IMG/VR virus record: IMGVR_UViG_3300035156_000041
Location: 1 to 64,000 of that record
Strand: one strand, 5' to 3'
DNA length: 64,000 bases
Origin: a virus
A model generated the notes under the pieces. It made no database searches. It had not been told where the DNA came from and was given only the letters and a program-made list of their open reading frames with translations. The position numbers and the translations under genes were made by a program. Every line of letters starts with the position of its first letter. Positions within the stretch are counted from its first letter, which is position 1. Below are positions 1 to 64,000 of this stretch, one piece after another.

Positions 1-360
1 GCCTGCCTCAGCAAAACCTCGTGAAAAATTCGTGGCACTGAGTTTGGCGAGTTTCCACCATTCTTCGGGCGTGTACATTCCATTGATAAGCTCGTTGTGT
101 TCTCCGCCAGCTTGCATGCCTGACTGGTTTTTGCCAAATTGCACAGGGATGCCCGATAATTGCTTTTCCATTTTGTCGAAAGGAATAGCACGACTACTCG
201 CTGCCGAGTAGGAGAACTGGCGATGCTTCAACTCCTCTGCGTGTACAATGCGAGGATGGTCTACAAGGAATGTAATAATTTCCTTGCCAGCTTCTGAAAT
301 GGAATGCAGCACTACTTCTACACGAATGCCCGCTTTGCCTTCTACGACGATGTTAGTCAT
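1..360 (-). CDS. thyX: ThyX-like flavin-dependent thymidylate synthase (partial)
   Basis: The C-terminal part lies beyond the left edge; about 119 N-terminal residues are visible. The motif KHRQFSYSAASSRAIP matches the ThyX signature (RHRxxSxxxxSxR) in the form seen in phage ThyX-like proteins. It is followed by VQFGKNQSGMQA, also typical of that group. ThyX makes dTMP from dUMP using FAD, NADPH and methylene-tetrahydrofolate. The gene overlaps the one upstream by ATGA at 357-360, so they are translationally coupled. Whether it is catalytically complete cannot be judged from half the protein. Confidence 0.8.
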   Translation of the reverse strand, partial: MTNIVVEGKAGIRVEVVLHSISEAGKEIITFLVDHPRIVHAEELKHRQFSYSAASSRAIPFDKMEKQLSGIPVQFGKNQSGMQAGGEHNELINGMYTPEEWWKLAKLSATNFSRGFAEAG

Positions 361-644
361 TCAACAATCTCCGATTCAATATCCTCATGGTCTTTGCTAA
401 AATTAATCGGGTCAGGAATCTCCGAGAACTTCACCAAATGGCTTGGCACGCCTTGACCCAAGCCCTCCACAAAGCATGTACCATACTGCGCAAATTGCTC
501 AGCGGCATACGTGAACAACTCGTGAGGCTCTGTCACCTCCCACATGTAGCTGGAAAACTCTTCCAAGGCTTCTGGTGTAAGTTTGTCATCAGGAATATCG
601 ACTTCGATTTCTTTAGTAATTGTTACTTGCACTGTACGTTTCAT
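357..644 (-). CDS. hypothetical acidic phage protein
   Basis: 95 residues, acidic, no domain recognised. It starts with a short beta-like segment (MKRTVQVTITKEIEVDIP) and ends acidic. It is the second-last visible member of the left minus-strand operon: ATGA overlap with the thyX-like gene and direct abutment (TGAATG) with the gene upstream. The tight packing supports a real gene; function unknown. Confidence 0.75.
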   Translation of the reverse strand: MKRTVQVTITKEIEVDIPDDKLTPEALEEFSSYMWEVTEPHELFTYAAEQFAQYGTCFVEGLGQGVPSHLVKFSEIPDPINFSKDHEDIESEIVE

Positions 645-1001
645 TCAATACCCCCTACGCGCCGCATTAAGCTGCTCTTTCAATCCCTCAATCTCAGCCT
701 CAAAATCCCTGCCAAGCGCCTGTACAAATTCTTCCCGGTGTTCGCTAAACATCTTCGCCCTCGCAGCTTTCCCACAATACTTACTGGTGATGTCAAGCTT
801 CATATCATCCCCTGTGAGCGAATCTGCGAAGAATGCTTCCAGCCAGCGATATGTTTGAAAGTGGACGTTGCTAACAGTGTCGTTCTCCACGTGTGGCAGA
901 TACTCGCTGTACAGCTTGTCCATAGCTTCATCCATAGCATCCTTGGCTTGGGCTGTGAATATCGCCTTAGTGTCTAGGAACACTTGCTCGATTGTCGGCA
1001 T
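645..1001 (-). CDS. hypothetical phage protein
   Basis: 118 residues, predicted mostly helical and charged, with no membrane segment. No family recognised. Its ATG overlaps the TAA of the next upstream small gene at 1001, so it sits within the same co-translated chain. Confidence 0.75.
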   Translation of the reverse strand: MPTIEQVFLDTKAIFTAQAKDAMDEAMDKLYSEYLPHVENDTVSNVHFQTYRWLEAFFADSLTGDDMKLDITSKYCGKAARAKMFSEHREEFVQALGRDFEAEIEGLKEQLNAARRGY

Positions 1002-1162
1002 TACTGCTCCTCAGCATTACGAGCTTCTTCACGTAACTCCTGCGCATACTCGTAGGCAGACGAGTTGTCAATCCCAGCAGATTCCAAATAGCCAAGCCAC
1101 TCTTCAGCCTCACACAGTTGTTCAAAGCGTGCTTTAGTAATCGTCACAGTTTCTTGTGTCAT
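1001..1162 (-). CDS. small hypothetical protein, 53 aa
   Basis: 53 residues starting MTQETVTITKARFEQLCEAE, acidic and helical. It fills exactly the gap between two neighbours: its TAA overlaps the start of the gene at 645-1001, and its ATG overlaps the TGA of 1159-1440 (ATGA). No function recognised. Confidence 0.7.
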   Translation of the reverse strand: MTQETVTITKARFEQLCEAEEWLGYLESAGIDNSSAYEYAQELREEARNAEEQ

Positions 1163-1440
1163 TTGATTACCTTGTAAGTAGTTTGCACAATAGTCTTGGT
1201 AACAGGCTCGACAGCTTCCACGTCTTGACTAATCAAGTCACTGTCTCCCCAATGCCCTACATTTGAGCGAGCTTCAGTGATACGGAAGTATTTATTAGTT
1301 TCGAGATGTTTTAGCACAATATATGTGAATGCATACTTACCGTTTACATCCTCATCTTCCTCAACGATTTTGAAGCCCTCTGGGTCTTCAGTAAAGTAGC
1401 GGTCTTCTACCAGCAGTGCTTTCAGTTCTACAGCGTCCAT
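1159..1440 (-). CDS. hypothetical phage protein
   Basis: 93 residues, acidic, beta-rich in appearance. A good ribosome binding site (AGGAG) lies just before the ATG. It heads the chain of four small genes that run down to the thyX-like gene. No recognised domain. Confidence 0.8.
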   Translation of the reverse strand: MDAVELKALLVEDRYFTEDPEGFKIVEEDEDVNGKYAFTYIVLKHLETNKYFRITEARSNVGHWGDSDLISQDVEAVEPVTKTIVQTTYKVIK

Positions 1441-1465
1441 ATTATTTCTCCTAAGTTATCTAAAA

Positions 1466-2773
1466 TCAAACCTTACCATAATTCATCGGCAGAAACTGCA
1501 GCTTATCCCAAGGAAACCCATTGAGCAGCGCATAATTAGCCGTACCATTAAACAACGCAGCATACGGATCAACCTTGCCAGCTAACGTATAGCCTTTAGG
1601 ATTCCATGCACGCAAACTAACAGAACCTGCTTTGTCCCACACTATGAAGCCGTACTTCTGAGCGGCCTTAGCAATCGTTTTAGCCACTGGATGAATTTTC
1701 AGAGCATCCACATTAACCGTAGGATCGAGCCGGAAGCGCTGGCCCTCAGCAATACGATTGGCAGCACTAGTAGGATTATACCCGTCCGAACGCTGAGCAG
1801 GCCATGAATACTTCCAATAAGTTTCAACGTCTACTAGCGAGATACCAATTGCATGGCAAATCTCGCCACGTTGCAATTCCTCGGCAGAAATCTGCCCACC
1901 TAGAAATGGCAAGCCTGTTGCTGTCGTGCCAAAGCCACTGGGCCATGTGCCATTGTTCTTGGAAGCATTTTGAAGCCGTCCACCCCAGCAAGCTTGCCAT
2001 ACACCATTGACAACCTTAGTTTGCCAGAACTCCCACAATGTGTCTGTAGACGGCTGATAAATAGTCATCTCAGCATCAGTGCCCGTAGCAGGCTGTGCAT
2101 AGCTTGGGATTGGCACAGCAGCCCATTGATCCAAGATTCCTGCTGGTGTGTAGCCCTTGCCCTGGCAATCCCAGAATTTAACAGGCACTGTAGGAACACC
2201 TTCTGGCACAACATACACAGGGCTTGCGTAAGATGTCGTGTTTAAGATGACGTTATTATAATACGTCTTAATCTGCTGTGTCAAGTTAAGCGTAAGATTG
2301 GCCGAGTTAGGATCGATAGGTGCATCTGCCGGAATCTGATGATACCAGAAGCTATCTGCCGCAAAGACGCTGTCAGTTACTAGACTGTTGTGCACACTGA
2401 AGTCGTACAGAGAATAGCTATAACGTGCTGGCTTAACACCTTGCATACGGACATAGCGAGCATTCACAGGCTCAAAAGTGATCTTCTCTGTGCCTCCAAC
2501 ACCTGTTGTGGTGCTGTACACAGTTGTCCAAGTTTTCTCGTCCAATGACACTTGGATGCTGTAGGCTTTCGCGTAAGCTGCCTCCCATGTCAGGCTCACT
2601 GTGTTAATAATTTGAGCTTTCCCAAGATCGATATCAATCCATTGATTTGATTGGAATGCAGACGACCATCGCGTTGCAGGGTTGCCATCCACAGCGGCTG
2701 ATGCTTCCAAGCCTGTCTTTTCAATCGCTGAAGCTTTGGCTGGCTGCCAAAGTGCTAAATTTGTTGATGTCAT
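1466..2773 (-). CDS. F5/8 type C (discoidin) domain protein
   Basis: 435 residues. Residues ~1-135 look like an F5/8 type C / CBM32-like galactose-binding domain: NLALWQPAKAS at the start, AAVDGNPATRWSS, WIDIDLGKA, and the closing ARYVRMQGVK. Residues ~140-435 form a separate domain rich in Trp, Tyr, Asn and Gly (DSFWYHQIPADAPI, SYASPVYVVP) that resembles secreted proteins of unknown function. There is no signal peptide, so it is probably a virion or lysis-stage carbohydrate-binding protein. It lies just downstream of the SleB-like hydrolase gene, suggesting a cell-envelope role. The catalytic function of the second half is not known to me. Confidence 0.8.
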   Translation of the reverse strand: MTSTNLALWQPAKASAIEKTGLEASAAVDGNPATRWSSAFQSNQWIDIDLGKAQIINTVSLTWEAAYAKAYSIQVSLDEKTWTTVYSTTTGVGGTEKITFEPVNARYVRMQGVKPARYSYSLYDFSVHNSLVTDSVFAADSFWYHQIPADAPIDPNSANLTLNLTQQIKTYYNNVILNTTSYASPVYVVPEGVPTVPVKFWDCQGKGYTPAGILDQWAAVPIPSYAQPATGTDAEMTIYQPSTDTLWEFWQTKVVNGVWQACWGGRLQNASKNNGTWPSGFGTTATGLPFLGGQISAEELQRGEICHAIGISLVDVETYWKYSWPAQRSDGYNPTSAANRIAEGQRFRLDPTVNVDALKIHPVAKTIAKAAQKYGFIVWDKAGSVSLRAWNPKGYTLAGKVDPYAALFNGTANYALLNGFPWDKLQFLPMNYGKV

Positions 2774-2783
2774 GTTATTTCTC

Positions 2784-3167
2784 CTATCTACTGAAGTATA
2801 AATCCCCTATGCGGGTTGTTGATTTTCCCCACGGGAGGCGTTGTTGGTTGAAGTAAATATAGCCACTGTCCTCACTAAACACTGGTGGCATCTTAAGAAC
2901 CATATTGTACTCTTCTAAGAACTGTTCGTCAAGCTTTCTCTTAAATCCCCAACGTGCCCACGGAAACTGCCCTCTCACGCGAAGAACCTTACAGACGCCT
3001 TGCCCTGTCTTTCTTACGCGTGCTGCGATAACGTCCATAACGGCGCGTTGCGTCTTGTGAGATTGGTTACGGGCTTCCGACCAGACCGCGTACCTCATAC
3101 AAAAGTAGTCAGATTGTGCCTTAGCTGTACTTGTTAGCAGCACTAAGCACAGCACTAAACTCCTCAA
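2784..3167 (-). CDS. SleB-like cell wall hydrolase with signal peptide
   Basis: About 127 residues if started at the TTG at 3167, which overlaps the upstream TGA as TTGA. This start gives a clean signal peptide (MRSLVLCLVLLTSTAKA). An ATG at 3212 would add 15 polar residues and bury the signal. The mature part matches the SleB/CwlJ hydrolase family: AVWSEARNQ with the predicted catalytic Glu31, then AVMDVIAARV and a QFPW motif. It would cut peptidoglycan in the periplasm and is the best endolysin candidate in the window. It is short for the family but contains the core. Neighbouring small membrane proteins fit a lysis cassette. Confidence 0.72.
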   Translation of the reverse strand: MRSLVLCLVLLTSTAKAQSDYFCMRYAVWSEARNQSHKTQRAVMDVIAARVRKTGQGVCKVLRVRGQFPWARWGFKRKLDEQFLEEYNMVLKMPPVFSEDSGYIYFNQQRLPWGKSTTRIGDLYFSR

Positions 3168-3367
3168 AATTCTTTGCCCGCGTCCTTCAGCGGAGTAAGT
3201 ACTTGAAGGCAACTAACACGGCCCTTAGCATCCTTATTAGCTTTCTCAAGCATGTCCTTGACAGCCGAGCACTCCTTAACACTCTGTGTCACAACAATCA
3301 CTTGGAAAGCAGGTGGCTGCTCAACAGGAAGGCTTAACCACAGTACCAAAAGCACCACGTTACTCAT
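3164..3367 (-). CDS. small exported or membrane-anchored protein
   Basis: 67 residues. A hydrophobic N-terminus (MSNVVLLVLWLSLP) suggests a signal or anchor. The rest is charged with two cysteines (KEC, SCL). A very strong Shine-Dalgarno (GAGGAGG) precedes the ATG. It overlaps the SleB-like gene downstream by TTGA and the 37-residue gene upstream by ATGA. Position suggests a lysis-accessory protein (for example spanin-like), but no spanin hallmark is visible. Confidence 0.7.
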   Translation of the reverse strand: MSNVVLLVLWLSLPVEQPPAFQVIVVTQSVKECSAVKDMLEKANKDAKGRVSCLQVLTPLKDAGKEF

Positions 3368-3477
3368 AAAACCTCCTCAGCTTCATCGTTAAGAAAATGT
3401 CCAAGATTTCTTTTCTGCTCATACTCCTCATCAACAACTGGCAGCAACACGGTGTGATAGTTTGGTAGCGCGCTCAT
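3364..3477 (-). CDS. very small hypothetical protein, 37 aa
   Basis: 37 residues (MSALPNYHTVLLPVVDEEYE...), acidic. Both ends overlap neighbours by ATGA, as with the other genes of this operon; this is the main reason to call it. Its last codons carry the GAGGAGG ribosome binding site of the next gene, so it may partly serve translational coupling. Confidence 0.6.
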   Translation of the reverse strand: MSALPNYHTVLLPVVDEEYEQKRNLGHFLNDEAEEVL

Positions 3478-3815
3478 AGCTTTACACTCCCTTGTTTAAG
3501 CCGTAGAGAATCTGCTACAGCATTATATTGCACATGGGTAAGAACATCCATCAGCTTAGCCCTCGGATCAATTGACATCATCCAGCCATGCTCATCTGTC
3601 AAATAAGCTTTGTCAAGCACATACAATTGAGACACTTCCAAGTATTCGTCCTCGTTAGGCTCCTCAAAGTCTTTAGCAATAACTTCAGGCCAATATTCCC
3701 AGTCCACCACAACATCAAAGTGATGGCAAGAATGCATTGTCAAGTCATCCGAGATTTTGAGAGTAAATGTCTCAACACGTAAGATTGTTTGCAGCCTTCC
3801 TTCGATGGTGTTCAT
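3474..3815 (-). CDS. hypothetical phage protein
   Basis: 113 residues, acidic, with a WEYWPEV motif. No domain recognised. ATGA overlaps on both sides place it in the left operon. Confidence 0.75.
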   Translation of the reverse strand: MNTIEGRLQTILRVETFTLKISDDLTMHSCHHFDVVVDWEYWPEVIAKDFEEPNEDEYLEVSQLYVLDKAYLTDEHGWMMSIDPRAKLMDVLTHVQYNAVADSLRLKQGSVKL

Positions 3816-4030
3816 TTCTCAAGTCCTTCCAGTCGATAGTAAGCCTCTGTCAAGTCAACCAATTCATGAGTGTCTTGGTCATCAAACTTAACAAACTCTA
3901 CGCCGTAGCGATTGTTGTTAGCATTAGCCCAAGCATTCTTGGCATTGCCAGCTTTAGTCCAAGCGCACTTAGAGTTATAGACAATAAACTCTCCAGTTGT
4001 CTTACAACGAATTCCAATAATCTTAGTCAT
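3812..4030 (-). CDS. hypothetical protein, paralogue of the 10953-11264 product
   Basis: 72 residues. Start set at the ATG at 4030 because it forms a TGATG overlap with the upstream stop; a TTG one codon earlier is less likely. The pattern K-I-x-x-I-R-x-K-x-T, a central CAW, then DDQD-x-HELVDLT recurs in the plus-strand protein at 10953-11264 (KIYAIRDKATK, CVW, VDQDEFEIVEIT). The two look like diverged copies in opposite arms. Function unknown. Confidence 0.72.
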   Translation of the reverse strand: MTKIIGIRCKTTGEFIVYNSKCAWTKAGNAKNAWANANNNRYGVEFVKFDDQDTHELVDLTEAYYRLEGLEK

Positions 4031-4260
4031 CAATAAGCTCCCACCCTAATAAACTCCCCATTATCCTCAAAATCAAAGTAGACATCCCCAGCCACTACAA
4101 GAGTTTTCCTGTCAGAATCCTCATACAGTTGTAGCTTAGTTTTTGCACCAAACTCTTGCAATAAACTTGTAAGCCGCTGCAAGTCAGTCTGCCCAACCTT
4201 GTGGCTAAACTTCTCATAGTTTTCGTTTGAGAAATCTGTCTGCTTAAAATCGAAGATCAT
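4030..4260 (-). CDS. hypothetical phage protein
   Basis: 76 residues, charged, with a beta-rich C-terminus (LVVAGDVYFDFEDNGEF). No family recognised. It is linked to the downstream gene by a TGATG overlap and lies 2 nt from the upstream gene. Confidence 0.75.
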   Translation of the reverse strand: MIFDFKQTDFSNENYEKFSHKVGQTDLQRLTSLLQEFGAKTKLQLYEDSDRKTLVVAGDVYFDFEDNGEFIRVGAY

Positions 4261-4262
4261 TC

Positions 4263-4439
4263 TTAACCTCCCAAAAGTTCTTTACTAGTTGCCACGGAAT
4301 GCAGCTTATCATCCGCAATAATAGCGTCAGCAAGCTTCCCAGCAGCCTCGATCAAATATTCCTCATGGGTGTAGTTCACACCATCAGGTGACATCATGTT
4401 AGCAGCGATAAGTGCTACTACAATTTCGATACGCTTCAT
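4263..4439 (-). CDS. small hypothetical protein, 58 aa
   Basis: The ATG at 4439 is chosen because GGAGAG lies 6 nt upstream; the open frame continues to 4514 but without a comparable site. Sequence begins MKRIEIVVALIAANMMSPDG, a short hydrophobic helix followed by a soluble helical part. It overlaps the 3' end of the membrane-protein gene at 4399-4575 in another frame. Confidence 0.65.
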   Translation of the reverse strand: MKRIEIVVALIAANMMSPDGVNYTHEEYLIEAAGKLADAIIADDKLHSVATSKELLGG

Positions 4440-4575
4440 GCCCATCTCTCCAAGTTGTATATGTATAACCGTCTTCCCAAACATTCCCCAGAAAGATAGC
4501 AAAGATAACTGCAACGATCATTATGACACAAGTTATGGCTCCTGTCAACCGGCGCGTAGGCCTCATGTAAGCCAT
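4399..4575 (-). CDS. single-pass membrane protein, 58 aa
   Basis: 58 residues: basic N-terminus (RPTRR), one transmembrane helix (~14-30, VIMIVAVIFAIFLG), then a short polar tail with two cysteines. The ATG forms a TAATG overlap with the stop of the preceding gene, indicating re-initiation. Topology (basic N-terminus inside) fits a holin, antiholin or spanin-like accessory; no signature decides. Confidence 0.65.
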   Translation of the reverse strand: MAYMRPTRRLTGAITCVIMIVAVIFAIFLGNVWEDGYTYTTWRDGHEAYRNCSSTYRC

Positions 4576-4748
4576 TACAGCCCCTGCCAGCAGCTAATAG
4601 CCATGTACATGCAGCCCACGGCAAGGACGCTCCACAGAGCCGCTATGAGGCTGCTAAGGCCATTGAAAGAATGCTTGTAGGCGTCCCATGCCGCGAAGCT
4701 GCTCCACGTGCAGAGGGCTGAGAATATGCTGAAAAGTAGGAAGCTCAT
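4575..4748 (-). CDS. two-pass small membrane protein, holin candidate A
   Basis: 57 residues with two hydrophobic segments (~1-20 and ~32-52) joined by a short polar loop containing WDAYKHS. The ribosome binding site TAGGAG is strong. It resembles its upstream neighbour (4758-4931) in size, topology and the shared VGC-x-x-MA motif, so the two look like a tandem duplication. Size, topology and nearness to the SleB-like gene suggest a class II holin or holin/antiholin pair; this is inference. Confidence 0.66.
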   Translation of the reverse strand: MSFLLFSIFSALCTWSSFAAWDAYKHSFNGLSSLIAALWSVLAVGCMYMAISCWQGL

Positions 4749-4757
4749 AAATTTCTC

Positions 4758-4931
4758 CTAATGTGCCAGCGAGCCATACGCCACGTAAGCCATGACACAG
4801 CCTCCCACGGCGAAGTAGCTTGACACGAACAATGCTGATCCGTAGTCGGGAATTTGCTTGAACACTTTGTAGGCCATGAAGAATGCCGTAGCAGCGATAA
4901 GGCTGTCTAGCAGGAATATTACGTGTGGCAT
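4758..4931 (-). CDS. two-pass small membrane protein, holin candidate B
   Basis: 57 residues, two hydrophobic segments (~4-20 and ~34-53) separated by FKQIPDYGS. Preceded by TAAGGAG at good spacing. Probable paralogue of the 4575-4748 product. It is the first gene after the hairpin terminator at 4953-4972, so read-through or another promoter must feed the rest of the operon. Confidence 0.66.
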   Translation of the reverse strand: MPHVIFLLDSLIAATAFFMAYKVFKQIPDYGSALFVSSYFAVGGCVMAYVAYGSLAH

Positions 4932-4952
4932 GTAAAGCTCCTTAAAATGTAC

Positions 4953-4972
4953 AAAAAGCCCCTAGCAGGGGC
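4953..4972 (-). terminator. intrinsic terminator (minus strand)
   Basis: On the minus strand GCCCCT-AGC... forms a 6-bp stem with a 3-nt loop (GCCCCT/AGGGGC) followed directly by five T. It sits between the first gene of the left operon (4989-5141) and the small membrane-protein genes, so it probably attenuates transcription. Confidence 0.75.
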
Positions 4973-4988
4973 ACTATAAGAGACGTTA

Positions 4989-5141
4989 TCAATCTGCGTA
5001 TCCGAGGTTGAGGACAATTTCATCATCCTCGAAGAAGATCGTGACGCCTGTAGTGTCGTCATAGGTTACATAAACGTCTGGTTGGATGGTTTCGTCCTGT
5101 GGAGCGAAGGCGGCGATGTGGGCGTAATTTGTGGCGTTCAT
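4989..5141 (-). CDS. small acidic hypothetical protein, 50 aa
   Basis: 50 residues, acidic, beginning MNATNYAHIAAFAPQDE. TAAGGAG ribosome binding site just upstream. It is the first gene of the left operon and is followed by an intrinsic terminator, so it may be made in excess. No family recognised. Confidence 0.7.
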   Translation of the reverse strand: MNATNYAHIAAFAPQDETIQPDVYVTYDDTTGVTIFFEDDEIVLNLGYAD

Positions 5142-5244
5142 TTGATGCTCCTTATAGTGCCCCTTGGGGCTGTGCTGCTTGTGAGGGCCGTTCTAGCGGC
5201 CTAATTAGGATTCCTGCGACCACTTGTTTCAAATCCATGTACCC

Positions 5245-5273
5245 ATAATGATCTACTTTTTTCGTACCCGCAA
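5245..5273 (-). promoter_or_regulatory. sigma70 promoter for the left operon
   Basis: On the minus strand: -35 TTGCGG, 17-bp spacer, -10 CATTAT. Correctly placed about 100 nt before the first left-operon gene. Transcript would carry a ~100-nt leader with a GC-rich inverted repeat (GGCCGCTAGAACGGCC) near 5200. Confidence 0.5.
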
Positions 5274-5682
5274 GTAAATATTCAAATTTTCTGTGAGAAA
5301 TTCGCCTACAACACCACAGTAGTTTATTTTCACGTTTCTTGTTGACTTGCTGTGGCTTTGGTGCGAATACGCGGGCGTACTACTATACAGTGGGATTTGA
5401 AGAACTACTGTGTGAGCGGCCTCTACGCCCCTTGGAGAGCACCAGCATGTTGCTTTGAAATACACATTCCGTTTGTCGCACTGCAACATGGTGTTGTACG
5501 TCTTGCCAACATTTACTAAACCATAACGTGTCGTGCAGAAAGATAAATCTTAGTGTTTGGGCAATATTGTGGAAATCTGTATGGGGGTCCTCTCCTACAA
5601 AATGTGATTTTAAGTTTGTGGGCTTTGACACAATTGCTCAAACGTAATTTGCCACACTTTTGGTTGCGCTGTGAAGATAGTG
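5274..5682. other. divergent intergenic control region
   Basis: No convincing gene. It separates the left minus operon from the rightward early genes. Besides the promoters listed separately, a possible plus-strand promoter (TTGACT, 17 bp, GAATAC at 5342-5370) is visible. Short open frames here have no ribosome binding sites. Confidence 0.5.
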
Positions 5683-5711
5683 TTGACAAGACGCCTGTTA
5701 AGGTTCATAAT
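5683..5711 (+). promoter_or_regulatory. sigma70 promoter
   Basis: -35 TTGACA, 17-bp spacer, -10 CATAAT, 35 nt upstream of the GTG at 5746. Drives the first rightward early transcript. Confidence 0.75.
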
Positions 5712-5745
5712 AGTGACTCGATACAAAATTCTAGGAGAACTTAAC

Positions 5746-5901
5746 GTGGCACGGACAAACATTAATGAAGGTGACTTTGTAGACTACACACGAGAGGGGC
5801 TTATTAATTACATATTGCATCTGCGTGCTGCGATTGATGTGTATGATGGGTATCTGTCGATGGAAGAATTTGAAGCTTATAACCTTACTTTGGATTTTTA
5901 A
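5746..5901 (+). CDS. small hypothetical protein, 51 aa (GTG start)
   Basis: 51 residues. The GTG at 5746 is preceded by AGGAGAA at 8 nt; no in-frame ATG gives a better start. Acidic (MARTNINEGDFVDYTREG), helical in the middle. First gene after the 5683 promoter; a single base separates its stop from the next gene's start region. Confidence 0.65.
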   Translation: MARTNINEGDFVDYTREGLINYILHLRAAIDVYDGYLSMEEFEAYNLTLDF

Positions 5902-5902
5902 T

Positions 5903-7003
5903 ATGAAAAACATGAAATTTAAAGTAGACAGCCCGGAGCAGTCTGAGCGTCTTGTGAGTCTGTTGGAAAAGCTAGGGTATGTGGAAGAAGACTGGGAATG
6001 TGGCACTACTGATGTATGTATTCTTTGCTACGAGGCTGGCACGTACGGTTATTACGCAAAAGGCCCCTTTGAAAGTTATTCATGTGTTGCCACAGACACC
6101 GCAGCCTTCCTAGCCGCTCACCAGCCTGCTCCTGCACAAGAACCTGAAACTTACTTCGGTGATGACGCTAAGGAGCTTGGCTGGTTCCCCAACACAGGCA
6201 CTATGCCGGACTTGCCTGCTGGGACGGAGATTGACATTGTCTTTAGCGGACACGAAGATGGTAAGTTTAACACCTATAGTGACTTTGATAAATTCTACTG
6301 GTATCTGTCAGGCAGCGCATCTGACATCACTAAATGGCGCTTCCATCGGCTAGAAGTTGCGGAGTATTTCAAGCAGCCTAAGACCACCTCCACGTACACG
6401 CCAACAGTTGAAGATATTGGTAAAAGGGTGGGCCACATCTACCACGAGGATGGCTCCGTAGAAATCGGTGTGGTTAATGACAGCACAACCCTCTTCGAAG
6501 GCATCGCAGCTAGTAAGGAGTTTACGAAGGAGGCTGCACATGAGGCTTTCGCTGGTGTGAAACGCCTAGACGCACAAGGTAATCAACGTTTGGATTGTGC
6601 TACTTATGACGACGAGGGTAACATGCTGAACCTGAAGGTTGGCAGCTTGAGCAGTCTTGGTGAACCTGTGGGGCACTTGGTAACAGGTACTATTGATTGT
6701 GCTTCTCCAGACGCCGCGTTCACATGGAAGGTTGATTCAGACGGGCACGTAAAAGGTAATAGCTTTTCGGAACAGCCTAAGCGTAACAAATACATGCGTG
6801 AGATTAAGCCGGGTGTGTTCTGTGATGTCTACGACCTCTTGCGAGCCTTCAACGTAACTGATGGAGCACTTGCACATATGGTTAAGAAGTGCTTGGCTGT
6901 CGGCCAACGCGGTCATAAGGACGCTACGGAGGATTACAAGGATATCGTAGCTTCAGCACAACGAGCACTTGAACTCCACCTTGAATGGAAAGACACACAA
7001 TGA
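5903..7003 (+). CDS. 366-aa phage protein with conserved C-terminal domain
   Basis: Start set at the ATG at 5903, directly after the previous stop. The first ~190 residues are acidic and beta-rich with a possible regulatory fold. The C-terminal ~60 residues (VYDLLRAFNVTDGALAHMVKKCL, then GQRGHKD) match a short conserved module seen in many phage early proteins, usually written as YDVLxAFxVTxPAxxHAIKKLLxAGxRGxKD. The role of that module is not established. ATGA overlap with the next gene indicates coupling. Confidence 0.8.
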   Translation: MKNMKFKVDSPEQSERLVSLLEKLGYVEEDWECGTTDVCILCYEAGTYGYYAKGPFESYSCVATDTAAFLAAHQPAPAQEPETYFGDDAKELGWFPNTGTMPDLPAGTEIDIVFSGHEDGKFNTYSDFDKFYWYLSGSASDITKWRFHRLEVAEYFKQPKTTSTYTPTVEDIGKRVGHIYHEDGSVEIGVVNDSTTLFEGIAASKEFTKEAAHEAFAGVKRLDAQGNQRLDCATYDDEGNMLNLKVGSLSSLGEPVGHLVTGTIDCASPDAAFTWKVDSDGHVKGNSFSEQPKRNKYMREIKPGVFCDVYDLLRAFNVTDGALAHMVKKCLAVGQRGHKDATEDYKDIVASAQRALELHLEWKDTQ

Positions 7004-7293
7004 ATAAGTTCTCTGCCGGAACGCTCGTAATGATTAAAGCCCCTAACGAATCCCTCACAGCCCCTCTCTACACGGGCATGATTGGCGAGGTGAAAGACAG
7101 CCAGATTATTAACAACGAAATCCCCATCAACCATGTTGCCGTGGATTTTCCTAGCACGCGCTCAAAAGGCTGGACAGGCTGGTGGATATTTGATACGGCC
7201 TATCTCGTGCCCATTTCCGATCCTGACATGGACGTTGGTGATGTAGAAGCTGACGGGGAGTATTTGAAGAAGCGTGAGAAGGAGGCTGTCTAG
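7000..7293 (+). CDS. hypothetical protein, 97 aa
   Basis: ATG at 7000 overlaps the upstream TGA (ATGA). The N-terminal half (LVMIKAPNES...GMIGEV...VAVDFP) looks like a small beta-barrel, KOW/SH3-like fold; the end is acidic then basic. No specific function. Confidence 0.72.
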   Translation: MNKFSAGTLVMIKAPNESLTAPLYTGMIGEVKDSQIINNEIPINHVAVDFPSTRSKGWTGWWIFDTAYLVPISDPDMDVGDVEADGEYLKKREKEAV

Positions 7294-7388
7294 CCGGAAA
7301 AGTGAAGATCCGTTATATGGCTCAAAAGTCAAGGATTTCAAAAGTCATCCGAAAAAATTATTAAGCTTTATAGCTAGACTTTTTTAGC

Positions 7389-7423
7389 AGCCCCTTATAT
7401 CGAAAGATGTACGGGGCTTTTCC
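7389..7423 (+). terminator. intrinsic terminator
   Basis: AGCCCC ... GGGGCT stem with an 18-nt loop followed by TTTTCC. It ends the 5683 transcript. Confidence 0.6.
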
Positions 7424-7641
7424 TTGTCTAAAAGAAACACATCGTCCACGTTGCGTAGACAGCAACATTTCCTTAGCCACCCCGTTGTCTCCGCTGCTAT
7501 ATCTTCACAATTACATGCTTTGCATGTTATTCCCCTTCTCAGTATTTTCCTACTACTATCTTCTCGTCGTCTTGTAAGAATACGTGTCAACCGTGTGTAA
7601 GCCTCTATGTACAGGCTCCACAAAATTTATGTAGATTGTTC

Positions 7642-7670
7642 TTGACATAACTTCTAAAGGCTCCTACATT
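7642..7670 (+). promoter_or_regulatory. sigma70 promoter
   Basis: -35 TTGACA, 17-bp spacer, -10 TACATT, 31 nt before the gene at 7702. Confidence 0.7.
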
Positions 7671-7701
7671 GCCTGCACACAATATAACTTAGGTAAACGA
7701 C

Positions 7702-7896
7702 ATGACTGATGAGATTCCAGGTAGCTTACGCGAACGCTACGATAGACTTGTAAGAGCAGGGCTTTATGTGGATAGCTTCTCCCGCTGGCTAGCAGTGGAG
7801 CACTTAATATACAAGGCGACGCACAAGAGTAGCATTGGCATGACAGCGTGGCTCAAGATGCTGAGGGAGCAAGAGGACGGTGAAGAAAATAAATAA
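7702..7896 (+). CDS. small hypothetical protein, 64 aa
   Basis: 64 residues, helical and charged (SLRERYDRLVRAGLYVDSF). Own promoter at 7642 and a TTAGG site before the ATG. Contains SFSRWLAVEHLIYKA, amphipathic. No family recognised. Confidence 0.7.
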   Translation: MTDEIPGSLRERYDRLVRAGLYVDSFSRWLAVEHLIYKATHKSSIGMTAWLKMLREQEDGEENK

Positions 7897-7915
7897 GATA
7901 CCCCTCAAATAAAGC

Positions 7916-7944
7916 TTGACAAGACACTTGGACCTCATTAAAGT
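7916..7944 (+). promoter_or_regulatory. sigma70 promoter of the AATAAAGCTTG type
   Basis: -35 TTGACA preceded by AATAAAGC, 17-bp spacer, -10 TAAAGT; 77 nt upstream of the gene at 8021, leaving an A/C-rich leader. Confidence 0.7.
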
Positions 7945-8020
7945 AGTAACCACTGAGACGCACACAGTGTCTTGCAAACTAACCCAGCCCCACAGGGCAA
8001 ACAAACTTAAAGGAATTACA

Positions 8021-8575
8021 ATGAACGCCACCGCACAAAAAGCAGCACCTCTGACGCCAGCACTTGAGAACGCTGTGCTCCAATCGGCAATTTCTGTCGC
8101 TATGCGTCACGCCAATGAGAAATTTGAAGCTGAGAAAAAGGAAAACAAAGTGGAAACCAAACAAGAACAACCTGCTAATGTAGCGTCGAACGTGTCTCCG
8201 ATCAGTGCTGCTAAGATGAAGTCCATTGTGGTGCGAAAAGACATCCTAGGCAGCGTCGTAGTGTTCGATGTTGACAGCCACGTTAAGCGCGAAGATGGCG
8301 AGTTCATCGACTATTGGGACGGCAAATCCACGAAGGTTGCCCCAGTGGACTACTACCGAAAATCGACTCGGCCGGTAGAGATGGATGAGGCCAAGAAAGT
8401 GATGGAGCAATACATGAAGGCCAACAAGCTCCAGCAAGCTCACCTCCGTTCACGCTTGGAGAAGAACCGCTTTGAGTCAGAATCGCAAGGCAAGGCCGAG
8501 ACCGTAGACATCAACGCGTTCCTAGACAAGCTTCAGGATGCCCTAATCAAAACCATCAGTTCCATGCGTGTTTAA
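8021..8575 (+). CDS. hypothetical protein, 184 aa
   Basis: Start at the ATG after TTAAAGGAATTACA; an in-frame upstream extension runs through the promoter and is rejected. Three parts: an Ala-rich helical N-terminus with a charged KEKKENK stretch (~1-50), a compact beta-rich centre (IVVRKDILGSVVVFDVDSHV, DYWDGKSTKV), and a helical C-terminus. It is transcribed alone, between its own promoter and a strong terminator at 8597. Function unknown. Confidence 0.82.
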   Translation: MNATAQKAAPLTPALENAVLQSAISVAMRHANEKFEAEKKENKVETKQEQPANVASNVSPISAAKMKSIVVRKDILGSVVVFDVDSHVKREDGEFIDYWDGKSTKVAPVDYYRKSTRPVEMDEAKKVMEQYMKANKLQQAHLRSRLEKNRFESESQGKAETVDINAFLDKLQDALIKTISSMRV

Positions 8576-8596
8576 GGAGCCAACATGTTGCCGACT

Positions 8597-8624
8597 AGCC
8601 ACCCTTCGAGGTGGCTTTTCTTTT
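8597..8624 (+). terminator. intrinsic terminator
   Basis: AGCCACC stem, six-base loop CTTCGA, GGTGGCT, then TTTCTTTT. Clear rho-independent terminator after the 8021-8575 gene. Confidence 0.85.
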
Positions 8625-8644
8625 GCCAAGCCTACAAATAAAGC

Positions 8645-8673
8645 TTGCGCTAAGTTCTTAACAAGTATATTAT
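8645..8673 (+). promoter_or_regulatory. sigma70 promoter of the AATAAAGCTTG type
   Basis: AATAAAGC, -35 TTGCGC, 17-bp spacer, -10 TATTAT; 31 nt before the ATG at 8704. Confidence 0.7.
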
Positions 8674-8703
8674 TCACCCATACCAACCGACAAGGAGTTT
8701 TAA

Positions 8704-9093
8704 ATGAACACCATGCAGCAAGAATTCGACGCAGTAGTTGCCCACTTGTACAAGCAGGGACGCCCTGCCAAGGCATCGTATGATCCCAACCGTGAGCCTC
8801 AATGTGCCTATCGTGGCGATGACGGTTTGTCCTGCGCTGTAGGTTGTCGTATCCCTGACGATAATTACTCCGCTGAAATGGAGGGTACAGGTATCTCCTT
8901 CCTTTGCGAGTATGAAGACTTCAACCTGCCTTCAGAGATACGTGCTTACCACCCCATGTTTTCTAGTCTGCAAGCTGCACATGATGCGGACAGCTCACTT
9001 AACAGTGATGGTGATTTTGACTCGGTAGAATTGACAGAAAAGCTGGCACACACTGCACGTGTATTCAACCTAACCTTCACCCCACCGAAATGA
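8704..9093 (+). CDS. conserved phage protein, 129 aa
   Basis: 129 acidic residues. The stretch CAYRGDDGLSCAVGCRIPD followed by Y-x-x-x-MEG belongs to a small conserved phage family of unknown function; its three cysteines could bind metal. ATGA overlap with the next gene. Confidence 0.8.
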   Translation: MNTMQQEFDAVVAHLYKQGRPAKASYDPNREPQCAYRGDDGLSCAVGCRIPDDNYSAEMEGTGISFLCEYEDFNLPSEIRAYHPMFSSLQAAHDADSSLNSDGDFDSVELTEKLAHTARVFNLTFTPPK

Positions 9094-9230
9094 CCCTCCA
9101 ATCCCTCTACCACCGCATCTTCCCACATCACAAGTGGACATACAGCCCTTGTGGGAACATTAGGACGTGTCACTTAACAGGAGAGCGTGAAGAATTATTG
9201 ATGGACGAATGGGGATGTGGTTGGCATTAA
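9090..9230 (+). CDS. small hypothetical protein, 46 aa
   Basis: 46 residues, His/Cys/Trp-rich (HHKWTYSPCG, RTCHL, GCGWH), so a metal-binding role is possible. Translationally coupled by ATGA to the upstream gene. No known family. Confidence 0.6.
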   Translation: MTLQSLYHRIFPHHKWTYSPCGNIRTCHLTGEREELLMDEWGCGWH

Positions 9231-9289
9231 TATGTAAAGTGTGTGTCTTAAGCCTTACATAAACATTTAACTTAACTTTGAGGATTATT

Positions 9290-9907
9290 ATGAATGATGA
9301 AACCACAGCAGGTCAGCTGAAGGGCAAGATTCCGCAGGAATCAATTGTGGATGATGCGCAGTTCCGCAATGCACTGTCCGCCTGGTATCGCGCAAAGTCT
9401 GGCGCCAGTAGGCCGCAAAAAGTCGAGCGTGACTTTGCCGCGCTCATCGCAGCCATCGACAATTTCCGCGCCCCGATGGTTGCAGACCCTGCTGGCGTGG
9501 CTGTGCAGCGACTTCGTGAGTTGGCTGCCGGTCGAATTACTGGAGAAATCCCGGTCTTTGAATATTCAATCGCCGCTGATCGGATCGCTGAACTGGAAAG
9601 CGCCCTTGCCGCTACTGTCAAGGGCGTACCGAGCGAGGCGCTGGAAGTCGGACCATTCACGCTTGAGCAGCGCATGCCGCCAAAGGATACGCAGGTGCTG
9701 ATTTACTGGCCTTGTTCGGATGGGACGTTCGGATGCGCCGTCGATGAGTGGTCTGACTTGTATGAGGACCCAATCGGAACGGGCGGCCCTACGATCTGCG
9801 TGGGCGAAGGCTGGATGCGCCATGATGCAGATGTAGTGTACTGGGCACCTATCCCTGTCGTCAGTTTTGCCGCTCCACTGGCCGGCACGACAGGCGGGGG
9901 CGAGTGA
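9290..9907 (+). CDS. DUF551-type protein
   Basis: 205 residues from the ATG at 9290 (GAGGATT upstream). The C-terminal ~65 residues (RMPPKDTQVLIYW, VDEWSDLY, GWMRHDADVVYWAPIP) fit the DUF551 pattern, common in prophage and phage genes. The N-terminal part is helical. Base composition is clearly richer in G+C than the surroundings (36 of 60 bases at 9361-9420, against 24 of 60 at 12901-12960), suggesting recent acquisition. TGATG overlap with the next gene. Confidence 0.82.
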   Translation: MNDETTAGQLKGKIPQESIVDDAQFRNALSAWYRAKSGASRPQKVERDFAALIAAIDNFRAPMVADPAGVAVQRLRELAAGRITGEIPVFEYSIAADRIAELESALAATVKGVPSEALEVGPFTLEQRMPPKDTQVLIYWPCSDGTFGCAVDEWSDLYEDPIGTGGPTICVGEGWMRHDADVVYWAPIPVVSFAAPLAGTTGGGE

Positions 9908-10113
9908 TGCCAACCATAATTGAAGGCAGCGGCAATTTCGATCTGGTTGCTTGGGTAAAAGAAAAAGCTGCCGCTCAGACCATGGCAGATGCCCACTACC
10001 GCAACGCCGTCCTGTTGCGCGATGACGCATACAAGATTGCTTTTTTCGATTCTATAAAGCGCGTAAAGGACATCGAGTACGCAATTGAAAAATACTTGGG
10101 AGTTGCACCATGA
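9907..10113 (+). CDS. small hypothetical protein, 68 aa
   Basis: 68 residues, helical; starts at the ATG of a TGATG overlap with the DUF551 gene and shares its higher G+C. Together they look like an acquired two-gene cassette. A 16-codon frame follows (10110-10160) and may be the cut end of a third gene. Function unknown. Confidence 0.7.
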   Translation: MPTIIEGSGNFDLVAWVKEKAAAQTMADAHYRNAVLLRDDAYKIAFFDSIKRVKDIEYAIEKYLGVAP

Positions 10114-10190
10114 CCCCCACCGAAAATATTGTCACAGAGCAGTCGCGTGGGGTGTTCTAAAAGTATTTTGAAAATTTATTCAAAATAAGC

Positions 10191-10219
10191 TTGACGCTAC
10201 AATTTTTAACAGGTATATT
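10191..10219 (+). promoter_or_regulatory. sigma70 promoter of the AATAAGCTTG type
   Basis: -35 TTGACG, 17-bp spacer, -10 TATATT, 79 nt before the lipoprotein gene at 10298; leader contains AACAAACAACGCC. Confidence 0.72.
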
Positions 10220-10297
10220 GCGTACATGGGCTGCAAACAAGCAGCCTAACAAACAACGCCAATCTCGGCACGATGTAATTCCTAAAGGAGCCTTAAA

Positions 10298-10558
10298 ATG
10301 AACACTACTAAATTCTTCGCAATCATCCTCGCAGCAGCAGCAGCCCTCACCACTGGCTGCGCCTCTTCCCCTTCCAAATTCTCTGCCAATGTGGCTGACA
10401 CACCTGCTACGTCGTTCTGCAAGGCTGAGGCTGTCAAGATTGCACAGAAAGTTGGCATCCGTCAAATGGCTGGCAACCCTCTGTCGGGCCATTCAGACAT
10501 GAATGATGTTCGTGAGGCTGTCTTGGCTGACTGCATGAGCCAAGTAGCCAGCCGCTAA
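10298..10558 (+). CDS. phage-encoded lipoprotein
   Basis: 86 residues with a type II signal peptide: basic start (MNTTK), hydrophobic ILAAAAA, lipobox ALTTGC-AS with Cys21 as acylation site. The mature ~65 residues are soluble with two cysteines, which could form a disulfide. It would be anchored in the inner or outer membrane. Phage lipoproteins expressed early often block superinfection (T5 Llp is a known case); that role is inference here. AAAGGAG precedes the ATG; own promoter at 10191. Confidence 0.8.
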   Translation: MNTTKFFAIILAAAAALTTGCASSPSKFSANVADTPATSFCKAEAVKIAQKVGIRQMAGNPLSGHSDMNDVREAVLADCMSQVASR

Positions 10559-10567
10559 GGGTGCATC

Positions 10568-10753
10568 GTGATTAGTCAAGACGAGCATTCTAAACTGGCA
10601 ATGCTGATAGCAGAATATGCCAAAGCACGGGTAAAGACAGCTTGTGCTTTGGCTACAAATGATTGGGCTGAGGGTGCTGTGTCACTACGGGAGGATTCTG
10701 AAGTGACTTCTCGACTCATGGATTATATGAATTCTCTGGTGGAACCTAAATGA
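10568..10753 (+). CDS. small hypothetical protein, 61 aa (GTG start)
   Basis: 61 residues, helical, acidic. GTG start preceded by AAGGGTG at 6-7 nt. It begins a chain of eight overlapping small genes running to 11974. ATGA overlap with the next gene. Confidence 0.65.
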   Translation: MISQDEHSKLAMLIAEYAKARVKTACALATNDWAEGAVSLREDSEVTSRLMDYMNSLVEPK

Positions 10754-10956
10754 ACATCACCAACAACCCCGGTGAATCCGTCTACACGTTTGCAGGACGT
10801 GCTGTGCGTCAGCTTCGCAGCAATTCCTTTGATAGCTCCTGCACAGTTGTCTTTAACGGATTCGCTGTAACGTGCTACTCTAGCTCATTCGCTGACGATG
10901 TTGCTGAGAAGATTATGATGAAGATGGAATTGGATACGGGGAGGAAATTGTTTTGA
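10750..10956 (+). CDS. small hypothetical protein, 68 aa
   Basis: 68 residues; alternating beta-like segments around a TVVFNGFAVTCYSSS core, helical C-terminus. Coupled by ATGA upstream and TTGA downstream. Confidence 0.7.
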   Translation: MNITNNPGESVYTFAGRAVRQLRSNSFDSSCTVVFNGFAVTCYSSSFADDVAEKIMMKMELDTGRKLF

Positions 10957-11264
10957 GCAAAATCTATGCTATCCGCGACAAAGCTACAAAGCAGCTACAA
11001 TGGTTCTTTGATCGTTGTGTGTGGGAGTCTGTCGAGCATGCTGCCCGTTGCTACTTGCAAGGCACTCGTAAGTGGGTTCACACTGGTAACAAGCCTCGCA
11101 AGGACGGTGGCTGGGAGTGGGATCAGAAGCATTTTGTAGATCAGGATGAGTTTGAGATTGTGGAGATTACGAGTTCTGTAGAGGCGTCCGAGACTGTCTG
11201 TAAAGCCAGTCGTGCTCGTAAACAGAAAGTTATCGAAGAATTTAGCATGGTTAAGGGAGCGTAG
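10953..11264 (+). CDS. hypothetical protein, 103 aa (TTG start), paralogue of 3812-4030
   Basis: TTG start overlapping the upstream TGA (TTGA), with GGGAGG upstream. Shares KIYAIRDKATK, a CVW motif and DQDEFEIVEIT with the minus-strand protein at 3812-4030; a longer Trp-rich loop (KWVHTGNKPRKDGGWEWDQ) is inserted here. The C-terminus is basic. Function unknown. Confidence 0.7.
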   Translation: MSKIYAIRDKATKQLQWFFDRCVWESVEHAARCYLQGTRKWVHTGNKPRKDGGWEWDQKHFVDQDEFEIVEITSSVEASETVCKASRARKQKVIEEFSMVKGA

Positions 11265-11402
11265 ATGAAACCTAGTAAACGTAAAGCCTACTTGTACAAG
11301 ATGATGCTGCCTCTGTGCCATTGGCGAGCGCCATTGTATCAGTGTGAGTCTTATGATGGTGGCTTAACTTGGACTACTCCAAGCCGTGTAGGAGCATCGT
11401 GA
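11265..11402 (+). CDS. small basic protein, 45 aa
   Basis: 45 residues starting MKPSKRKAYLYKMM, basic, with two cysteines and two tryptophans. Begins directly after the previous TAG (AAGGGAG ribosome binding site inside the previous gene) and ends in a TGATG overlap. No family. Confidence 0.62.
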   Translation: MKPSKRKAYLYKMMLPLCHWRAPLYQCESYDGGLTWTTPSRVGAS

Positions 11403-11566
11403 TGAACTACCTAAGTCCTGATTGGAAAGCTGCTGGAAAAGTACATGATTGGCGTAACTACATCAGCGACGAACTAAAGGCTATTTGGGATACGTTCACT
11501 GACGAACAGAAGCGTCTTATTGCCAGTAATGCAGATGATGAAGCTAATAAAGAGTATTGGGACTAA
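11402..11566 (+). CDS. small hypothetical protein, 54 aa
   Basis: 54 residues, acidic, helical, Trp-rich. Start chosen at the ATG in the TGATG overlap; TAGGAG lies 8 nt upstream. Function unknown. Confidence 0.65.
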   Translation: MNYLSPDWKAAGKVHDWRNYISDELKAIWDTFTDEQKRLIASNADDEANKEYWD

Positions 11567-11567
11567 A

Positions 11568-11750
11568 ATGAATGCTGACAGAATTCTCTACGTAGTTGGT
11601 GCAATCTACTTTGTCATCATAGTGGGCACGCTAGCTTACTCAAACTTCTCAGATCGTGGGAAGCTTTGCAAATCTCTCGGAGGGTCGATGTATAGGGAGG
11701 GCTGTGCTAAAACTACGGTGACGTTGATTCCTTTGAAAGAAGCTAAATGA
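11568..11750 (+). CDS. single-pass membrane protein, 60 aa
   Basis: 60 residues with one transmembrane helix (~6-22, ILYVVGAIYFVIIVGTLAY) and a C-terminal domain with two cysteines (KLCKSL, REGCAK), likely periplasmic if a disulfide forms. ATGA overlap with the next gene. A membrane-acting early protein of unknown target. Confidence 0.65.
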   Translation: MNADRILYVVGAIYFVIIVGTLAYSNFSDRGKLCKSLGGSMYREGCAKTTVTLIPLKEAK

Positions 11751-11974
11751 ATAATCGAAAATGGCAACCAATTGGCAACCTATCTTACGCTGGCATCAAA
11801 GGTAGGGAAATGTTTGTTGTAAAGAGCCTCCGACCAGAATACAATAGTGATCCTTACTGCGTTTGGCGTGAGAATGATAAATTTGTTCGTTGGCCTCATG
11901 AGTTTGCACCAACACATTTTATGAAGCTGCCTGATAACTCCGATATCGGCGGTCAGATCATAGTTCATGCGTGA
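11747..11974 (+). CDS. hypothetical protein, 75 aa
   Basis: 75 residues, beta-rich, aromatic. ATGA-coupled to the membrane-protein gene. Last intact member of the 10568-11974 chain. No family. Confidence 0.7.
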   Translation: MNNRKWQPIGNLSYAGIKGREMFVVKSLRPEYNSDPYCVWRENDKFVRWPHEFAPTHFMKLPDNSDIGGQIIVHA

Positions 11975-12041
11975 AATACCTATATAAGCCCTTGTGAGGC
12001 ACCGCCACGGCCTTAACGCAAGGTGTCTGGTGGGGTAGTAG

Positions 12042-12155
12042 CCTGATGTTCTTATCACAGACGGCGGGGATATTTACAAGAATAATCTTGCAGGACTTAA
12101 TGATGGTGGATATACATTTGCAGAGATTGCCGATTTGATTGAGGAGCAGATATGA
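12042..12155 (+). pseudogene. 3' remnant of a lost gene
   Basis: An open stretch of 37 codons reading VLITDGGDIYKNNLAGLNDGGYTF and ending EEQI, whose TGA overlaps the next ATG (ATGA), as real genes do here. It has no start codon: two TAG codons in a row stand just upstream and no ATG/GTG/TTG follows them. The protein-like composition and coupled end suggest a gene whose 5' part was deleted or frameshifted within 11975-12041. Confidence 0.5.
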
Positions 12156-12358
12156 GCCGCTTCGTAGTAACCCATCAAAAGTCTCCCAACGATGAAGTTA
12201 TCGGCACAAGCACATTCTCATTCACTGACAGCGTGCTTGACGTGGGCTGTGCTTATAAGGCTGCTCACTATCTTGCTACAGAGCTTGCTGGCATGGGATG
12301 GTATGTAGCAATCTCTGAAGAATTTTGTGTGGTTGATGGCACTGGAGGAAAACTATGA
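12152..12358 (+). CDS. hypothetical protein, 68 aa
   Basis: 68 residues. Its C-terminal half (YLATELAGMGWYVAISEEFCVV) resembles that of the protein at 13166-13366 (FAKGMSKEGYYVTLTQEVAVF), suggesting an old duplication. ATGA on both sides. Function unknown. Confidence 0.7.
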   Translation: MSRFVVTHQKSPNDEVIGTSTFSFTDSVLDVGCAYKAAHYLATELAGMGWYVAISEEFCVVDGTGGKL

Positions 12359-12603
12359 GTAAACTATACACAGTAGAGATCTCCATGACTGTAGTAGTGC
12401 GCGCAGACGATTATTTAGACGCACACTTTGTCACAGGCAAGCATGTACAAGAAATTGTGCGAGACATCGGAGTAGGTGATATTATTGTGCGCAGAGAGGT
12501 TGAAAACGAAGATCATCTGCCGTATTGCTGGGATGCTGACCTAGTGCCATACGGTTGGAAGCAGGATAAAACTATCGGAGATATTCTTAATGACCGACTA
12601 TAA
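12355..12603 (+). CDS. hypothetical protein, 82 aa
   Basis: 82 residues, acidic, beginning with a beta-rich segment (LYTVEISMTVVVRADDYLDA). Coupled by ATGA upstream and overlapping the next gene by 14 nt. No family. Confidence 0.7.
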   Translation: MSKLYTVEISMTVVVRADDYLDAHFVTGKHVQEIVRDIGVGDIIVRREVENEDHLPYCWDADLVPYGWKQDKTIGDILNDRL

Positions 12604-12808
12604 TTTTAAATTTCCACAATATTCCTACATCACAGACGATGGCCCAGCAGGTAAACACTTTATTATGGCTAGGATGCTCGACCTTGACAACTCTTTCGAC
12701 TGCCCGGAAAGCTATGTGCTGTCCAACTCCAAGGGTGAAACGTATATCTATAGCGCCAGTGTGATTGAACGTAACTTTGAATTGTACAATGAAGAGGAAC
12801 ATGGATGA
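12590..12808 (+). CDS. hypothetical protein, 72 aa
   Basis: 72 residues, acidic and aromatic, no domain recognised. ATG inside the previous gene, ATGA overlap with the next. Confidence 0.68.
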   Translation: MTDYNFKFPQYSYITDDGPAGKHFIMARMLDLDNSFDCPESYVLSNSKGETYIYSASVIERNFELYNEEEHG

Positions 12809-13002
12809 ACGGTCATGAATATAAAGAATCATTGCTTGCAAAAGCCCATGCAGAATTCCTTTACTGGACTTTCCGTAATGACACAATCCGTAAGGAATAT
12901 GTAGACTTCATTATTGAAGCCAATGCCCAAGAAGCGACAGAAGATGCTAAGATGACTTTTGATGAGTGGGCAACTTGGTGGTATTGGGGAGACGAAAAAT
13001 GA
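12805..13002 (+). CDS. hypothetical protein, 65 aa, paralogue of 22883-23074
   Basis: 65 acidic residues. Pattern FLYWTFRNDTIRKEY ... FDEWATWWYWGDE matches the protein at 22883-23074 (FLMWAVGSDDVRTEY ... FIEWVTENYWGDE). Two copies 10 kb apart in the same region. Function unknown. Confidence 0.72.
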   Translation: MNGHEYKESLLAKAHAEFLYWTFRNDTIRKEYVDFIIEANAQEATEDAKMTFDEWATWWYWGDEK

Positions 13003-13169
13003 ACATGCTACTACAGCAAGACTTGGAAGAAGTGCAAATCATTCTGGAAAGAGCCTACGACATGGCTTACAGCACGTCTACGAAGCTTTATCATGTTGAC
13101 ACGCTTAGAGCTATTATTTGTGCTCGGATGGCTGTCAAGGATGCGCTTGATAGTATGGGGGTTGTATGA
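12999..13169 (+). CDS. small helical protein, 56 aa
   Basis: 56 residues, almost entirely helical (EEVQIILERAYDMAYSTS, LRAIICARMAVKDAL). The ATG at 12999 overlaps the upstream stop (ATGA); ATGA also follows. No family. Confidence 0.68.
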   Translation: MNMLLQQDLEEVQIILERAYDMAYSTSTKLYHVDTLRAIICARMAVKDALDSMGVV

Positions 13170-13366
13170 ACAAATACATCGTATCCTCCTTCCTAAAGCC
13201 CACACATTCCTTTGCATCTCACTTAATGCAGCTTGTAGACATCACAACAATTGAGGAAGAATTTCCTAATGCCTCTCTGGAGTTTGCTAAGGGCATGTCG
13301 AAGGAAGGATACTATGTAACGCTGACGCAGGAAGTGGCAGTGTTTTGGAAAGGTAAGCAGAAATGA
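13166..13366 (+). CDS. hypothetical protein, 66 aa
   Basis: 66 residues, possible paralogue of 12152-12358 by its C-terminal half. ATGA on both sides. Function unknown. Confidence 0.68.
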   Translation: MNKYIVSSFLKPTHSFASHLMQLVDITTIEEEFPNASLEFAKGMSKEGYYVTLTQEVAVFWKGKQK

Positions 13367-13737
13367 ACTCACTAGCAAACTATAACGCATCTCTCACAGA
13401 CGAACAGCGAGCCGATATGCTCGCTAAAGCTGCTATAGCACGCGCTGCTGCGAAAGCTCAACGTGAGGCTAACAAGCTCACTCTCAAGATGACGTACCTC
13501 GATAGCAATCATTGGGCAACGCTTGGATCGCGCTTTGGGGTGAGAATGCCACTTTCTGGAACGGCTTCTAGCCAATCTGTAATTAGAAAATACCTCAAAC
13601 TTTGTGGAGTTAGTCGTGAGGTATTCAATGAACACTATACAAGTGCAGATTACTTCCTAAGTAATAACAAACTCTGGTCGGCTTATGCTACTGCTGGCCT
13701 TATCTTAGAGCTTAAAGAGCAGCTAACAACGGCTTAG
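13363..13737 (+). CDS. hypothetical protein, 124 aa, flanking an inserted endonuclease cassette
   Basis: 124 residues; helical, Ala/Lys-rich N-terminus (IARAAAKAQREANKL) then a compact domain. Its last residues (AYATAGLILELKEQLTTA) reappear in altered form 1.2 kb downstream (14865-14918) on the other side of the endonuclease cassette, so the 3' end was probably replaced or duplicated by that insertion. It overlaps the convergent endonuclease gene by 26 bp at its 3' end. Confidence 0.72.
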   Translation: MNSLANYNASLTDEQRADMLAKAAIARAAAKAQREANKLTLKMTYLDSNHWATLGSRFGVRMPLSGTASSQSVIRKYLKLCGVSREVFNEHYTSADYFLSNNKLWSAYATAGLILELKEQLTTA

Positions 13738-14563
13738 TCTTTGATGCGGGAGGCTTGAAATGGCCTGCCGCTTTCTGTCTGTTGTAGATTGGCGAGTGCT
13801 TTTTTATAAGTTCAAATTCTAGCTGTAATGATTCTACTTGTGAAAGCCCATCTTTAAAAATTTCTATGATTAATTTATCTTCTTTTAGGAAAAAGTGCTC
13901 ATTTAAAAGATAATTATGAGATTCCCCGCTGTTTACGTGCTTCCATCTATACCCTTTACCACTGCCTATGTAGAGGGGTTCACCCCCTAAATGCGCTACA
14001 TAGACATAGTAGCCTTTAGGAGAAATTCCGTCAGACTTTAAACGAAAAGGCCACTTTCGTATTTCTCGAATACTGTGCCCGACAATTTTAGTATTCCCAT
14101 CTACATCCTCTAGTAGATATTTAAAATGCTTAAATCTTTTTACTACAGTTAGTAGGTAACCTTTGGCAGACAGAAATGTATCTCCGAGCTTATACCTAAA
14201 ATACCTGTTATCTGGATGAGGGAATGCCCATCTAGCTGACCTATTCTTTAAGGCTGCCTCGGAAGTCCTCCCAGTATTACCCAATGAGTCTATTACAGTT
14301 ATATTATTTTTTGTATGGATTTTGACAATTTCCAGTTCAACTCCACAATTCATCATAAATTTACCACCTGCTACGTATTTTCTAGCTTTTTCATCAAACC
14401 ACGTAAGCGATTCACTGTTTCTAACAAAAGCTCTCCTGTTTCTAATTGAGGTAATACCTTCTTCATCTGCAAGTGTCACTGAATAACTGTCCATATCAAC
14501 TACAATTAGTTTTCTACCATTTAGTGCTATTACAACATCTCCGATTTTAAACTTAGACTTCAT
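13712..14563 (-). CDS. GIY-YIG homing-type endonuclease
   Basis: 283 residues. Residues ~1-165 hold three repeats of a small beta-barrel module (KIGDVVIALNGRKLIVV, GGKFMMNCGVELEIV, LGDTFLSAKGYLLTVV), as in other phage endonucleases. A GIY-YIG nuclease follows: YYVYVAHLGGEPLYIGSGKG, WKHVNSG, then ESLQLEFELIKKHSPIYN, with the catalytic Arg and Glu region recognisable. The ATG at 14563 overlaps the HTH gene by ATGA. Orientation opposes all neighbours, as expected for an invading element. Likely cuts phage DNA lacking the insert and spreads by repair. Confidence 0.85.
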   Translation of the reverse strand: MKSKFKIGDVVIALNGRKLIVVDMDSYSVTLADEEGITSIRNRRAFVRNSESLTWFDEKARKYVAGGKFMMNCGVELEIVKIHTKNNITVIDSLGNTGRTSEAALKNRSARWAFPHPDNRYFRYKLGDTFLSAKGYLLTVVKRFKHFKYLLEDVDGNTKIVGHSIREIRKWPFRLKSDGISPKGYYVYVAHLGGEPLYIGSGKGYRWKHVNSGESHNYLLNEHFFLKEDKLIIEIFKDGLSQVESLQLEFELIKKHSPIYNRQKAAGHFKPPASKTKPLLAAL

Positions 14564-14760
14564 ACTGCCCTCAACTGTTCGACCAGCACTAAAATTCGAT
14601 TGCACAAATCATCTCTACTGGCATCTTGAACAGATATACCCTGCCGAACACCTTTTAAATTTTTCTTGCACCATGCCACAGAACAGTGTAAACTGTCTGC
14701 AATATCTTCATACTTCCAGCCTTGCAAGCGAAGCTGCATAGCCGCTGCTTTATCAATCAT
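14560..14760 (-). CDS. small helix-turn-helix protein coupled to the endonuclease
   Basis: 66 residues from the ATG at 14760 (AAGGA 8 nt upstream); the frame extends upstream without a site. The core QLRLQGWKYEDIADSLHCSVAWCKKNL is a classic HTH of the sigma4/resolvase type. Translated together with the endonuclease (ATGA), so it is likely its regulator or specificity partner. The palindrome in its promoter (14800-14809) is a candidate operator. Confidence 0.72.
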   Translation of the reverse strand: MIDKAAAMQLRLQGWKYEDIADSLHCSVAWCKKNLKGVRQGISVQDASRDDLCNRILVLVEQLRAV

Positions 14761-14794
14761 GTTCAGTATCCTTAGTGATCTTCTCGATATACTA

Positions 14795-14823
14795 ATTATA
14801 CTATATAGTGTTATTTTTGTCAA
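14795..14823 (-). promoter_or_regulatory. consensus sigma70 promoter with palindrome in the spacer
   Basis: Minus strand: -35 TTGACA, 17-bp spacer, -10 TATAAT, preceded by AATAAAGC like the early promoters. The spacer contains the perfect 10-bp palindrome ACTATATAGT (14800-14809), a possible operator for the HTH protein it drives. Confidence 0.75.
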
Positions 14824-14864
14824 GCTTTATTCAAGGAAATAATTAGAGGCATTACTCTAAAATA

Positions 14865-14918
14865 GCTTATGCTGTTGCTGGGCTTATCTTGGAGATGAAG
14901 GAGGAAGGATTGGTTTGA
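14865..14918 (+). pseudogene. duplicated 3' end of the 13363-13737 gene
   Basis: Reads AYAVAGLILEMKEEGLV and stop. Over 39 bases it matches 13681-13719 at 32 positions, with most changes silent or conservative. It lies on the far side of the inverted endonuclease cassette and has no start. Best explained as the original 3' end left behind when the cassette inserted with its own copy, or as a relic of a tandem paralogue. Confidence 0.65.
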
Positions 14919-15455
14919 AATAGGGAGAGTATCCCGGTGATAAAGACACGATTAGCCACGAACAGATTTGGGACAATAGGAATGTTGTCTTTATTCTGGC
15001 GTGGCTAGTTTTCGTTTTATCGTAGGGAGATTTTGGGGATTCGTTGTATAGCGTTTTTGAGCCGGATTTCAAAAACTTCAGGAAATTTGGCCTTATTTCT
15101 TAGGGCAAGACATCCTCCCAGCCCCTCGCGCCATCAAACATCTGGCCGTAATGTCCCAAAAGCATCGAAGTTGTCAGACTGTCATCGAAAAAGCATTCAG
15201 GCAGGGTTGGATTAGTTGATCTGCCCCGGCAACCAATGAATCTAGTATCGCATACCTTTTCAGGCTTTGCAAGCACTTTCTAAGATAATTTCAATTTTAT
15301 TTTACGTGCCTTCCTGGAGAACGCCGGGGCAATCTATCTTGTAGATGTCGTCCTGTTCGGCTGGCATGAGATGAAATGTATAGCCCGTCCTGGCGAACAC
15401 ATAGGCAATTTCTGAAATACTCTTGTGACGTTCTGAAATTGTTCTTAAATATGGC
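14919..15455 (+). other. non-coding stretch
   Basis: No supported gene. Weak frames exist on both strands (60 codons plus, 73 codons minus) but lack ribosome binding sites, and the minus one crosses the 15456 promoter. Probably decayed sequence next to the endonuclease insertion. Confidence 0.4.
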
Positions 15456-15484
15456 TTGACAAGCTTTGCCGTGTAGCGGATACT
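15456..15484 (+). promoter_or_regulatory. sigma70 promoter
   Basis: -35 TTGACA, 17-bp spacer, -10 GATACT; 38 nt before the ATG at 15522. Confidence 0.72.
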
Positions 15485-15521
15485 GAATCTATCGAAACGA
15501 CGCACATAGGAGAAACAAGCC

Positions 15522-15719
15522 ATGAAAGCCTTACAAGCTTATTCCCAGGGTTACGAAGCATTCCGCACGTACTGCCTTCGCTACGGTAAGATTGTCCGCG
15601 ACACGAAGCGCGAAGACGACACAGGAAGCCATCGTAAGTATGTAGTAGCAATCGACGGCTGGAATGCACATATCAGCATGCACAATGGCGTTACCATCAG
15701 CGCAGCACTCGCAAATTAA
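15522..15719 (+). CDS. hypothetical protein, 65 aa
   Basis: 65 residues, basic and aromatic N-terminal half, beta-rich C-terminus. TAGGAG upstream. Own promoter. No family. Confidence 0.72.
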   Translation: MKALQAYSQGYEAFRTYCLRYGKIVRDTKREDDTGSHRKYVVAIDGWNAHISMHNGVTISAALAN

Positions 15720-15733
15720 CTTAAGGAGACATC

Positions 15734-16030
15734 ATGGCTAAAATTACTATCCGCGCTAAGGTCCAAGATATGATTTATTACGGCAGCGACATTGTTGCTT
15801 TCCACAATGTCCAAATTCCTAAGCTTGACCGCAAGCATTGCGATATGAACGCTTTCCGCACACATGTTAAGTACGGCGCTTACGCAAACTCCGACCTGTT
15901 TAAAAATATGTTGCTGGCAATCCGCAAGCAAACTTTCGGCTCTGACGGTGTGCTGAAGCTTAACGCACTTCCTGAAGGCGTCACAGTGGATACTTCAGGC
16001 TTTCTCGCTGTAGTTACTTTCGATGTCTAA
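15734..16030 (+). CDS. hypothetical protein, 98 aa
   Basis: 98 residues, beta-rich (KITIRAKVQDMIYY, VTVDTSGFLAVVTFDV). TAAGGAG upstream; same transcript as the 15522 gene. No family recognised. Confidence 0.75.
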   Translation: MAKITIRAKVQDMIYYGSDIVAFHNVQIPKLDRKHCDMNAFRTHVKYGAYANSDLFKNMLLAIRKQTFGSDGVLKLNALPEGVTVDTSGFLAVVTFDV

Positions 16031-16054
16031 TCCCTGACCATGTAGCAATCCCAC

Positions 16055-16094
16055 AAGCCCGCTAAGACCTCTTAAAACAGGGCAAGGCGGGCTT
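16055..16094 (+). terminator. hairpin after the 15734 gene, probable terminator
   Basis: AAGCCCGC ... GCGGGCTT, an 8-bp perfect stem with a 24-nt loop; only two T follow, so termination would be weak. From 16095 to 16298 no gene is seen; this stretch has several short inverted repeats (such as GTAGCGC/ GCGC-type arms near 16140-16165). Confidence 0.45.
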
Positions 16095-16298
16095 CGTTAC
16101 GTCTAGCCTATAGGCACGTAGCCTAAACACTCTAGCGCAGCTTGTAGCGCCTCTACGCAAGCCGTATAAAGCATTCGCCCGCTCTCTACTTAGAGCCGCG
16201 ACTTAGTGGCCGTGCTATGTACAAACTATAGCGCAGGCTTTACAGGAACACAAGAACTATCTGCACAAAATCTTTTTAAATTTATTTGCACAAATAGC

Positions 16299-16327
16299 TT
16301 GACGTTCTTAAAAGCCCTTGCTATGAT
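16299..16327 (+). promoter_or_regulatory. sigma70 promoter
   Basis: -35 TTGACG, 17-bp spacer, -10 TATGAT; 61 nt before the ATG at 16388, with an A/C-rich leader (AGCACACACAGCC). Confidence 0.72.
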
Positions 16328-16387
16328 TCATACATCGAACAGCAGCACACACAGCCAACCGGCTTAACTCTTAAAGGAATACATATC

Positions 16388-16837
16388 ATGACCACCACCA
16401 ATTTCACCGCTGGCGACGACATCATCGACGTTCGGGAAATCATTGCACGTGTGGAGGAGTTGCGCGAAGAGCGTGACGATGTTAATCAAGAGTTTGAAGA
16501 CGCTAAAGGTTCGCAAAGCGCTGCACTGATCGAAGCCGCAGAAGATGTCTTGGTAACTTACCTGAACTCAGATAATCACAACGAACTTACTACACTGGAA
16601 AGCCTCTTGTCTGATCTGTGCGGTAATGCTGGCGATGAACAATGGGAGGGCGACTGGTATCCTGTTACGCTGATTCATGAGAACTATTTTGAGTCTTATA
16701 TGGATGATATGCTAGAAGACATCGGAGATATCCCGAAAGACTTGCCAAGCTATCTCACTATCACTGTTGACTACGATGCTCTAAAGCAAGACTATCAAGA
16801 GTGCGAGTTTGACGGCCAGACATATTACTACCGTTAA
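16388..16837 (+). CDS. strongly acidic conserved phage protein
   Basis: 149 residues, very acidic (DDIIDVREIIARVEELREERDD). The C-terminal pattern (YFESYMDDMLEDIG, then DY-x-x-CEFDG-x-x-YYYR) is that of a widespread phage protein usually written IDSRDVIARIEEL ... YFEDYAxELAEDIG ... VEFDGxxYxxR. Function is not established; the charge would suit a DNA mimic or antirestriction role, which is inference. Own promoter and AAAGGA site. Confidence 0.82.
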   Translation: MTTTNFTAGDDIIDVREIIARVEELREERDDVNQEFEDAKGSQSAALIEAAEDVLVTYLNSDNHNELTTLESLLSDLCGNAGDEQWEGDWYPVTLIHENYFESYMDDMLEDIGDIPKDLPSYLTITVDYDALKQDYQECEFDGQTYYYR

Positions 16838-16855
16838 AATAGTTCTTAAAATCGC

Positions 16856-16884
16856 TTGACAAGGTTCTAGGCAACTGAGATACT
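16856..16884 (+). promoter_or_regulatory. sigma70 promoter
   Basis: -35 TTGACA, 17-bp spacer, -10 GATACT; 38 nt before the ATG at 16923. Confidence 0.75.
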
Positions 16885-16922
16885 AGAACCACTTAAACGA
16901 AACACCTAACAGGAGAAACACC

Positions 16923-17174
16923 ATGCAAGCCATCCTCACCAAATACATCGGCGCAACCAACACCAAAGGTAGCCGCATTAAAGCAACCTGCGACGCTGGC
17001 AGTGTAACGATTAGCTATCCACATGAACTGAGCGGCGATGCTGTATATCGTGCCGCTGCTGATGCTCTGTGCAAGAAACTCGGCTGGGCACATGGTGAAC
17101 TGGCATGTGGTGGCTTGCCTAACAACGGTGGCTATGTGTTCGTCTTTGTTAATGATGTCACGCTGGGGAAATAA
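16923..17174 (+). CDS. conserved phage protein, 83 aa
   Basis: 83 residues. The opening MQAILTKYIGATNTKGSRIK belongs to a small family common in phages of Proteobacteria, of unknown role. ACAGGAG precedes the ATG. First gene of a three-gene unit running to 17518. Confidence 0.8.
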   Translation: MQAILTKYIGATNTKGSRIKATCDAGSVTISYPHELSGDAVYRAAADALCKKLGWAHGELACGGLPNNGGYVFVFVNDVTLGK

Positions 17175-17175
17175 C

Positions 17176-17415
17176 ATGAGCACAATCATCAATGGCTACA
17201 AGCTGTCTAGCTCTAACGCTAGCCGTACGCAAGCATCAACCGTATACGTACGCCAGGGCAAGCTTACAATCGTTGCCATGCGCTCGGAGGCATGCTCTAA
17301 CGTGCTGTCACATGTGCGGCGCTATCCTAAAAGTGACGAGTATAAAGAATTTGTGCAGCAATGTACGGATGGTGGGCTTAGTGTTGCAGAGATTAGGGCG
17401 TTGCTGGCGGGCTAA
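17176..17415 (+). CDS. hypothetical protein, 79 aa
   Basis: 79 residues, basic. Start at the ATG one base after the preceding stop region. C-terminal helix (SVAEIRALLAG). No family. Confidence 0.7.
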   Translation: MSTIINGYKLSSSNASRTQASTVYVRQGKLTIVAMRSEACSNVLSHVRRYPKSDEYKEFVQQCTDGGLSVAEIRALLAG

Positions 17416-17416
17416 C

Positions 17417-17518
17417 ATGGACATTGATAAATATAATCGAAAGCATCGCCGCGATAGGGTGGTTTTCTGGTGCATAGTAATTGCTTGGTGTGTCGCAGTG
17501 GTCGTACTAAATAAGTAG
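17417..17518 (+). CDS. small single-pass membrane protein, 33 aa
   Basis: 33 residues: basic N-terminus (KYNRKHRRDR) then one transmembrane helix (VVFWCIVIAWCVAVVVL). Follows the upstream stop by 1 nt. Very short, called on its textbook N-in topology. Confidence 0.5.
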   Translation: MDIDKYNRKHRRDRVVFWCIVIAWCVAVVVLNK

Positions 17519-17560
17519 TCACTTTGTGCCTCTTTCGCTCTGCTCAAGTAAAAATAATTG

Positions 17561-17589
17561 TTGACAGCTTAGTTTTAAGATGCGATACT
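17561..17589 (+). promoter_or_regulatory. sigma70 promoter
   Basis: -35 TTGACA, 17-bp spacer, -10 GATACT; 40 nt before the ATG at 17630; leader GAACAACCAACACACGGAG. Confidence 0.75.
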
Positions 17590-17629
17590 AGTCTCACTGA
17601 AACGAACAACCAACACACGGAGAAATATC

Positions 17630-17863
17630 ATGAGCAAAGAATTCAACGGCCATAAAAACTGGAACCACTGGAATGTTTCACTGTGGATTAACAATGATGA
17701 AGGGCTGTATCGTATGGCTCACGACTACATGTCAGGCGAGCGCAGCATGGACGAGGCAGCTTACTGGATGATGGACACTCTTAAGAGTAATGGCATCACA
17801 CATACGCCAGACGGCGCACCATACAGCGTTACAACGATTCGTGCAGCAATGAAAGGAATGTAA
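17630..17863 (+). CDS. conserved phage protein, 77 aa
   Basis: 77 residues of a widespread phage family (FNGHKNWNHWNVSLWINNDEG, then THTPDGAPYSVTTIRAA) with no assigned function. Own promoter and CGGAG site. Confidence 0.8.
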   Translation: MSKEFNGHKNWNHWNVSLWINNDEGLYRMAHDYMSGERSMDEAAYWMMDTLKSNGITHTPDGAPYSVTTIRAAMKGM

Positions 17864-17864
17864 C

Positions 17865-18005
17865 ATGTTCTCCGTCTCCTACGCCCTCTGCCCCATCCTA
17901 CAAATCTCCCGCTATATGCTCCTGAAAGACGGCACAAGAATTGACAGCTTCGATGACAGGGAGACAGCGGAGATGTTTGCAAGGATTTATAATAAAAGCT
18001 TGTAA
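17865..18005 (+). CDS. small hypothetical protein, 46 aa
   Basis: 46 residues, starting one base after the preceding stop. The next gene's -35 box (18000) lies within its last codons, so this frame and a promoter share the same bases. The ending (DSFDDRETAEMFARIYN) looks protein-like. No family. Confidence 0.55.
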   Translation: MFSVSYALCPILQISRYMLLKDGTRIDSFDDRETAEMFARIYNKSL

Positions 18006-18028
18006 GATGTTTAGGAGTACGTTATAGT
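18000..18028 (+). promoter_or_regulatory. sigma70 promoter
   Basis: -35 TTGTAA (preceded by AATAAAAGC), 17-bp spacer, -10 TATAGT; 32 nt before the ATG at 18061. Confidence 0.65.
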
Positions 18029-18060
18029 TAGCACATACATTAACTAATAGGAGAAATAAA

Positions 18061-18255
18061 ATGTCCCGTAATGAATCTGAAGGTATCTATGTTGGTTACT
18101 CTAAAAAATACAATAAGCATGTTCGTGTGCGGCGTATCTTTGTAGAGCCTATGATTACTAAAGTTGAAACAGGCTGGGCTGACCTAATTATGTTTGCTCG
18201 TATCAATACACCTGAGCACCTTAAACCGTTACCACCGAGTAACTATAAATTTTAA
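18061..18255 (+). CDS. hypothetical protein, 64 aa
   Basis: 64 residues, basic and beta-rich (GIYVGYSKKYNKHVRVRRIFVEP). TAGGAG site. No family. Confidence 0.7.
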   Translation: MSRNESEGIYVGYSKKYNKHVRVRRIFVEPMITKVETGWADLIMFARINTPEHLKPLPPSNYKF

Positions 18256-18260
18256 TAGCC

Positions 18261-18401
18261 ATGTACGCACAAGCCCTTCACACAGCAGCCTTCACATTGT
18301 CTCTCTTCATATGCTCTAGGCCATTGCCAGATGGACGGCCTACAATGGCTGGGGAGGCTTTGGCGTGGGGATGGGCAGCTTTTAAACAACAATTGAATTA
18401 G
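18261..18401 (+). CDS. small hypothetical protein, 46 aa
   Basis: 46 residues, starting 5 nt after the preceding stop; moderately hydrophobic N-terminus (ALHTAAFTLSLFICS). Weak ribosome binding site. Called mainly on position between two genes of one transcript. Confidence 0.45.
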   Translation: MYAQALHTAAFTLSLFICSRPLPDGRPTMAGEALAWGWAAFKQQLN

Positions 18402-18410
18402 GGGAATGTT

Positions 18411-18623
18411 ATGACAGAGTACCTTGTAATCTATTGCAAACGTGATGGTACTACGCCATTGGGCCAATGTCCCAAAGTTATGTTAGAAATAGATGACCAA
18501 ACACCCGGCAGAATGAATTCGTATCAGCGCGTACTGTGTGAGTTCTACAAACAGTTTCCTGACTGCGACGTAGTAAGCTGGGGAACTAAAGAACAGATAG
18601 CACGCCTGCAAGCCTCGGAATAG
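18411..18623 (+). CDS. hypothetical protein, 70 aa
   Basis: 70 residues, beta-alpha pattern (EYLVIYCKRDG, KVMLEIDDQ, YQRVLCEFYKQF). GGGGAA site before the ATG. No family. Confidence 0.68.
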   Translation: MTEYLVIYCKRDGTTPLGQCPKVMLEIDDQTPGRMNSYQRVLCEFYKQFPDCDVVSWGTKEQIARLQASE

Positions 18624-18729
18624 CCCCTACAAGGCGTTTGTTTCAAGCCCCTAAGGGAACCCATGCCTGACAGCCCTAGCGCCTCTCCTACAGCCTCTAT
18701 TCAAGGGAGAATTTATTTGTGAGAGGGGC

Positions 18730-18758
18730 TTGACAGGGTGTGCGGGCCTATGGAATAA
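18730..18758 (+). promoter_or_regulatory. sigma70 promoter
   Basis: -35 TTGACA, 17-bp spacer, -10 GAATAA (or AATAAT one base on); 36 nt before the ATG at 18795. Confidence 0.65.
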
Positions 18759-18794
18759 TGACTTATCAAAACTAATAATAAAGAGGAAAACAGC

Positions 18795-18977
18795 ATGAGC
18801 TTTGACCTTCCCCAAATTGTAGAAACTAAGAAAAATGCTGTTGTCTGCCACACTAAGGGTAAGTGGAAGAACAGCATCTCTCAAACGGCATTGCCTGATA
18901 GAATCAGTAGTATATTAGAAGCTCAGGAATACATTGACAAGGTCTACGGAGCTATGTTGGTTGTTAAGTTCTACTAA
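18795..18977 (+). CDS. small hypothetical protein, 60 aa
   Basis: 60 residues. AAAGAGG upstream; own promoter. Mixed composition, no family recognised. Confidence 0.68.
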   Translation: MSFDLPQIVETKKNAVVCHTKGKWKNSISQTALPDRISSILEAQEYIDKVYGAMLVVKFY

Positions 18978-18984
18978 AAGGTTC

Positions 18985-19012
18985 TTGCACAATCCATTCA
19001 GTATGTTATACT
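18985..19012 (+). promoter_or_regulatory. sigma70 promoter
   Basis: -35 TTGCAC, 16-bp spacer, -10 TATACT; 34 nt before the ATG at 19047; leader ATTAACAAACAACACAGGAG. Confidence 0.7.
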
Positions 19013-19046
19013 AGCTTCACATTAACAAACAACACAGGAGCCTCCC

Positions 19047-19241
19047 ATGCTAATCCTTAATGCTAGCAACATTACATTCCCTGCAAAGGCTGCTAATTTG
19101 GCACAATATGTTGTAGTAGACCGTAAAGATGGCTTGCAAGCTACCCGCACAGTGTATGCTACCAAGAAAGCAGCAACTAAGGCCGCTGATCGTCTGGACA
19201 ATGCTTACGGAGCGTATAGGTATAGTGTGAAGGCTGTGTAA
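19047..19241 (+). CDS. small basic hypothetical protein, 64 aa
   Basis: 64 residues, basic, Ala-rich (TKKAATKAADRLDNAYG). CAGGAG site and own promoter. No family. Confidence 0.7.
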   Translation: MLILNASNITFPAKAANLAQYVVVDRKDGLQATRTVYATKKAATKAADRLDNAYGAYRYSVKAV

Positions 19242-19248
19242 ATAAAGC

Positions 19249-19276
19249 TTGCACAGGGCTGTAGATGTGTTATTAT
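19249..19276 (+). promoter_or_regulatory. sigma70 promoter of the AATAAAGCTTG type
   Basis: AATAAAGC, -35 TTGCAC, 16-bp spacer, -10 TATTAT; 35 nt before the ATG at 19312. Confidence 0.72.
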
Positions 19277-19311
19277 GAAGGCTCTGAACAAAACAACTAA
19301 AGGAAATTATC

Positions 19312-19611
19312 ATGAATCGTACAGTCAGCAACAAGCATATCCCTACCAAGCAAGCTATCGCCAATGGTGGTAACCAATCGATCTACCGCTTTCCCAACGG
19401 GTATGGTGCATCAGTAGTTGCGCATAAATTCTCCTATGGCTTGGAATTAGCTGTAGCTAAGTTTAACGGCAACGGTGTAAACGATTGGGACATCTGCTAT
19501 AGCACTCCTATCACCAATGATGTTTTAGGCCATCTGTCGGATGCTGAGATGGAAGAACATCTAGATGCTATTGCAGCTTTGCCATCGCGTTATTTTAGTT
19601 CCTGCAAATAA
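19312..19611 (+). CDS. hypothetical protein, 99 aa
   Basis: 99 residues: IYRFPNGYGASVVAHKFSYG suggests a beta-sheet, followed by DWDICYSTPITNDV and an acidic helical end. AAAGGAA site, own promoter. No family assigned. Confidence 0.75.
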   Translation: MNRTVSNKHIPTKQAIANGGNQSIYRFPNGYGASVVAHKFSYGLELAVAKFNGNGVNDWDICYSTPITNDVLGHLSDAEMEEHLDAIAALPSRYFSSCK

Positions 19612-19614
19612 ACC

Positions 19615-19643
19615 TTGACAGCCCAGCACACAAGCGTCATGAT
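19615..19643 (+). promoter_or_regulatory. sigma70 promoter
   Basis: -35 TTGACA (preceded by AATAAACC), 17-bp spacer, -10 CATGAT; 34 nt before the ATG at 19678. Confidence 0.68.
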
Positions 19644-19677
19644 CTAATCTCCTAACAACAACTCCACACAGCCAACA

Positions 19678-19899
19678 ATGAACATTCATTCTGTAAAATG
19701 TATTCGACAGCCAGCTTTCCGTGATATGATTGTGGGAGAAGTGTATAATTACACGGTGGGAGAGCTTGCAGTGGAATATTGGCTGGCTGGGGAGGGCTTT
19801 CCTGTTAAGGCTCATATGCCGATTTATGCATGGGCAAGTGCTGTGCATGTGGGGGAATTGATTCCGTTGAGTGACTTACCAGAAGATGAGGAAGAATGA
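19678..19899 (+). CDS. hypothetical protein, 73 aa
   Basis: 73 residues, acidic C-terminus (SDLPEDEEE). No good ribosome binding site before the ATG, but promoter placement and coupling to the next gene support it. Function unknown. Confidence 0.65.
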   Translation: MNIHSVKCIRQPAFRDMIVGEVYNYTVGELAVEYWLAGEGFPVKAHMPIYAWASAVHVGELIPLSDLPEDEEE

Positions 19900-20201
19900 T
19901 TATGTACACACGATTTATGGATATGGCTAGTGGTGGTAGTACTAAAGTTGCTGGCAAAGAGTACATTTACATTGAACTGCCTGAAGACGAAGCTATACAG
20001 GTGTTTGAGCAAATGTTTAATCATAATCCCTACAATGTCACTTGTGATTGCTGCGGAGGAGATTACAGCATCCGCGATTATGACACAATTGAAGATGCTA
20101 CAAATTATGATCGTCGGTCTAGTACTCAGTCTGTAGAGGACTACTGCAAGCGTGATGATGTGTTGGTTATTCGTAAGAGCGACATTGTGGAAGACTGCTA
20201 G
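19896..20201 (+). CDS. acidic protein with possible zinc-binding CxCC
   Basis: 101 residues. Start taken at 19896 (ATGA overlap); the ATG at 19902 is better spaced from GAGGAAG and is an alternative. Contains a CDCCGG motif that could bind zinc together with the C-terminal cysteines, amid many Asp/Glu/Tyr. No family. Confidence 0.7.
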   Translation: MIMYTRFMDMASGGSTKVAGKEYIYIELPEDEAIQVFEQMFNHNPYNVTCDCCGGDYSIRDYDTIEDATNYDRRSSTQSVEDYCKRDDVLVIRKSDIVEDC

Positions 20202-20256
20202 CGCCCTAACAAGCCTATAAATCTTTGCACACAAGCGGGAGGGCTGGGAGGCTTAT

Positions 20257-20700
20257 ACGGCGAACTATAATGTACCGCGAGGCGAACGTCTGATTCTTAC
20301 TGTTCATCGACCTTCGGTACGTTGTGCCCACAAATATAGTCTTGTCTTGCTGCGCAAGCCGCTTTGCACGGTACATCGTAGAACCGAAGGCAAGGACAGC
20401 GAAGCTGGCCGCAGTCTTGAGCGTAGCGAAAGATTCTATGCCTTGGTCGTTTGAGTTACCGCTACGCTTCGCACGAGGCGTAAGCCGATGTGCTCACAGT
20501 GGAGACAGATAGCCGGTAGGCAGATAGAGAACAAGGGTGTTGCTGTTGTTCTTGACTTGCTTAGAGGAGCTTACACGCGTCTTTTAAATCTTCTTTTCTT
20601 TTTCTCTTTTCTTCTATTACTACGTTAGATGGCGGTATATCATGTATCGCGGCGCGGTATATCAACTACCGTATGGCGAATGTCTAGCCTTCGTAATGTG
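20257..20700. other. repeat-rich non-coding region, candidate replication origin
   Basis: No gene between 20202 and 20757. Seen directly: GCGGTATATCA twice at 20632-20642 and 20654-20664 (22 bp apart, about two helical turns); an imperfect 28-bp direct repeat at 20257-20284 and around 20630-20656; a shared GGCGAA(C/T)GTCT element near 20281 and 20673; a perfect 9-bp inverted repeat AGCGTAGCG/CGCTACGCT (20420-20428, 20460-20468); and a nearly pure C/T tract at 20588-20617. It sits directly before a ribbon-helix-helix gene and an initiator-like gene, so an iteron-type origin is the leading idea. Confidence 0.5.
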
Positions 20701-20757
20701 GCCGTCTAGTCATATCCTAAACGTATCACAGACCATCCTGTAACACTTATTTAAACC

Positions 20758-20786
20758 TTGCTTTTTAGCACACTTCATGCTATAAT
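20758..20786 (+). promoter_or_regulatory. sigma70 promoter of the ATGCTATAAT class
   Basis: -35 TTGCTT, 17-bp spacer ending AGCACACTTCATGC, -10 TATAAT. The spacer closely matches those at 31569 and 47738, defining a distinct promoter class. Drives the RHH and replication genes. Confidence 0.75.
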
Positions 20787-20817
20787 GGGTGTTGATAGAG
20801 CAAAACTAAGGCATATC

Positions 20818-21006
20818 ATGCAATACAACCTAAACACAGATGTCGCTATCTGGCTTGACGCTGTGAGGGGCAAACTCTCACGACAGCAGTATATCACAAT
20901 CGTTCTACGCCAGCAAATGCAACAGCAGTCTACTATTACCACTCAGGATATCTATGACCAAACTAACATCCGCAATGGAGCTATTGACGCTCTTTCACAA
21001 AACTGA
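20818..21006 (+). CDS. ribbon-helix-helix protein (CopG/Arc-like)
   Basis: 62 residues from the ATG after AAGGCATATC. MQYNLNTDVAIWLDAVRGKLSRQQYITIVLRQQM fits the RHH fold: a short beta strand, helix, the turn GKLSRQQY, and a second helix. Such proteins bind DNA as dimers and often repress their own promoter. Overlaps the initiator-like gene by 53 bp, which recalls plasmid copG-rep pairs. Assignment is from pattern only. Confidence 0.62.
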   Translation: MQYNLNTDVAIWLDAVRGKLSRQQYITIVLRQQMQQQSTITTQDIYDQTNIRNGAIDALSQN

Positions 21007-21580
21007 TTTCTCAGTTCTCAACACTACAGTTTACGCACATAAGCTGTTGTCTGTTCTCCTAACATTTGTCAACCATGATGTATCGCAAGGATACAAAGCA
21101 TGGCCCGCTACGGAGCTACTAATGCGCCGCACAGGGATGGGGAAAACTTCACTCTCAAAGTATCGCCAGGGTTTGCTAGATGCTAACCTGTTATTGCAGA
21201 TCGACCAGAATGCAGGGCCGGGGCGTAGTTGCGTCTATTACGTCAACGCGCCACTTATCAAGAGGCTTGCGGCTGAATCTGGTGCTACAGTGTCAGAACG
21301 TCCAGTGGGTGAGGCTGTATTGCCTCCTACTAGACCAGTTCACAAGCGTAACACAACAGGCTTGCTAAATCAGCCTGTAAAGCCTTTAATTGATGAGTTT
21401 GATATCGACCCATGGGCAATGCCTGAAGTCGTCTCTAAGGTGCCTCAAATAGAGGTTAAACAGGATTCTACAGCTAACGCCGACGGTAGCCCTATGTTCT
21501 TTAAGAATGGCATGCGCCGTTATACGTGGGCTGATGTGATGCCATCTATTCAGGAGGCTAGCCAAGATGAGCCGTTCTGA
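20954..21580 (+). CDS. replication-initiator-like winged-helix protein
   Basis: 208 residues. Residues ~25-105 look like a winged helix-turn-helix of the lambda O / phage replication-protein type: LSVLLTFVNHDVSQGYKAWPATELLMRRTGMGKTS, then KYRQGLLDANLLL and a beta wing with RSCVYYV. The rest is Pro/Asp-rich and probably disordered or an interaction region (as in O, which recruits the helicase loader), ending RRYTWADVMPS. Start at 20954 (AGGA 6 nt upstream). It lies just after an origin-like tract. The stop overlaps an inserted GIY-YIG gene. Confidence 0.68.
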   Translation: MTKLTSAMELLTLFHKTDFSVLNTTVYAHKLLSVLLTFVNHDVSQGYKAWPATELLMRRTGMGKTSLSKYRQGLLDANLLLQIDQNAGPGRSCVYYVNAPLIKRLAAESGATVSERPVGEAVLPPTRPVHKRNTTGLLNQPVKPLIDEFDIDPWAMPEVVSKVPQIEVKQDSTANADGSPMFFKNGMRRYTWADVMPSIQEASQDEPF

Positions 21581-22271
21581 AGTGCTGCACGAAGACTACT
21601 ATGTTTATTTGCACAGGCGCAATGACACAAACGAAGTTTTTTATGTTGGTAAGGGCAGGGGAAATAGAGCTTGGAACAAGTCCCATAGATCATTCTGGTG
21701 GCGAAGTATAGTTAATAAATGTGATTACACGGTGGAGATAGAGGAGAAATGTCTCTCCGAACAAAGTGCATTTGATCTTGAAATAGAGCTAATAAAGTTT
21801 TACAAAGAGAATAACCATCCTTTGTGCAACATGACTCTCGGTGGTGACGGGGCATCTGGTTGCATACGTAGTGCAGAAACATTAGCTAAGATGTCTGAAT
21901 CGAGGAAAAGATTCAATGTAAATAATCCCATAACAGAGGCTCAAAAAGAGCATATGAGTAAAATAAAGAAAGCACAATGGGCTGTGGAATCTGATAAACT
22001 GACCACGAGGAACATTATAGAGTGCTCTAACGGTATGGTGTTTACAGGAACAACGTCAGTAGTTGCATGGCTGAAATGTAATGGATACCCCACAGCAAAT
22101 ATGTCTGGTATAAGTAGGTGTTGTTCGGGTGTACAAGAAACCGCTTATAACCTTAAATGGTGGTACATAGGAGTAAATAATAGGGGAGTGGTCACCATGA
22201 TTAAGCAGCCTACACTGGAGGGTATTGTTATGAAGTGGTATCATGCACACAATAAGGAGGTAACAGTATGA
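21567..22271 (+). CDS. GIY-YIG homing-type endonuclease with NUMOD repeats
   Basis: 234 residues. N-terminal GIY-YIG nuclease: YYVYLHRRNDTNEVFYVGKGRGNRAW with Arg/His catalytic context, FDLEIELIKFY carrying the catalytic Glu, and CNMTLGGDGASG. Then nuclease-associated DNA-binding modules: ETLAKMSESRK, AQKEHMSKIKK, and a NUMOD/IENR-like end (IIECSNGMVFTGTTSVVAWL ... ISRCCSG ... YNLKWWY). The last ~25 residues after NNRGVV look foreign to the family. It overlaps the replication gene by 14 bp and the next gene by ATGA, so it was inserted neatly between two coupled genes. Confidence 0.87.
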   Translation: MSRSEVLHEDYYVYLHRRNDTNEVFYVGKGRGNRAWNKSHRSFWWRSIVNKCDYTVEIEEKCLSEQSAFDLEIELIKFYKENNHPLCNMTLGGDGASGCIRSAETLAKMSESRKRFNVNNPITEAQKEHMSKIKKAQWAVESDKLTTRNIIECSNGMVFTGTTSVVAWLKCNGYPTANMSGISRCCSGVQETAYNLKWWYIGVNNRGVVTMIKQPTLEGIVMKWYHAHNKEVTV

Positions 22272-22561
22272 GCAGGAATAAAAGCGACAAGGTGGTTATG
22301 GGGTGGTTATGCGGTGGACCTGGAGGTTGGGTTATGATTGACACTGAAACACTAGTAGAACAAAGCTTTGCTAACACGCCTAACGAAGTGTTAGACTTGG
22401 CGAAGAATTACTTCATGGCACACAAACCGGATGTGTTGATAGAGTATAACCAGTTTGAAGCAATGTTGGCACAGATTAGAGCATATGAAAAGGGTAACGA
22501 TTTTAAGGCAATTACTGACGAGGAACTTCTTGCCATGCTTTCCGATAGGAGTGACAAATGA
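22268..22561 (+). CDS. hypothetical protein, 97 aa
   Basis: 97 residues, acidic. AAGGAGG inside the end of the endonuclease gene serves as its ribosome binding site. Contains MGWLCGGPGGWVMIDTET. ATGA overlap with the next gene. No family. Confidence 0.72.
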   Translation: MSRNKSDKVVMGWLCGGPGGWVMIDTETLVEQSFANTPNEVLDLAKNYFMAHKPDVLIEYNQFEAMLAQIRAYEKGNDFKAITDEELLAMLSDRSDK

Positions 22562-22788
22562 TTACAATATCCGTAGTAATAGCTATTAGTGGCTACACAG
22601 CATTCTACCTTGCTTCACAGTTTGCGGAGTGGGCAGGTAAGACAGCAGCACGTATGGAGCCTGACGGTGTGATGTTCGGTGCACACTTCTGTGTATCTTT
22701 AGTGGCTACTATTGTTGCTGTCATTGGTATACTGTTCGGATGGTTGGTGCTATGCGATATGTTGTTGAGATTGCATTTGTGTCTTTGA
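22558..22788 (+). CDS. two-pass membrane protein, 76 aa
   Basis: 76 residues with transmembrane helices at ~3-22 (ISVVIAISGYTAFYLAS) and ~44-70 (FCVSLVATIVAVIGILFGWLVL). ATGA-coupled to the preceding gene. Function unknown. Confidence 0.7.
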   Translation: MITISVVIAISGYTAFYLASQFAEWAGKTAARMEPDGVMFGAHFCVSLVATIVAVIGILFGWLVLCDMLLRLHLCL

Positions 22789-22882
22789 CCTTAAGCGAAG
22801 AAATTCCTTGCCAGGAGGATGATAAGGGGTTATGATGGTTTATAGCGGAGATGTTCCGGGGTTTACTAACAAAGGAACTAAC

Positions 22883-23074
22883 ATGTCAGATGAACAACTT
22901 CTAGCCGAACTAAAAGAGCACATTCTACAGCAAGGTTATGAAGCATTCCTAATGTGGGCTGTAGGCAGCGACGACGTAAGGACAGAGTACTGTGCAGCAA
23001 CAGGATTGTGGCCCTCTGAGGACATTGACAAGTTTATTGAATGGGTGACAGAGAATTACTGGGGAGATGAGTAA
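22883..23074 (+). CDS. hypothetical protein, 63 aa, paralogue of 12805-13002
   Basis: Start at 22883 (AAAGGAA 6 nt upstream); an ATG at 22832 in frame would add 17 residues and is possible because it overlaps a tiny 27-codon frame by ATGA. Shares FL-x-W, D-x-R-x-EY and EW-x-T-x-x-YWGDE with 12805-13002. Acidic; function unknown. Confidence 0.68.
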   Translation: MSDEQLLAELKEHILQQGYEAFLMWAVGSDDVRTEYCAATGLWPSEDIDKFIEWVTENYWGDE

Positions 23075-23154
23075 CACCCTCACGCCATAGCCCCATGCCA
23101 GAGGAATGTTAGAGGGGCCGAGCGGGGAATTCTGCAAATAATTGAAAATAGCGC

Positions 23155-23183
23155 TTGCGATGTGTTCTGTAACGTGAGATGAT
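23155..23183 (+). promoter_or_regulatory. sigma70 promoter
   Basis: -35 TTGCGA, 17-bp spacer, -10 GATGAT; 41 nt before the ATG at 23224. Confidence 0.65.
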
Positions 23184-23223
23184 TACTACATCGAGCAGCA
23201 CTAACCAAACAGGAGCTTACATC

Positions 23224-23526
23224 ATGGCAATCAACAAAGAACTGAACATGAAGTTTATCAACGGCAAGCGTTATCGTTTTGAGCCTACCGTTGGCGAACT
23301 GGCTGATCTGGCACGCGTCCCTTACGTTGATTTGCTGTCGGCTGTGCTGGCCGATACGCTGGCCCCTGAAGTGTTGACAGGTGTGGTAGCTCAGGACAAA
23401 GCACGTCACGAAGCTAAGGAAGATGCTCGTATTGCTGATGTGAAACAGCGCCACGCTGATATCCGTAGCAAAGGCGTTTGTATGGAGCATAACCGCACAG
23501 TGTGGCATACGACTAACAGAGGTTGA
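23224..23526 (+). CDS. hypothetical protein, 100 aa
   Basis: 100 residues. Start after AGGAGCTTACATC; the in-frame upstream extension crosses the promoter and is rejected. Helical, charged centre (KARHEAKEDARIADVKQRH). No family. Confidence 0.75.
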   Translation: MAINKELNMKFINGKRYRFEPTVGELADLARVPYVDLLSAVLADTLAPEVLTGVVAQDKARHEAKEDARIADVKQRHADIRSKGVCMEHNRTVWHTTNRG

Positions 23527-23590
23527 TAGGTGCCTCTTCGGAGGCTTTACAGGCCCATAACGGCCTTCTAACACATAAGGAGAGTAAGAC

Positions 23591-23809
23591 ATGCCAGACA
23601 TTACAGAGAACGCTTGTACAGCCTGTGACGGGCTTGGAGAAGTGCTGGTAAGCTATTCAGCCTATCCAGACGATGAGCCTCCTACGAAGAAATGTACAGA
23701 ATGCAATGGCACAGGAGAGGGAGACGTGCAGGAATACGTAATGGGAGCTTGGCGGGATGCTGCGAAGCGTGGGGAAAAGCTGGGAGGATGGATTGTTACG
23801 AAGGCTTAG
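23591..23809 (+). CDS. DnaJ-type zinc-finger protein, 72 aa
   Basis: 72 residues with two CxxCxGxG motifs (CTACDGLG and CTECNGTG) separated by 22 residues, the zinc-binding arrangement of the DnaJ central domain. There is no J domain. Such small proteins occur in many phages; a chaperone-adaptor or nucleic-acid role is possible. AAGGAG site upstream. Confidence 0.78.
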   Translation: MPDITENACTACDGLGEVLVSYSAYPDDEPPTKKCTECNGTGEGDVQEYVMGAWRDAAKRGEKLGGWIVTKA

Positions 23810-23816
23810 ATAGTGC

Positions 23817-23845
23817 TTGACAGAGTGTGCTAGATGGGTGATGAT
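23817..23845 (+). promoter_or_regulatory. sigma70 promoter
   Basis: -35 TTGACA, 17-bp spacer, -10 GATGAT. Only a 22-codon frame (23842 on) follows before the next promoter, so it may make a short RNA or leader peptide. Confidence 0.55.
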
Positions 23846-23938
23846 GGCTTATCAGCACAGCTTTTTTGTGGTTGACGAAGTAGAGGTATGGGAGAAGAGG
23901 TTGCTTTGAAGAATGTTCAAAATAAACCTAAATAAAGC

Positions 23939-23966
23939 TTGCACACTCCAAAAATAAGCGTAGAAT
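23939..23966 (+). promoter_or_regulatory. sigma70 promoter of the AATAAAGCTTG type
   Basis: AATAAAGC, -35 TTGCAC, 16-bp spacer, -10 TAGAAT; 48 nt before the small gene at 24015. Confidence 0.65.
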
Positions 23967-24014
23967 AGAACTTGTTGGAGCAGCACTGCATAAGTTGACA
24001 GGAAACGCTGGATC

Positions 24015-24161
24015 ATGCCAAGTAGAATCTGCCGGAGTCCCGCAGTGAGATGGATAAAGCGAAACGGTGATAAAGTCGGGCACCAAACAAAGTCGAATGT
24101 TCCCAGTGATGCCGAAACAGATAAAGTAGTTGACAGGGTAGGCAAGAGTGGTAAGATGTAG
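24015..24161 (+). CDS. possible small basic protein, 48 aa
   Basis: 48 residues (MPSRICRSPAVRWIKRNGDK...), basic. Ribosome binding site is weak (GGATC). It lies after the 23939 promoter, and the next promoter (24130) overlaps its last codons, as happens at 17865-18005. Weak evidence overall. Confidence 0.4.
   Translation: MPSRICRSPAVRWIKRNGDKVGHQTKSNVPSDAETDKVVDRVGKSGKM
24130..24157 (+). promoter_or_regulatory. sigma70 promoter
   Basis: -35 TTGACA, 16-bp spacer, -10 TAAGAT; 40 nt before the ATG at 24198; leader ACCGAACAACCCACACAAAGG. Confidence 0.72.
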
Positions 24162-24197
24162 TCTCAGTACCGAACAACCCACACAAAGGAAAACATC

Positions 24198-24458
24198 ATG
24201 GCAATCGCTCAAATCAAAGTAGCTCCTTTCCGCACCGTAGTGGCTCGTAAGGAAGTTTTCGGTGGTTATCATGTTCAAGCTCTTTATTGTGCTGCCCGTA
24301 GTGCCCCCTTTGAGTGGATTGGTCATCCTGCTGTGTTTGCTACTAAAGAGCGCGCAGAGGCTTTTATGGCTAAGATAGAAACGGCTCTGGTGGCTAAGAA
24401 AGGTTGTCTGAACATGCAAGCATGGGGTAACGGAGTAGCAGCCTACGGCGTAATCTGA
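24198..24458 (+). CDS. hypothetical protein, 86 aa
   Basis: 86 residues, basic, beta then helix (RTVVARKEVFGGYHVQALYC, ERAEAFMAKIETALVAKK). AAAGGAAAA site, own promoter, own terminator. No family. Confidence 0.75.
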   Translation: MAIAQIKVAPFRTVVARKEVFGGYHVQALYCAARSAPFEWIGHPAVFATKERAEAFMAKIETALVAKKGCLNMQAWGNGVAAYGVI

Positions 24459-24461
24459 GAA

Positions 24462-24484
24462 TAAGCCTTTAGGGGCTTTTCTTT
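24462..24484 (+). terminator. intrinsic terminator
   Basis: AAGCC, short loop, GGCTT followed by TTCTTTT. Ends the 24198 gene. Confidence 0.7.
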
Positions 24485-24505
24485 TGAGCTAAGCGTAGAG
24501 AACAC

Positions 24506-24533
24506 TTGCATTGTGTGGCAGGTGTGCTATTAT
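24506..24533 (+). promoter_or_regulatory. sigma70 promoter
   Basis: -35 TTGCAT, 16-bp spacer, -10 TATTAT; 37 nt before the ATG at 24571. Confidence 0.68.
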
Positions 24534-24570
24534 GTACTCAGTACCCCGACAAACCTAACAAAAGAAAATC

Positions 24571-24819
24571 ATGTTCAACGCTACCGCTGCTAAATACCTT
24601 CGCTGGATTGCTACACAGAACGGCAGCATGGTGCAAGTGTTTGCGGCTAATGCTGAAGGTGGTTTCCTGAGCGTAGCTACTAAGCACTACGCTAACGACA
24701 CTATCACGGCAGAGGGTGTCAGTAAGGAAGAGGCAGTATGCGAAGCTTTAATTCAAGCTGGCCTGACGTTTGATGAATCCTTCGATCTGGCATTGTCGGC
24801 TAAGGTGGAGTGGCAGTAA
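24571..24819 (+). CDS. hypothetical protein, 82 aa
   Basis: 82 residues, Ala-rich, acidic. Ribosome binding site weak (AAAGAAA). Regular mixed alpha/beta pattern. No family. Confidence 0.73.
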   Translation: MFNATAAKYLRWIATQNGSMVQVFAANAEGGFLSVATKHYANDTITAEGVSKEEAVCEALIQAGLTFDESFDLALSAKVEWQ

Positions 24820-24854
24820 GCACAGCCCGGGAGGGCTACTAACAAGGGGATTGC

Positions 24855-25040
24855 ATGCACAGCGTGACATTGATAGATGAAGAAAACGACGTAATAGCAC
24901 TTGCACGTAAGCTTGATTGCATAGATGAGCTATGTTCTTTAGAGGACTACCACCCTGACTATGGTAAAGTGGTTCCATACTGGAAGCCTAGATGGTTCGC
25001 GTTAGCACTGTTCAAAGAGCTAAAGAGTAACAACACATAG
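24855..25040 (+). CDS. small hypothetical protein, 61 aa
   Basis: 61 residues, acidic N-terminal half with aromatic KPRWFALALFKEL end. AAGGGG site before the ATG; strong terminator follows. Last gene of the rightward early block. Confidence 0.7.
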   Translation: MHSVTLIDEENDVIALARKLDCIDELCSLEDYHPDYGKVVPYWKPRWFALALFKELKSNNT

Positions 25041-25050
25041 CAATACCATA

Positions 25051-25075
25051 GAGCGCCCTTAGAGGCGCTTTTATT
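25051..25075 (+). terminator. intrinsic terminator
   Basis: AGCGCC, loop CTTAGA, GGCGCT, then TTTATT. Closes the early region. Confidence 0.85.
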
Positions 25076-25848
25076 ATATCTGTTACACATATACCAAATC
25101 CGCTGCACGATGGCCCTGTAGGGCTGCTATGGTTCGCCTATGAGGCCGTCTGTATGGTACTGCTACAGGGTGGGCTGTATAGGGCACAGTGCAAGGGGTC
25201 GCAGTAGGCTATCACCTGTGTGTGTAAGCCTGTGGATAATTATGCATAAGTACACCTGCTATGGTATGTAGTACACTATTGTATAGCGTGCTATCTATTA
25301 AGTAACAATCGATGCCTTCTTTCTTAGTTCACTATAATGGAATGCTGTGCAGTATAGTGGATAGTATTACTCCGTAGCAACCCCTATCAGTACCATCTAG
25401 CGATGTCTCCCAAGCAACCTTTCTTAGCAGTAATAGTGTGGAATAGTTGCTTGTGGGGCAATGAAAGGTGCTAGTGTGACAATGAATAGACACGTAGCAG
25501 CCACCTAGCAGCGCCATCGAGTAATACCCTACAACAGGCTGAGAGCTAGTATCCATGCGGGTTACAGCCTGGTAGGGCCATAGGCAGTCATGCGCCAGGG
25601 TGATAACGATATCTCTTAAGTGCCATCTCTGATCCGAATGACGGTGAGATTCGACCAGGCGTTAAAAAGCCCTAGGAGGCCGTAGGAGCGTCGAAGGGCT
25701 TAGAAGGTAGGGTGATGAGGGAAGGCTTGTGATTGTTCAATGGCGCTATATTTTAACGCAGGAAATGGGGGTGTTTTGTACCTTTTATCCAGTGTTTAAC
25801 TATGCAGGCGTGTATTAGCAAAACTGAGAAAGTAAACACCTAAATATG
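25076..25848. other. long non-coding region with a perfect DnaA box
   Basis: About 770 bp with no supported gene. TGTGGATAA at 25231-25239 is a perfect DnaA box (reverse of TTATCCACA) and is followed at once by TTATGCATA. Around it are many imperfect repeats of GCTATGGT-, GTATGGTA- and CTACAGGG-type words and short palindromes. It could be a second origin, a host-factor binding region or a transcription boundary. An endonuclease gene ends at its right border. Confidence 0.5.
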
Positions 25849-27015
25849 TTAGCTAGGTTCCCAGTGGATAAGTGCATCATAAGCCTTGTCGGAAATAAAA
25901 TTTTCATAAGATTTTGCAAGTTTTTTAACATAGTCCATACGATATTTCTTGTAAGCAAACTGTGCGTCTCCCTTGGTCGGGTATGTCCCTAAAAAAATTG
26001 GAAGATTTTCTGCTTGAAATTTCACATCAAACCCTTGACTAGTCTTGCGAACCACTGTAGAGTCACCTTTATTGATGATGGCATAGTTGATTACGTTAGG
26101 TACAAACACACAAGACTCAGCACAGTAGATTTTGCAGTTTGGGGAGAGTAAATCCTTCTCCAGTACGTAACCCATACCCCAACCGGGTTGCTGTACAGCC
26201 CAGTCGCAGAACTTTTGAGCATCTGAAAACTCATCTGAGATAGTCACACCGTTATATGTATTGTGAAACTTCTGAAAGCTGCCGTCTTTCTTAGCACGTT
26301 GAGTCACGTTGTTATGGAGCTTACCAAGCCGAGTCTGGATGAACTTATCTCCCATCTGGAATCTTAACACCCAGTTACCTTGACGATCCTTGAAATCAAT
26401 ATGCAAGACATTCTTACTTACTACAATATCTTCTGGAGAGAACTCCATAAGAGCGGCTGAGGCATTGTCCAAGCAAGCTTTAGTGTACTGCTCACGCGAC
26501 TCTTTAAAAGCTTCCCTAGAGGCAGCTAAGGCAGCCTTACGAGCCTCAAGACCTTCTCGGTACTCCTTCATTGCCTTGGCCCTAGCCTCACGCTTGATAC
26601 GAAACTTAGTCTGCTCTGCCTCGAACTTATCCTTTGCAATTTTATCAATACGTTTCCGCTCTGTCCGCTCGGTGTCCTTAATAGCTTTGTCTGTTACATA
26701 GCCACACAGTGCAGCATCTTTTTGGACAGTTGTAATATTTCCAGTGTCTTCAAAAATAATACTGACAGCCTTATTGTTCTTACATTCTAAAATTTTAAAA
26801 TTTCCGTAGGCGCTGGAACGCAGCGTCTCCCCTACAGAAAGTTCTCGACGTGCGCTTACGTTGCCACTTAGGAAGGCATTACCTGAGACAGTTTTAGTGT
26901 CGCCTGTATCCTCAAATTTTACGAGCAGCCTACCTCCACGATCACCTTTGTGAACTTCTAACACTTCCATCCAACCACAGTTTACACCCTCACTACGTTG
27001 TCCAATGGTAATCAT
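25849..27015 (-). CDS. AP2/HNH-like phage endonuclease
   Basis: 388 residues. Residues ~10-110: two small beta-barrel repeats (VKFEDTGDTKTV and IIFEDTGNITTV). Residues ~110-180: long charged helix, probably coiled coil. Residues ~215-330: the pattern FHNTYNGVTISDEFSDAQKFCDWAVQQPG, then LEKDLLSPNCKIYCAESCVFVP-x-x-IN, typical of phage endonucleases allied to AP2/HNH proteins. Residues ~335-385: GFDVKFQAENLPIFLGTYPTKGDAQFAYKKYR, an AP2-like DNA-binding module. Classic HNH residues are not obvious. Own promoter upstream; orientation opposite to neighbours marks it as a mobile gene. Confidence 0.78.
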   Translation of the reverse strand: MITIGQRSEGVNCGWMEVLEVHKGDRGGRLLVKFEDTGDTKTVSGNAFLSGNVSARRELSVGETLRSSAYGNFKILECKNNKAVSIIFEDTGNITTVQKDAALCGYVTDKAIKDTERTERKRIDKIAKDKFEAEQTKFRIKREARAKAMKEYREGLEARKAALAASREAFKESREQYTKACLDNASAALMEFSPEDIVVSKNVLHIDFKDRQGNWVLRFQMGDKFIQTRLGKLHNNVTQRAKKDGSFQKFHNTYNGVTISDEFSDAQKFCDWAVQQPGWGMGYVLEKDLLSPNCKIYCAESCVFVPNVINYAIINKGDSTVVRKTSQGFDVKFQAENLPIFLGTYPTKGDAQFAYKKYRMDYVKKLAKSYENFISDKAYDALIHWEPS

Positions 27016-27045
27016 GTTCTCTCCAGTTAAGTTATCTACTCTTTC

Positions 27046-27074
27046 AGTATACCACTAAACGTTCTGTTTGTCAA
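27046..27074 (-). promoter_or_regulatory. sigma70 promoter for the AP2/HNH-like gene
   Basis: Minus strand: -35 TTGACA, 17-bp spacer, -10 TATACT; about 30 nt before the start at 27015, with GGAGAGAAC as ribosome binding site. Confidence 0.75.
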
Positions 27075-27120
27075 GTGTTATCTAGCTTATCCTAACACTT
27101 AAATATATCTCACAAACCTG

Positions 27121-27149
27121 TTGACACTTCTGAGACGGACATGTAAGAT
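27121..27149 (+). promoter_or_regulatory. sigma70 promoter for the serine recombinase
   Basis: -35 TTGACA, 17-bp spacer, -10 TAAGAT; 29 nt before the ATG at 27179. It diverges from the endonuclease promoter 47 bp away. Confidence 0.75.
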
Positions 27150-27178
27150 GTCTATATCGAATCCAACAGGAGCAACAG

Positions 27179-27826
27179 ATGTCTAAAGTATTCGGCTACA
27201 TGAGGGTTAGCCAGTCGTCCCAGACGGTAGAGAACCAGAAGATTGAACTCCTTGCCAGCCACATGACAATCACTGAGTGGTATGCAGATGAAGGCGTTAG
27301 TGGAAGCATCCCTCAAATGGAACGTAAGGGCTTTAGCGAGATGCGCCAAGCCATGTCAGAGGGCGACACACTGGTAGTAGCGAAGCTCGACAGATTGGGC
27401 CGTAACGCCTACGATGTAATGGGCACAGTGAATCACTTAAAGGAAGACGGCATCAAGATTGTTGTGCTCCAGCTTGGGCAGATGGACGTAACCTCCCCCG
27501 CAGGTAAGATGATGTTGACAATGCTTGCGGCTGTCGCTGAGATGGAGATGGACGTTCTGAAAGAGCGCATCCACGCAGGGCTGATCCGTGCTAAATCTGA
27601 AGGTGTTATTATGGGCGCTCCAAACAAGATTGACCCTGAGACGTTACAAGCAATGTGTAGTGACAAAGCATGTGGAGCCACACTAGACCAGATAGCTGCA
27701 AAGTATGACGTAGCTCGTGCCACAGCAGCACGTACCATCAGCCGTTGGAAGGACAACATCGAAGGCTACACATTCGAGTTCCATAGCAAGGCTCGGTACA
27801 CTGAAAAGAAACGTGCAGCACAATGA
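27179..27826 (+). CDS. small serine recombinase (resolvase/invertase family)
   Basis: 215 residues. Catalytic N-terminal domain: GYMRVS with nucleophile Ser11, VENQKIEL, VAKLDRLGRN carrying the active-site arginines, then the dimer helix AAVAEMEMDVLKERIHAGL and GVIMGAPNKI. C-terminal HTH at ~165-190 (GATLDQIAAKYDVARATAARTI). Normal length for Hin/Gin/Tn3 resolvases. It could resolve multimers, invert a segment or move DNA; its crossover site is not evident. CAGGAG site, own promoter. Confidence 0.92.
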   Translation: MSKVFGYMRVSQSSQTVENQKIELLASHMTITEWYADEGVSGSIPQMERKGFSEMRQAMSEGDTLVVAKLDRLGRNAYDVMGTVNHLKEDGIKIVVLQLGQMDVTSPAGKMMLTMLAAVAEMEMDVLKERIHAGLIRAKSEGVIMGAPNKIDPETLQAMCSDKACGATLDQIAAKYDVARATAARTISRWKDNIEGYTFEFHSKARYTEKKRAAQ

Positions 27827-27847
27827 GAAAAGCCCGCTTGCGCGGGC
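27825..27847 (-). terminator. intrinsic terminator for the 27852-31387 operon
   Basis: GCCCGC-TTGC-GCGGGC 6-bp GC stem; on the minus strand it is followed by TTTTCT. It lies just past the stop of the permuted SLOG gene and also just past the recombinase stop, so it may act on both strands. Confidence 0.8.
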
Positions 27848-27851
27848 CTAT

Positions 27852-28367
27852 TCACGTGTACAACTGTGCCAATATTTCTTCCCTAGTATGCGTAACATCT
27901 TTACCATCCTCGTGACGCTGTAAAAATCCTTTGGGCAATGTAATCGTACAATCAACACCAAGTTTGACAGCAGCCCACCCTCCAGAAATATCCACACCTG
28001 TCTGTCCACCACTGATAATCTTTGAGATTGGATAATGTTTATGCACCAATCCCAGCATGGAGTAGACATACCAATTAATCTTGTCTTGATTGCAGCCATG
28101 CTTAACAACGGTATTTATACCGTTACCAGCGACGTTGATTACAGGATTCTCAATTTTGTGGACAACCCGCCACAGATTTCTGGCGTTGACAATTTCAGAG
28201 TCCTGAAGGTCTAGCTTCAAATATTTATCACCAGCCGCTTTGTGCGTCAGCCTCTCCCCAGCAGTATTGTAATCCACAGCAAGCGCAATGGTGACATCAG
28301 CGTCGGCTGCATTAGCCCAAGTACGAGGCGCATAGCTGGAGCTACTATGTTCTAGAATCTCAATCAT
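27852..28367 (-). CDS. circularly permuted SLOG-family protein
   Basis: 171 residues. The C-terminal part (KIISGGQTGVDISGGWAAVKLG, then LPKGF-x-x-R-x-EDG) matches what is normally the N-terminus of the SLOG subgroup annotated as putative molybdenum carriers. The N-terminal part (SSYAPRTWANAADADVTIALA, TAGERLTHKAA, VINVAGNGI) matches its usual C-terminal half. The order is thus permuted. SLOG proteins bind nucleotides or related ligands; some serve in defence or signalling, but this one's ligand is unknown. Last gene of the operon; ATGA overlap upstream. Confidence 0.78.
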   Translation of the reverse strand: MIEILEHSSSSYAPRTWANAADADVTIALAVDYNTAGERLTHKAAGDKYLKLDLQDSEIVNARNLWRVVHKIENPVINVAGNGINTVVKHGCNQDKINWYVYSMLGLVHKHYPISKIISGGQTGVDISGGWAAVKLGVDCTITLPKGFLQRHEDGKDVTHTREEILAQLYT

Positions 28368-28561
28368 TTATCTTCCTTCTCAGTCAGCCACCTAAACCCA
28401 CCACTATCCATAAACTCCTTCCAAGACTGCTCAGCACGAGCTTCCTCAGCTTTCCTCAAAGGGTTGTTATCCATGTCACCTTGTAAGCCTCTGGCCCTCA
28501 TCTCACAAGGGCAGTAAGGCTCTCCGTACATTGATCCCATACAGGCACATGCGTATGTCAT
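28364..28561 (-). CDS. small cysteine-rich protein, 65 aa
   Basis: Start at the ATG at 28561 with GGAG 6 nt upstream; an ATG 12 nt earlier overlaps the previous gene and is less likely. Four cysteines (YACACMGSMYGEPYCPC) could bind zinc; the rest is charged and helical. ATGA overlap with the SLOG gene. Confidence 0.7.
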   Translation of the reverse strand: MTYACACMGSMYGEPYCPCEMRARGLQGDMDNNPLRKAEEARAEQSWKEFMDSGGFRWLTEKEDK

Positions 28562-28562
28562 T

Positions 28563-28772
28563 TCAGTCTCCATAACATGTCAAGTCTTCCTCGAAAGCCT
28601 GTTCTGGCGTATGCCCAACATGGTAATAATTCTTCCAGTGCTCTCTGTCCAAAGTACCCATCTCTGTAATCTCCAGAAACTTATTCTTGAACATGTGAAA
28701 ATAAACTTGCATCATCCACGAGTCAAACATTGTAAGGCCCACTGTAGGGAAATCCTCGTTATCGTCAATCAT
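28563..28772 (-). CDS. hypothetical protein, 69 aa
   Basis: Start at 28772, with GGGGAGG close upstream. Acidic, aromatic (DSWMMQVYFHMFKNKFLEI). Ends one base before the next gene's start. No family. Confidence 0.7.
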   Translation of the reverse strand: MIDDNEDFPTVGLTMFDSWMMQVYFHMFKNKFLEITEMGTLDREHWKNYYHVGHTPEQAFEEDLTCYGD

Positions 28773-28930
28773 TGATCCTCCCCTTTCCACTCACCAACAT
28801 GGCATAGCCAATCCTTCATAACCTTGTATTCAAGATAACAAGGAACATTACAACGTGTGCTAAAATAATGCCGAAGCTCATTAAAGAGTTGTTGGCGCTC
28901 TAGCTCCTCCACTGATTTAGGCTCTTTCAT
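28769..28930 (-). CDS. small hypothetical protein, 53 aa
   Basis: 53 residues (MKEPKSVEELERQQLFNELR...), charged, two cysteines in CNVPC. ATGA overlap downstream and TGATG overlap upstream. The next gene's ribosome binding site lies in its last codons. Confidence 0.65.
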   Translation of the reverse strand: MKEPKSVEELERQQLFNELRHYFSTRCNVPCYLEYKVMKDWLCHVGEWKGEDQ

Positions 28931-29082
28931 CACAGCCTCCAAGTATTGTCAACATCTGGCACAAATGTCATAGCTACTGTTAATCCTCCTATATTTTGTT
29001 CACGGTAACGCACGAGCCAGCCTCCAGGTACTCGTGTACGTTCTGTGCAATTGTCAATATGTTGCCAAATTAGTGTGCTCAT
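28930..29082 (-). CDS. small hypothetical protein, 50 aa
   Basis: 50 residues, beta-like (TRVPGGWLVRYREQNIGGLTVAM). Both ends overlap neighbours (TGATG, ATGA). No family. Confidence 0.65.
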   Translation of the reverse strand: MSTLIWQHIDNCTERTRVPGGWLVRYREQNIGGLTVAMTFVPDVDNTWRL

Positions 29083-29231
29083 TGTGAAGCCTTAATAGTG
29101 TAGTAAATCATTGTAGCTACAAGTATTCCTGAAATAGCTAAAAAGATGTGAGGGGTTAAAAATAAGATTGGCATGACAACTGTTCCAACAAGCCCGTAGG
29201 GTGTCACGCGCCAGCGATAACATCTGCACAT
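29079..29231 (-). CDS. two-pass small membrane protein, 50 aa
   Basis: 50 residues, basic N-terminus (MCRCYRWR) and hydrophobic segments ~13-26 and ~29-43. GGAGG site before the ATG. ATGA overlap downstream. Unknown function. Confidence 0.62.
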   Translation of the reverse strand: MCRCYRWRVTPYGLVGTVVMPILFLTPHIFLAISGILVATMIYYTIKASQ

Positions 29232-29285
29232 ACAACCTCCAATTAGTAAAGCCCACAAGCCTTGTGAGCTAATGGGCTTAGTGTA

Positions 29286-29993
29286 TTACTCTTGTGGAGC
29301 CTTGTCAACTGCTTTAACAGCAGGTTTGCTAACTTTCTTAGCAGCGGGTTTACGAGCTTTCTTGACAGGCTTAGGGTTTTGCAGTTCTTCCATCTTAGCG
29401 GCCAGCCAGTCGTTGCGCTGCTCATGACGGTCAATCCAGTCATTCGCCGTCAACCATACATCCTGTCCCTTGATAAGACCTTCAATCTCGTCAGTGCTCA
29501 AAAAACCGGCATAAGTACGACGCACCCAATCTGGCATAAACTTGTTATAGAACTGCGTCGATGCTGCAAATTCGTTGTACGCGCCGCCTGTACCAAGGCT
29601 ACCAGAGTGAATCAAGGAATTAAATCCTTCTGACAACTCAAACGACAGAGAGTTGAGCAGGATAGCACTAGCAGCGGATGAACAGTTGCCCGTAGCTACA
29701 GTGTGGATGTGTGCCTTGCAGCCAATCATAGCGTGGATAAAAGCGTCCGTAGCGTCCATGTTGCCACCAGGGGACTGCAAACGAATTTCAATCTCGTCAT
29801 CCTCGCCAGCCATGTTCATAGCCTGGATAGCGTATTCAAACTGGCTAACATCTTCAATCTGACGATTCAAGTTAATGATGTATGTGCCAGAACGACTTGG
29901 CAGGTAGGAAACATCGAAGGGTCCGCAAGCATCGTCATCACGGCGGGACGCTTTAGGTTCGGTTTGGGAAGAGATTTTTGGTGAATTAAACAT
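29286..29993 (-). CDS. ClpP-like serine protease
   Basis: 235 residues from the ATG at 29993 (AAGGAACAAC). ClpP fold markers: IRLQSPGG (74-77 oxyanion/beta region), GNCSSAASAILL with predicted nucleophile Ser106, and NSLIHS with His129. The C-terminal ~35 residues are Lys/Ala/Pro-rich and probably disordered. It is separate from the S49 head protease at 35955, so the phage encodes two ClpP/SppA-fold enzymes. It may act with host Clp ATPases or in head maturation; the partner is unknown. Next to the phoH-like gene. Confidence 0.82.
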   Translation of the reverse strand: MFNSPKISSQTEPKASRRDDDACGPFDVSYLPSRSGTYIINLNRQIEDVSQFEYAIQAMNMAGEDDEIEIRLQSPGGNMDATDAFIHAMIGCKAHIHTVATGNCSSAASAILLNSLSFELSEGFNSLIHSGSLGTGGAYNEFAASTQFYNKFMPDWVRRTYAGFLSTDEIEGLIKGQDVWLTANDWIDRHEQRNDWLAAKMEELQNPKPVKKARKPAAKKVSKPAVKAVDKAPQE

Positions 29994-30001
29994 GTTGTTC
30001 C

Positions 30002-30799
30002 TTAGGCGTAATAAAACATTTTCACAAGGCTGCGAGTAATACCGTCGCGTACGCAATCTTCGGGCATGAATGTAACTGAGCCAATCAAGTTTTGCAGGTT
30101 GTCCAAATCCTCGTCAGACATGTACTCTGGCTCATCTTCGATAGTCTTACTGATAAGACTGATAGTAGCTTGCAAACCACTCATACCGCGCATATCATTT
30201 TGTTTCCAATCTCCCGTCAGCAGGTAACTTGTCCCTTTACCAAGGCGAGTAAGCAACATCTCAAGATCACTTTCAGTGAAGTTTTGTACCTCCTCACAAA
30301 GTACTACAGCGTTTTCAAAAGATCGTCCACGAAGGAACTCCGCAGATTTGGTTTCAATAACCTCTTTCTCAACACAGTAGTTAAGGTAGCCTTGCCCCAT
30401 GAACGTGCCAAGGTGGATTAGTGTTTGTGCAAAGTAGGGTGCAAGTTTCTCTGTTTCTGTGCCGGGCAGGGAGCCTCCAGACTTCCCCGTTGATACGTTA
30501 GGCCGCACAAGATAAATCTTCTCAACTTTCTTTTCTTTCAGGAGCGTTGCAGCCCACCACGCAGCCAGCATACTTTTACCAGTCCCTGCCGATCCGCTGA
30601 GAAACAACACTCGCACGCCTGAGCGTAACAGTGCGACAGCATTCTTTTGATTCTGTGTAGCAGGTGTAAACTTAGCTACTGGCCCCTGACGGAGCATTTC
30701 TTCAGCAGCAATTTCAGCAAAGAACTTATCCTTGGCACACGGCTTAGGCGTCTCGTTATCAATCTTAGTACGGCGGGTACGAGCAACACGTTTGGTCAT
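30002..30799 (-). CDS. phoH: PhoH-like ATPase
   Basis: 265 residues. KFTPATQNQKNAVALL and the Walker A GSAGTGKSM (69-77), LVRPNVSTGKSGGSLPGT, the Walker B region VVLCEEVQN, and LLTGDWKQND are all typical of PhoH. These are RNA-helicase-like P-loop ATPases carried by many phages; the role is unsettled. A basic N-terminal leader of ~40 residues precedes the domain. It ends 8 nt before the ClpP-like gene's start. Confidence 0.92.
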   Translation of the reverse strand: MTKRVARTRRTKIDNETPKPCAKDKFFAEIAAEEMLRQGPVAKFTPATQNQKNAVALLRSGVRVLFLSGSAGTGKSMLAAWWAATLLKEKKVEKIYLVRPNVSTGKSGGSLPGTETEKLAPYFAQTLIHLGTFMGQGYLNYCVEKEVIETKSAEFLRGRSFENAVVLCEEVQNFTESDLEMLLTRLGKGTSYLLTGDWKQNDMRGMSGLQATISLISKTIEDEPEYMSDEDLDNLQNLIGSVTFMPEDCVRDGITRSLVKMFYYA

Positions 30800-30814
30800 A
30801 ACACTTCCTTTATA

Positions 30815-31057
30815 TTACTTAGCTTCGGAGTTTTCTGCTTTAGGACGACCTTTAGGTTTTGGTGTTTCAACAGGTTCTTGTGCAGGTTTGTCGTTGGCAG
30901 CAGCCAACTCCCCACGCTCCATCCGAACTTCTTTTTGCCAGCCATGATCGGAAGGAGAACCTTCGACAAGTGTCCAGCCATCCTGCACATGTTTCTGGAT
31001 TTCTTGGCCAAGTTCGTAAGTACCGGATACAAGGAAGTTAGTAGTTTCTTTAGTCAT
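30815..31057 (-). CDS. hypothetical protein, 80 aa
   Basis: 80 residues: a folded first half (NFLVSGTYELGQEIQKHVQDGWTLV) and a Pro/Lys/Glu-rich disordered tail (PKPKGRPK, an AT-hook-like GRP core). Overlaps the 40-residue gene upstream by 8 bp. Confidence 0.75.
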   Translation of the reverse strand: MTKETTNFLVSGTYELGQEIQKHVQDGWTLVEGSPSDHGWQKEVRMERGELAAANDKPAQEPVETPKPKGRPKAENSEAK

Positions 31058-31172
31058 AGGATAAGTCCTCTAGTGGTTGGTCATGCGGTGGGATGTAATA
31101 AATTGAGTAGTGCATATCGTTAGCAATTTCGTCAGCCTCGTACTCTGCGATAAAGTCTTCAAGATAGGTCAT
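31050..31172 (-). CDS. very small acidic protein, 40 aa
   Basis: 40 residues (MTYLEDFIAEYEADEIAND...), strongly acidic. ATGA overlap with the first gene of the operon. Supported mainly by packing. Confidence 0.6.
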   Translation of the reverse strand: MTYLEDFIAEYEADEIANDMHYSIYYIPPHDQPLEDLSYD

Positions 31173-31387
31173 GCTGCTTCCTTCACGTCAGTTTTGCCAC
31201 CTTTGATAACAACCATAAGAGGCTCTTTGACCTTGATAGCTGTAAGATGCCCGTACACGGTGGTTCGGAACAGTGTTACATCGTTCTCTGTGACGCCTTC
31301 AGGCTCGATTCCGATGACGCTAGTAATATGGTGAAGCTTATTATCCATATCTTTGTAGTAGGCTGAAACTTTTGCTGTGTGAGACAT
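31169..31387 (-). CDS. hypothetical protein, 72 aa
   Basis: 72 residues, beta-rich (AKVSAYYKDMD, TTVYGHLTAIKV, LMVVIKGG). First gene of the 27852-31387 operon, with TAAGGAACG before the ATG and two promoters upstream. Confidence 0.75.
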   Translation of the reverse strand: MSHTAKVSAYYKDMDNKLHHITSVIGIEPEGVTENDVTLFRTTVYGHLTAIKVKEPLMVVIKGGKTDVKEAA

Positions 31388-31417
31388 GACGTTCCTTACG
31401 TTGTGAGTAGTAAGGCT

Positions 31418-31446
31418 ATTGTGAAGGAATTTTGAGAGCCTGTCAA
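31418..31446 (-). promoter_or_regulatory. sigma70 promoter (proximal) for the minus operon
   Basis: Minus strand: -35 TTGACA, 17-bp spacer, -10 CACAAT. Confidence 0.65.
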
Positions 31447-31491
31447 GCGGTTATTTCTTGAGAGGAAGGCTCGTCAGCAAGACAAGTACTT

Positions 31492-31520
31492 ATTATAGTA
31501 CGAAGTGTGCCTGTTGTCAA
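31492..31520 (-). promoter_or_regulatory. consensus sigma70 promoter (distal) for the minus operon
   Basis: Minus strand: -35 TTGACA, exact 17-bp spacer, -10 TATAAT, a perfect consensus. Divergent from the late promoter at 31569. Confidence 0.85.
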
Positions 31521-31568
31521 GATATTTCGAGTTGTCTTGGTAGAGTGATAACACATAATAAATTTAAC

Positions 31569-31597
31569 TTGACTTTTGGCACATCTTATGCTATCAT
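31569..31597 (+). promoter_or_regulatory. sigma70 promoter of the ATGCTATAAT class, start of the structural region
   Basis: -35 TTGACT, 17-bp spacer with TTGGCACATCTTATGC, -10 TATCAT, then GTTATTAGAGAAAT. Same class as 20758 and 47738. Precedes the putative small terminase. Confidence 0.75.
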
Positions 31598-31634
31598 GGC
31601 GTTATTAGAGAAATAAACATAACAAGGAGGCCAT

Positions 31635-31961
31635 TTGGGCGCACAATTAAAGCCAGTGGCTACAGAGGTTGGATTTGCCAGGCGGCAAAATCACCCTCTC
31701 TCCAAGCTTCTCAAAAGTTTGACAGCAGAGAGTCAAGATGCCGTGGATGTTCTTGTGGCTCTTACGAAATCCACGGATGAAAAGATCAAGCTTGCTGCTG
31801 CTACGAAGCTTCTGGAGTTTCAGGAGAGCGTTGCTAAGTCGATTGAGAATGACGCTCTTATGCGCGTTATGGCTAACGCTAAGTATGGCGGGCCAAAAGA
31901 GTTGGCTGAAGGTGAAGATGAGACGGTTTTGATAGATTACACTGTTCAAGACCCGGAGTAA
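31635..31961 (+). CDS. putative terminase small subunit (TTG start)
   Basis: 108 residues; TTG start with AAGGAGG 4-5 nt upstream and no ATG alternative. Helical: SLTAESQDAVDVLVALTKSTDEKIKLAAATKLLEFQ, then a conserved-looking RVMANAKYGG and an acidic tail. Position before the large terminase, size and helical, charged nature fit a DNA-recognition small subunit, which would bind the packaging site and regulate the large subunit. No sequence signature proves it. Confidence 0.6.
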   Translation: MGAQLKPVATEVGFARRQNHPLSKLLKSLTAESQDAVDVLVALTKSTDEKIKLAAATKLLEFQESVAKSIENDALMRVMANAKYGGPKELAEGEDETVLIDYTVQDPE

Positions 31962-31968
31962 AAGTTTA

Positions 31969-32044
31969 GCCGCCGTAGCTCAGTTGGCAGAGCGCCAGAT
32001 TTGTAATCTGGATGTCAGGGATTCGATTTCTCTCGGCGGCACCA
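31969..32044 (+). tRNA. tRNA-Thr (anticodon UGU)
   Basis: 76 nt cloverleaf: acceptor GCCGCCG/CGGCGGC, D arm GCTC/GAGC, anticodon stem CCAGA/TCTGG with loop TTTGTAA (TGT anticodon, reads ACA), T loop TTCGATT on an AGGGA/TCTCT stem, discriminator A and encoded CCA. It lies between the two terminase-region genes, 7 nt after the putative small subunit. Confidence 0.95.
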
Positions 32045-32082
32045 GAATTAGCCGTGTACCGGCACAACTAGAGACGAAAACT

Positions 32083-32625
32083 ATGAAAACTCTGGATAAA
32101 GAAGTACAAATTGCAATTATCAACGAAGCTGGCAGTACGTATAGGAATCACTTGTTAGGTTTGACTAAGCAGTCCAGTGACACGAAGGCGTGCATTCAAG
32201 CAGCAACACTCGCTGCACAAGGCTTTATTGACATGTTCAGTAAGAACCTCACCAGTACGTGGAAGATTGATCCAAATGGCAATGTAACAGCCGAGAATAT
32301 TAAAATTGGTAATTTGTCCACTATTTCGGCTACTTATGGCGGCTCTAAGAGTATGACAGTCACTTTATACAAATGGGCGCTGACACAACCTAGTGTACCT
32401 GAATTTTGTGTCGTTCAGTGGGAGTCAAACACCATTATGAAAGGCAGTAAACTAACTGGTTGGTCTTCTGTTGAACCGGGCAAAGGTAGTTTTGGCAATG
32501 CTGGTGAAACACTGTTTGAGCTAAAAGTGAATGTTTCTGCACCAGATAATGAAATCTACACTGCTGTTGATTTCAAAGACTACAAAATACAAAGTATTGC
32601 CTACAATGGCAAGCAAGGAATCTGA
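32083..32625 (+). CDS. 180-aa protein with a tail-tip-like segment
   Basis: Start at the ATG at 32083; the frame runs back into the tRNA, so earlier starts are excluded. Residues ~55-80 (WKIDPNGNVTAENIKIGNLSTISATYG) closely resemble two adjoining parts of the tail-tip fibre at 58770-61430 (WHVDSLGNTWAG and LKVGNLSAISANFG), a motif usual in lambda J-like C-termini. The N-terminal part is helical and the C-terminal part beta-rich. It may be a small virion protein or a recombinant relic of a fibre gene, now placed between the terminase genes. Confidence 0.7.
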   Translation: MKTLDKEVQIAIINEAGSTYRNHLLGLTKQSSDTKACIQAATLAAQGFIDMFSKNLTSTWKIDPNGNVTAENIKIGNLSTISATYGGSKSMTVTLYKWALTQPSVPEFCVVQWESNTIMKGSKLTGWSSVEPGKGSFGNAGETLFELKVNVSAPDNEIYTAVDFKDYKIQSIAYNGKQGI

Positions 32626-32927
32626 AGGCAGCTACCTGAAGACGATAGCCGTACTCTGTAAGGCTCGGCAGAGGAAATTTACACGGGGGTATGAGTCCCA
32701 ATGAGAGTAATTTAAGAATTTGCTTTTCGGGGCTAGCAGGAACAAGTGGCTAGTCGGTAAAGAGCAATGTGTGGAGAGGCCCGCAGTATGGTGGGCATGT
32801 TGCATTAGCATAGGCAGAGTAGCTGTGCAGCACGATTACGTATCAGGCGGGGCATCCTTAATGGGTGTATCCCGCTGTAGTTGTTTCTAAGAGGTGGATT
32901 ACCTCGCTAATTATAAATGAGGAATTC
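32626..32927 (+). other. non-coding region before the large terminase
   Basis: No gene with a ribosome binding site. A hairpin can form at 32764-32803 (GCAATGTG/CATGTTGC, with CCC/GGG inside), and AGCC/GGCT arms occur near 32653-32671. This could be a packaging-site or RNA-structure region; nothing decides. Confidence 0.4.
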
Positions 32928-34358
32928 ATGGCAAAAATTAAAAAACAAAAGTTTTCACCCTCTAGTGAGAAACAGCGACTAGTCTTGATTGAAGATGATG
33001 TTGACATCTTGCTCACAGGCGGCGGCGCTGGCTCTGGAAAAAGTTTCCTTGCGTTACTTAAAGCCGTTGGCCTCTGCATGGTAGACAGCGCAGCAAAAGT
33101 CATGATCTTGCGGCTATCCTACCCGATGCTGAAAGACCTTATCAGTGCGTCTAAACAGATTTATCCTCATTTTGGCGGAGAGTATAAGACCCAAGCCCGT
33201 ACGTGGGTGTTTCCTAACGGCACTGAGATTGACTTTAAAGCTATGCCACGAGACTTGTACGAAGTCCAGGGGTGGGAGAGGACCACATATATCGTAGATG
33301 AAGCCGCTGAGTTTCAATTGACAGATATCCTAGCAATTCTAAGCCGTCTCAGGAGTGCTACGTACAAAGGTAAGAAGAGTTTGTTGCTCACGTGCAACCC
33401 TTCTAAAACATCTTACCTCTTAGACTGGGTTCAGTTCTCATTGGATCAAGAGGGCATTCCCTTGCCCGGCACTGAGGATCGAGTCCGTTACTTCGTTGTA
33501 CAAAATAGCCACGTCAAATGGGCTGACAGTGCAGATGAGTTATACGAGAAGTATGGGGCAGGCTTAAAACTAGGCATTGAGTTTGTGCCGCTGAAAATGA
33601 AATTCATCCCTATGTTGTGTTATGACAACAAAGTGTTGATGAAAGCTGACCCTGGCTACCCAGGCCGCTTGATGTCGCAGCCCCGTGTAAATCAACTTCG
33701 TCTGCTCTACGGCTCTTGGTATGCTGCTGTTGAGGGTAGTTCGATGGTCACGGAGGATATGTTTGAGATTGTCGAGCATCCACCAATTAACCCAATCGCA
33801 AAGCTACGAGGCTGGGACATGGCTGCGTCCATCCCTAATGAGGCCAACAACTTTCGTTGTGATTGGACCGCTGGCGTGCTAATGTCAAAAGATGCCTTCG
33901 GTAATTTCTATATTGAAGATGTAGAAAGGTTTCAAAAACAAATTGATGGAGTGTTGAAGGGAATTCGGGACACAGCATGGCAAGATGGTTTGGAAATTAC
34001 CCAAGTAATCCCATGTGACCCCGCACAGGCTGGCCTAGTAGCCAATCGATTCTACACGACATTCTTAGCTGAGGGCGGTGTTACGACGCGGACAGAGAAG
34101 GCCAATCCCCACGCTAACAAGGCTACCCGTTTTGGACCATTTGCAAGTGTTGCCGCCAATGGAGCTATAAAATTAGTCCGTGGAGATTGGAACCGTGCAT
34201 ACTTAGATGAAGTTTGTTTCTTTACGGGTAAAAAGGGAGACACAGATGACCAAGCTGACGCGACTAGCACTACCTTCAACCAGCTTGCACGCCAAATGAT
34301 TATCCCCACATTTTCTCTTTCGGCCTTTACTAACCCCAGCCCTGTGCCTACGATTTAG
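32928..34358 (+). CDS. terL: terminase large subunit
   Basis: 476 residues from the ATG after GAGGAATTC. ATPase: Walker A GGGAGSGKS (~31-39), motif around TWVFPNGTEIDF, Walker B TYIVDEAAE (~119-127), coupling motif LLLTCNPSKT. C-terminal RNaseH-like nuclease: LRGWDMAAS (~295) with the first metal-binding Asp, VIPCDPAQAG, and GDTDDQADATST (~437) with the last acidic residues. It pumps DNA into the prohead and cuts concatemers. No promoter directly upstream. Confidence 0.95.
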   Translation: MAKIKKQKFSPSSEKQRLVLIEDDVDILLTGGGAGSGKSFLALLKAVGLCMVDSAAKVMILRLSYPMLKDLISASKQIYPHFGGEYKTQARTWVFPNGTEIDFKAMPRDLYEVQGWERTTYIVDEAAEFQLTDILAILSRLRSATYKGKKSLLLTCNPSKTSYLLDWVQFSLDQEGIPLPGTEDRVRYFVVQNSHVKWADSADELYEKYGAGLKLGIEFVPLKMKFIPMLCYDNKVLMKADPGYPGRLMSQPRVNQLRLLYGSWYAAVEGSSMVTEDMFEIVEHPPINPIAKLRGWDMAASIPNEANNFRCDWTAGVLMSKDAFGNFYIEDVERFQKQIDGVLKGIRDTAWQDGLEITQVIPCDPAQAGLVANRFYTTFLAEGGVTTRTEKANPHANKATRFGPFASVAANGAIKLVRGDWNRAYLDEVCFFTGKKGDTDDQADATSTTFNQLARQMIIPTFSLSAFTNPSPVPTI

Positions 34359-34379
34359 TGTGTACAGTACAAATAGTTC

Positions 34380-34408
34380 TTGACAAACAACACACACCGT
34401 GCTACAAT
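34380..34408 (+). promoter_or_regulatory. sigma70 promoter before the portal gene
   Basis: -35 TTGACA, 17-bp spacer ending CACCGTGC, -10 TACAAT, then GTTAATTAGAGGAAT as at 47738. Would allow head genes to be read independently of the terminase. Confidence 0.75.
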
Positions 34409-34436
34409 GAGTGTTAATTAGAGGAATACAACGCCT

Positions 34437-35945
34437 ATGGCTGACAACACTACGCCTGACGGCGCTGACAATTCCGCAGCATTGCAAGCTGACGACGGCA
34501 CGACGATCCCCCGCTTACGCTTAGGTGAAGTGGGCTTTTCTGCGCTTAAGCAGCGCAATGGTCGTATCATGGAAGAAGCTAACACGCAATTTCAAATGCC
34601 TTATCTGGCTAAAGTTATTGCTGATATGTCTTACTCCCCTGCTGTCAGTATCGGCTTGGGTGCCATCAATACACTTATCAGTCGCTCGCAGGTAGCTGTA
34701 GAGCCTGTAATTGGTGAGAATAGTGTCGATAAGGTACGTCGAGAGTATCTGCTTTCCGTACTGCACGACATGGAGAACTCCTTTCAGAGTACTTTGCAAA
34801 ACATCGCTACGTCTAAAGAGTGGGGCCACCAAGTTAGTGAGATTGTACTAGGTCGCAGGCTTTGGAGCAAGGGTTCCAAGCACAATGACGGGCTTATCCG
34901 AGTCACTAAGTTGGCACACCGTCCTCAAGCCACGTTGGTAAAGTGGAACTATGACGAATCCGGTAGGAACCTGCTTAGTGTCAGCCAAAGTATTGCTAAC
35001 GTTGAAAACTCCTATCGCTTCCAGTCGCAGACAGATGAGAACGGGCTTATTGTAATTCCTCGTGAAAAGTTCTTACTTTTCCGCTCGGACGCCACATCAG
35101 ATAACCCGCATGGAGCTAGCTGTCTTAAGAGTGTGTATCTAGCATGGAAACAGCTCACACTTCTAGAAGAAAACATGCTTCGTGGAGTGGCTAAAGACAC
35201 CTCCGGTATCCCTTTTGCGCAGTTGCCAGTAAAATTCCTTGATCCTAATGCTTCTGCTGAGGATAAAGCTGTTTACACGGCAACCAAAGCTATCCTTGAC
35301 GATATCGCTGACGGTGTTTCCCGAAGCATTATCTTCCCGATGATGAAGGACGATCAGAATAATGATATGTTCTCGCTTCAGTTGTTGGAGCAAAAGGGTG
35401 GCAAAGCTTATGACCTGCCGGGAATTATTCGTCAACTTCAGGCGAATATTCTCAGCGTCCTCAGTGCCGACTCCATCACAATGGGCGCTGATAAGAGTGG
35501 TTCAATGTCCCTGCAAGACTCCGACACGAACATGTTGGCGCTGCGCGTAAGCTTCCTGCTCTCGCAGATTAGTGACACAATTAACCAAGAATTAGTTCCA
35601 CTCTTGTGGAGGCTTAATGGCTGGTCACAAGACCGTATGCCACAAGTCTACTTTAAAGATGTGTCATCCGTATCTCTCGAAGAGTTCTCGAAGTTCTTCC
35701 AACGTGTAGCAGCAGTGGGCGGAATTGAGTATACGCGTGATGTACTCAATAAAGTCCGCGAAGTCGGTGGTTTTGATCTACTCCCAGAAGACGAGGCAGT
35801 AGACATCGATAAACTCTCCACAACTATGGCAGGCAAGGCGTCAGGTAGTGGTGCCGGTCTTGCTGTAGGTGCTAATGGTGATGGTACAGCTAAGACTCCG
35901 GGTGGGCAAGACAATTCAGTTAAAAACACAGAAAATAAAGCATAA
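34437..35945 (+). CDS. portal protein
   Basis: 502 residues. Early acidic, disordered N-terminus; core with MPYLAKVIADMSYSPAVSIGLGAINTLISRSQVAVEP, EIVLGRRLW, a long helical LAWKQLTLLEENMLRGVAKDTSG segment, IIRQLQANILSVLSADSITMGAD and SFLLSQISDTINQELVPLLW, as in portals of the SPP1/DUF935 type. Position between large terminase and head protease confirms it. The dodecamer forms the DNA gate. Gly/Ala-rich C-terminus. Confidence 0.88.
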   Translation: MADNTTPDGADNSAALQADDGTTIPRLRLGEVGFSALKQRNGRIMEEANTQFQMPYLAKVIADMSYSPAVSIGLGAINTLISRSQVAVEPVIGENSVDKVRREYLLSVLHDMENSFQSTLQNIATSKEWGHQVSEIVLGRRLWSKGSKHNDGLIRVTKLAHRPQATLVKWNYDESGRNLLSVSQSIANVENSYRFQSQTDENGLIVIPREKFLLFRSDATSDNPHGASCLKSVYLAWKQLTLLEENMLRGVAKDTSGIPFAQLPVKFLDPNASAEDKAVYTATKAILDDIADGVSRSIIFPMMKDDQNNDMFSLQLLEQKGGKAYDLPGIIRQLQANILSVLSADSITMGADKSGSMSLQDSDTNMLALRVSFLLSQISDTINQELVPLLWRLNGWSQDRMPQVYFKDVSSVSLEEFSKFFQRVAAVGGIEYTRDVLNKVREVGGFDLLPEDEAVDIDKLSTTMAGKASGSGAGLAVGANGDGTAKTPGGQDNSVKNTENKA

Positions 35946-35954
35946 GGAGCTTCA

Positions 35955-36797
35955 TTGAAAGCACATTCACTTCATAGGCTCCTAGCCTCACTGTATGGGC
36001 GACCTCACTTGATTAGCCGGGACGCTTTTCAAAGCGTTTCCACATACCTTAACTCCCGTAATGCAGGACTGCTAACCTTCCCCGACGATAGCAAACAGGC
36101 TGAGAAGCCTCCCTCGTTCGACACAAATGCAGGTATCGGGGTGCTTACAGTACGAGGTAGCTTAACATACCGTGCAAGCGGCTGGGAAGCTCTTTGCGGA
36201 GGCTACTCGTACGAATCCCTAATGGCAGACGCCACTGAGATGGTCGAAGCAGGTATTAAGACTATCATCATTGATGCTGATTCAGGTGGTGGGGAGGCCT
36301 ACGGCTGTTTTGAAACTGCCGACGAGTTTTCAGCTATGTGTGCAGCCAACGGAGTAAAGACTTATGGGTATGTAGACGGCACAGCCGCTTCTGCAATGTA
36401 TGGTTTGATCTGCGTATGTGATGAGGTAGTAGCAAACCCATTTGCCGAGGTAGGGTCTATCGGGGTGCTTATTGCACTGATGAATGATTCGGAGTACCTG
36501 AAAAAAGAAGGTATTGAGCGAATCTTTATCACAGACGGAACTGAAAAAGTTCCATTTGCAGATGATGGCTCTTTCCGGGAAGGTTTCATTGAAGACTTGG
36601 AAGCTCGTTGTGCAGAACTTGGTGACGCGTTTCGCTCACACGTAAGTTCGTACACTGGATTGTCGGTCGAGGACTTGAAGGCCACTAACGCCAAAGTCTA
36701 CTCCGCACAAGATGCTCTTGAAATTGGCCTGATTAATAAAATTCAAACTCGTTCGGAGTTCATCTCCTACGTAGCTAACAAACACAAAGGGGCATGA
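35955..36797 (+). CDS. head maturation protease, S49/SppA family (TTG start)
   Basis: 280 residues; TTG start with AAGGAG 5 nt upstream. S49 features: IGVLTVRGSLTYRAS, IIIDADSGGGEAYG (oxyanion-side loop), YVDGTAASAMYGL with predicted nucleophile Ser ~145, CDEVVANPFAEVGSIGVL, and a C-terminal SAQDALEIGLINKI. Like lambda gpC and related enzymes it should cleave the scaffold and capsid during prohead maturation. Followed at once by the scaffold gene. Confidence 0.9.
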   Translation: MKAHSLHRLLASLYGRPHLISRDAFQSVSTYLNSRNAGLLTFPDDSKQAEKPPSFDTNAGIGVLTVRGSLTYRASGWEALCGGYSYESLMADATEMVEAGIKTIIIDADSGGGEAYGCFETADEFSAMCAANGVKTYGYVDGTAASAMYGLICVCDEVVANPFAEVGSIGVLIALMNDSEYLKKEGIERIFITDGTEKVPFADDGSFREGFIEDLEARCAELGDAFRSHVSSYTGLSVEDLKATNAKVYSAQDALEIGLINKIQTRSEFISYVANKHKGA

Positions 36798-36798
36798 A

Positions 36799-37341
36799 AT
36801 GCTTAAAGATTTGATGAAGAAAGTTTTCCCTGCTTCGGCAGATAACGCAGCTTCGGCTGAAAACAGTGAGGTAGTCCCAGAAATGACGACACAAGAACAG
36901 CAGCCAACCGCTGCTAATGAACAACTAGCGGAGATGGCAGCAGCACTTGCAACGGCTACTGAGGCTCAAGCCACAATGCAATCGCAAATGGCCGAACTCG
37001 CTACTAAATACGCAGCAGCAGAAGCAGCCCTCGCAGCCTCTGCTCAAGCACAAGAAATGCTTATTTCGCAAGCCAAAGCAGCCAAGATGGAAGCTCGTAC
37101 AGCATCCTTGTCGGCAGTGATGGGCGATGTTAAAGGTCCACAGATGGCTGTTGCTCTTGAAAGCCTTGGCGATGAATCTTTCGCCACTGTTCTCAGCGGT
37201 TATGCAGCTAGCTTTGAGGCTGAAAGCAAATCCGAGATGTTTTCGGAAAAAGGAGTAGCTGCTGAGGCGGCTCCAGTAGTAGAAGAAGATACAGCAACCC
37301 GTCTCGCAGCATCCCTTGCTGCAACATTTAAAACGAAATAA
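36799..37341 (+). CDS. scaffold protein
   Basis: 180 residues, Ala/Glu/Gln-rich with a long coiled coil (~40-105: EMAAALATATEAQATMQSQMAELA...). Between the S49 protease and the decoration/capsid genes, where lambda has Nu3. The composition is low in aromatics and typical of prohead scaffolds. The C-terminal ~60 residues (DKGPQ-like folded segment, then EEDTATRLAASLAA) may bind the capsid protein. Confidence 0.82.
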   Translation: MLKDLMKKVFPASADNAASAENSEVVPEMTTQEQQPTAANEQLAEMAAALATATEAQATMQSQMAELATKYAAAEAALAASAQAQEMLISQAKAAKMEARTASLSAVMGDVKGPQMAVALESLGDESFATVLSGYAASFEAESKSEMFSEKGVAAEAAPVVEEDTATRLAASLAATFKTK

Positions 37342-37350
37342 GGAAATATA

Positions 37351-37767
37351 ATGCCAATTATCGCCACTGACTCGCAACGTTATAGCAATGTTGTGAAACG
37401 CGAAGCCGGTCCTGAATGGGGCCAATGCAAGAAAATGGTAGTTCTGAACGGTGTCGCTGGCACCTTTCCAATCGGCACGGTTATCGGCCAAGTAACTGCA
37501 ACTGGTAAGTATAAAGTGGTGGAAGCCACTGCTACCGATGGTTCGCAAGTTGCTAGTGCTGTAGTGGTTGGCGACTTCATGGGCCATCCTGTACCAGTTA
37601 CTGTCGCAGCTAACACGGACGCTCGCGTTCTGGTTCTGTATCGCGGCGCATCGGCTGTTGCTGACAAGTCGCTGTCGTTTGGCACATCGGTTACGACTGG
37701 TGCTCTGACGCTGTCTCTGTATGCACAATTGGCGGCTGTCGGTATCGACGTTCTGCCAGCAATCTAA
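37351..37767 (+). CDS. head decoration protein, lambda gpD-like
   Basis: 138 residues, beta-rich: KMVVLNGVAGTFPIGTVIGQVT, YKVVEATATDGSQVASAVVVGD, ANTDARVLVLYRGASAV. The pattern of the lambda gpD family, which trims and stabilises the capsid at threefold axes. AAGGAAATATA site. Confidence 0.9.
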   Translation: MPIIATDSQRYSNVVKREAGPEWGQCKKMVVLNGVAGTFPIGTVIGQVTATGKYKVVEATATDGSQVASAVVVGDFMGHPVPVTVAANTDARVLVLYRGASAVADKSLSFGTSVTTGALTLSLYAQLAAVGIDVLPAI

Positions 37768-37811
37768 TAGTTGTCGTTGACAACAATCTTTGACAATTAA
37801 AAGGAAATAAC

Positions 37812-38846
37812 ATGCTGGTTCGTAGCCCCCTTAATAATTTTGATGTCGTTGACCTGACATCCGCTGTACGCAATCTACCTATTCAATATGGCACCTATAA
37901 CATGATGGGTATTTTTGAAGAGGAAGGTGTCGCTTCTGATACCGTCATGTTTGAAGAAACCACTTTGAATGGTGCTCTTATTCTTGACCGTGTTCGCGGT
38001 GAAAAGAATAACGTGAATACTGACGGTGTTCGTAAACTGCACACATTCCCTATTCCTCACTTCCCGCTCGATGACCATATCTCGCCTAAAGACTTGGCGC
38101 AGAAGTCGGCCTATGATAACTTCAATGAAATCGAACAACTGGATGCTGTCCGTGCTCGCAAAATGCTGCGTATGCGTCAGAACCACGATTGGACGTTGAA
38201 CGCTGCACGTGCTCAAGCGCTGTTCTCGGGCACAGCGTATGCTCCAAACGGCACGATTTCCATGAACTGGTTCCAAGAATTTAACGTTACTCAGACATCG
38301 GTAGACTTTGCGCTTGGCACTCCTGGCACTGAAGTACTGTCGAAAATTGAGTTGGTGATTCAAGCAACCCATGACGGTATGGGCGGTAACGGTGTCTTTA
38401 GTGGCATTATTGCACCTGTCAGTACCGGCTTCTTTAACAAACTGATTACGCACGCTAGCGTAAAAGCTGCATGGGTTTACGCTCAGCAAAACGCAGTTGG
38501 TTTTGACCCTATTCGCGGTCGTCTGGCTGACGGTAATTCGGTTATGCCCAACGGTCGTTCGTTCTTTTTCGGTGGTATTACCTTCCGCGAAGTTCGTGAC
38601 TCGTATAACGGTGTTTCGATTACCACCGCTAACGAAGGCGTTGCTGTGCCACAAGGTTCGGGCATGTTCAAAACGTACTTTGCTCCAGCAGAGCGTTTCG
38701 GTCTGGTCAATACCCAAGGCGAGAAAATGTACGCTTTTGAAGAGGCTGCAACTAACGGCACCAAGATCGACATCGAAACAGAATCGAATCATATTAGCTG
38801 CCTGACCCGTCCTCAAGCGGTTATTCGTCTGTTTTCTAGCAACTAA
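37812..38846 (+). CDS. major capsid protein, lambda gpE family
   Basis: 344 residues, near lambda gpE (341). Markers: RTP-like FPIPHFPLDDHISPKDL, RARKMLRMRQNHDWTLNAARAQAL, GMFKTYFAPAERFG, and the end DIETESNHISCLTRPQAVIRLF. HK97-fold shell protein that assembles on the scaffold and matures with the S49 protease. AAAGGAAATAAC site. Confidence 0.95.
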   Translation: MLVRSPLNNFDVVDLTSAVRNLPIQYGTYNMMGIFEEEGVASDTVMFEETTLNGALILDRVRGEKNNVNTDGVRKLHTFPIPHFPLDDHISPKDLAQKSAYDNFNEIEQLDAVRARKMLRMRQNHDWTLNAARAQALFSGTAYAPNGTISMNWFQEFNVTQTSVDFALGTPGTEVLSKIELVIQATHDGMGGNGVFSGIIAPVSTGFFNKLITHASVKAAWVYAQQNAVGFDPIRGRLADGNSVMPNGRSFFFGGITFREVRDSYNGVSITTANEGVAVPQGSGMFKTYFAPAERFGLVNTQGEKMYAFEEAATNGTKIDIETESNHISCLTRPQAVIRLFSSN

Positions 38847-38847
38847 A

Positions 38848-38872
38848 TAAAATGCCTTTCGGGGCTTTTATA
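38848..38872 (+). terminator. probable intrinsic terminator after the capsid gene
   Basis: GCC/GGC stem with TTTCGG loop, flanked by AAA/TTT, then TTTTAT. The stem is short; partial read-through would lower expression of downstream genes relative to capsid. Confidence 0.5.
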
Positions 38873-38913
38873 CAACAAAGATAAGCTGGGAGTTGTCCAG
38901 CCTCTTTACCGAT

Positions 38914-38944
38914 GTAATCTTATCGTGTATAATGGTAAGATTAC
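38914..38944 (+). promoter_or_regulatory. inverted repeat enclosing a TATAAT box
   Basis: Perfect 9-bp inverted repeat GTAATCTTA ... TAAGATTAC with a 13-nt loop that contains TATAAT. Lies 18 nt before the HNH endonuclease start. Could be an operator over a promoter, or an RNA hairpin in read-through transcripts that controls endonuclease translation. Confidence 0.55.
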
Positions 38945-38961
38945 ATTAATAAGGAGCTTAA

Positions 38962-39678
38962 TTGAGCAAACGACTTACACAACGAGAATTTGAGCAGCGT
39001 TCCACAGAATCTCATGCCATCTTACATGACTATTCCGAAGCCGTCTATACACACCGTACGGAACTCGTAAAAATTCGCTGCACAGAGCATGATGCTGTTT
39101 TCTACCAACCTGCTGGTGCTCATATGGATGGACATACACGTTGTCACCAATGTGTTCTTGACAGGAAGATGGCTACGCGAGTAGCTAAGAGATCGGTAGG
39201 GCTAGAGCTAAACGAAAAACGTTGCTCGACCTGTGCTGAAATTAAGGATAAGAGCGAGTTTACTGCTAACCTTATGGGTGCTGACGGACTGCGTTGCGAG
39301 TGCAGAGCTTGTGGCTCGCTGAAGAGTAAAGAACGTATGAAGTGTCCTATAGAGTGGCAAAAGAAAAAGGAGTACTCTGCCGAGTACACTCGCAATAATC
39401 GAGATAAGGCTAATGCTAAGTCTGCTCTTCGCAGAGCTAACCGAAATCGCGCCACCGTAGATTTCGAGGACAAAGAGTTTGAAGAGCTTTTCTTAAAAGA
39501 GATGTACAATTTAACTGTCCTCCGAGAGTCTGCGACAGGTTTCAAGTGGCAAGTAGACCATACCGTGCCTCTTTTGTCAAGCTTTGTTTGTGGTCTGCAC
39601 TGGAGTGGTAATCTTAGCATTATCCCTGCTTTCGACAATCTTTCCAAGGGTAACAGATTTTGGCCCGATATGTGGTAA
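38962..39678 (+). CDS. HNH homing-type endonuclease (TTG start)
   Basis: 238 residues; TTG start with AAGGAG 5 nt upstream. N-terminal zinc-ribbon module (IRCTEHDAVFYQP ... CHQC), a second zinc module (RCSTCAEIK ... CECRACGS), a basic linker, and an HNH nuclease: WQVDHTVPLLSSFVCGLHWSGNLSIIPAFDNLSKGNRFW, with Asp-His and the downstream Asn. Inserted between capsid and head-completion genes. A free-standing mobile gene. Confidence 0.88.
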   Translation: MSKRLTQREFEQRSTESHAILHDYSEAVYTHRTELVKIRCTEHDAVFYQPAGAHMDGHTRCHQCVLDRKMATRVAKRSVGLELNEKRCSTCAEIKDKSEFTANLMGADGLRCECRACGSLKSKERMKCPIEWQKKKEYSAEYTRNNRDKANAKSALRRANRNRATVDFEDKEFEELFLKEMYNLTVLRESATGFKWQVDHTVPLLSSFVCGLHWSGNLSIIPAFDNLSKGNRFWPDMW

Positions 39679-39694
39679 ATAATTTAAGGAACGT

Positions 39695-40159
39695 ATGACA
39701 GTCATTGACCCATCTTCTGATCTAGGGAAGCTCCGTTTACGTTGTGGTGATTGGCAAACCCTTCCATGGTTACCAGACACAGTGTACCTGCAAACCCTCA
39801 CAGATAGTGGGGGCAATCTGCCAGCAGCAGCCAAGACCTGCGCGCTTTACATCTTGGCGATGCTCAGTTTCCGCACGCACGAGAAGATGGCGCAATTGGA
39901 AAGTTGGTCTGCGGAAAGTTATACAAACTTTAAAGATTTCCTTTTGACCACTGTAAGCAACCCTGCGTTCATGTCTTTTTCGCCAATCCCTTCGTCTACG
40001 TCTGAGGAGTTCTCACCTATTCTGAGTTTTCAGAAAGCATGGAATCAGAACTTTAATTCGGGAGATGAAGCGCAGCAGCTTGCATTCACTGGTGACATCA
40101 GTGCTAATGACGGCTCAAGGTTGGGTATGTATGGGCGTACTGGTTGGTCCGAAGCATGA
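39695..40159 (+). CDS. head completion / connector protein
   Basis: 154 residues. DPSSDLGKLRLRCGDWQTLPWLPDTVYLQTL followed by helices fits the phage head-tail connector (gp6-like) type, and the place after the capsid gene agrees. ATGA overlap with the next gene. Assigned by pattern and order. Confidence 0.65.
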   Translation: MTVIDPSSDLGKLRLRCGDWQTLPWLPDTVYLQTLTDSGGNLPAAAKTCALYILAMLSFRTHEKMAQLESWSAESYTNFKDFLLTTVSNPAFMSFSPIPSSTSEEFSPILSFQKAWNQNFNSGDEAQQLAFTGDISANDGSRLGMYGRTGWSEA

Positions 40160-40551
40160 GCAGATTTGACCAATTTGACCGGCTAGTTGCCAACGCGATG
40201 CAGCGATGGGGCTTCACCGCCCTCTACCAGAAAATTACAACAGTCCCCAACGACGCCACAGGTGGCGTCGATGAAACTATCATAGCAATCCCTATTCGCT
40301 GTATCCGCCAGGAACAGTTACGCCCCCTATTCGGCACTGGCACTAACACTGGCACCGATATCCAGAATGGCGACCTAATCCTGTACGTGCAGCCTACTGA
40401 GAAGGCTGACAAGTTTGCCGATGCTCTCGTAATTGATCCCACAGATGATAACGTGGTAATCCAAGGAGTAACTTGGAACATTGTAACGAGTAAGCTTCAT
40501 GGCACCGATCCGTCAGACCCAATCCTCTACGAGTTGTACATTCGTAAATAA
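40156..40551 (+). CDS. head closure-like protein
   Basis: 131 residues; the ATG at 40156 forms an ATGA overlap (an upstream in-frame ATG at 40144 lies inside the previous gene). A small beta protein (IAIPIRCIRQEQLRPLFG, GDLILYVQPTE, VVIQGVTWNIV) of the size and position of head closure proteins. Assigned by order. Confidence 0.62.
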   Translation: MSRFDQFDRLVANAMQRWGFTALYQKITTVPNDATGGVDETIIAIPIRCIRQEQLRPLFGTGTNTGTDIQNGDLILYVQPTEKADKFADALVIDPTDDNVVIQGVTWNIVTSKLHGTDPSDPILYELYIRK

Positions 40552-40605
40552 TTAACAGCATCGTCAAGCTGCAAAAGTGGCTTCCCTATTTCCAAGGAAC
40601 CCCTA

Positions 40606-43278
40606 ATGTCTCTCCCAATCGGCTCTGTCGTAACAGACGTTACGCTCGAAAGCCTATCAGCAGCAAATCAGAGTAACACCCCTATCACATTCGGTCAAGT
40701 GTTTAAAGTTGGCGATACGCTTCAAGGTGAAAGCCTTGTAGGGCGTATTGGCAAGGACACTGTACCACTCCAATACGAAGTGAAAGCCACTCACGCAGAT
40801 GGCTCTGTGCGTCACGCTATTATCAGCCTTGTGCTGCCAAGCTTGTCTGCCAAGACCCTGCCAGTGATGCAGCTTGTGAAGTCTGCTCCAAGCGACTCTA
40901 CATCAGCACCTAGCACGCCTACCACAGCCTCTGTGACAGCCACGATTGCAGGCGTAAAGTATTCGGCTACTGTTGATAATACGCACCTTGCCAATAAGGT
41001 TTGGTTGTCTGGTAATATAGTGCAAGAGAAGCAATTCAATGTTCCTTTCACTACAGCAGATGGTACAGCCCACCCTCACTTGTATGCACGGTTTGCTCTG
41101 CGTGATTATACGGCAATTGGTAATGTGCGTGTGGATGTGGCAGTAGAGAACAATTGGGCATATGAAAGTGGCCCACAGAACTTTGTGTATGATCTTGAAA
41201 ATCAAGTAAATGGTAACGTAGTTTATTCTCAAGCTGCTCTCAACCACTACCACCACGCCCGCCATCGTAAGGTGTATTGGACTGGAAGCTCGCCACAAGT
41301 CAATGTGCGTCCTAATCTAGTTTATTTTCTTGCTGCTAAAGCTGTCCCATACTACGACCCAGCTACGCCACCATCTGAAAAAACTTTGCAGCAAACCGGC
41401 GCTCTAGCGTTGAATGCTGGACCAATGCAGATTGGTGCGACAACAGCGTACATGCCAATGACAGGTGGTCGTGGAGATATTGGTATCCTCCCTGATTGGC
41501 AAGTTAATTGGCTGCTTTCAGGAGACTCCCGAGCACGCGATACCAGCCTTGTAACAGCTAACGGCGCTGGTAGCTTTCCAATGCACTACCGGGACAAGAA
41601 TACAGATCGTCCAGTTAGCCTTAAAGACCATCCACGAATGACGATGGGTAACGTTTCAGATGCAGGGACAGACGCTTTTCCTTGGGTGGATACAGGCAAC
41701 GATGCTAACCCTAAGAATCGCACACCACTTACTCCTGAGATTCCACATCACCCTGCACTTCCCTATTTGCCCTACCTTTTGACGGGTGACTACTACTATC
41801 TGGAGGAGTTGCAATTCTGGGCAATGTGGTGCGTGTTTTCCTCGAACCCCGGCTATCGTGGCGCTGGTTTAGGTCTTGTTATTCCTGAGCAGTTACGAGG
41901 TCAAGCATGGGCTTTACGAACATTAACTCAAGCAACCTATATTACGCCCGATGATGACTCTTATAAACAAGAGTTTACTCGTATTCTGAACAACAATTTT
42001 GATTGGTATAACTCAGCTTACACCAATAACAAAGTTCGTAATGATGTTTCTCCAGGTGATAGTGACTTCGACCAAAGTAAGATGGGTAATGATCTTGGAA
42101 CCATCGTTAATGGCTTTGCAGTAGCATACGATGGAAATACGGGCGTAGCACCTTGGATGGATGATTTCTTCACATCGGTAATTGGTTATGCAGCAGACTT
42201 GGGCTTCACCGAGGCTCTACATCTACTGGCATGGAAAGCTCAGTTTCCGGTGGGTCGAATGACGGCAGACGGTGTGTGTTGGGTAACAGCCGTTCCTTAC
42301 AATCTTCATATTAGAGAAACTGGTAACGGACCATTCTATAAAACTCTAAAAGAGTGCTACACAAAGCAGCTTGGCGAGAAGTTTATGGCTTTGCCTTGTG
42401 CAAGCCCTGAGATGGCTCAAGCGTGGAATGCAACCGGATACCCTTCCAATCAGTACCCATCATCAGGCGGTGTATTTGCAGGGGACATGAGTAATATTGC
42501 TTTTGGTAACGTTGGCTATCCCTCTAATATGCAGCCAGCCTTGGCATACTGTGCAGAATATGATTTGCCAAATGCTCGAAAAGCTTGGGACTTGTTTATG
42601 TCACGCAGCGTTCAATGTGACTACTCGAACGGCGCACAGTTTAACGTAGTACCTCGAAACTACAAGGCGCAGCCAGTTGCACCTTACGTAGACACTGACA
42701 CTAGAGTTTGGAATCAAATTGGCAAAGAAGGTGAGACAGTTAATGTCCCTGACAACACAACAGTGCGTTACGGGGCAAACGGCTTGTACTCCTCTGAAGA
42801 AGTAATGAGCGGGGAGATTGTTATTTCCAACGCAACATTTGGCGGCGACCCTGCCCCCAATACCCCTAAGTTTTTGCAACAACTAATTCCATCAGCAACA
42901 CCACCTATTAAGGACGACCCTATCATGACTTTCAAAGTATCCGTAGCACTCACATTTGCTAACCAAACCCTTCCAGCAGGCTCCGAAGCCTCCGCAGCAC
43001 AAACCCTCGTAGAACTGCTCGCAGCAGACGGCGTAACAGTTGTAGCATCGTCAGCAACTGTCTACGAATTTAGCGGCATCAACGCTGGCGATTATGTTGT
43101 TCGTGCTAGCGGTATTGACAGCAAGGGCGCTGTCATGGGCGTACCTTACACGCAAGCTTTCACTATCGTGGAAGAAGTTGTGACGCCACCAGTTGACACG
43201 CCTCCTGTTGAGCCTGCTCCACAACCTGTTGATGTCTCGCTCCCAAGCGGTATCACTGTCAGCTACGTCAAGGAATAA
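40606..43278 (+). CDS. large putative virion enzyme with alpha/alpha-toroid-like core
   Basis: 890 residues. ~1-240: beta domains (VGDTLQGESLVGRIG, ATHADGSVRHAIISLVLP), reminiscent of the domains before the catalytic part of YetA-type rhamnogalacturonan lyases. ~370-700: Trp/Tyr-rich helical core (HHPALPYLPYLLTGDYYYLEELQFWAMWCV, LRGQAWALRTLTQATYI, MDDFFTSVIGYAADLG), the periodic helix-hairpin pattern of an alpha/alpha toroid. ~774-890: an Ig-like domain and Pro-rich end. A depolymerase or tailspike role is inferred; no catalytic residues can be named. A second start may exist at 42925 (Met774). Confidence 0.75.
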   Translation: MSLPIGSVVTDVTLESLSAANQSNTPITFGQVFKVGDTLQGESLVGRIGKDTVPLQYEVKATHADGSVRHAIISLVLPSLSAKTLPVMQLVKSAPSDSTSAPSTPTTASVTATIAGVKYSATVDNTHLANKVWLSGNIVQEKQFNVPFTTADGTAHPHLYARFALRDYTAIGNVRVDVAVENNWAYESGPQNFVYDLENQVNGNVVYSQAALNHYHHARHRKVYWTGSSPQVNVRPNLVYFLAAKAVPYYDPATPPSEKTLQQTGALALNAGPMQIGATTAYMPMTGGRGDIGILPDWQVNWLLSGDSRARDTSLVTANGAGSFPMHYRDKNTDRPVSLKDHPRMTMGNVSDAGTDAFPWVDTGNDANPKNRTPLTPEIPHHPALPYLPYLLTGDYYYLEELQFWAMWCVFSSNPGYRGAGLGLVIPEQLRGQAWALRTLTQATYITPDDDSYKQEFTRILNNNFDWYNSAYTNNKVRNDVSPGDSDFDQSKMGNDLGTIVNGFAVAYDGNTGVAPWMDDFFTSVIGYAADLGFTEALHLLAWKAQFPVGRMTADGVCWVTAVPYNLHIRETGNGPFYKTLKECYTKQLGEKFMALPCASPEMAQAWNATGYPSNQYPSSGGVFAGDMSNIAFGNVGYPSNMQPALAYCAEYDLPNARKAWDLFMSRSVQCDYSNGAQFNVVPRNYKAQPVAPYVDTDTRVWNQIGKEGETVNVPDNTTVRYGANGLYSSEEVMSGEIVISNATFGGDPAPNTPKFLQQLIPSATPPIKDDPIMTFKVSVALTFANQTLPAGSEASAAQTLVELLAADGVTVVASSATVYEFSGINAGDYVVRASGIDSKGAVMGVPYTQAFTIVEEVVTPPVDTPPVEPAPQPVDVSLPSGITVSYVKE

Positions 43279-43279
43279 C

Positions 43280-43378
43280 ATGCTGAAGAAGATATGGGCA
43301 TGGCTGCTAGGAACATTTGGCAAGAAGGTACATGTCCAGCTTCCTTCAGCAGCAGTTGTAGTAATTAAAGACGAGTAA
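43280..43378 (+). CDS. very small amphipathic protein, 32 aa
   Basis: 32 residues: MLKKIWAWLLGTFGKKVHVQLP..., a basic, aromatic amphipathic helix followed by a beta-like tail. AAGGAATAAC site directly after the previous stop, and a strong terminator follows. Might be a membrane-active peptide or a virion component. Confidence 0.5.
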   Translation: MLKKIWAWLLGTFGKKVHVQLPSAAVVVIKDE

Positions 43379-43388
43379 GTAATTATAG

Positions 43389-43436
43389 GAGACTTGATGG
43401 CACCTGCAAGGTGTGGCTGTCAAGTCTCTTTTGTTG
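43389..43436 (+). terminator. strong intrinsic terminator
   Basis: Nine-bp perfect stem GAGACTTGA/TCAAGTCTC with an inner CACCT-GCA-AGGTG hairpin, followed by TTTTGTTGT. Separates the toroid-protein unit from the esterase unit. Confidence 0.85.
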
Positions 43437-43455
43437 TATATAAATAGGAATAAGA

Positions 43456-46053
43456 ATGTCCATTAAATTCGACCCGGCACTATCGCCCCCTACTTTTATT
43501 TTCTCAACACTTGCAGCAGCTAAGACTTTACCAGATAGTGATTGGGCAATTGGTTGCGTTATTTATTTTAATTCGATAAACGCCGCAGTCGTGGGTCAGC
43601 CACAATATCTGTACTCAACAGGACCATTTCAAACCGCGGGTTCGTTCAATTTAGTATACGAGCCAGCCTCTGCCGCAAATTCTGAGAGAAATGTCCACTT
43701 GTTTTTAGGGGCTTCAAACAGTCCCGTCTGTATAAGTCCTACATCACCTGTCAGCGGTGATTCGTGGTTATTTGTATTCCAGCGTGTTTCAGGGAACCTT
43801 ACGGTAAAACAATGTCGCGTGTTGGCATCGGCTCCGGTGGATGGTTCAGCAGTGCTTACTGGGCAAACTGTCGCTTTAACGGGGACTTTAGTAGGTACTG
43901 GGAACTTGACCATTGGTGCTAGGTCGGATCAAGCAACTAACAGGGTTTTTGGCCAATCTGCTGCGCGTATTTTCCGATTGGACGGTACAGGGTTGACCGA
44001 CTTCGAGATTGCCAAACTTGCATACGGAATGGAGTTGTCCGATATCGGGAAAACCCCAGCGCAATATATTCGGATGAATGACGTGTCCGATTTGTCTGAC
44101 CGAGGTACGCAAGCAAATTCATTCTCGGCAACTCCGTCTACTATGGTTACGGGTACTTCCCCTGGCTTCGGCTATGTTGCGTCAGGTACACCGGTTGCTC
44201 CAGCTATTTCTGGCTTGCCAACATTTGCCGGTGCAGCAGTTGGTTCTGTTTCTACAGTATCCCCAGCCAGCACGACTGGTACTCCATCACCGGCAAACAC
44301 GTTTCAATGGAAGATTGACGGCGCTGCCATTTCTGGAGCAACCGGGACAACTTATACGCCGATCTCAAGTGATGCAGGAAAAACACTTACTGTTACCCAA
44401 ACTGCCAATAGCACTAGCGGTACAGCTACAGCCACCAGCACCGGCTCTGTAGTTTCGGCAACCGTTGCATATGGTATTGATGCCGCGCAGTTGGTGGCAG
44501 AGAGAATCTACCAGCGCATTTCTGGCGCAGCTACTATTGCGGTGTCTGGAACATGGGTGGGGTCTTCTGCACCGGCTTCAGTTGAGTACCAGCTTTTTGC
44601 TCCTAATGGAACTGACGTTCAAAAAACATGGGCATCGATTGGAGCCACAATTGCAGCAGGAGGAACTTGGGTAGCTTCTCCGTCGATTCCTCAACCAACA
44701 AACGGAAAGAAATACTTAATTCAGTATCGGTCTAAAGACTTGGGTGGAACGGTATTGGCGACATCTGCCATTAAATCCAACCGTTTCGGTGTCGGTGATA
44801 TCCACGGCTTTATTGGATCAAGCAGCGCAGAAAAAGCGTTTTACACGGATTCAGGCACAGGTTTTACTCTTGACCCAGATGTCACCAGTCGCTACGACGG
44901 GACGTGGTACACTATTACCGCTGGCTGTGCAATTCAGATTGCGAGTTACTTGGCTGTGCAGGCAGGCGTACCAATTGCCTTCCTTGACTACGGTATCGGT
45001 GGCTCTGTGATTACAGATTGGACCAATACAAGTTATTCTCAGTGGACAGCCTTTGCGAGTGGTGTCAGTGATGTTGGTGGCAAGATATCAGGTTGTTTAA
45101 TTACAATCGGATCAAACGATGCTGCTTATGGGTCCGTTACTTCGAGGGCATCGCACTTGGCAAACTGGAGGACCATGATAGCGAATGTGAGAGCTTTGAC
45201 TTCGCAAAGCGCCATGCCTATCTGCGCCATTGGATTCAACCGACGAACCAACACCACAGTCTCACAATCAGTATTCGATTTATGCTCTGATTATGTCCGC
45301 ATGGCTGAAAATGATATTGGCGATGATGCAAACGTATGCACCGTTCAGACTATGGACTTCCTACTGAGCAGTGACGGAATTCACTTAGCGTCTGTTGACA
45401 CTGGCTTCCCAGCATGGGGGCGGCGGATATCTTATCAGTACGGCTCATTTATCGCAGGCACTTATTTGCGTGGCCCTAAAATCACACAAATCTCCGTAAC
45501 TGGCAATGTCGCCACAGTTTCTATTGCCAACAGGGGTTCCACAGATTTCACACCGACTAGTGGTATTACTGGGTTCACAGCCTTTGATACAGGGGGTGTT
45601 GCTGTCACAATTAACTCTGCTGTCCGCACAAATGCCACCACAATCACCTTAACGTGCGCGTCTGCTCCAGCAAAGATTCAGTATCTAGAGGGCAGCGCGC
45701 CTGCTGTTGGAACGCCAGTTTTTGGCAACACGGCTAGCCCACTACCAATGACCGTAGAGACTGATAGAGCTATTGTAGCCGCGCTGGCTACTGCTGCTAA
45801 TTTTACAGTTGTAGATTCTACGGGCGCTGCTGTCACAGGCGTAACAGGCTTAGACTATGCATTCTATGACAATTACCGTGTCAGTGCAGGGGCCGCTCCT
45901 GTTAAATATGGAACAAATCTCGCCATCACCGGGGGTACAGCCACAATTAATATTACGGGCGTGACAACCTTGGCACCAGGAGGTATTGGACGAGTTATTT
46001 GGAGTGACGCAGCAGGCACCAAGATTGGTAGCGGACTGGTAACGGTGTCGTAA
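43456..46053 (+). CDS. SGNH-hydrolase (esterase) tail appendage protein
   Basis: 865 residues. ~1-250: concanavalin/LamG-like beta domain (FNLVYEPASA ... RIFRLDGTGLTDFEIAKL). ~250-340: Ig-like repeat (TFQWKIDGAAISGATGTTYTPISSDAGKTLTV). ~440-680: SGNH fold with block I FIGSSSAE (Ser ~455), block II YGIGGSVI (Gly), block III TIGSNDAA (Asn) and block V SDGIHLA (Asp/His). ~770-865: C-terminal domain shared with the next gene's product. Likely deacetylates host surface polysaccharide. TAATG overlap with the next gene. Confidence 0.85.
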   Translation: MSIKFDPALSPPTFIFSTLAAAKTLPDSDWAIGCVIYFNSINAAVVGQPQYLYSTGPFQTAGSFNLVYEPASAANSERNVHLFLGASNSPVCISPTSPVSGDSWLFVFQRVSGNLTVKQCRVLASAPVDGSAVLTGQTVALTGTLVGTGNLTIGARSDQATNRVFGQSAARIFRLDGTGLTDFEIAKLAYGMELSDIGKTPAQYIRMNDVSDLSDRGTQANSFSATPSTMVTGTSPGFGYVASGTPVAPAISGLPTFAGAAVGSVSTVSPASTTGTPSPANTFQWKIDGAAISGATGTTYTPISSDAGKTLTVTQTANSTSGTATATSTGSVVSATVAYGIDAAQLVAERIYQRISGAATIAVSGTWVGSSAPASVEYQLFAPNGTDVQKTWASIGATIAAGGTWVASPSIPQPTNGKKYLIQYRSKDLGGTVLATSAIKSNRFGVGDIHGFIGSSSAEKAFYTDSGTGFTLDPDVTSRYDGTWYTITAGCAIQIASYLAVQAGVPIAFLDYGIGGSVITDWTNTSYSQWTAFASGVSDVGGKISGCLITIGSNDAAYGSVTSRASHLANWRTMIANVRALTSQSAMPICAIGFNRRTNTTVSQSVFDLCSDYVRMAENDIGDDANVCTVQTMDFLLSSDGIHLASVDTGFPAWGRRISYQYGSFIAGTYLRGPKITQISVTGNVATVSIANRGSTDFTPTSGITGFTAFDTGGVAVTINSAVRTNATTITLTCASAPAKIQYLEGSAPAVGTPVFGNTASPLPMTVETDRAIVAALATAANFTVVDSTGAAVTGVTGLDYAFYDNYRVSAGAAPVKYGTNLAITGGTATINITGVTTLAPGGIGRVIWSDAAGTKIGSGLVTVS

Positions 46054-47267
46054 TGGCACTAACTTATCGCGATTCCAAGAATGGCTCTGCTGTAGTGTAT
46101 GCGAATTCTGTGTATGCTACAAGTTCTGACACAACCCTGCCAGTAATGGTGGGAAGCCTCACTAGCAGTGCAATCACAACAAGTGGTTTTACTCTGTCGT
46201 GGTCAGCAGCAACAGACAACGTAGCCGTTACAGGCTATGAAGTTTCTACTGACAATGGTACGAGTTATACAGATGCTGGCAACGTCCTGACAGTAGTTAA
46301 GTCAGGCTTGACACAAGCTACTCTGTACAACACAAAAGTCCGTGCATATGATGCTGCTGGTAACCGTGCAACACCTCTGAGCCTAGCTGTAACAACAGCC
46401 ACAGCAGCAGATGGAACAGCACCTGTGATGACTGGCCCTATCACTATTAGCAGCCAAACAGCTTCTAGTTTTGTCATGTCATGGCCTGCTGCCTCTGACA
46501 ATGTTGGAGTTACAGGCTACAAAGTTAGCACAGACGGTGGCAGCACATACGTAGACGTAGGCAATGTCCTCACAAGCACGCGTAGCGGCCTCACAGCTGC
46601 TACAACGTTCAACGTGCGAGTGTATGCCTACGATGCTGCTAACAACACTGCCACGCCCCTTACAACCACTGCCACAACGCTTGCTTCAGCAGACACTACT
46701 GCACCTGTAATGACTGGCACGATTAGTGTCACAGCCATCAACTCTGGTGGCTTCACTTTTAGTTATGCAGCAGGCACTGACAATGTCGCTGTAACGGGCT
46801 ATGAAGTTAGCGTAGACACTGGCACAGCCTCTTATACAAGTGTTGGCAATGTCTTGTCAGTGGCTAAGGTTAATCTGGCAGCAAGTACACAGTATAACAT
46901 TCGTGTGCGAGCTTTCGATGCTGCTGGTTTGCGCTCTAACGTGCTGACAACAACTGCTACAACAGCCGCTGCACAGCAACTTGCAAGCTCTTTGACACTG
47001 ACGTTCAAGAATCGTGCAGGCGTTGTGCAGGCTAGCTTGACAGGCATGAAGTGGGCATTCTTCGACGCTGCTACGCCAGATGCTTTGTTTTCACCTTCTG
47101 CGAAAGGTACAGGAGCCTCTACAAATGCTAGCGGGATTCTTGTGCTGAACGTTACAGGAACGCAGCTTCCTCCGGGGAGTACAGGCTGGCTTGTGTTTAG
47201 TAATAGTGATGGCACAGCTACTCAGAGCAATCTTATCAGCTTTGCTGGCCCGTGTGTTGTAGCGTGA
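46053..47267 (+). CDS. fibronectin type III repeat protein of the virion
   Basis: 404 residues. Three FN3 repeats at ~25-120, ~121-210 and ~211-305 (each with TDNVAVTGYEVSTDNG-type centre and VRAYDAAGN-type end). The last ~90 residues (TFKNRAGVVQASLTGMKWAFFDA ... GSTGWLVFSNSDGT) match the C-terminal domain of the upstream esterase protein. Probably extends from the capsid or tail and binds weakly to surfaces. Coupled by TAATG upstream and TGATG downstream. Confidence 0.85.
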   Translation: MALTYRDSKNGSAVVYANSVYATSSDTTLPVMVGSLTSSAITTSGFTLSWSAATDNVAVTGYEVSTDNGTSYTDAGNVLTVVKSGLTQATLYNTKVRAYDAAGNRATPLSLAVTTATAADGTAPVMTGPITISSQTASSFVMSWPAASDNVGVTGYKVSTDGGSTYVDVGNVLTSTRSGLTAATTFNVRVYAYDAANNTATPLTTTATTLASADTTAPVMTGTISVTAINSGGFTFSYAAGTDNVAVTGYEVSVDTGTASYTSVGNVLSVAKVNLAASTQYNIRVRAFDAAGLRSNVLTTTATTAAAQQLASSLTLTFKNRAGVVQASLTGMKWAFFDAATPDALFSPSAKGTGASTNASGILVLNVTGTQLPPGSTGWLVFSNSDGTATQSNLISFAGPCVVA

Positions 47268-47434
47268 TGGAAGCGCTATTAGACAAGCAGCATTCCGCTG
47301 ATGGAGATTTGGTAGTGGACACTCAGGAGTACGCTGTGGAGGATTATGAGGTGGATAGCACACGTCTCTCCACAGTGGCTGCTGAGCCTCGCATTGGAAC
47401 AGTTAATTTAGAGAATAGGATTGCCAATGGCTAA
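47267..47434 (+). CDS. small acidic protein, 55 aa
   Basis: 55 residues, acidic, starting in a TGATG overlap with the FN3 gene and overlapping the next gene by 8 bp. No domain recognised. Confidence 0.6.
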   Translation: MEALLDKQHSADGDLVVDTQEYAVEDYEVDSTRLSTVAAEPRIGTVNLENRIANG

Positions 47435-47711
47435 AGATATGTTTGAGTATGAAGCCGCTGTCAATTCGGCTCTTGAGTACGGCATCAAGTGGCCTTTGCT
47501 AGATGGTGAAGCCATTGTGCAGAGCACTTGGACTGTGTTGGCAGGGGCTGTCGCAGTGACGGCTGAAAAGGTTGTTGGGAATGTCTCATCAGCCTTTCTT
47601 CATCCTACTGTGGTGGGAACAGTTGTCAGGTTGGTTAATGAGATCACCACTAACAATGTTCCTCCGAGGGTTGATAGTCGGATGATCGTGCTGAGTGTGA
47701 AGCGTCTGTAG
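47427..47711 (+). CDS. small phage fibre-type protein, 94 aa
   Basis: 94 residues from the ATG at 47427 (AGGA 6 nt upstream). YEAAVNSALEYGIKWPLLDGEAIVQSTWTVLAG ... VVRLVNEITTNNVPPRVDSRMIVLSV fits a small family of phage virion proteins (often written as W-x-x-DGE-x-I-x-S-x-W ... NxITTxxG). Closes the appendage unit. Virion location inferred. Confidence 0.7.
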   Translation: MAKDMFEYEAAVNSALEYGIKWPLLDGEAIVQSTWTVLAGAVAVTAEKVVGNVSSAFLHPTVVGTVVRLVNEITTNNVPPRVDSRMIVLSVKRL

Positions 47712-47737
47712 CACACCGATAGCTGCCTAGATAAGTC

Positions 47738-47766
47738 TTGACATTTGGCACACTTTATGCTATAAT
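47738..47766 (+). promoter_or_regulatory. sigma70 promoter of the ATGCTATAAT class, tail genes
   Basis: -35 TTGACA, 17-bp spacer TTTGGCACACTTTATGC, -10 TATAAT, a perfect consensus, then TTAGAGGAAT. Best example of the class shared with 20758, 31569 and partly 34380. Confidence 0.85.
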
Positions 47767-47792
47767 ACGTAGATTAGAGGAATGGGTTGTTT

Positions 47793-48236
47793 ATGGGCTT
47801 TGCTATTGATATTCAAGCCTTCGGACAAAAGGCTCTTACACAAGCTAACAAGTCTTGCTGTAACGCTGTTGAAAGTTTGTTTACAGATGAAGTTGTGCTA
47901 AGCCCTATCCAACCTGTTGCGCAATACTCAACAGGATTACTTAAAAATAGCTACTACGCTAAAGTTGGTGGTTTCGACTTGACAGTGGGCACGTCTCCAA
48001 ATTCTTCAGGTGGTGACAGTTTGAGTAGGATTAAGGCCATGTTAGCAGAAGCGCCTTTTCTTGGCAAGGACAATTTTGTAACGCTTACGAACTCTGTAGA
48101 AGAGGCTTATCGTGCAGATGTCCTAGGATGGCCTGCTGGAGAAGGGGCCAACGGTTGGGTGTGGAGTGGTCGTGTACAAGCATACGGCTTCACGAGCCAA
48201 GCTGTCAACAACTTTAAAGGAGCTTACGCACATTGA
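47793..48236 (+). CDS. neck / head-tail joining protein
   Basis: 147 residues from the ATG at 47793; a TTG two codons earlier is possible. Helical start, Gly/Ser-rich centre, ending VNNFKGAYAH. Its place between head proteins and the tail terminator suggests a minor tail or neck (gpZ/HK97 gp10-like) role. TTGA overlap with the next gene. Confidence 0.65.
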   Translation: MGFAIDIQAFGQKALTQANKSCCNAVESLFTDEVVLSPIQPVAQYSTGLLKNSYYAKVGGFDLTVGTSPNSSGGDSLSRIKAMLAEAPFLGKDNFVTLTNSVEEAYRADVLGWPAGEGANGWVWSGRVQAYGFTSQAVNNFKGAYAH

Positions 48237-48649
48237 GTCAAGCCATTATCAGAGCGAAGCTGATGCAAACTTTAGCAGCATACGCCACAGCGCATGCCCC
48301 AGTGCTTACCATAGCCCGCGAAAACATTGCGTTCACCAAGCCAGTTAACTCCGCTACGTTTCTTGAAGCGTTTCTTATCCCAGCTAACACAATTAATCCT
48401 AACGTCTCTGCTGATCGTCGTAGATTCTACGGTGACTTCCAGATAAATGTTTGGAGTAAGGAAGGCAACGGCGCACAGGATGCGGAAACAATTGCAGAAG
48501 AAATATCGCAGCTATTTAAAGTGTTCCCAAAAGATTTAATGCCAGTGAGTGTAGAAGCTCCTGCCAGTATCAAGAAAAGTCTGACAGATGGAACAGGCTA
48601 TCGTGTAACCCCCATTCTCATCCCCTATCGGATGGAATCAGAAAATTAA
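48233..48649 (+). CDS. tail terminator-like protein (TTG start)
   Basis: 138 residues; TTG start in a TTGA overlap, AAAGGAG upstream. Pattern AIIRAKLMQTLAAYATAHAPVLTIARENIAF, RRFYGDFQINVWSKEG, DAETIAEEISQLF, GYRVTPILIPYR matches the DUF4128/tail terminator group. It should cap the tail tube and join it to the head. Confidence 0.78.
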   Translation: MSQAIIRAKLMQTLAAYATAHAPVLTIARENIAFTKPVNSATFLEAFLIPANTINPNVSADRRRFYGDFQINVWSKEGNGAQDAETIAEEISQLFKVFPKDLMPVSVEAPASIKKSLTDGTGYRVTPILIPYRMESEN

Positions 48650-48665
48650 ACATTAAGGAAATAAC

Positions 48666-49022
48666 ATGGCAGTCGTTCCAAACGTTATCAAAAACTCGGC
48701 AGGCGCTTTGCAGATGTCCAGCATCGCTCTTGGCACATCGGGTGACACTCTTGTGTATTCGGCTAATGCTGGTCAAGAGTTGCATCTTTTTAATACATCA
48801 GGCAGTGCTGTGGTTGTTACGGTGGATGGCTCTTTGGGCACAACCGTTAATGTCCCCGGCGCTGGTGATACTACAGTTTCCGTAGCAGCAGGTTACAACA
48901 TGAGCGTACCAGCCGGTAAGTTTGTGCTCCTGTCGCTCGATAAAGTGTCGGCGTTCTGTCAAGGAACCGTGGCAATCACAGCAGCAACTGGTGCGGTTGT
49001 CCAAGCCAGCATTACTCAATAA
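48666..49022 (+). CDS. small beta-rich structural protein, 118 aa
   Basis: 118 residues of Gly/Val/Ser/Thr-rich beta sequence (LHLFNTSGSAVVVTVDGS, TVSVAAGYNMSVPAGKFVLLSLDK). It looks like a decoration or tail-surface protein. Located between tail terminator and tail tube genes. AAGGAAATAAC site. Confidence 0.78.
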   Translation: MAVVPNVIKNSAGALQMSSIALGTSGDTLVYSANAGQELHLFNTSGSAVVVTVDGSLGTTVNVPGAGDTTVSVAAGYNMSVPAGKFVLLSLDKVSAFCQGTVAITAATGAVVQASITQ

Positions 49023-49042
49023 TTACTTAAGAAAGATATAAA

Positions 49043-49486
49043 ATGTCTACACTGGCTTTTAGCTCCGCAGGTTCTACTTTTTCCATTTCGGCTGGCGTTC
49101 CAGCAACCAAAGACGCAGCAGGCTTCGCTGCTCTTACCTATACAAAAATTGGTGACGTTACCGACCTAGGTCAGATCGGCCCTTCGTCTTCGGTGCTTCT
49201 CGTCAATCCTTTGGACGACAATAACACGTATAAATTGAAAGGCTCACGCAATAATGGAAAAATTGCGCTGAAAATGAATCGTGCTCCTGGTGATCCTGGG
49301 CAAACTCTTCTTATCGCTGCTGAGCAATCTACTGCTCCTTACTCGGCTAAGATTGTTCTGCAAACCGGCACCATTCTTTACTTCCAAGTTCTCGTTATGT
49401 CGTTCACGACAACTGTCGGTGGTCAGAACTCCATTACTGCTGCGGATGCTGACTGCGAAGTTAGTGGCGTGATTATCACGGTTTAA
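49043..49486 (+). CDS. major tail tube protein
   Basis: 147 residues, beta-rich: TYTKIGDVTDLGQIGPSSSVLLVNPL, KLKGSRNNGKIALKMNRAPGDPGQTLL, and the end AADADCEVSGVIITV, typical of siphovirus tail tube proteins. It polymerises round the tape measure. Position before the tail chaperones fits. Confidence 0.85.
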   Translation: MSTLAFSSAGSTFSISAGVPATKDAAGFAALTYTKIGDVTDLGQIGPSSSVLLVNPLDDNNTYKLKGSRNNGKIALKMNRAPGDPGQTLLIAAEQSTAPYSAKIVLQTGTILYFQVLVMSFTTTVGGQNSITAADADCEVSGVIITV

Positions 49487-49501
49487 TACTCTTAACACTA
49501 C

Positions 49502-49529
49502 GCCCGTTGCAGGCTTTTACCTGCCGGGC
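49502..49529 (+). repeat. GC-rich hairpin between tail tube and endonuclease genes
   Basis: GCCCG-TT-GCAGG loop CTTTTA CCTGC-CGGGC: two 5-bp arms with a TT bulge. No T-run follows, so it is more likely a processing or attenuation element than a full terminator. Confidence 0.6.
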
Positions 49530-49557
49530 ATCTAGTGTATCTTACTACAGGATACAC

Positions 49558-50499
49558 ATGCCACGTAAAGTTGTAATTAAAAGCACTGAAGAGTGGTTGT
49601 CACTAGTTCCAAAAGACCACCAAAATAAGCACGGATATGAAAGGGCTGTTTACACGGGTTCTGATAACTTTCTCACAATTACCTGTAGAATACACGGGGA
49701 TTTTGAGCAGCGCGCATACTCTCACCAGAGTGGTGCTGGGTGCCTCGCGTGCGCAAGGTTAAAGTCTGGGCAGTCACAAAAAGGAAGTAAAGAAAGCTTT
49801 GTGAGTAAGACTGACAGCGTTCCTGCTATTGCAGGCCTTTATGACTATGTCAAAGTTAAATATGTAAATGGTACTACTCCGGTTGAGATAATTTGCAGCA
49901 AACACGGTAGTTTCATGATGTCCCCAGGTAATCATTTGTCGGGCAAAGGATGCCGGAAATGCTATGATGAACGTCGGTACTTAAATAATTCAAAAGATAA
50001 CGAGCAGTACAAATCAGACGTAGCAAATAAGCATGGGCACACTTACGACCATTCCCTTGTGCAGTATAAAGGTGCTAAATGTAAAGTCCAAGTTATCTGT
50101 AAATTGCACGGGCCTTTTTGGATCGCGGCAACAAACCACTTAAGTGGACAGGGTTGTCCGAAGTGCAACACTTCAGGGTATAACAATGGTAAGCCCGGTT
50201 ATTTATATATTCTGATAGCGGATGACATAACTAAAGTAGGTATTACCACACGTACCCCAGAGCACAGAATCAGGGAAGTGGCTAAAGACGGTGGACCAAG
50301 CTTTACAGTAATTTCTAGCTACTATTTTATGGACGGGACAATTCCGCAAATCCTTGAGCACAAGATTCATAGATATTTAGAACAGCACTACAAGCGAGTT
50401 GATAGGACTTTTGATGGAAGCACAGAATGCTTCATAGACGTTAACTTGGCAGCATTACTAAACTTTGTAACACCCCTAGCAACCACAGAGGCCGCATAA
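49558..50499 (+). CDS. GIY-YIG-like endonuclease with three zinc-ribbon repeats
   Basis: 313 residues from the ATG at 49558 (AGGATACAC). Three copies of a zinc-ribbon module: ITCRIHGDFEQRA...GCLAC, IICSKHGSFMMSP...GCRKC, VICKLHGPFWIAA...GCPKC. Then a nuclease domain starting GYLYILIADDITKVGITTRTPEHRIREV (GIY-YIG / T5orf172-like) with ILEHKIHRYLEQHY supplying the Glu. Inserted between tail tube and chaperone genes. Its stop codon lies inside a terminator hairpin, so the element brings its own termination signal. Confidence 0.85.
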   Translation: MPRKVVIKSTEEWLSLVPKDHQNKHGYERAVYTGSDNFLTITCRIHGDFEQRAYSHQSGAGCLACARLKSGQSQKGSKESFVSKTDSVPAIAGLYDYVKVKYVNGTTPVEIICSKHGSFMMSPGNHLSGKGCRKCYDERRYLNNSKDNEQYKSDVANKHGHTYDHSLVQYKGAKCKVQVICKLHGPFWIAATNHLSGQGCPKCNTSGYNNGKPGYLYILIADDITKVGITTRTPEHRIREVAKDGGPSFTVISSYYFMDGTIPQILEHKIHRYLEQHYKRVDRTFDGSTECFIDVNLAALLNFVTPLATTEAA

Positions 50500-50516
50500 G
50501 CGGCCCTTATTATTCT
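50490..50516 (+). terminator. intrinsic terminator overlapping the endonuclease stop
   Basis: GGCCGC-ATAA-GCGGCC 6-bp stem; the TAA stop is in the loop; then CTTATTATT. Confidence 0.7.
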
Positions 50517-50532
50517 ACCAAAGGAACTGAAA

Positions 50533-50940
50533 ATGTTTGAAATTACTTCCAAAGAACTGTCGGACACTGTTATCGTGGACCTGATTGACCCATCTACAGG
50601 TGGTGTTATCTATGCTGATGAAGCAGAGACGAAGCCTGTCAGCATCGAATTGTACGGTCGCTCCTCGAAGCAACACCGTGCTTGGCTCGCCCTTGCCCTG
50701 CGCAAACAGGAAGCCAACCGAAATAAAAAAGAAAAAAGTAAGACCCCTGATGAACTCTTGGAAGAGAACGCAGAGTTCTTCGCTACCATGACCGTGGGTA
50801 TTAAGAATATGAGTATGGACGGTAAGCCTGTGGCTACGAAGGAAGACTTCAAGAAACTATATGCCAACCCTAAACTCATGTGGATTTCCGAGTTTGTGGC
50901 TGAGGCACTAGGAAATGTGGAAAGTTTTTTGCAGAAATAA
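50533..50940 (+). CDS. tail assembly chaperone, G-type product
   Basis: 135 residues, charged, with LYGRSSKQHRAWLALALRKQEANRNKKEKSK in the middle. Equivalent of lambda gpG by position between tail tube and tape measure. A slippery heptamer lies 4 codons before its stop, so part of translation shifts to the -1 frame and adds the T-type domain. AAAGGAACTGAAA site. Confidence 0.85.
   Translation: MFEITSKELSDTVIVDLIDPSTGGVIYADEAETKPVSIELYGRSSKQHRAWLALALRKQEANRNKKEKSKTPDELLEENAEFFATMTVGIKNMSMDGKPVATKEDFKKLYANPKLMWISEFVAEALGNVESFLQK
50925..50931 (+). promoter_or_regulatory. programmed -1 ribosomal frameshift site
   Basis: T TTT TTG in the G frame (codons TTT, TTG at 50926-50931). A -1 slip continues as GCA GAA ATA AGC in a frame open to 51494. 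Matches the X XXY YYZ rule and the conserved G/GT arrangement of siphophages. Confidence 0.85.
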
Positions 50941-51494
50941 GCGACAATCTTAGCCGTTACGCTAGGCACATGGGGTGGCTAAACTCCTACCACGAAACGG
51001 CTAAGACATCGCGCAGGTTACTCTACACAGAGGGTAGCCCTTACTTAGAATACCCCACGCTATCAGAGTACGAACAGAATTTAGTTAAGTACTGGTTTGC
51101 TTGTGGGGTCTCTGACCAGACTGCTAACGGACCGACTCAATTATCATGGGGGGAAATTCTTAATTGGGCTAATCACTTCCACAAGAGGGTGGATATTGAA
51201 CTTGTAGAGCATCCTAGACCTGATAAGAGATTTAAACCTTCCTATTCCGCTGTGGCTATTGAAAGCTGTAATTTAGTAGATTGGGAGATTGAGCAAATCC
51301 GGCGTATGAGCGAAGATTATGTTGGAGAGTACTCCGCAGCTTCCTCGGATGCAAAACGCCCATGTCCAACACCAATCTTCTTGGATGAAGTTAGCGAAGA
51401 CGCTGCGTTGGCTAATGCAAGAGCTATTGAAGAAGGTTTCAAAATGTGGGCGCAGGATAATTCTCCACGTGTTGAAGTTGTACCAAATGAGTAA
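50931..51494 (+). CDS. T-type extension of the tail assembly chaperone (GT fusion)
   Basis: 187 residues read only after the -1 frameshift, giving a GT fusion of about 320 residues (50533-50931 joined to 50931-51494). No good start codon or ribosome binding site serves it alone; the ATG at 50970 lacks one. LSWGEILNWANHFHKRVDIELVEHPRPDKRFKPSYSAVAIESC and an acidic C-terminus fit T-type domains that recruit tail tube protein to the tape measure. Confidence 0.82.
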   Translation, partial: AEISDNLSRYARHMGWLNSYHETAKTSRRLLYTEGSPYLEYPTLSEYEQNLVKYWFACGVSDQTANGPTQLSWGEILNWANHFHKRVDIELVEHPRPDKRFKPSYSAVAIESCNLVDWEIEQIRRMSEDYVGEYSAASSDAKRPCPTPIFLDEVSEDAALANARAIEEGFKMWAQDNSPRVEVVPNE

Positions 51495-51536
51495 CGTGTG
51501 CCTAATTGGCGAAACTAATAAAAGGAGTAGCTAAAT

Positions 51537-54500
51537 TTGGACATCACGACACTAGCAATTTCCGTGACCTCAACCGGTATTAAAGAAGCCTCCGCAGCAA
51601 TCGGCGGATTGTCAACCTCCGCAGCTAACGCGGAGAAACGCATCCTCGCCCTTACAGCAGCCACACAGCAGCTTAGTACAGTTAATAGTGCTTCGGCTGC
51701 TGCCATGGCTGGCTACATGGCTAAGCTGCAACAGCAAGCTGCCCTACTGCAATCTATCCAAGCGTCTAGTTCAGGCGCTGTAGGCTCTACACAAGCGCTC
51801 GCAGCAGCTATGGCCTTGCTCGCAACGTCCCTTACAGTACTCAATCAGCAGCTTCAAAATCATCAGCAGCGTCAGCGTGCTAGTAACGAGGCCATGGATG
51901 AAGGTAAGGCCGCTGCACGTGGCCTCAGCGGCTCACTAGGCGCTCTATGGGTTACTTACGGAGCCTTCACAGGCATGGCTGCTGGCCTCGCCATTGGCGT
52001 AGCTCTAAAAGGTATTGTAACAGTTGGCTCAGATGTTGAGAACACTCTTGAAGGCATCCGTGTAAAGGGCGGCGAAACAGTCGCGTCTATTACCGCCATT
52101 CGTGAGTCTGTTCTTAGTCTTGGTCAAGGTATCTATGGACCTCAGCAGGTCGCCAAAGCCTTCGAGACAATGATTCTTGCTGGCTTGAATGCTAAGCAAG
52201 CTTTGACGGGCATTTCAGACGCGCTTAACTTGGCAACGATTGGTGGCACTTCTATTGAGAAGTCTGCTTATACGCTCGTACAGGTTGGCACAGCAATGGG
52301 CTACACTACAGAGAACTATAGTCGGATTGCAGATGTTATTGCAAAAACTGCTGCTGTGTCCATGTCGTCTGTTGAATCGCTGTCAGAAGCCTTCAAGGCT
52401 GGCTCCGCTGTGGGTAAATTGTATGGCGTTAGCTTGACAGACATTGGTGTCTCGCTTGCTGCTCTAAGTAACTTAGGTATCCAAGGCTCCGCTGCGGGTA
52501 CATCACTGAAGAACTTCTACAAGGAATTGGCTTCAGAGTCTGAAAAAGTCGTGAGTACGCTAGCATCCATGAAACTTACTCCTGCAAGCTTTAAAGATTC
52601 TGAAGGTAATTACAAAAGCTTGTTACAGGTAGTTTCCACGTTGTCAACGGGGCTTGATGGATTGACGGGTGCAGCACAGAAAAATGCTATTGCAAATCTG
52701 TCTAATGAGCGCGGTATGAAAACAATTGTGGAACTGTTGGATTTGTACCGGAAAAAATCAGAAGACGCTACAGATGCAGATGGTAAACGTGTCACTATGT
52801 TTCAGTATTTGAACGATCAAGTAGTTCAGTCTTTCGGCTATGCTGCTATTGGCTCGGCTCAAATGTCTCTCACCGTTGAGAATCAATTCAAGTCTGTTGG
52901 TAACACCCTAAAAACTGTGTTTGTGGAAGCTTTTCAAGCTGTCTCTCCGCAGTTGTCTGTGGTTGCTTCAGAGATGAAGAGTGCTTTCGCCTCTCCTGAA
53001 TTTCTTACAGGTGTCACCAACTTAGCTGTCGGCGTTGCAAAGTTTACAGTAGCTGTTGCAGAGAATATCCCTCTCGTGGTGAAGCTCTTTGAAGGGTTGC
53101 TAGCCTATAAAGCTATCGGTTTCATGGTTGGTGTCTTTACGAGTATTGGTGAATCCGTGCTTGTTTTGACAACTGCCTTTGAAGCACTTACAGTTGCATC
53201 AGTAGCATTGCAAGTGGGTATGGGTGTACTGATTATTGCCCTGTCAGCAGCCGCTGCCGCATACACATACTTTAAAGCTGAACGTGACGCTGCTGATTTG
53301 TCTGCCAATCAAAAGAATGCTATACAGTATTCCAAAGACTACGCTGATGCACTTGACTTGGAAGCGAAGCGTCTCAACGATCAAATTAAACTGATGCAGA
53401 ACGGTAAGTCTGCACGTGACGCTGAGACACAATCTATCTATGCACAAAACTTAGCACTTGCTGGGCAGAAGCGTGATAGTGCTGTTTCCGAAGCGTACAC
53501 TAACGTCGCTAAAACTAAATCCGCACTAAATGATACTAGTGGCGAAGATGGCGATGCCTACCTGATGGCTCGTGCTAAGAAGTTGCAAGAATACAATGGT
53601 GCTGTCAAGGCTGCCACCGCTGTTCGTGCTCAAGCTGACGCTGAGTATAACCGTGTTGAGAAGTCTCAGCAAGCCGTCATGGCCGCAGCCGCCTCTAAAG
53701 AGCAATTGCGCCTTCAGCAAGAGAAAGATGCAGCAGCCGCTAACAAATCCAAAGGTACTGGCACTCTCGGCGGTGGTCCTGACAAGGCAGCTATTAGTGA
53801 TGCCTACGGAGCACAAATCCAAGACTTCCAAAATCAAATCAACGCTCAAAAGAAACTCCTAGAGCAAGCTAAAGCTGAAACAACGTCAGCCTACAAGCAA
53901 GGCTTGATCGGTGAGCGCGGAGTTATCGAAGAGAACTACACAGCCGAAGTAACCGCCGCAAACGCTATCATCAAGCTCTTGCAATCCAAAGTGGACACAG
54001 CCGTAGGCGCTGAGAATAAGCGTCAAGCTGCTATGAAGTACACCGGGCAGATTCAAGCTGAGCAAGCTAACATCGAAGCCGCAGAAGCTGCCCGTAATCG
54101 TGCTAACGCTACGTGGATGGTGGACAGCGAGACAATGGTTCAGAAGGCTCAAGCAGCCACCTACACTGCTCAAGGCAAATATGCTGATGCATACGAAGCT
54201 GAGTTTGGCGCCAAGCGTGCTGTCCGTATTGCCGGTATTCAAGCTGACTTGGCAACAGAAGTAAATGCTGAGCGCAAAGCAATGGAGCAGAAAGTATTGT
54301 TTGCCCTTGAAGCTGAACAAGCTGCTGGTAAATCTCAGGCACAAGAGAAAGAGAATCTGAAGTCTTTCATGGACTTGTCAAACACTGTGCGCAACTCTCT
54401 GAAGGGTGTCCAGACAGCCACTGAAGGTGAGGGTATTGGCGAGATGTTCACAGCAGCCTCGAAGGCCTCCAAGGTCTTGTCCGAGAACATGGTTGAGCTT

Positions 54501-57215
54501 AAGAGTCGCATGAGCAAGCTGATTGATCCTAAAGACTTCAACGAAGCTCAAGCACAACTCACCAACCTTGCAGAAACACAGCGCAAGATGTGGGTGGGTG
54601 TTGGTGAGTCGATTAGTAAGTCCCTTGGAGATGCTTTTGGTAGCTCCGGTAAAGCTGCTGGTGCAATGGTGCAGGCTTACGTAGCTGCTAGCAACACTAG
54701 CACGAAAATGGATCAGGACAAACAAGCTGCCTTGCAAGAGACACAGTCGATGTATGACGCTTTCGGTGTTAGCCAAGAGAACACTAACAAAGCTCTGGCA
54801 GATATTAACGCAGAGTATGCGTCGAAAGAGGCCACTGCTCGTATCAAATCTTATGGGGATATGGCAGGAGCTGCACAAGGATTCTTCAAAGAAGGCTCCA
54901 CAGGCTACAAAGTTTTGGGCGCGGCTGAGAAAGCATTCCGTGTTATGGAGCTTGCCGAGGCAGTTAAAAACTTTGTTGTTAAGAGCGGCTTGGTAACAGG
55001 CTACTTGGCAGTGAAGGTAGGTGCAGACGCAGCAGGAGCAGCTTCTGGAGCAGCTTACACTATCTTGGATGTGGCTCAAGCAGGTATTCGTGCAACAGCT
55101 AACGGTATTGCGGCTATTGCAAGCTCTATGATGGCTCTCCCATTCCCTTTCAATCTTGCAGCAGGGGCAGCTACAGCAGCAGCATTGCTGGCAGTCGGTG
55201 TGAAGGTGTTTGGAGGAATGTCAGGTGGCGGTGCTGATGTGTCTGAGCAACGTCAGAAAACTCAAGGCACAGGCTCCGTCCTCGGAGATGACGACGCCAA
55301 ATCAGCCTCTATCGTAAACAGCCTTTCAATCCTTGAAAAGAACTCTGGTGTTGGCTTAGTACAAACTAACAAGATGGTGGGCTATCTGAAAACTGTCTCT
55401 GACAGCATTGGCAACCTATCCTCCTTGATTGTGCAATCCACAGGAATTACAGGTAAAACTGGTGTTGGTTCTAACGGAAGCGCTTATGACTTCGCATCAT
55501 CCATTGACAAGATGTTTGGTGGATTAATCAGCGGCACTATTGGTAAGATTGCCAACTTTATCTTCGGCGGTAAAACCACAGTCACTGATACGGGCTTCAC
55601 AGCAGCTAAAACTACAGTTGGTGCTGGCACATTCAATGCAAGCCAGTATTCAGATATGAATAGAGAAGGTGGCCTGTTCAGTAGCGACAAGCAGTACACT
55701 GATAGTACGTCGCTCGGCTCTGACGCAAACGGACAGTTCTCGTTAATCGTACAGAGCATGGCTTCCACCTTGAAAGAGGCTAGCAAGGCTCTCGGTATTA
55801 GTGGAGATGCCTTTAATGCCAAGCTGAATAGCTTTGTAATTGACATTGGCAAAATCTCCCTGAAGGACATGACAGGCGCTGAGATTCAAGACGCTCTGAC
55901 AGCAGTGTTTAGCAAGCTGGGCGATGATATGGCTAAGTTTGCCTTCACAGACTTCACACAATTCCAAAAGGTTGGTGAAGGAATGCTGGAGACAATCACA
56001 CGTGTTGCTACAGATGTGATGGGTGTGAAGGATGTCTTTGCAGTGTTGGGCAAATCGTTCGAGCTTACAGGAACTGCTGCTGCCACCGTGGCTGAAAACC
56101 TTATCAGTGCAGCAGGTAGTCTGGACACGTTGAATACGAACACGCAATACTTCGTAGACAACTTCCTGACAGAAGCTGAGAAGATGGGGCCAATTACGGC
56201 TTCTGTGCAGAACGCAATGGCTCAGCTTGGTTATTCGTCTGTTACGACAATGGATCAGTTTAAAGGGCTGGTTCGCTCGCTAGACTTGACGGACCCTGCA
56301 TCACAGACATTGTACACAACTTTGTTGGCATTAGCTCCACAGTTTAAAGAATCGGCTGACTACGCAACAAGTTTAGCAGAGGGCACTGTAACATTGACAG
56401 CCGCACAAACTAAGCTGTTGGACGCTGTGACGAAAGCTAAGAGCACTCTGCAAGATAGCTACGATTCGGAAAGCTCAGCTATCCAGAGTGTGATTGATAA
56501 AACTAAATCCTTTATCGCCACGCTCAGCAGCTACAAGGACAGCTTGAAAACTGGTGCTGACAGTCCTCTGACGAACATCCAGAAATATCAAGAGGCTAAG
56601 AAGCAGTTTGACGCTACAGCCGTTGCAGCAGCTAATGGTGACGCTACAGCGCAGGCAAACTTTACAGCGGCTTCTACTACATTGCTGTCAGCTTCTAAAG
56701 TAGTGAACGCATCAGGTCAGGCTTATACAGATGACTACAACATGGTGCAGACAGCTATTGATAAGCTGATGGGCAGTTCGACAGTGCAAGTGGACGTTGC
56801 TCAGGCTAGCTTGGATGCTCTTAATAAGCAAGTGCAAGGGCTTATCGATGTGAACAAGTCGGTGATGTCTGTTACAGATGCTATCACAGCTTTGCAATCA
56901 GCCATTATTGCTGGCTCTGTTGGGGGTTTGTCTAACTCGCAGATGGACACTACGTACACTCCTACGGCTTCGCAAGTGGCAGCAGCTACGCCTTCAAGCA
57001 GTAGCAATACAACAAACTTTGCTACGGCACAACCTGTTGTAGTGGCTATTCAGGCTAACACTGAAGCCATCCTTGCTCAGACGGCAGCACAGTCTGCACA
57101 AGCTGGTGTCATGGTTGGTGCTATGTATGACTCATCTGATGACAATGCCTCGACAGTGACAACAGGTTTGGCAGGACTTATCAACAAGGCAGCAGCAAAG
57201 GTTGCCTTAGTTTAA
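51537..57215 (+). CDS. tape measure protein (TTG start)
   Basis: 1892 residues, the longest gene here. TTG start with AAAGGAG 9 nt upstream. N-terminal coiled coil; TP901-type core at ~140-400 (VENTLEGIRVKGGETV, GYTTENYSRIADVIAKTAAVS, GVSLAALSNLGIQGSAAGTSLKN). Hydrophobic segments at ~131-160, ~528-580 and ~1181-1230. Long Ala/Gln/Lys coiled coils at ~580-1050. At about 0.15 nm per residue the tail would be roughly 280 nm, an inference from the ruler rule. Confidence 0.95.
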   Translation: MDITTLAISVTSTGIKEASAAIGGLSTSAANAEKRILALTAATQQLSTVNSASAAAMAGYMAKLQQQAALLQSIQASSSGAVGSTQALAAAMALLATSLTVLNQQLQNHQQRQRASNEAMDEGKAAARGLSGSLGALWVTYGAFTGMAAGLAIGVALKGIVTVGSDVENTLEGIRVKGGETVASITAIRESVLSLGQGIYGPQQVAKAFETMILAGLNAKQALTGISDALNLATIGGTSIEKSAYTLVQVGTAMGYTTENYSRIADVIAKTAAVSMSSVESLSEAFKAGSAVGKLYGVSLTDIGVSLAALSNLGIQGSAAGTSLKNFYKELASESEKVVSTLASMKLTPASFKDSEGNYKSLLQVVSTLSTGLDGLTGAAQKNAIANLSNERGMKTIVELLDLYRKKSEDATDADGKRVTMFQYLNDQVVQSFGYAAIGSAQMSLTVENQFKSVGNTLKTVFVEAFQAVSPQLSVVASEMKSAFASPEFLTGVTNLAVGVAKFTVAVAENIPLVVKLFEGLLAYKAIGFMVGVFTSIGESVLVLTTAFEALTVASVALQVGMGVLIIALSAAAAAYTYFKAERDAADLSANQKNAIQYSKDYADALDLEAKRLNDQIKLMQNGKSARDAETQSIYAQNLALAGQKRDSAVSEAYTNVAKTKSALNDTSGEDGDAYLMARAKKLQEYNGAVKAATAVRAQADAEYNRVEKSQQAVMAAAASKEQLRLQQEKDAAAANKSKGTGTLGGGPDKAAISDAYGAQIQDFQNQINAQKKLLEQAKAETTSAYKQGLIGERGVIEENYTAEVTAANAIIKLLQSKVDTAVGAENKRQAAMKYTGQIQAEQANIEAAEAARNRANATWMVDSETMVQKAQAATYTAQGKYADAYEAEFGAKRAVRIAGIQADLATEVNAERKAMEQKVLFALEAEQAAGKSQAQEKENLKSFMDLSNTVRNSLKGVQTATEGEGIGEMFTAASKASKVLSENMVELKSRMSKLIDPKDFNEAQAQLTNLAETQRKMWVGVGESISKSLGDAFGSSGKAAGAMVQAYVAASNTSTKMDQDKQAALQETQSMYDAFGVSQENTNKALADINAEYASKEATARIKSYGDMAGAAQGFFKEGSTGYKVLGAAEKAFRVMELAEAVKNFVVKSGLVTGYLAVKVGADAAGAASGAAYTILDVAQAGIRATANGIAAIASSMMALPFPFNLAAGAATAAALLAVGVKVFGGMSGGGADVSEQRQKTQGTGSVLGDDDAKSASIVNSLSILEKNSGVGLVQTNKMVGYLKTVSDSIGNLSSLIVQSTGITGKTGVGSNGSAYDFASSIDKMFGGLISGTIGKIANFIFGGKTTVTDTGFTAAKTTVGAGTFNASQYSDMNREGGLFSSDKQYTDSTSLGSDANGQFSLIVQSMASTLKEASKALGISGDAFNAKLNSFVIDIGKISLKDMTGAEIQDALTAVFSKLGDDMAKFAFTDFTQFQKVGEGMLETITRVATDVMGVKDVFAVLGKSFELTGTAAATVAENLISAAGSLDTLNTNTQYFVDNFLTEAEKMGPITASVQNAMAQLGYSSVTTMDQFKGLVRSLDLTDPASQTLYTTLLALAPQFKESADYATSLAEGTVTLTAAQTKLLDAVTKAKSTLQDSYDSESSAIQSVIDKTKSFIATLSSYKDSLKTGADSPLTNIQKYQEAKKQFDATAVAAANGDATAQANFTAASTTLLSASKVVNASGQAYTDDYNMVQTAIDKLMGSSTVQVDVAQASLDALNKQVQGLIDVNKSVMSVTDAITALQSAIIAGSVGGLSNSQMDTTYTPTASQVAAATPSSSSNTTNFATAQPVVVAIQANTEAILAQTAAQSAQAGVMVGAMYDSSDDNASTVTTGLAGLINKAAAKVALV

Positions 57216-57230
57216 TCTACTAGGAAATAA

Positions 57231-58760
57231 ATGACAACAAGCGCACAACTAATAGCATGGCTTAAAAGTGACACGGCTAAACGTTGTGTGCTGATTCGTG
57301 CTCATGTTCAGATTAATGGTGTAGAAACTATTCGCTATCTATCTAACAAGAACTACGGCACATATCAGCCTGTCATTGCAGGCGGTGTCACATTCTCTGA
57401 AGCTCTATCGCTGGATGGCTCTGTCAGTATCTCTAGCGGTAGTATCGACCTTCATAATATCAATGGAGAGATTGATAGTTGGCTTGAGGATGTGTGGAAG
57501 AATCGCAAGATTGATGTGTTGTTGGGCGATGAATTCTGGTCAGAGAGTGATTTCTATCTAATCTTTAGTGGTGTTATTGCGGAGCAGCCTACGGCAGATG
57601 ACCGTACAAAGGTTACACTAACATTGTCAGATAAGCTTCAGCGCCTTAACACAACTGTCAGTGATGTTAAGCTTGATGACAATTCTGCAAACACTGATAA
57701 GCTGCTTCCACTGTTGTTTGGTGAGTGCTTTAATATCAGCCCATTGCTGACAAACTTAGCTACACTGGAGTATCAGATTCACAATGGCCCTATCGAGCGT
57801 ATTATTGAAGTTAGGGATAACGGCATTCCGGTAGGCTTCACACAGTTTTTATCAACAGGTAAATTCCAGCTCACTCAAGCTCCTGTTGGCACAATTACTT
57901 GTGATGCTCAAGGGTATAACACAGGCGGCTATGTTAACGACTGTGCAGGTATTATCAAGGTGCTTGTAAAGAATTATGGAGATGCTGATAAGCGCTTCAC
58001 AGATTCTGAACTGTATCTTACGTCTGACTTGTCTGCCAATCTCCCTGGCGATGGTAGCCGCACATTGGACAGCCAGCTTGGCGGCAATATTGTTCTTGAG
58101 CAGCAGATCACACAAGGTGCTGTTGTCTCAGGTGCTGCCACAATTGGCGTGTACATCACAGAGAAGACTAACTTACTCGACTTGTGCAATCAAGTGGCAT
58201 CCAGTATTGGTGCTCGTGTTGCTATGACTCGTACAGGCTTGCTCTACGTTGTCCGCATTCAGCTTCCAGCGCCTAGCACGGGAACAATGGTGACAGCAGC
58301 TAATATACGTGAGCGCACATTGACAGCAACCACTGTACCTGTTGTGGCATCTGTGAAGCTTGGCTTTGCAAAGAACTACACAGTGCAGAGCAGCTTGGCA
58401 GCAGGCGTTCCACCAGATCAAGTTGTAGTATTTGCACAGGATTGGCCTTTCACATCGACATACTCGGATAACATTACAGCAGCTAAATACATGCTGATTC
58501 AGAATCCAGACATTGTTGAGACGTGCTTGCAGAATCAGGCTGACGCTGACTTAGAAACTAACCGCAGAGGTGTGTTGTTTGGCACTCAGCGCAAGGCTTA
58601 CAGTTATGAAGGTACGGCAGAATTGCTTATGGAGACACTAGGTGGTGCACAGTTCTTGCAACACAGACGTTTCAGCCTTTCAAGTGGCAAGGCATCCCAA
58701 ATTATTAGCATTCAGAGTGATTGGCTAGCAGCCAAACCAACATTGACAGTTTTAGCATAA
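57231..58760 (+). CDS. minor tail / distal tail protein
   Basis: 509 residues, beta-rich. LIRAHVQINGVETIRYLSNKNYGTY, FSEALSLDGSVSISSGSIDLHNINGEIDSWLEDVWKNRKIDVLLGDEFW, VTLTLSDKLQRLNTTVSD, and LLFGECFNI recall tail tip proteins that sit between tape measure and fibre genes (hub or distal tail). No enzyme domain seen. Assigned from order and fold pattern. Confidence 0.75.
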   Translation: MTTSAQLIAWLKSDTAKRCVLIRAHVQINGVETIRYLSNKNYGTYQPVIAGGVTFSEALSLDGSVSISSGSIDLHNINGEIDSWLEDVWKNRKIDVLLGDEFWSESDFYLIFSGVIAEQPTADDRTKVTLTLSDKLQRLNTTVSDVKLDDNSANTDKLLPLLFGECFNISPLLTNLATLEYQIHNGPIERIIEVRDNGIPVGFTQFLSTGKFQLTQAPVGTITCDAQGYNTGGYVNDCAGIIKVLVKNYGDADKRFTDSELYLTSDLSANLPGDGSRTLDSQLGGNIVLEQQITQGAVVSGAATIGVYITEKTNLLDLCNQVASSIGARVAMTRTGLLYVVRIQLPAPSTGTMVTAANIRERTLTATTVPVVASVKLGFAKNYTVQSSLAAGVPPDQVVVFAQDWPFTSTYSDNITAAKYMLIQNPDIVETCLQNQADADLETNRRGVLFGTQRKAYSYEGTAELLMETLGGAQFLQHRRFSLSSGKASQIISIQSDWLAAKPTLTVLA

Positions 58761-58769
58761 GAGGAACAC

Positions 58770-61430
58770 ATGGCAGATATTAGAAATGCAGGCTCATTAT
58801 TTTTGGCTGCTGCAAACCCACGCCTGCTAGTTCCTATCAACGCCTCTGTCATTGTGACAGCTTCCAAGGAAGTGTTCCACGTAAGCACATCGAACACTCC
58901 TGATGTTACGTCTATCACTTTCAATGCTAACTTGCTCCTGCTAGATGGCACTGTAACGTGGACATGCACAGGCGGTACGCTGTCAAATATTGTTGGCAAT
59001 ACATGTGTACTCACGTACGACAATATGAGTGCTGACACAGCCACTGTCACAGCCACTCTGCCATATCGTCAGCAGAGCTACAACGCTTTCAAGACAGTGT
59101 CAAAGCTATATGACAACTCTGGCGCTACAGGTCCAAGTGGATTGAGCAACGCCACTGTGATGGCCTATCAGCGTTCTGCTACAGTCTTGACATCAAATCC
59201 TGGGGCAATTAGCTATAGCTTCTCCACAGGGATTATCACACCTACGCTGCTCAATGGTTGGTCTAAAACTATCCCAGCAGGAACTGACCCGCTCTACGTC
59301 ACTGTAGCTTCTGCGAGTGCTAGCACAACCACTGATACGATTGCTTCTAACGAGTGGAGCACACCTGTTGTGTTGGCTCAGAATGGTACGCAAGGGCTGA
59401 GTGTAGCTACAATTTATATTTATCAGCGCACAACTACGAGCGGTGCTCCTAGTCTTCCTTCAGCTACGGCAACGTACACGTTCAGTAATACCAACGTAGC
59501 AAACTTGAACAATGGCTGGACAAGTGTTGTGCCGACAGCCGGTGGAGCATACTTATGGGTGAGTACAGCTACAGCAGCCTCCACGACAGGCACAGACGAC
59601 ATTACAGCATCTGAGTGGGCCGCTGCACAGATTCTCGCACAGAATGGCGGTGCAGGCACAGCAGGAGCCTCTACAGGCGTTGCAAACCTCTATCAGTGGT
59701 CTACCGTCACACCTAGCCTGCCAACAGGCACAGCGACCTTCTCGTGGGCTACAGCGACGGTTACAGGGTATAGCGACACAGATGGATGGAGTGTTGCCAT
59801 TCCTAACAACCCTGGAAGTCCTGGTATTAAGTTGTGGCAAGCTTCCAAGCCTGTTACAGCACCAGCAGGGACAATTAGCACAGGCGTCACATATGCAAGT
59901 GGTAGCTCATTAGCTGCTGTCAGTATTAACGGTGCTCAAGGTATCGCAGGTATCAAAACATGGACAGTGACTGCTTATCAGTGGGGGCTGTCAGCACCGA
60001 CCACAACAGGTTCCGCCACGTACAACTGGACAGCAGGCACCTATGACAATCCCCCGCAGACAGGTTGGACACAAGTAAAAGGAAATGCTCCCGGAAGTGG
60101 TTATACATTGTATGAGGCATCTGTTAGGCTTGTTGAAACATCTGGTGCTAATACCTCTGCAATTAACTGGACACTTGCCACTATTGCAGGCATTGCTTAT
60201 CAAGGTACAAGTGGCGGTGCAGGTAGCCAAGGCGCATCGGCACGTATCGCCTACGTCCTTATTGATGGCTTTACGCTTGCCACAACTCCTTTATACGTGT
60301 TAACCGCTGGGCAGTCACTTCCTGTTAATGGCTATTGGGGGACAACAAGAGATTGGGTTTCGCAGCCCCCTACGCCCGCTGCGGGACAAGCTGTCTTTCA
60401 GTCGGATGGTATCTATGACCCGGTGCCTAACCAAACAGTTTGGAATGTCCCTTATTTATCTAATCTGAAAGTGGGCAATCTCAGCGCGATTAGTGCCAAC
60501 TTTGGGCAGATGACAGCAGGTAGTATTGATATTGGCAGTGGGCTTAATAGCTGGCACGTTGATAGCTTGGGCAACACTTGGGCAGGTGCTAGTAGCTTTG
60601 GTGCTGCACCTTACAGGGTGAGCAACACGGGTGACACTGTTCTAACCTCTGTGATAATCCAAGACAAGAACGGCAATGCTATCTTGAGGTCGGATTCTAG
60701 TTTAGCACAGCAGGTGGCTGGGAATCCTAACATAGTGCCACGCCTATCTAATTGGCCCGGTTCAGGAACTTTCGGAGGTGCATTTTTTAACAAAGGTGTC
60801 GCAGCCTCAGCTAACTCCGAGTATGCTTACCTTCCTACTAATGGAGTCAACTATACAGCCGTCCAATCAGCAAGGCTGAATATTCCTGCTAACGCATATT
60901 ACACAGTTAGCTTTGAAGTTTACTGTGATGGAGTACCAAGGTTACTCAACCTTGACGTATTTGGCACAAACTGTGACACTGCGGGTATTCAGGTCACAAC
61001 CTCTACTACGGCTGCACGATACACCTTCACAGAGCAAATGCCATCAGGGGCAAATGGAGACGCATTCTTAAGAATTTATGCTAATAGTAGTGGTTCTAAC
61101 ATTATCATATATAACGTCAAAGTGGAGTTAGGCTTTAAAGCAACCCCTTGGTCAGACAGTGTAATCACTCCTGCCAACATTAGCACATTTATTCAGAATG
61201 CTTCCATCGGAGGTGTGTTGATTCAGGACGGAGCTATCGTGGCTAGCAAAGTAGCTGCACAGGCCATCACATCTGATAAGATTCTTGTGTCAAACCTCCA
61301 AGCCATCTCAAGCATTGTTACAGCCCGTGTTAACGGTACAGGTGCGGGAATTGACCAAGATGCTAATGGTGTGCGTATTTACGATGGTAATAGTATTAGA
61401 CGCTTTCAAGCGGGGAACTTAGACGTATGA
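58770..61430 (+). CDS. central tail fibre / tail tip protein with tandem repeats
   Basis: 886 residues. ~1-115: Ig-like domain. ~125-490: four ~90-residue repeats, each with YQ-x-S/T-x-x-x-P, a Phe/Tyr strand, NGW or TGW, and LAQNG-x-x-G or similar at the end. ~560-620: lambda J-like segment (LKVGNLSAISANFG, WHVDSLGNTWAG). ~650-790: galactose-binding-like beta domain (NSEYAYLPTNGVNY, YYTVSFEVYCDG). ~800-886: trimerising end (VASKVAAQAITSDKI). Host recognition is likely. ATGA overlap downstream. Confidence 0.82.
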   Translation: MADIRNAGSLFLAAANPRLLVPINASVIVTASKEVFHVSTSNTPDVTSITFNANLLLLDGTVTWTCTGGTLSNIVGNTCVLTYDNMSADTATVTATLPYRQQSYNAFKTVSKLYDNSGATGPSGLSNATVMAYQRSATVLTSNPGAISYSFSTGIITPTLLNGWSKTIPAGTDPLYVTVASASASTTTDTIASNEWSTPVVLAQNGTQGLSVATIYIYQRTTTSGAPSLPSATATYTFSNTNVANLNNGWTSVVPTAGGAYLWVSTATAASTTGTDDITASEWAAAQILAQNGGAGTAGASTGVANLYQWSTVTPSLPTGTATFSWATATVTGYSDTDGWSVAIPNNPGSPGIKLWQASKPVTAPAGTISTGVTYASGSSLAAVSINGAQGIAGIKTWTVTAYQWGLSAPTTTGSATYNWTAGTYDNPPQTGWTQVKGNAPGSGYTLYEASVRLVETSGANTSAINWTLATIAGIAYQGTSGGAGSQGASARIAYVLIDGFTLATTPLYVLTAGQSLPVNGYWGTTRDWVSQPPTPAAGQAVFQSDGIYDPVPNQTVWNVPYLSNLKVGNLSAISANFGQMTAGSIDIGSGLNSWHVDSLGNTWAGASSFGAAPYRVSNTGDTVLTSVIIQDKNGNAILRSDSSLAQQVAGNPNIVPRLSNWPGSGTFGGAFFNKGVAASANSEYAYLPTNGVNYTAVQSARLNIPANAYYTVSFEVYCDGVPRLLNLDVFGTNCDTAGIQVTTSTTAARYTFTEQMPSGANGDAFLRIYANSSGSNIIIYNVKVELGFKATPWSDSVITPANISTFIQNASIGGVLIQDGAIVASKVAAQAITSDKILVSNLQAISSIVTARVNGTGAGIDQDANGVRIYDGNSIRRFQAGNLDV

Positions 61431-61792
61431 CATATGGAATGCGCGCATGGGATGCTCAAGGCAATCTCACATTTGATAGTAATGTTGATCTGACGTTGTT
61501 CCCTAAAACTGAGGAAGTGCTGTCAGGTAATAATCAAGTTGGCAATGGGGCTGGCATTACACGCACCTACCCACAGTTTCAGGGTAAGAAGATTATGCCA
61601 TTCCTGACATCGCCTTATGGGACTTACGGAGGCTTGGAAGGCTACGCTGTGCTGAGTTGCAGAGTGACTTACCCGAATGGTACGCCTACTATTAACATCT
61701 TCGTAGACAAGGCACAGTCTACCATTGATGGCTCCAACCAGCCAATCAACGATGGCTATCTAGTAGTGATGGCGACAGGGAGCAACCAATGA
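61427..61792 (+). CDS. tail tip-associated protein, 121 aa
   Basis: 121 residues, beta-rich. Starts MTYGMRAWDAQGNLTFDS, a module that recurs in the next protein both at its start (MTYGFRITNANN) and inside (SYGARAWNAAGQLIFDT). ATGA overlaps on both sides. A small virion protein at the fibre base is likely. Confidence 0.78.
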   Translation: MTYGMRAWDAQGNLTFDSNVDLTLFPKTEEVLSGNNQVGNGAGITRTYPQFQGKKIMPFLTSPYGTYGGLEGYAVLSCRVTYPNGTPTINIFVDKAQSTIDGSNQPINDGYLVVMATGSNQ

Positions 61793-62622
61793 CGTATGGC
61801 TTCAGAATTACTAACGCCAATAATATCGTCAACGTGGATGAGGATTCGTTCTCATACGTTTATCTAGGCAAGGTAGCTTTCGATGTGAACAACACATTGG
61901 AGCAAGCTGTAACATTTACTTGTGTCGGATACCCACTGGTGTTCTTCGGAGTGCCCTACGGAACAGTGAATGGTGGGGAGAACAATGCAAGCTTAGGTCA
62001 TTCTACATTGATTATGCGGGCTGGTGTCCAGATGACGAGGTTGCAGCAAGTTAACAGCAACACTTGGACAGCCAATATCAGGTGCAACTTTGTTAATGGC
62101 GGCAATCCGGGGCAGCTTTACCTGAGGGTGTTTGGAAAGCTTCATCAGAACTTTCCTAACGGCGCTGGGCAGAGTTATGGCGCACGTGCTTGGAATGCAG
62201 CAGGTCAGCTTATATTTGATACAGGTTGTCGTCAGCTTAGGCTTGCAGGTAATACGTATGACACAGAGTTGGCACTGAGTTCAACAGTTCCGTTAGACGA
62301 CCAGCGGGTTGATTCCTGCGACACTTCTGTGACATTACCATTTAATTTATCTAATAAATCCATAATGGCAAACACACGGGGCAGTATTATCTATCCATAC
62401 TACACAGGAACTGATAAAGACCCTGATACTCAACAGGATGTTAATCACTTTGATTTTGAGACAGTGACAACGTTGTTCTGGGCTAATGGCAATACCTTGT
62501 ACGCTAGAAAAGCTTCTTCAAATACTCAGCGGGTAGATAGAACAAATGACATTATTGTTTCTGGTAATGGCAGCGTAACGTACACCCGCGTAGCAGTTAT
62601 TGACAACAACCTATTCCCATAA
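61789..62622 (+). CDS. tail tip-associated protein, 277 aa, two related modules
   Basis: 277 residues; two copies of the MTYG / YGARAWNAAGQ module (at 1 and ~128), so it looks like a fused tandem version of the 121-residue protein. Beta-rich, Asn/Gly-rich. Virion component by context. Confidence 0.78.
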   Translation: MTYGFRITNANNIVNVDEDSFSYVYLGKVAFDVNNTLEQAVTFTCVGYPLVFFGVPYGTVNGGENNASLGHSTLIMRAGVQMTRLQQVNSNTWTANIRCNFVNGGNPGQLYLRVFGKLHQNFPNGAGQSYGARAWNAAGQLIFDTGCRQLRLAGNTYDTELALSSTVPLDDQRVDSCDTSVTLPFNLSNKSIMANTRGSIIYPYYTGTDKDPDTQQDVNHFDFETVTTLFWANGNTLYARKASSNTQRVDRTNDIIVSGNGSVTYTRVAVIDNNLFP

Positions 62623-62627
62623 TACAT

Positions 62628-63263
62628 ATGATAATTAAAACAATCTCTACCGCTAACGGAGCAGCACAATATCATGTTCTTAAGAAGATTGATTCTCTTA
62701 AGCCTTTCACGACATTAACATTGACAGTTGATAGCTACTTTGATGAAGCTACTTTTCAAGCTGGTGGCAATGCCCTGAGCCGCTATACGCTCTACGCATC
62801 TGTGCCAGAGTCTATGGATGGGCTTGAGAGCTTCGCAGAGAATTGGCTCATCACAGACGCTTCCAGTCCTATCACAGGAGGTGTCATTACAGCAGACACA
62901 TCAGATAGCTTGGAAGCTGCTCAAGCACGCGCATGGGTGAAAGTGAAGGCTATCCGTGCTGAGCAGGAGCTCGGTAATTTCATCTACGATGGTGGTGAGT
63001 ATCAATGTGATAGCACACGCGTGACAGGTGCTGTGACAATGGCTCTTATGGCTAAGCTGGCTGGGCAGCCTTTCAGTATTGGCTGGACACTTGCTGATAA
63101 TAGTGTGCGAACTCTTGATGGCGACCAAATGATTGCTATGGGAGCGGCTGCTGGGAAGTATGTTGACAGTGTGTTTGCTATTGCTAGGGGTTTGAGAGTG
63201 AGGATTGAAGCTGCAAAAAAGCTTGACGAGCTTGATAGTATTTACTGGCCTATTGGAGATTAA
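62628..63263 (+). CDS. tail fibre protein with DUF4376-type domain
   Basis: 211 residues. C-terminal ~110 residues: AWVKVKAIRAEQELGNFIYDGGEYQCDSTRVTG, then GWTLADNSVRTLDGDQMIAMG, a DUF4376 pattern seen in fibre-assembly regions of many tailed phages. The N-terminal part is beta/alpha. Directly followed by the last gene (TAA then ATG). Confidence 0.78.
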   Translation: MIIKTISTANGAAQYHVLKKIDSLKPFTTLTLTVDSYFDEATFQAGGNALSRYTLYASVPESMDGLESFAENWLITDASSPITGGVITADTSDSLEAAQARAWVKVKAIRAEQELGNFIYDGGEYQCDSTRVTGAVTMALMAKLAGQPFSIGWTLADNSVRTLDGDQMIAMGAAAGKYVDSVFAIARGLRVRIEAAKKLDELDSIYWPIGD

Positions 63264-64000
63264 ATGGCAACTGCATTGAGGTGCGTACATGATAACGCAG
63301 TAGATAGGGTGTCAGGCTTATCAAGCACAGGTGTAAGTGTGTTGCCAATTACAGCATTGCAAACTAATAGCAAGAGCGAAGTATGGCGCACAAGTGCCAC
63401 GACAACTAGCGTGACAATCACCGCTACGTTTAATAGTCCTGAGATTCTTGGCATGGTGAGTTTCCCATTCTGTAACTTTAGCTCGACAGCTACGATGCGA
63501 GTTAGGCTTTATTCTGATACAGCTTGCACAGCGCAGGTTCTGGATACTGTGACGCCTACCCTGTGTTCGCAAGGTGGTGGTAGCAAGGTGCAAGGATTGA
63601 CGCTACAGCAGTCTGCAAGCGCCTACCAGTTCGGTGGTGGAGTAGCAGCCACGTTGTACTTCACAAAGACTTCAGGTGTGCAGGGATGCAAGATCGATGT
63701 TGCTGACAGTGCAAACCTGCAAGGCTATTTGGAAGCAGCAAGGCTGGTGATGGGGGAGTATTTCGAGCCAAATTTTAATGCTGAAATGGGCGCTACTCTG
63801 GAACTGGCCGACACTACACAAAACTTTAGAACAGATGCTGGAAATCTTCTGAGTGATGTTGGCACACGGCATAAAGTACTATCAATCGTGCTGAGTTTTA
63901 TGCAGCCATCCGACAGGTCAAATCTTTATCGCATTGTGAAGAATACTGGGATGAGCCAACCAATTTGGCTGAGTTTGTTTCCCAATAATACGGATAAGGG
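63264..64000 (+). CDS. tail protein (partial, runs off the right edge)
   Basis: Open for 245 codons to the window end. Starts MATALRCVHDNAVDRVSG, with ATG directly after the upstream stop and a TTGGAG site. Beta-rich (TSVTITATFNSPEILGMVSFPF, TMRVRLYSDTACT), resembling jelly-roll virion proteins. Likely another tail tip or fibre component. Confidence 0.8.
   Translation, partial: MATALRCVHDNAVDRVSGLSSTGVSVLPITALQTNSKSEVWRTSATTTSVTITATFNSPEILGMVSFPFCNFSSTATMRVRLYSDTACTAQVLDTVTPTLCSQGGGSKVQGLTLQQSASAYQFGGGVAATLYFTKTSGVQGCKIDVADSANLQGYLEAARLVMGEYFEPNFNAEMGATLELADTTQNFRTDAGNLLSDVGTRHKVLSIVLSFMQPSDRSNLYRIVKNTGMSQPIWLSLFPNNTDK

Follow-up and report, generated by a model that had tools for sequence, protein, structure and literature searches.

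For many large virulent phages that encode a self-sufficient replisome, little is known about how the first origin of replication is selected. The question is raised by the interval 20257-21580 of the phage DNA analysed here, for which a preliminary description proposed a plasmid-like replication module, with an origin, a copG-like gene and a rep gene in this order. It was therefore asked what this locus does, and which of the known systems it resembles.

The phage genome and the non-coding tract

The window, that is the whole stretch of 64,000 nucleotides, comprises bases 1-64000 of an IMG/VR virus record of 86,314 bp. The final 127 bases of the record are a direct repeat of its first 127 (window 1-127 versus L003 7188-7314); therefore, the genome is complete, assembled as a circle of about 86.2 kb. 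The terminase matches those of KPP10-like Pseudomonas phages at about 35-37%, and the host of the module is a lytic-type tailed phage. The plus strand carries the structural genes at 33-63 kb, and the minus strand a replication block at 66-86 kb. This block contains a family-A DNA polymerase (phrog_17, PF00476), a primase-helicase (phrog_239), a polymerase exonuclease subunit, an exonuclease and thymidylate synthase, and a phage SSB with the C-terminus DDDAPF is also encoded in the genome. Since the polymerase, primase-helicase, exonuclease and thymidylate synthase are phage-encoded, the phage, judged by its gene content, supplies its own replisome (polymerase, primase-helicase and SSB). An HNH-like ORF directly adjoins the polymerase gene (L003 282-2240 (-) and L002 15704-16285 (-)), and more HNH-like genes are located within or near the replication block (L002 11219-11758 and L002 1509-2153).

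The features of the tract preceding the two genes of the module are as follows.

20202-20817, no strand: non-coding tract, candidate origin region, no ORF with a positive coding score
20260-20278, plus: degenerate third dyad unit GCGAACTATAATGTACCGC, 14/19 identical to unit 1
20270-20277, minus: CGGTAYRT core site, from the motif scan
20315-20322, plus: CGGTAYRT core site, from the motif scan
20369-20376, plus: CGGTAYRT core site in an arm of the inverted repeat 20265-20277/20369-20381
20589-20615, plus: pure pyrimidine tract of 27 nt, candidate unwinding element, the longest pyrimidine or purine run in the genome
20632-20650, plus: dyad iteron 1 GCGGTATATCATGTATCGC, 7/9 pairs complementary
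20654-20672, plus: dyad iteron 2 GCGGTATATCAACTACCGT, 6/9 pairs complementary, 22 bp after iteron 1

The coding score is negative in all six frames across 20202-20817, which rules out a hidden gene and agrees with the earlier statement that the tract is gene-free. The claimed repeats with a 22-bp spacing were also found, as the window contains GCGGTATATCA at two positions only, 20632 and 20654. Only two loci in the 64 kb have an 11-mer repeated within 60 bp, the other being at 56609, inside a tail gene, and such a pair arose in 4 of 300 simulated tracts of 618 bp. Each copy of GCGGTATATCA forms the left arm of a 19-bp dyad. The joint dyad symmetry was matched in 0.125% of trials in which the left arm was kept and the rest randomised (p ~0.001). 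The third unit at 20260, taken alone, is within chance (0-3 expected per 64 kb at the same mismatch level). The description of the repeats as iteron-type thus holds for two strict dyads, but there are only two, accompanied by the weak copy at 20260 and single half-sites. The CGGTAYRT core has six sites genome-wide, five of which fall at 20270-20662, within 393 bp. It is the sole pattern of its class so clustered, with no equivalent in 20 simulated sequences; the pattern was picked after seeing the data, and the simulation control spans the whole pattern class.

The pyrimidine tract noticed earlier proved to be longer than any run in all 60 simulations, in which the maximum was 20 nt; the second-longest pyrimidine or purine run in the genome measures 14 nt. 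The run ends 16 bp before the dyad repeats, and the A+T content around it (20575-20624) is 0.70. Longer imperfect and inverted repeats, which had been reported as well, are present in 20260-20400, but their length and match are modest (13 nt, 85%), and shuffled sequences fold as well as the tract does. Among nine gene-poor gaps, 20202-20817 alone has short direct repeats at a close (22 bp) spacing. In seven of the eight others, no direct repeats of 12 nt or more recur within 150 bp; the gap at 28790-29290 has two two-copy repeat pairs with a spacing of 85-105 bp. Two gaps of about 0.9 and 1.0 kb (14605-15522 and 24819-25849) show neither a clear coding signal nor closely spaced direct repeats. 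The anatomy of the tract is real and unusual: the dyad pair, the core-motif cluster and the pyrimidine tract are each beyond chance, and all lie in one non-coding stretch of 400 bp.

The overlapping genes and the SSB-like tail

The tract is followed by a promoter-like site and the genes listed below.

20758-20786, plus: promoter-like TTGCTT-17-TATAAT with a perfect extended -10 TGCTATAAT (20778-20786), read directly from the sequence
20818-21006, plus: ORF of 62 aa, ribbon-helix-helix-like by eye (YNLNTDVAIWLDAVRGKLSRQQYITIVLRQQM), positive coding score
20954-21580, plus: winged-helix initiator-like protein of 208 aa with a wHTH at 21053-21193 (PF13730, RP-C, PHROG 270/678/8540/186)
21560-21577, plus: SSB-C-terminus-like tail SQDEPF of the 208-aa protein, acidic, ending in P-F
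21567-22271, plus: GIY-YIG homing-endonuclease-like gene (phrog_314, 6e-19), low codon score per codon

The promoter-like site scores under the cut-off of the consensus scan and does not constitute independent evidence. A TAGCA-N7-TGCTA dyad in its spacer (20766-20782), considered as an operator, is short enough to occur by chance. The gene order and the overlap were as first described, with the ORF at 20818-21006 followed by the overlapping gene at 20954-21580. The ribbon-helix-helix identity of the 62-aa product, on the other hand, was not confirmed, as it goes back to a reading by eye. The protein had no match in Pfam or PHROG, with PF01402 and PF03869 negative, and one sub-threshold match to an NCBIfam VapB antitoxin (0.011). 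An AlphaFold2 model from the single sequence (pLDDT 72) has three helices, and the strand of the ribbon-helix-helix fold is absent.

Most of the profiles matched by the 208-aa protein, which has a single winged-helix domain, are those of winged-helix proteins or replication initiators, and the claim of an initiator-like gene is supported by matches that are weak but consistent; all of them are weak, and those to Pfam are under the curated cut-offs. The isolated wHTH domain matched PF13730 (HTH_36, 2.7e-5), the RepC N-terminal domain (RP-C, 4.8e-4) and then DnaD_N (0.23). The PHROG matches with a stated function are 270 (replication initiation, 5e-4), 678 and 8540 (O-like, E 0.011-0.02 for phrog_678) and 186 (DnaD-like loader), along with an excisionase PHROG (0.39). 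PF13730 and phrog_270 each match a single place in the genome, namely the 208-aa gene. Lambda O itself matches phrog_678 at 1.7e-35. BLASTP of the 208-aa protein to lambda O was negative, and its C-terminal half had no O-family match. No Rep_3/RepA domain was found by Pfam or NCBIfam, no match by Pfam to RepA_N, the domain of the PLE and staphylococcal plasmid replicons, in the wHTH region (E up to 10) or the whole protein (E up to 1), and no HUH-type match. Structure prediction, which had been proposed as a check on the 20954 protein, points neither for nor against an initiator, since the single-sequence AlphaFold2 model (pLDDT 51) is too poor to use; Foldseek matches of the single-sequence models are meaningless. 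The GIY-YIG gene overlaps the end of the 208-aa gene and is probably a separate mobile element.

An acidic ending of the SQDEPF type occurs in 2 of the 347 genome ORFs of at least 60 aa, namely the 208-aa protein and the phage SSB (DDDAPF). In KPP10, 254 and Boevelstad, the SSBs belonging to this family have the C-terminus DDDIPF. This is the classical SSB C-terminal hexapeptide, whose partners include many replication proteins, primase among them (PMC5872125). The tail of the 208-aa protein is a possible recruitment contact for the replisome; its recruiting role is putative, the likeness being short and drawn from a single protein. In the relative G003, which has the same terminase, an unrelated small acidic-tailed protein, resembling a T7 gp2.5-type SSB, ends in EELDSAPF (L017 1602-2243), and no homologue of the SSB of the present phage was found in that genome. 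An exchange of the SSB gene between members of the phage group is possible.

Likeness to known origins and distribution in relatives

In ori-lambda, O dimers bind 19-bp inverted-repeat iterons beside an A+T-rich region, which then opens (PMC5043065), and the minimal unwinding unit consists of two iterons and the AT-rich tract (PMC7466680). In the lambda record, the iterons are annotated as 18 bp and their spacing is 20-24 bp. The present tract likewise has phased dyad iterons of 18-19 bp, in two strict copies of 19 bp at a spacing of 22 bp, beside an A+T-rich tract, and the wHTH of the 208-aa protein weakly matches O-like profile families. The differences are also considerable. Two strict iterons lie upstream of the gene here, whereas lambda has four inside it; the protein is without the C-terminal domain of O and ends in an SSB-like tail, absent from the C-terminus of lambda O; the next gene encodes the GIY-YIG endonuclease, with no P-type helicase loader gene adjacent; and the phage has its own primase-helicase. 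From anatomy, ori-lambda appears to be the nearest match, and a protein working like lambda O is a better reading than a plasmid-like one because the repeats are dyads. The 208-aa protein cannot, however, be filed as a member of the lambda O family, given the missing O C-terminal domain, the missing loader gene and the position of the iterons outside the gene.

Iteron plasmids (Rep_3/RepA, RepC of RepABC) also have repeats and an A+T-rich tract beside an initiator gene, and the 208-aa protein has a sub-threshold match to the RepC N-terminal domain. In these plasmids, however, the iterons form a direct array, whereas the present ones are dyads and too few (two exact copies), with no Rep_3 or full RepC match and no plasmid homologue. 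The module differs from the CopG/RepB type of pMV158 in that PF01402 and PF03869 are negative and the initiator is a wHTH protein with no HUH match. The earlier plasmid-like interpretation (ori-copG-rep) is not supported, there being no Rep_3/RepA domain, iteron array, CopG/RepB pair or plasmid homologue to sustain it. The likeness to a T7-type replisome with SSB-C-terminal tails (T7 gp2.5, bacterial SSB) lies in the acidic tail ending in F, as in the phage SSB; here, the tail is also present on the putative origin-binding protein.

No homologues of the 208-aa protein were detected in 50,697 phages, 72,556 plasmids (no match by tblastn), IMG/VR or GTDB genomes, in scans that mostly reach close relatives, and nothing significant was found for the 62-aa protein among phages, plasmids, IMG/VR and GTDB genomes. 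An IMG/VR scan for the iteron pair gave 20 matches, all of them unrelated collagen-like coding repeats. Relatives with the same terminase (72-77%) or primase-helicase (84%) are without the 208-aa gene in both the direct search and the HTH_36 profile search. The relative G004 covers the equivalent of the 2.8 to 30.8 kb interval, yet it has no HTH_36 gene; the profile match is likewise absent from KPP10, phage 254 and the two phages that share the adjacent upstream gene 19896-20201. Since the relatives are without the HTH_36 gene, the module is, as far as these genomes indicate, lineage-specific, apparently acquired as an accessory or exchanged part of a variable early region.

Other genes were also recorded. 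A 392-aa protein (5825-7003) matches PHROG 2452, 35158 and 13223, families of unknown function, over its last 75-90 residues (up to 2e-28); the remainder has no convincing PHROG match, and part of the protein also occurs in G003. A serine recombinase/DNA invertase-like gene (phrog_125, 9e-52) lies at 27179-27826, and a recombinase-like ORF is found in the corresponding part of G004 (L048 3314-4039). The variable early region of G004 encodes a pentapeptide-repeat (ANLSGADLSG) protein (L048 13552-14319).

Replication start or regulation

GC skew, put forward earlier as a check, gave a divided answer. The raw cumulative skew has its turning points near 5 and 65 kb, at the switches in gene direction; therefore, it locates no origin, and as evidence for one it was ruled out because it follows transcription. 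The fourfold-degenerate skew of the plus-strand early genes is -0.13 to -0.18 (C-rich) left of 20.2 kb and +0.14 (G-rich) at 20.8-25.5 kb, and the sign change of this strand-corrected skew across 20.5 kb has a permutation p of 0.03 for a pre-set point. In an unbiased search, the best arc was 19.7-25.8 kb, equalled in 6 of 60 permutations and not significant genome-wide. The strand-corrected change near 20 kb is suggestive at most.

A replication role of the module is probable, and the tract is a candidate origin. The reading as an origin plus an initiator is the best supported part of the preliminary description, backed by the initiator profiles, the SSB-like tail and the position of the dyads next to a tract rich in A+T and pyrimidines. 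More specifically, 20257-21580 may be an O-type, dimer-bound iteron origin with its initiator, served by the replisome of the phage itself, a reading that we place just on the probable side of an even balance. Counting against it, the strict iterons number only two, and relatives that share the phage core do without the module. An O-type initiator is not required by a T7-type replisome.

The main rival, possible though on the unlikely side, is a regulatory cassette in which the 62-aa protein, the 208-aa protein or both would act as early regulators of transcription, with the dyads as an operator cluster and no role in replication. Small wHTH proteins are often regulators, helically spaced dyads are typical operators, and the relatives replicate without the module. 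Moreover, GGCATATCATG, a relative of the CGGTAYRT core, overlaps the start of the 62-aa ORF (20810-20820). The strict dyads, however, are situated about 86 bp upstream of the promoter-like -35 instead of covering it, and the profiles matched are those of initiators and not of MarR, GntR or similar regulators; such a cassette also gives no role to the unique pyrimidine tract and the SSB-like tail.

A further alternative is a captured parasite replicon, that is a satellite or plasmid origin with its initiator, which exploited the replisome of the phage group and is now carried by the phage as an additional origin or a decoy; the GIY-YIG nuclease next to it may target cognate origins. Replication of PLE satellites relies on RepA and semi-palindromic iterons and draws on gene products of ICP1. 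This phage has a polymerase of the Pol I type and a T7-like helicase-primase, and it carries a nuclease whose RepA-like domain is directed at the PLE origin (PMC7145576, PMC8263062). The precedent keeps the alternative alive. The present locus resembles PLE in that its iterons are semi-palindromic and its putative initiator is separate from the T7-like replisome of the phage, and it is a lineage-specific insertion within a variable early region. The module is, however, carried by the phage itself, RepA_N or any other satellite Rep domain is absent, no matching satellite or plasmid DNA was found, and the nuclease resembles an ordinary free-standing homing enzyme (phrog_314), so that capture is considered improbable. 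Least probable of all is that the tract is an ordinary gap between genes, with a non-coding RNA or with repeats due to chance. The genome does have other gaps of 0.5-1 kb, and several short inverted repeats lie within 20300-20500, but both strands of the tract fold like shuffled sequences, an Rfam search gave no match, and the motif cluster and the pyrimidine run exceed the simulations.

For the reading as a replication start, the following sequence of events can be proposed. A promoter at about 20758-20786 would drive expression of the short ORF, which is regulator-like, together with that of the winged-helix protein of 208 aa, whose gene overlaps it. Judging from the dyads and the wHTH, dimers of the latter would sit next to each other on the two 19-bp dyads, at a distance of two helical turns, and may also bind the scattered CGGTAYRT sites. 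By analogy with ori-lambda, this binding would aid the melting of the adjacent A+T- and pyrimidine-rich tract. The SQDEPF tail would then dock on one of the proteins that partner the phage SSB, the primase-helicase or the polymerase being the likeliest. In this way, the phage replisome could assemble at the origin without a loader of the lambda P type; since the T7-like primase-helicase is phage-encoded, a loader may be unnecessary.

Summarizing, the proposal in its full form is that an initiator with a tail like the SSB C-terminus recruits the phage polymerase and primase-helicase, with no helicase loader involved, to an origin with lambda-like dyad iterons, as a swappable module acquired by one lineage; stated with all these parts, it is tentative and rather doubtful. 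If it is true, large virulent phages of this kind can exchange compact origin-recognition modules with a defined DNA target, and mimicry of the SSB tail would be a simple, loader-free way to bring a ring helicase-primase to the origin.
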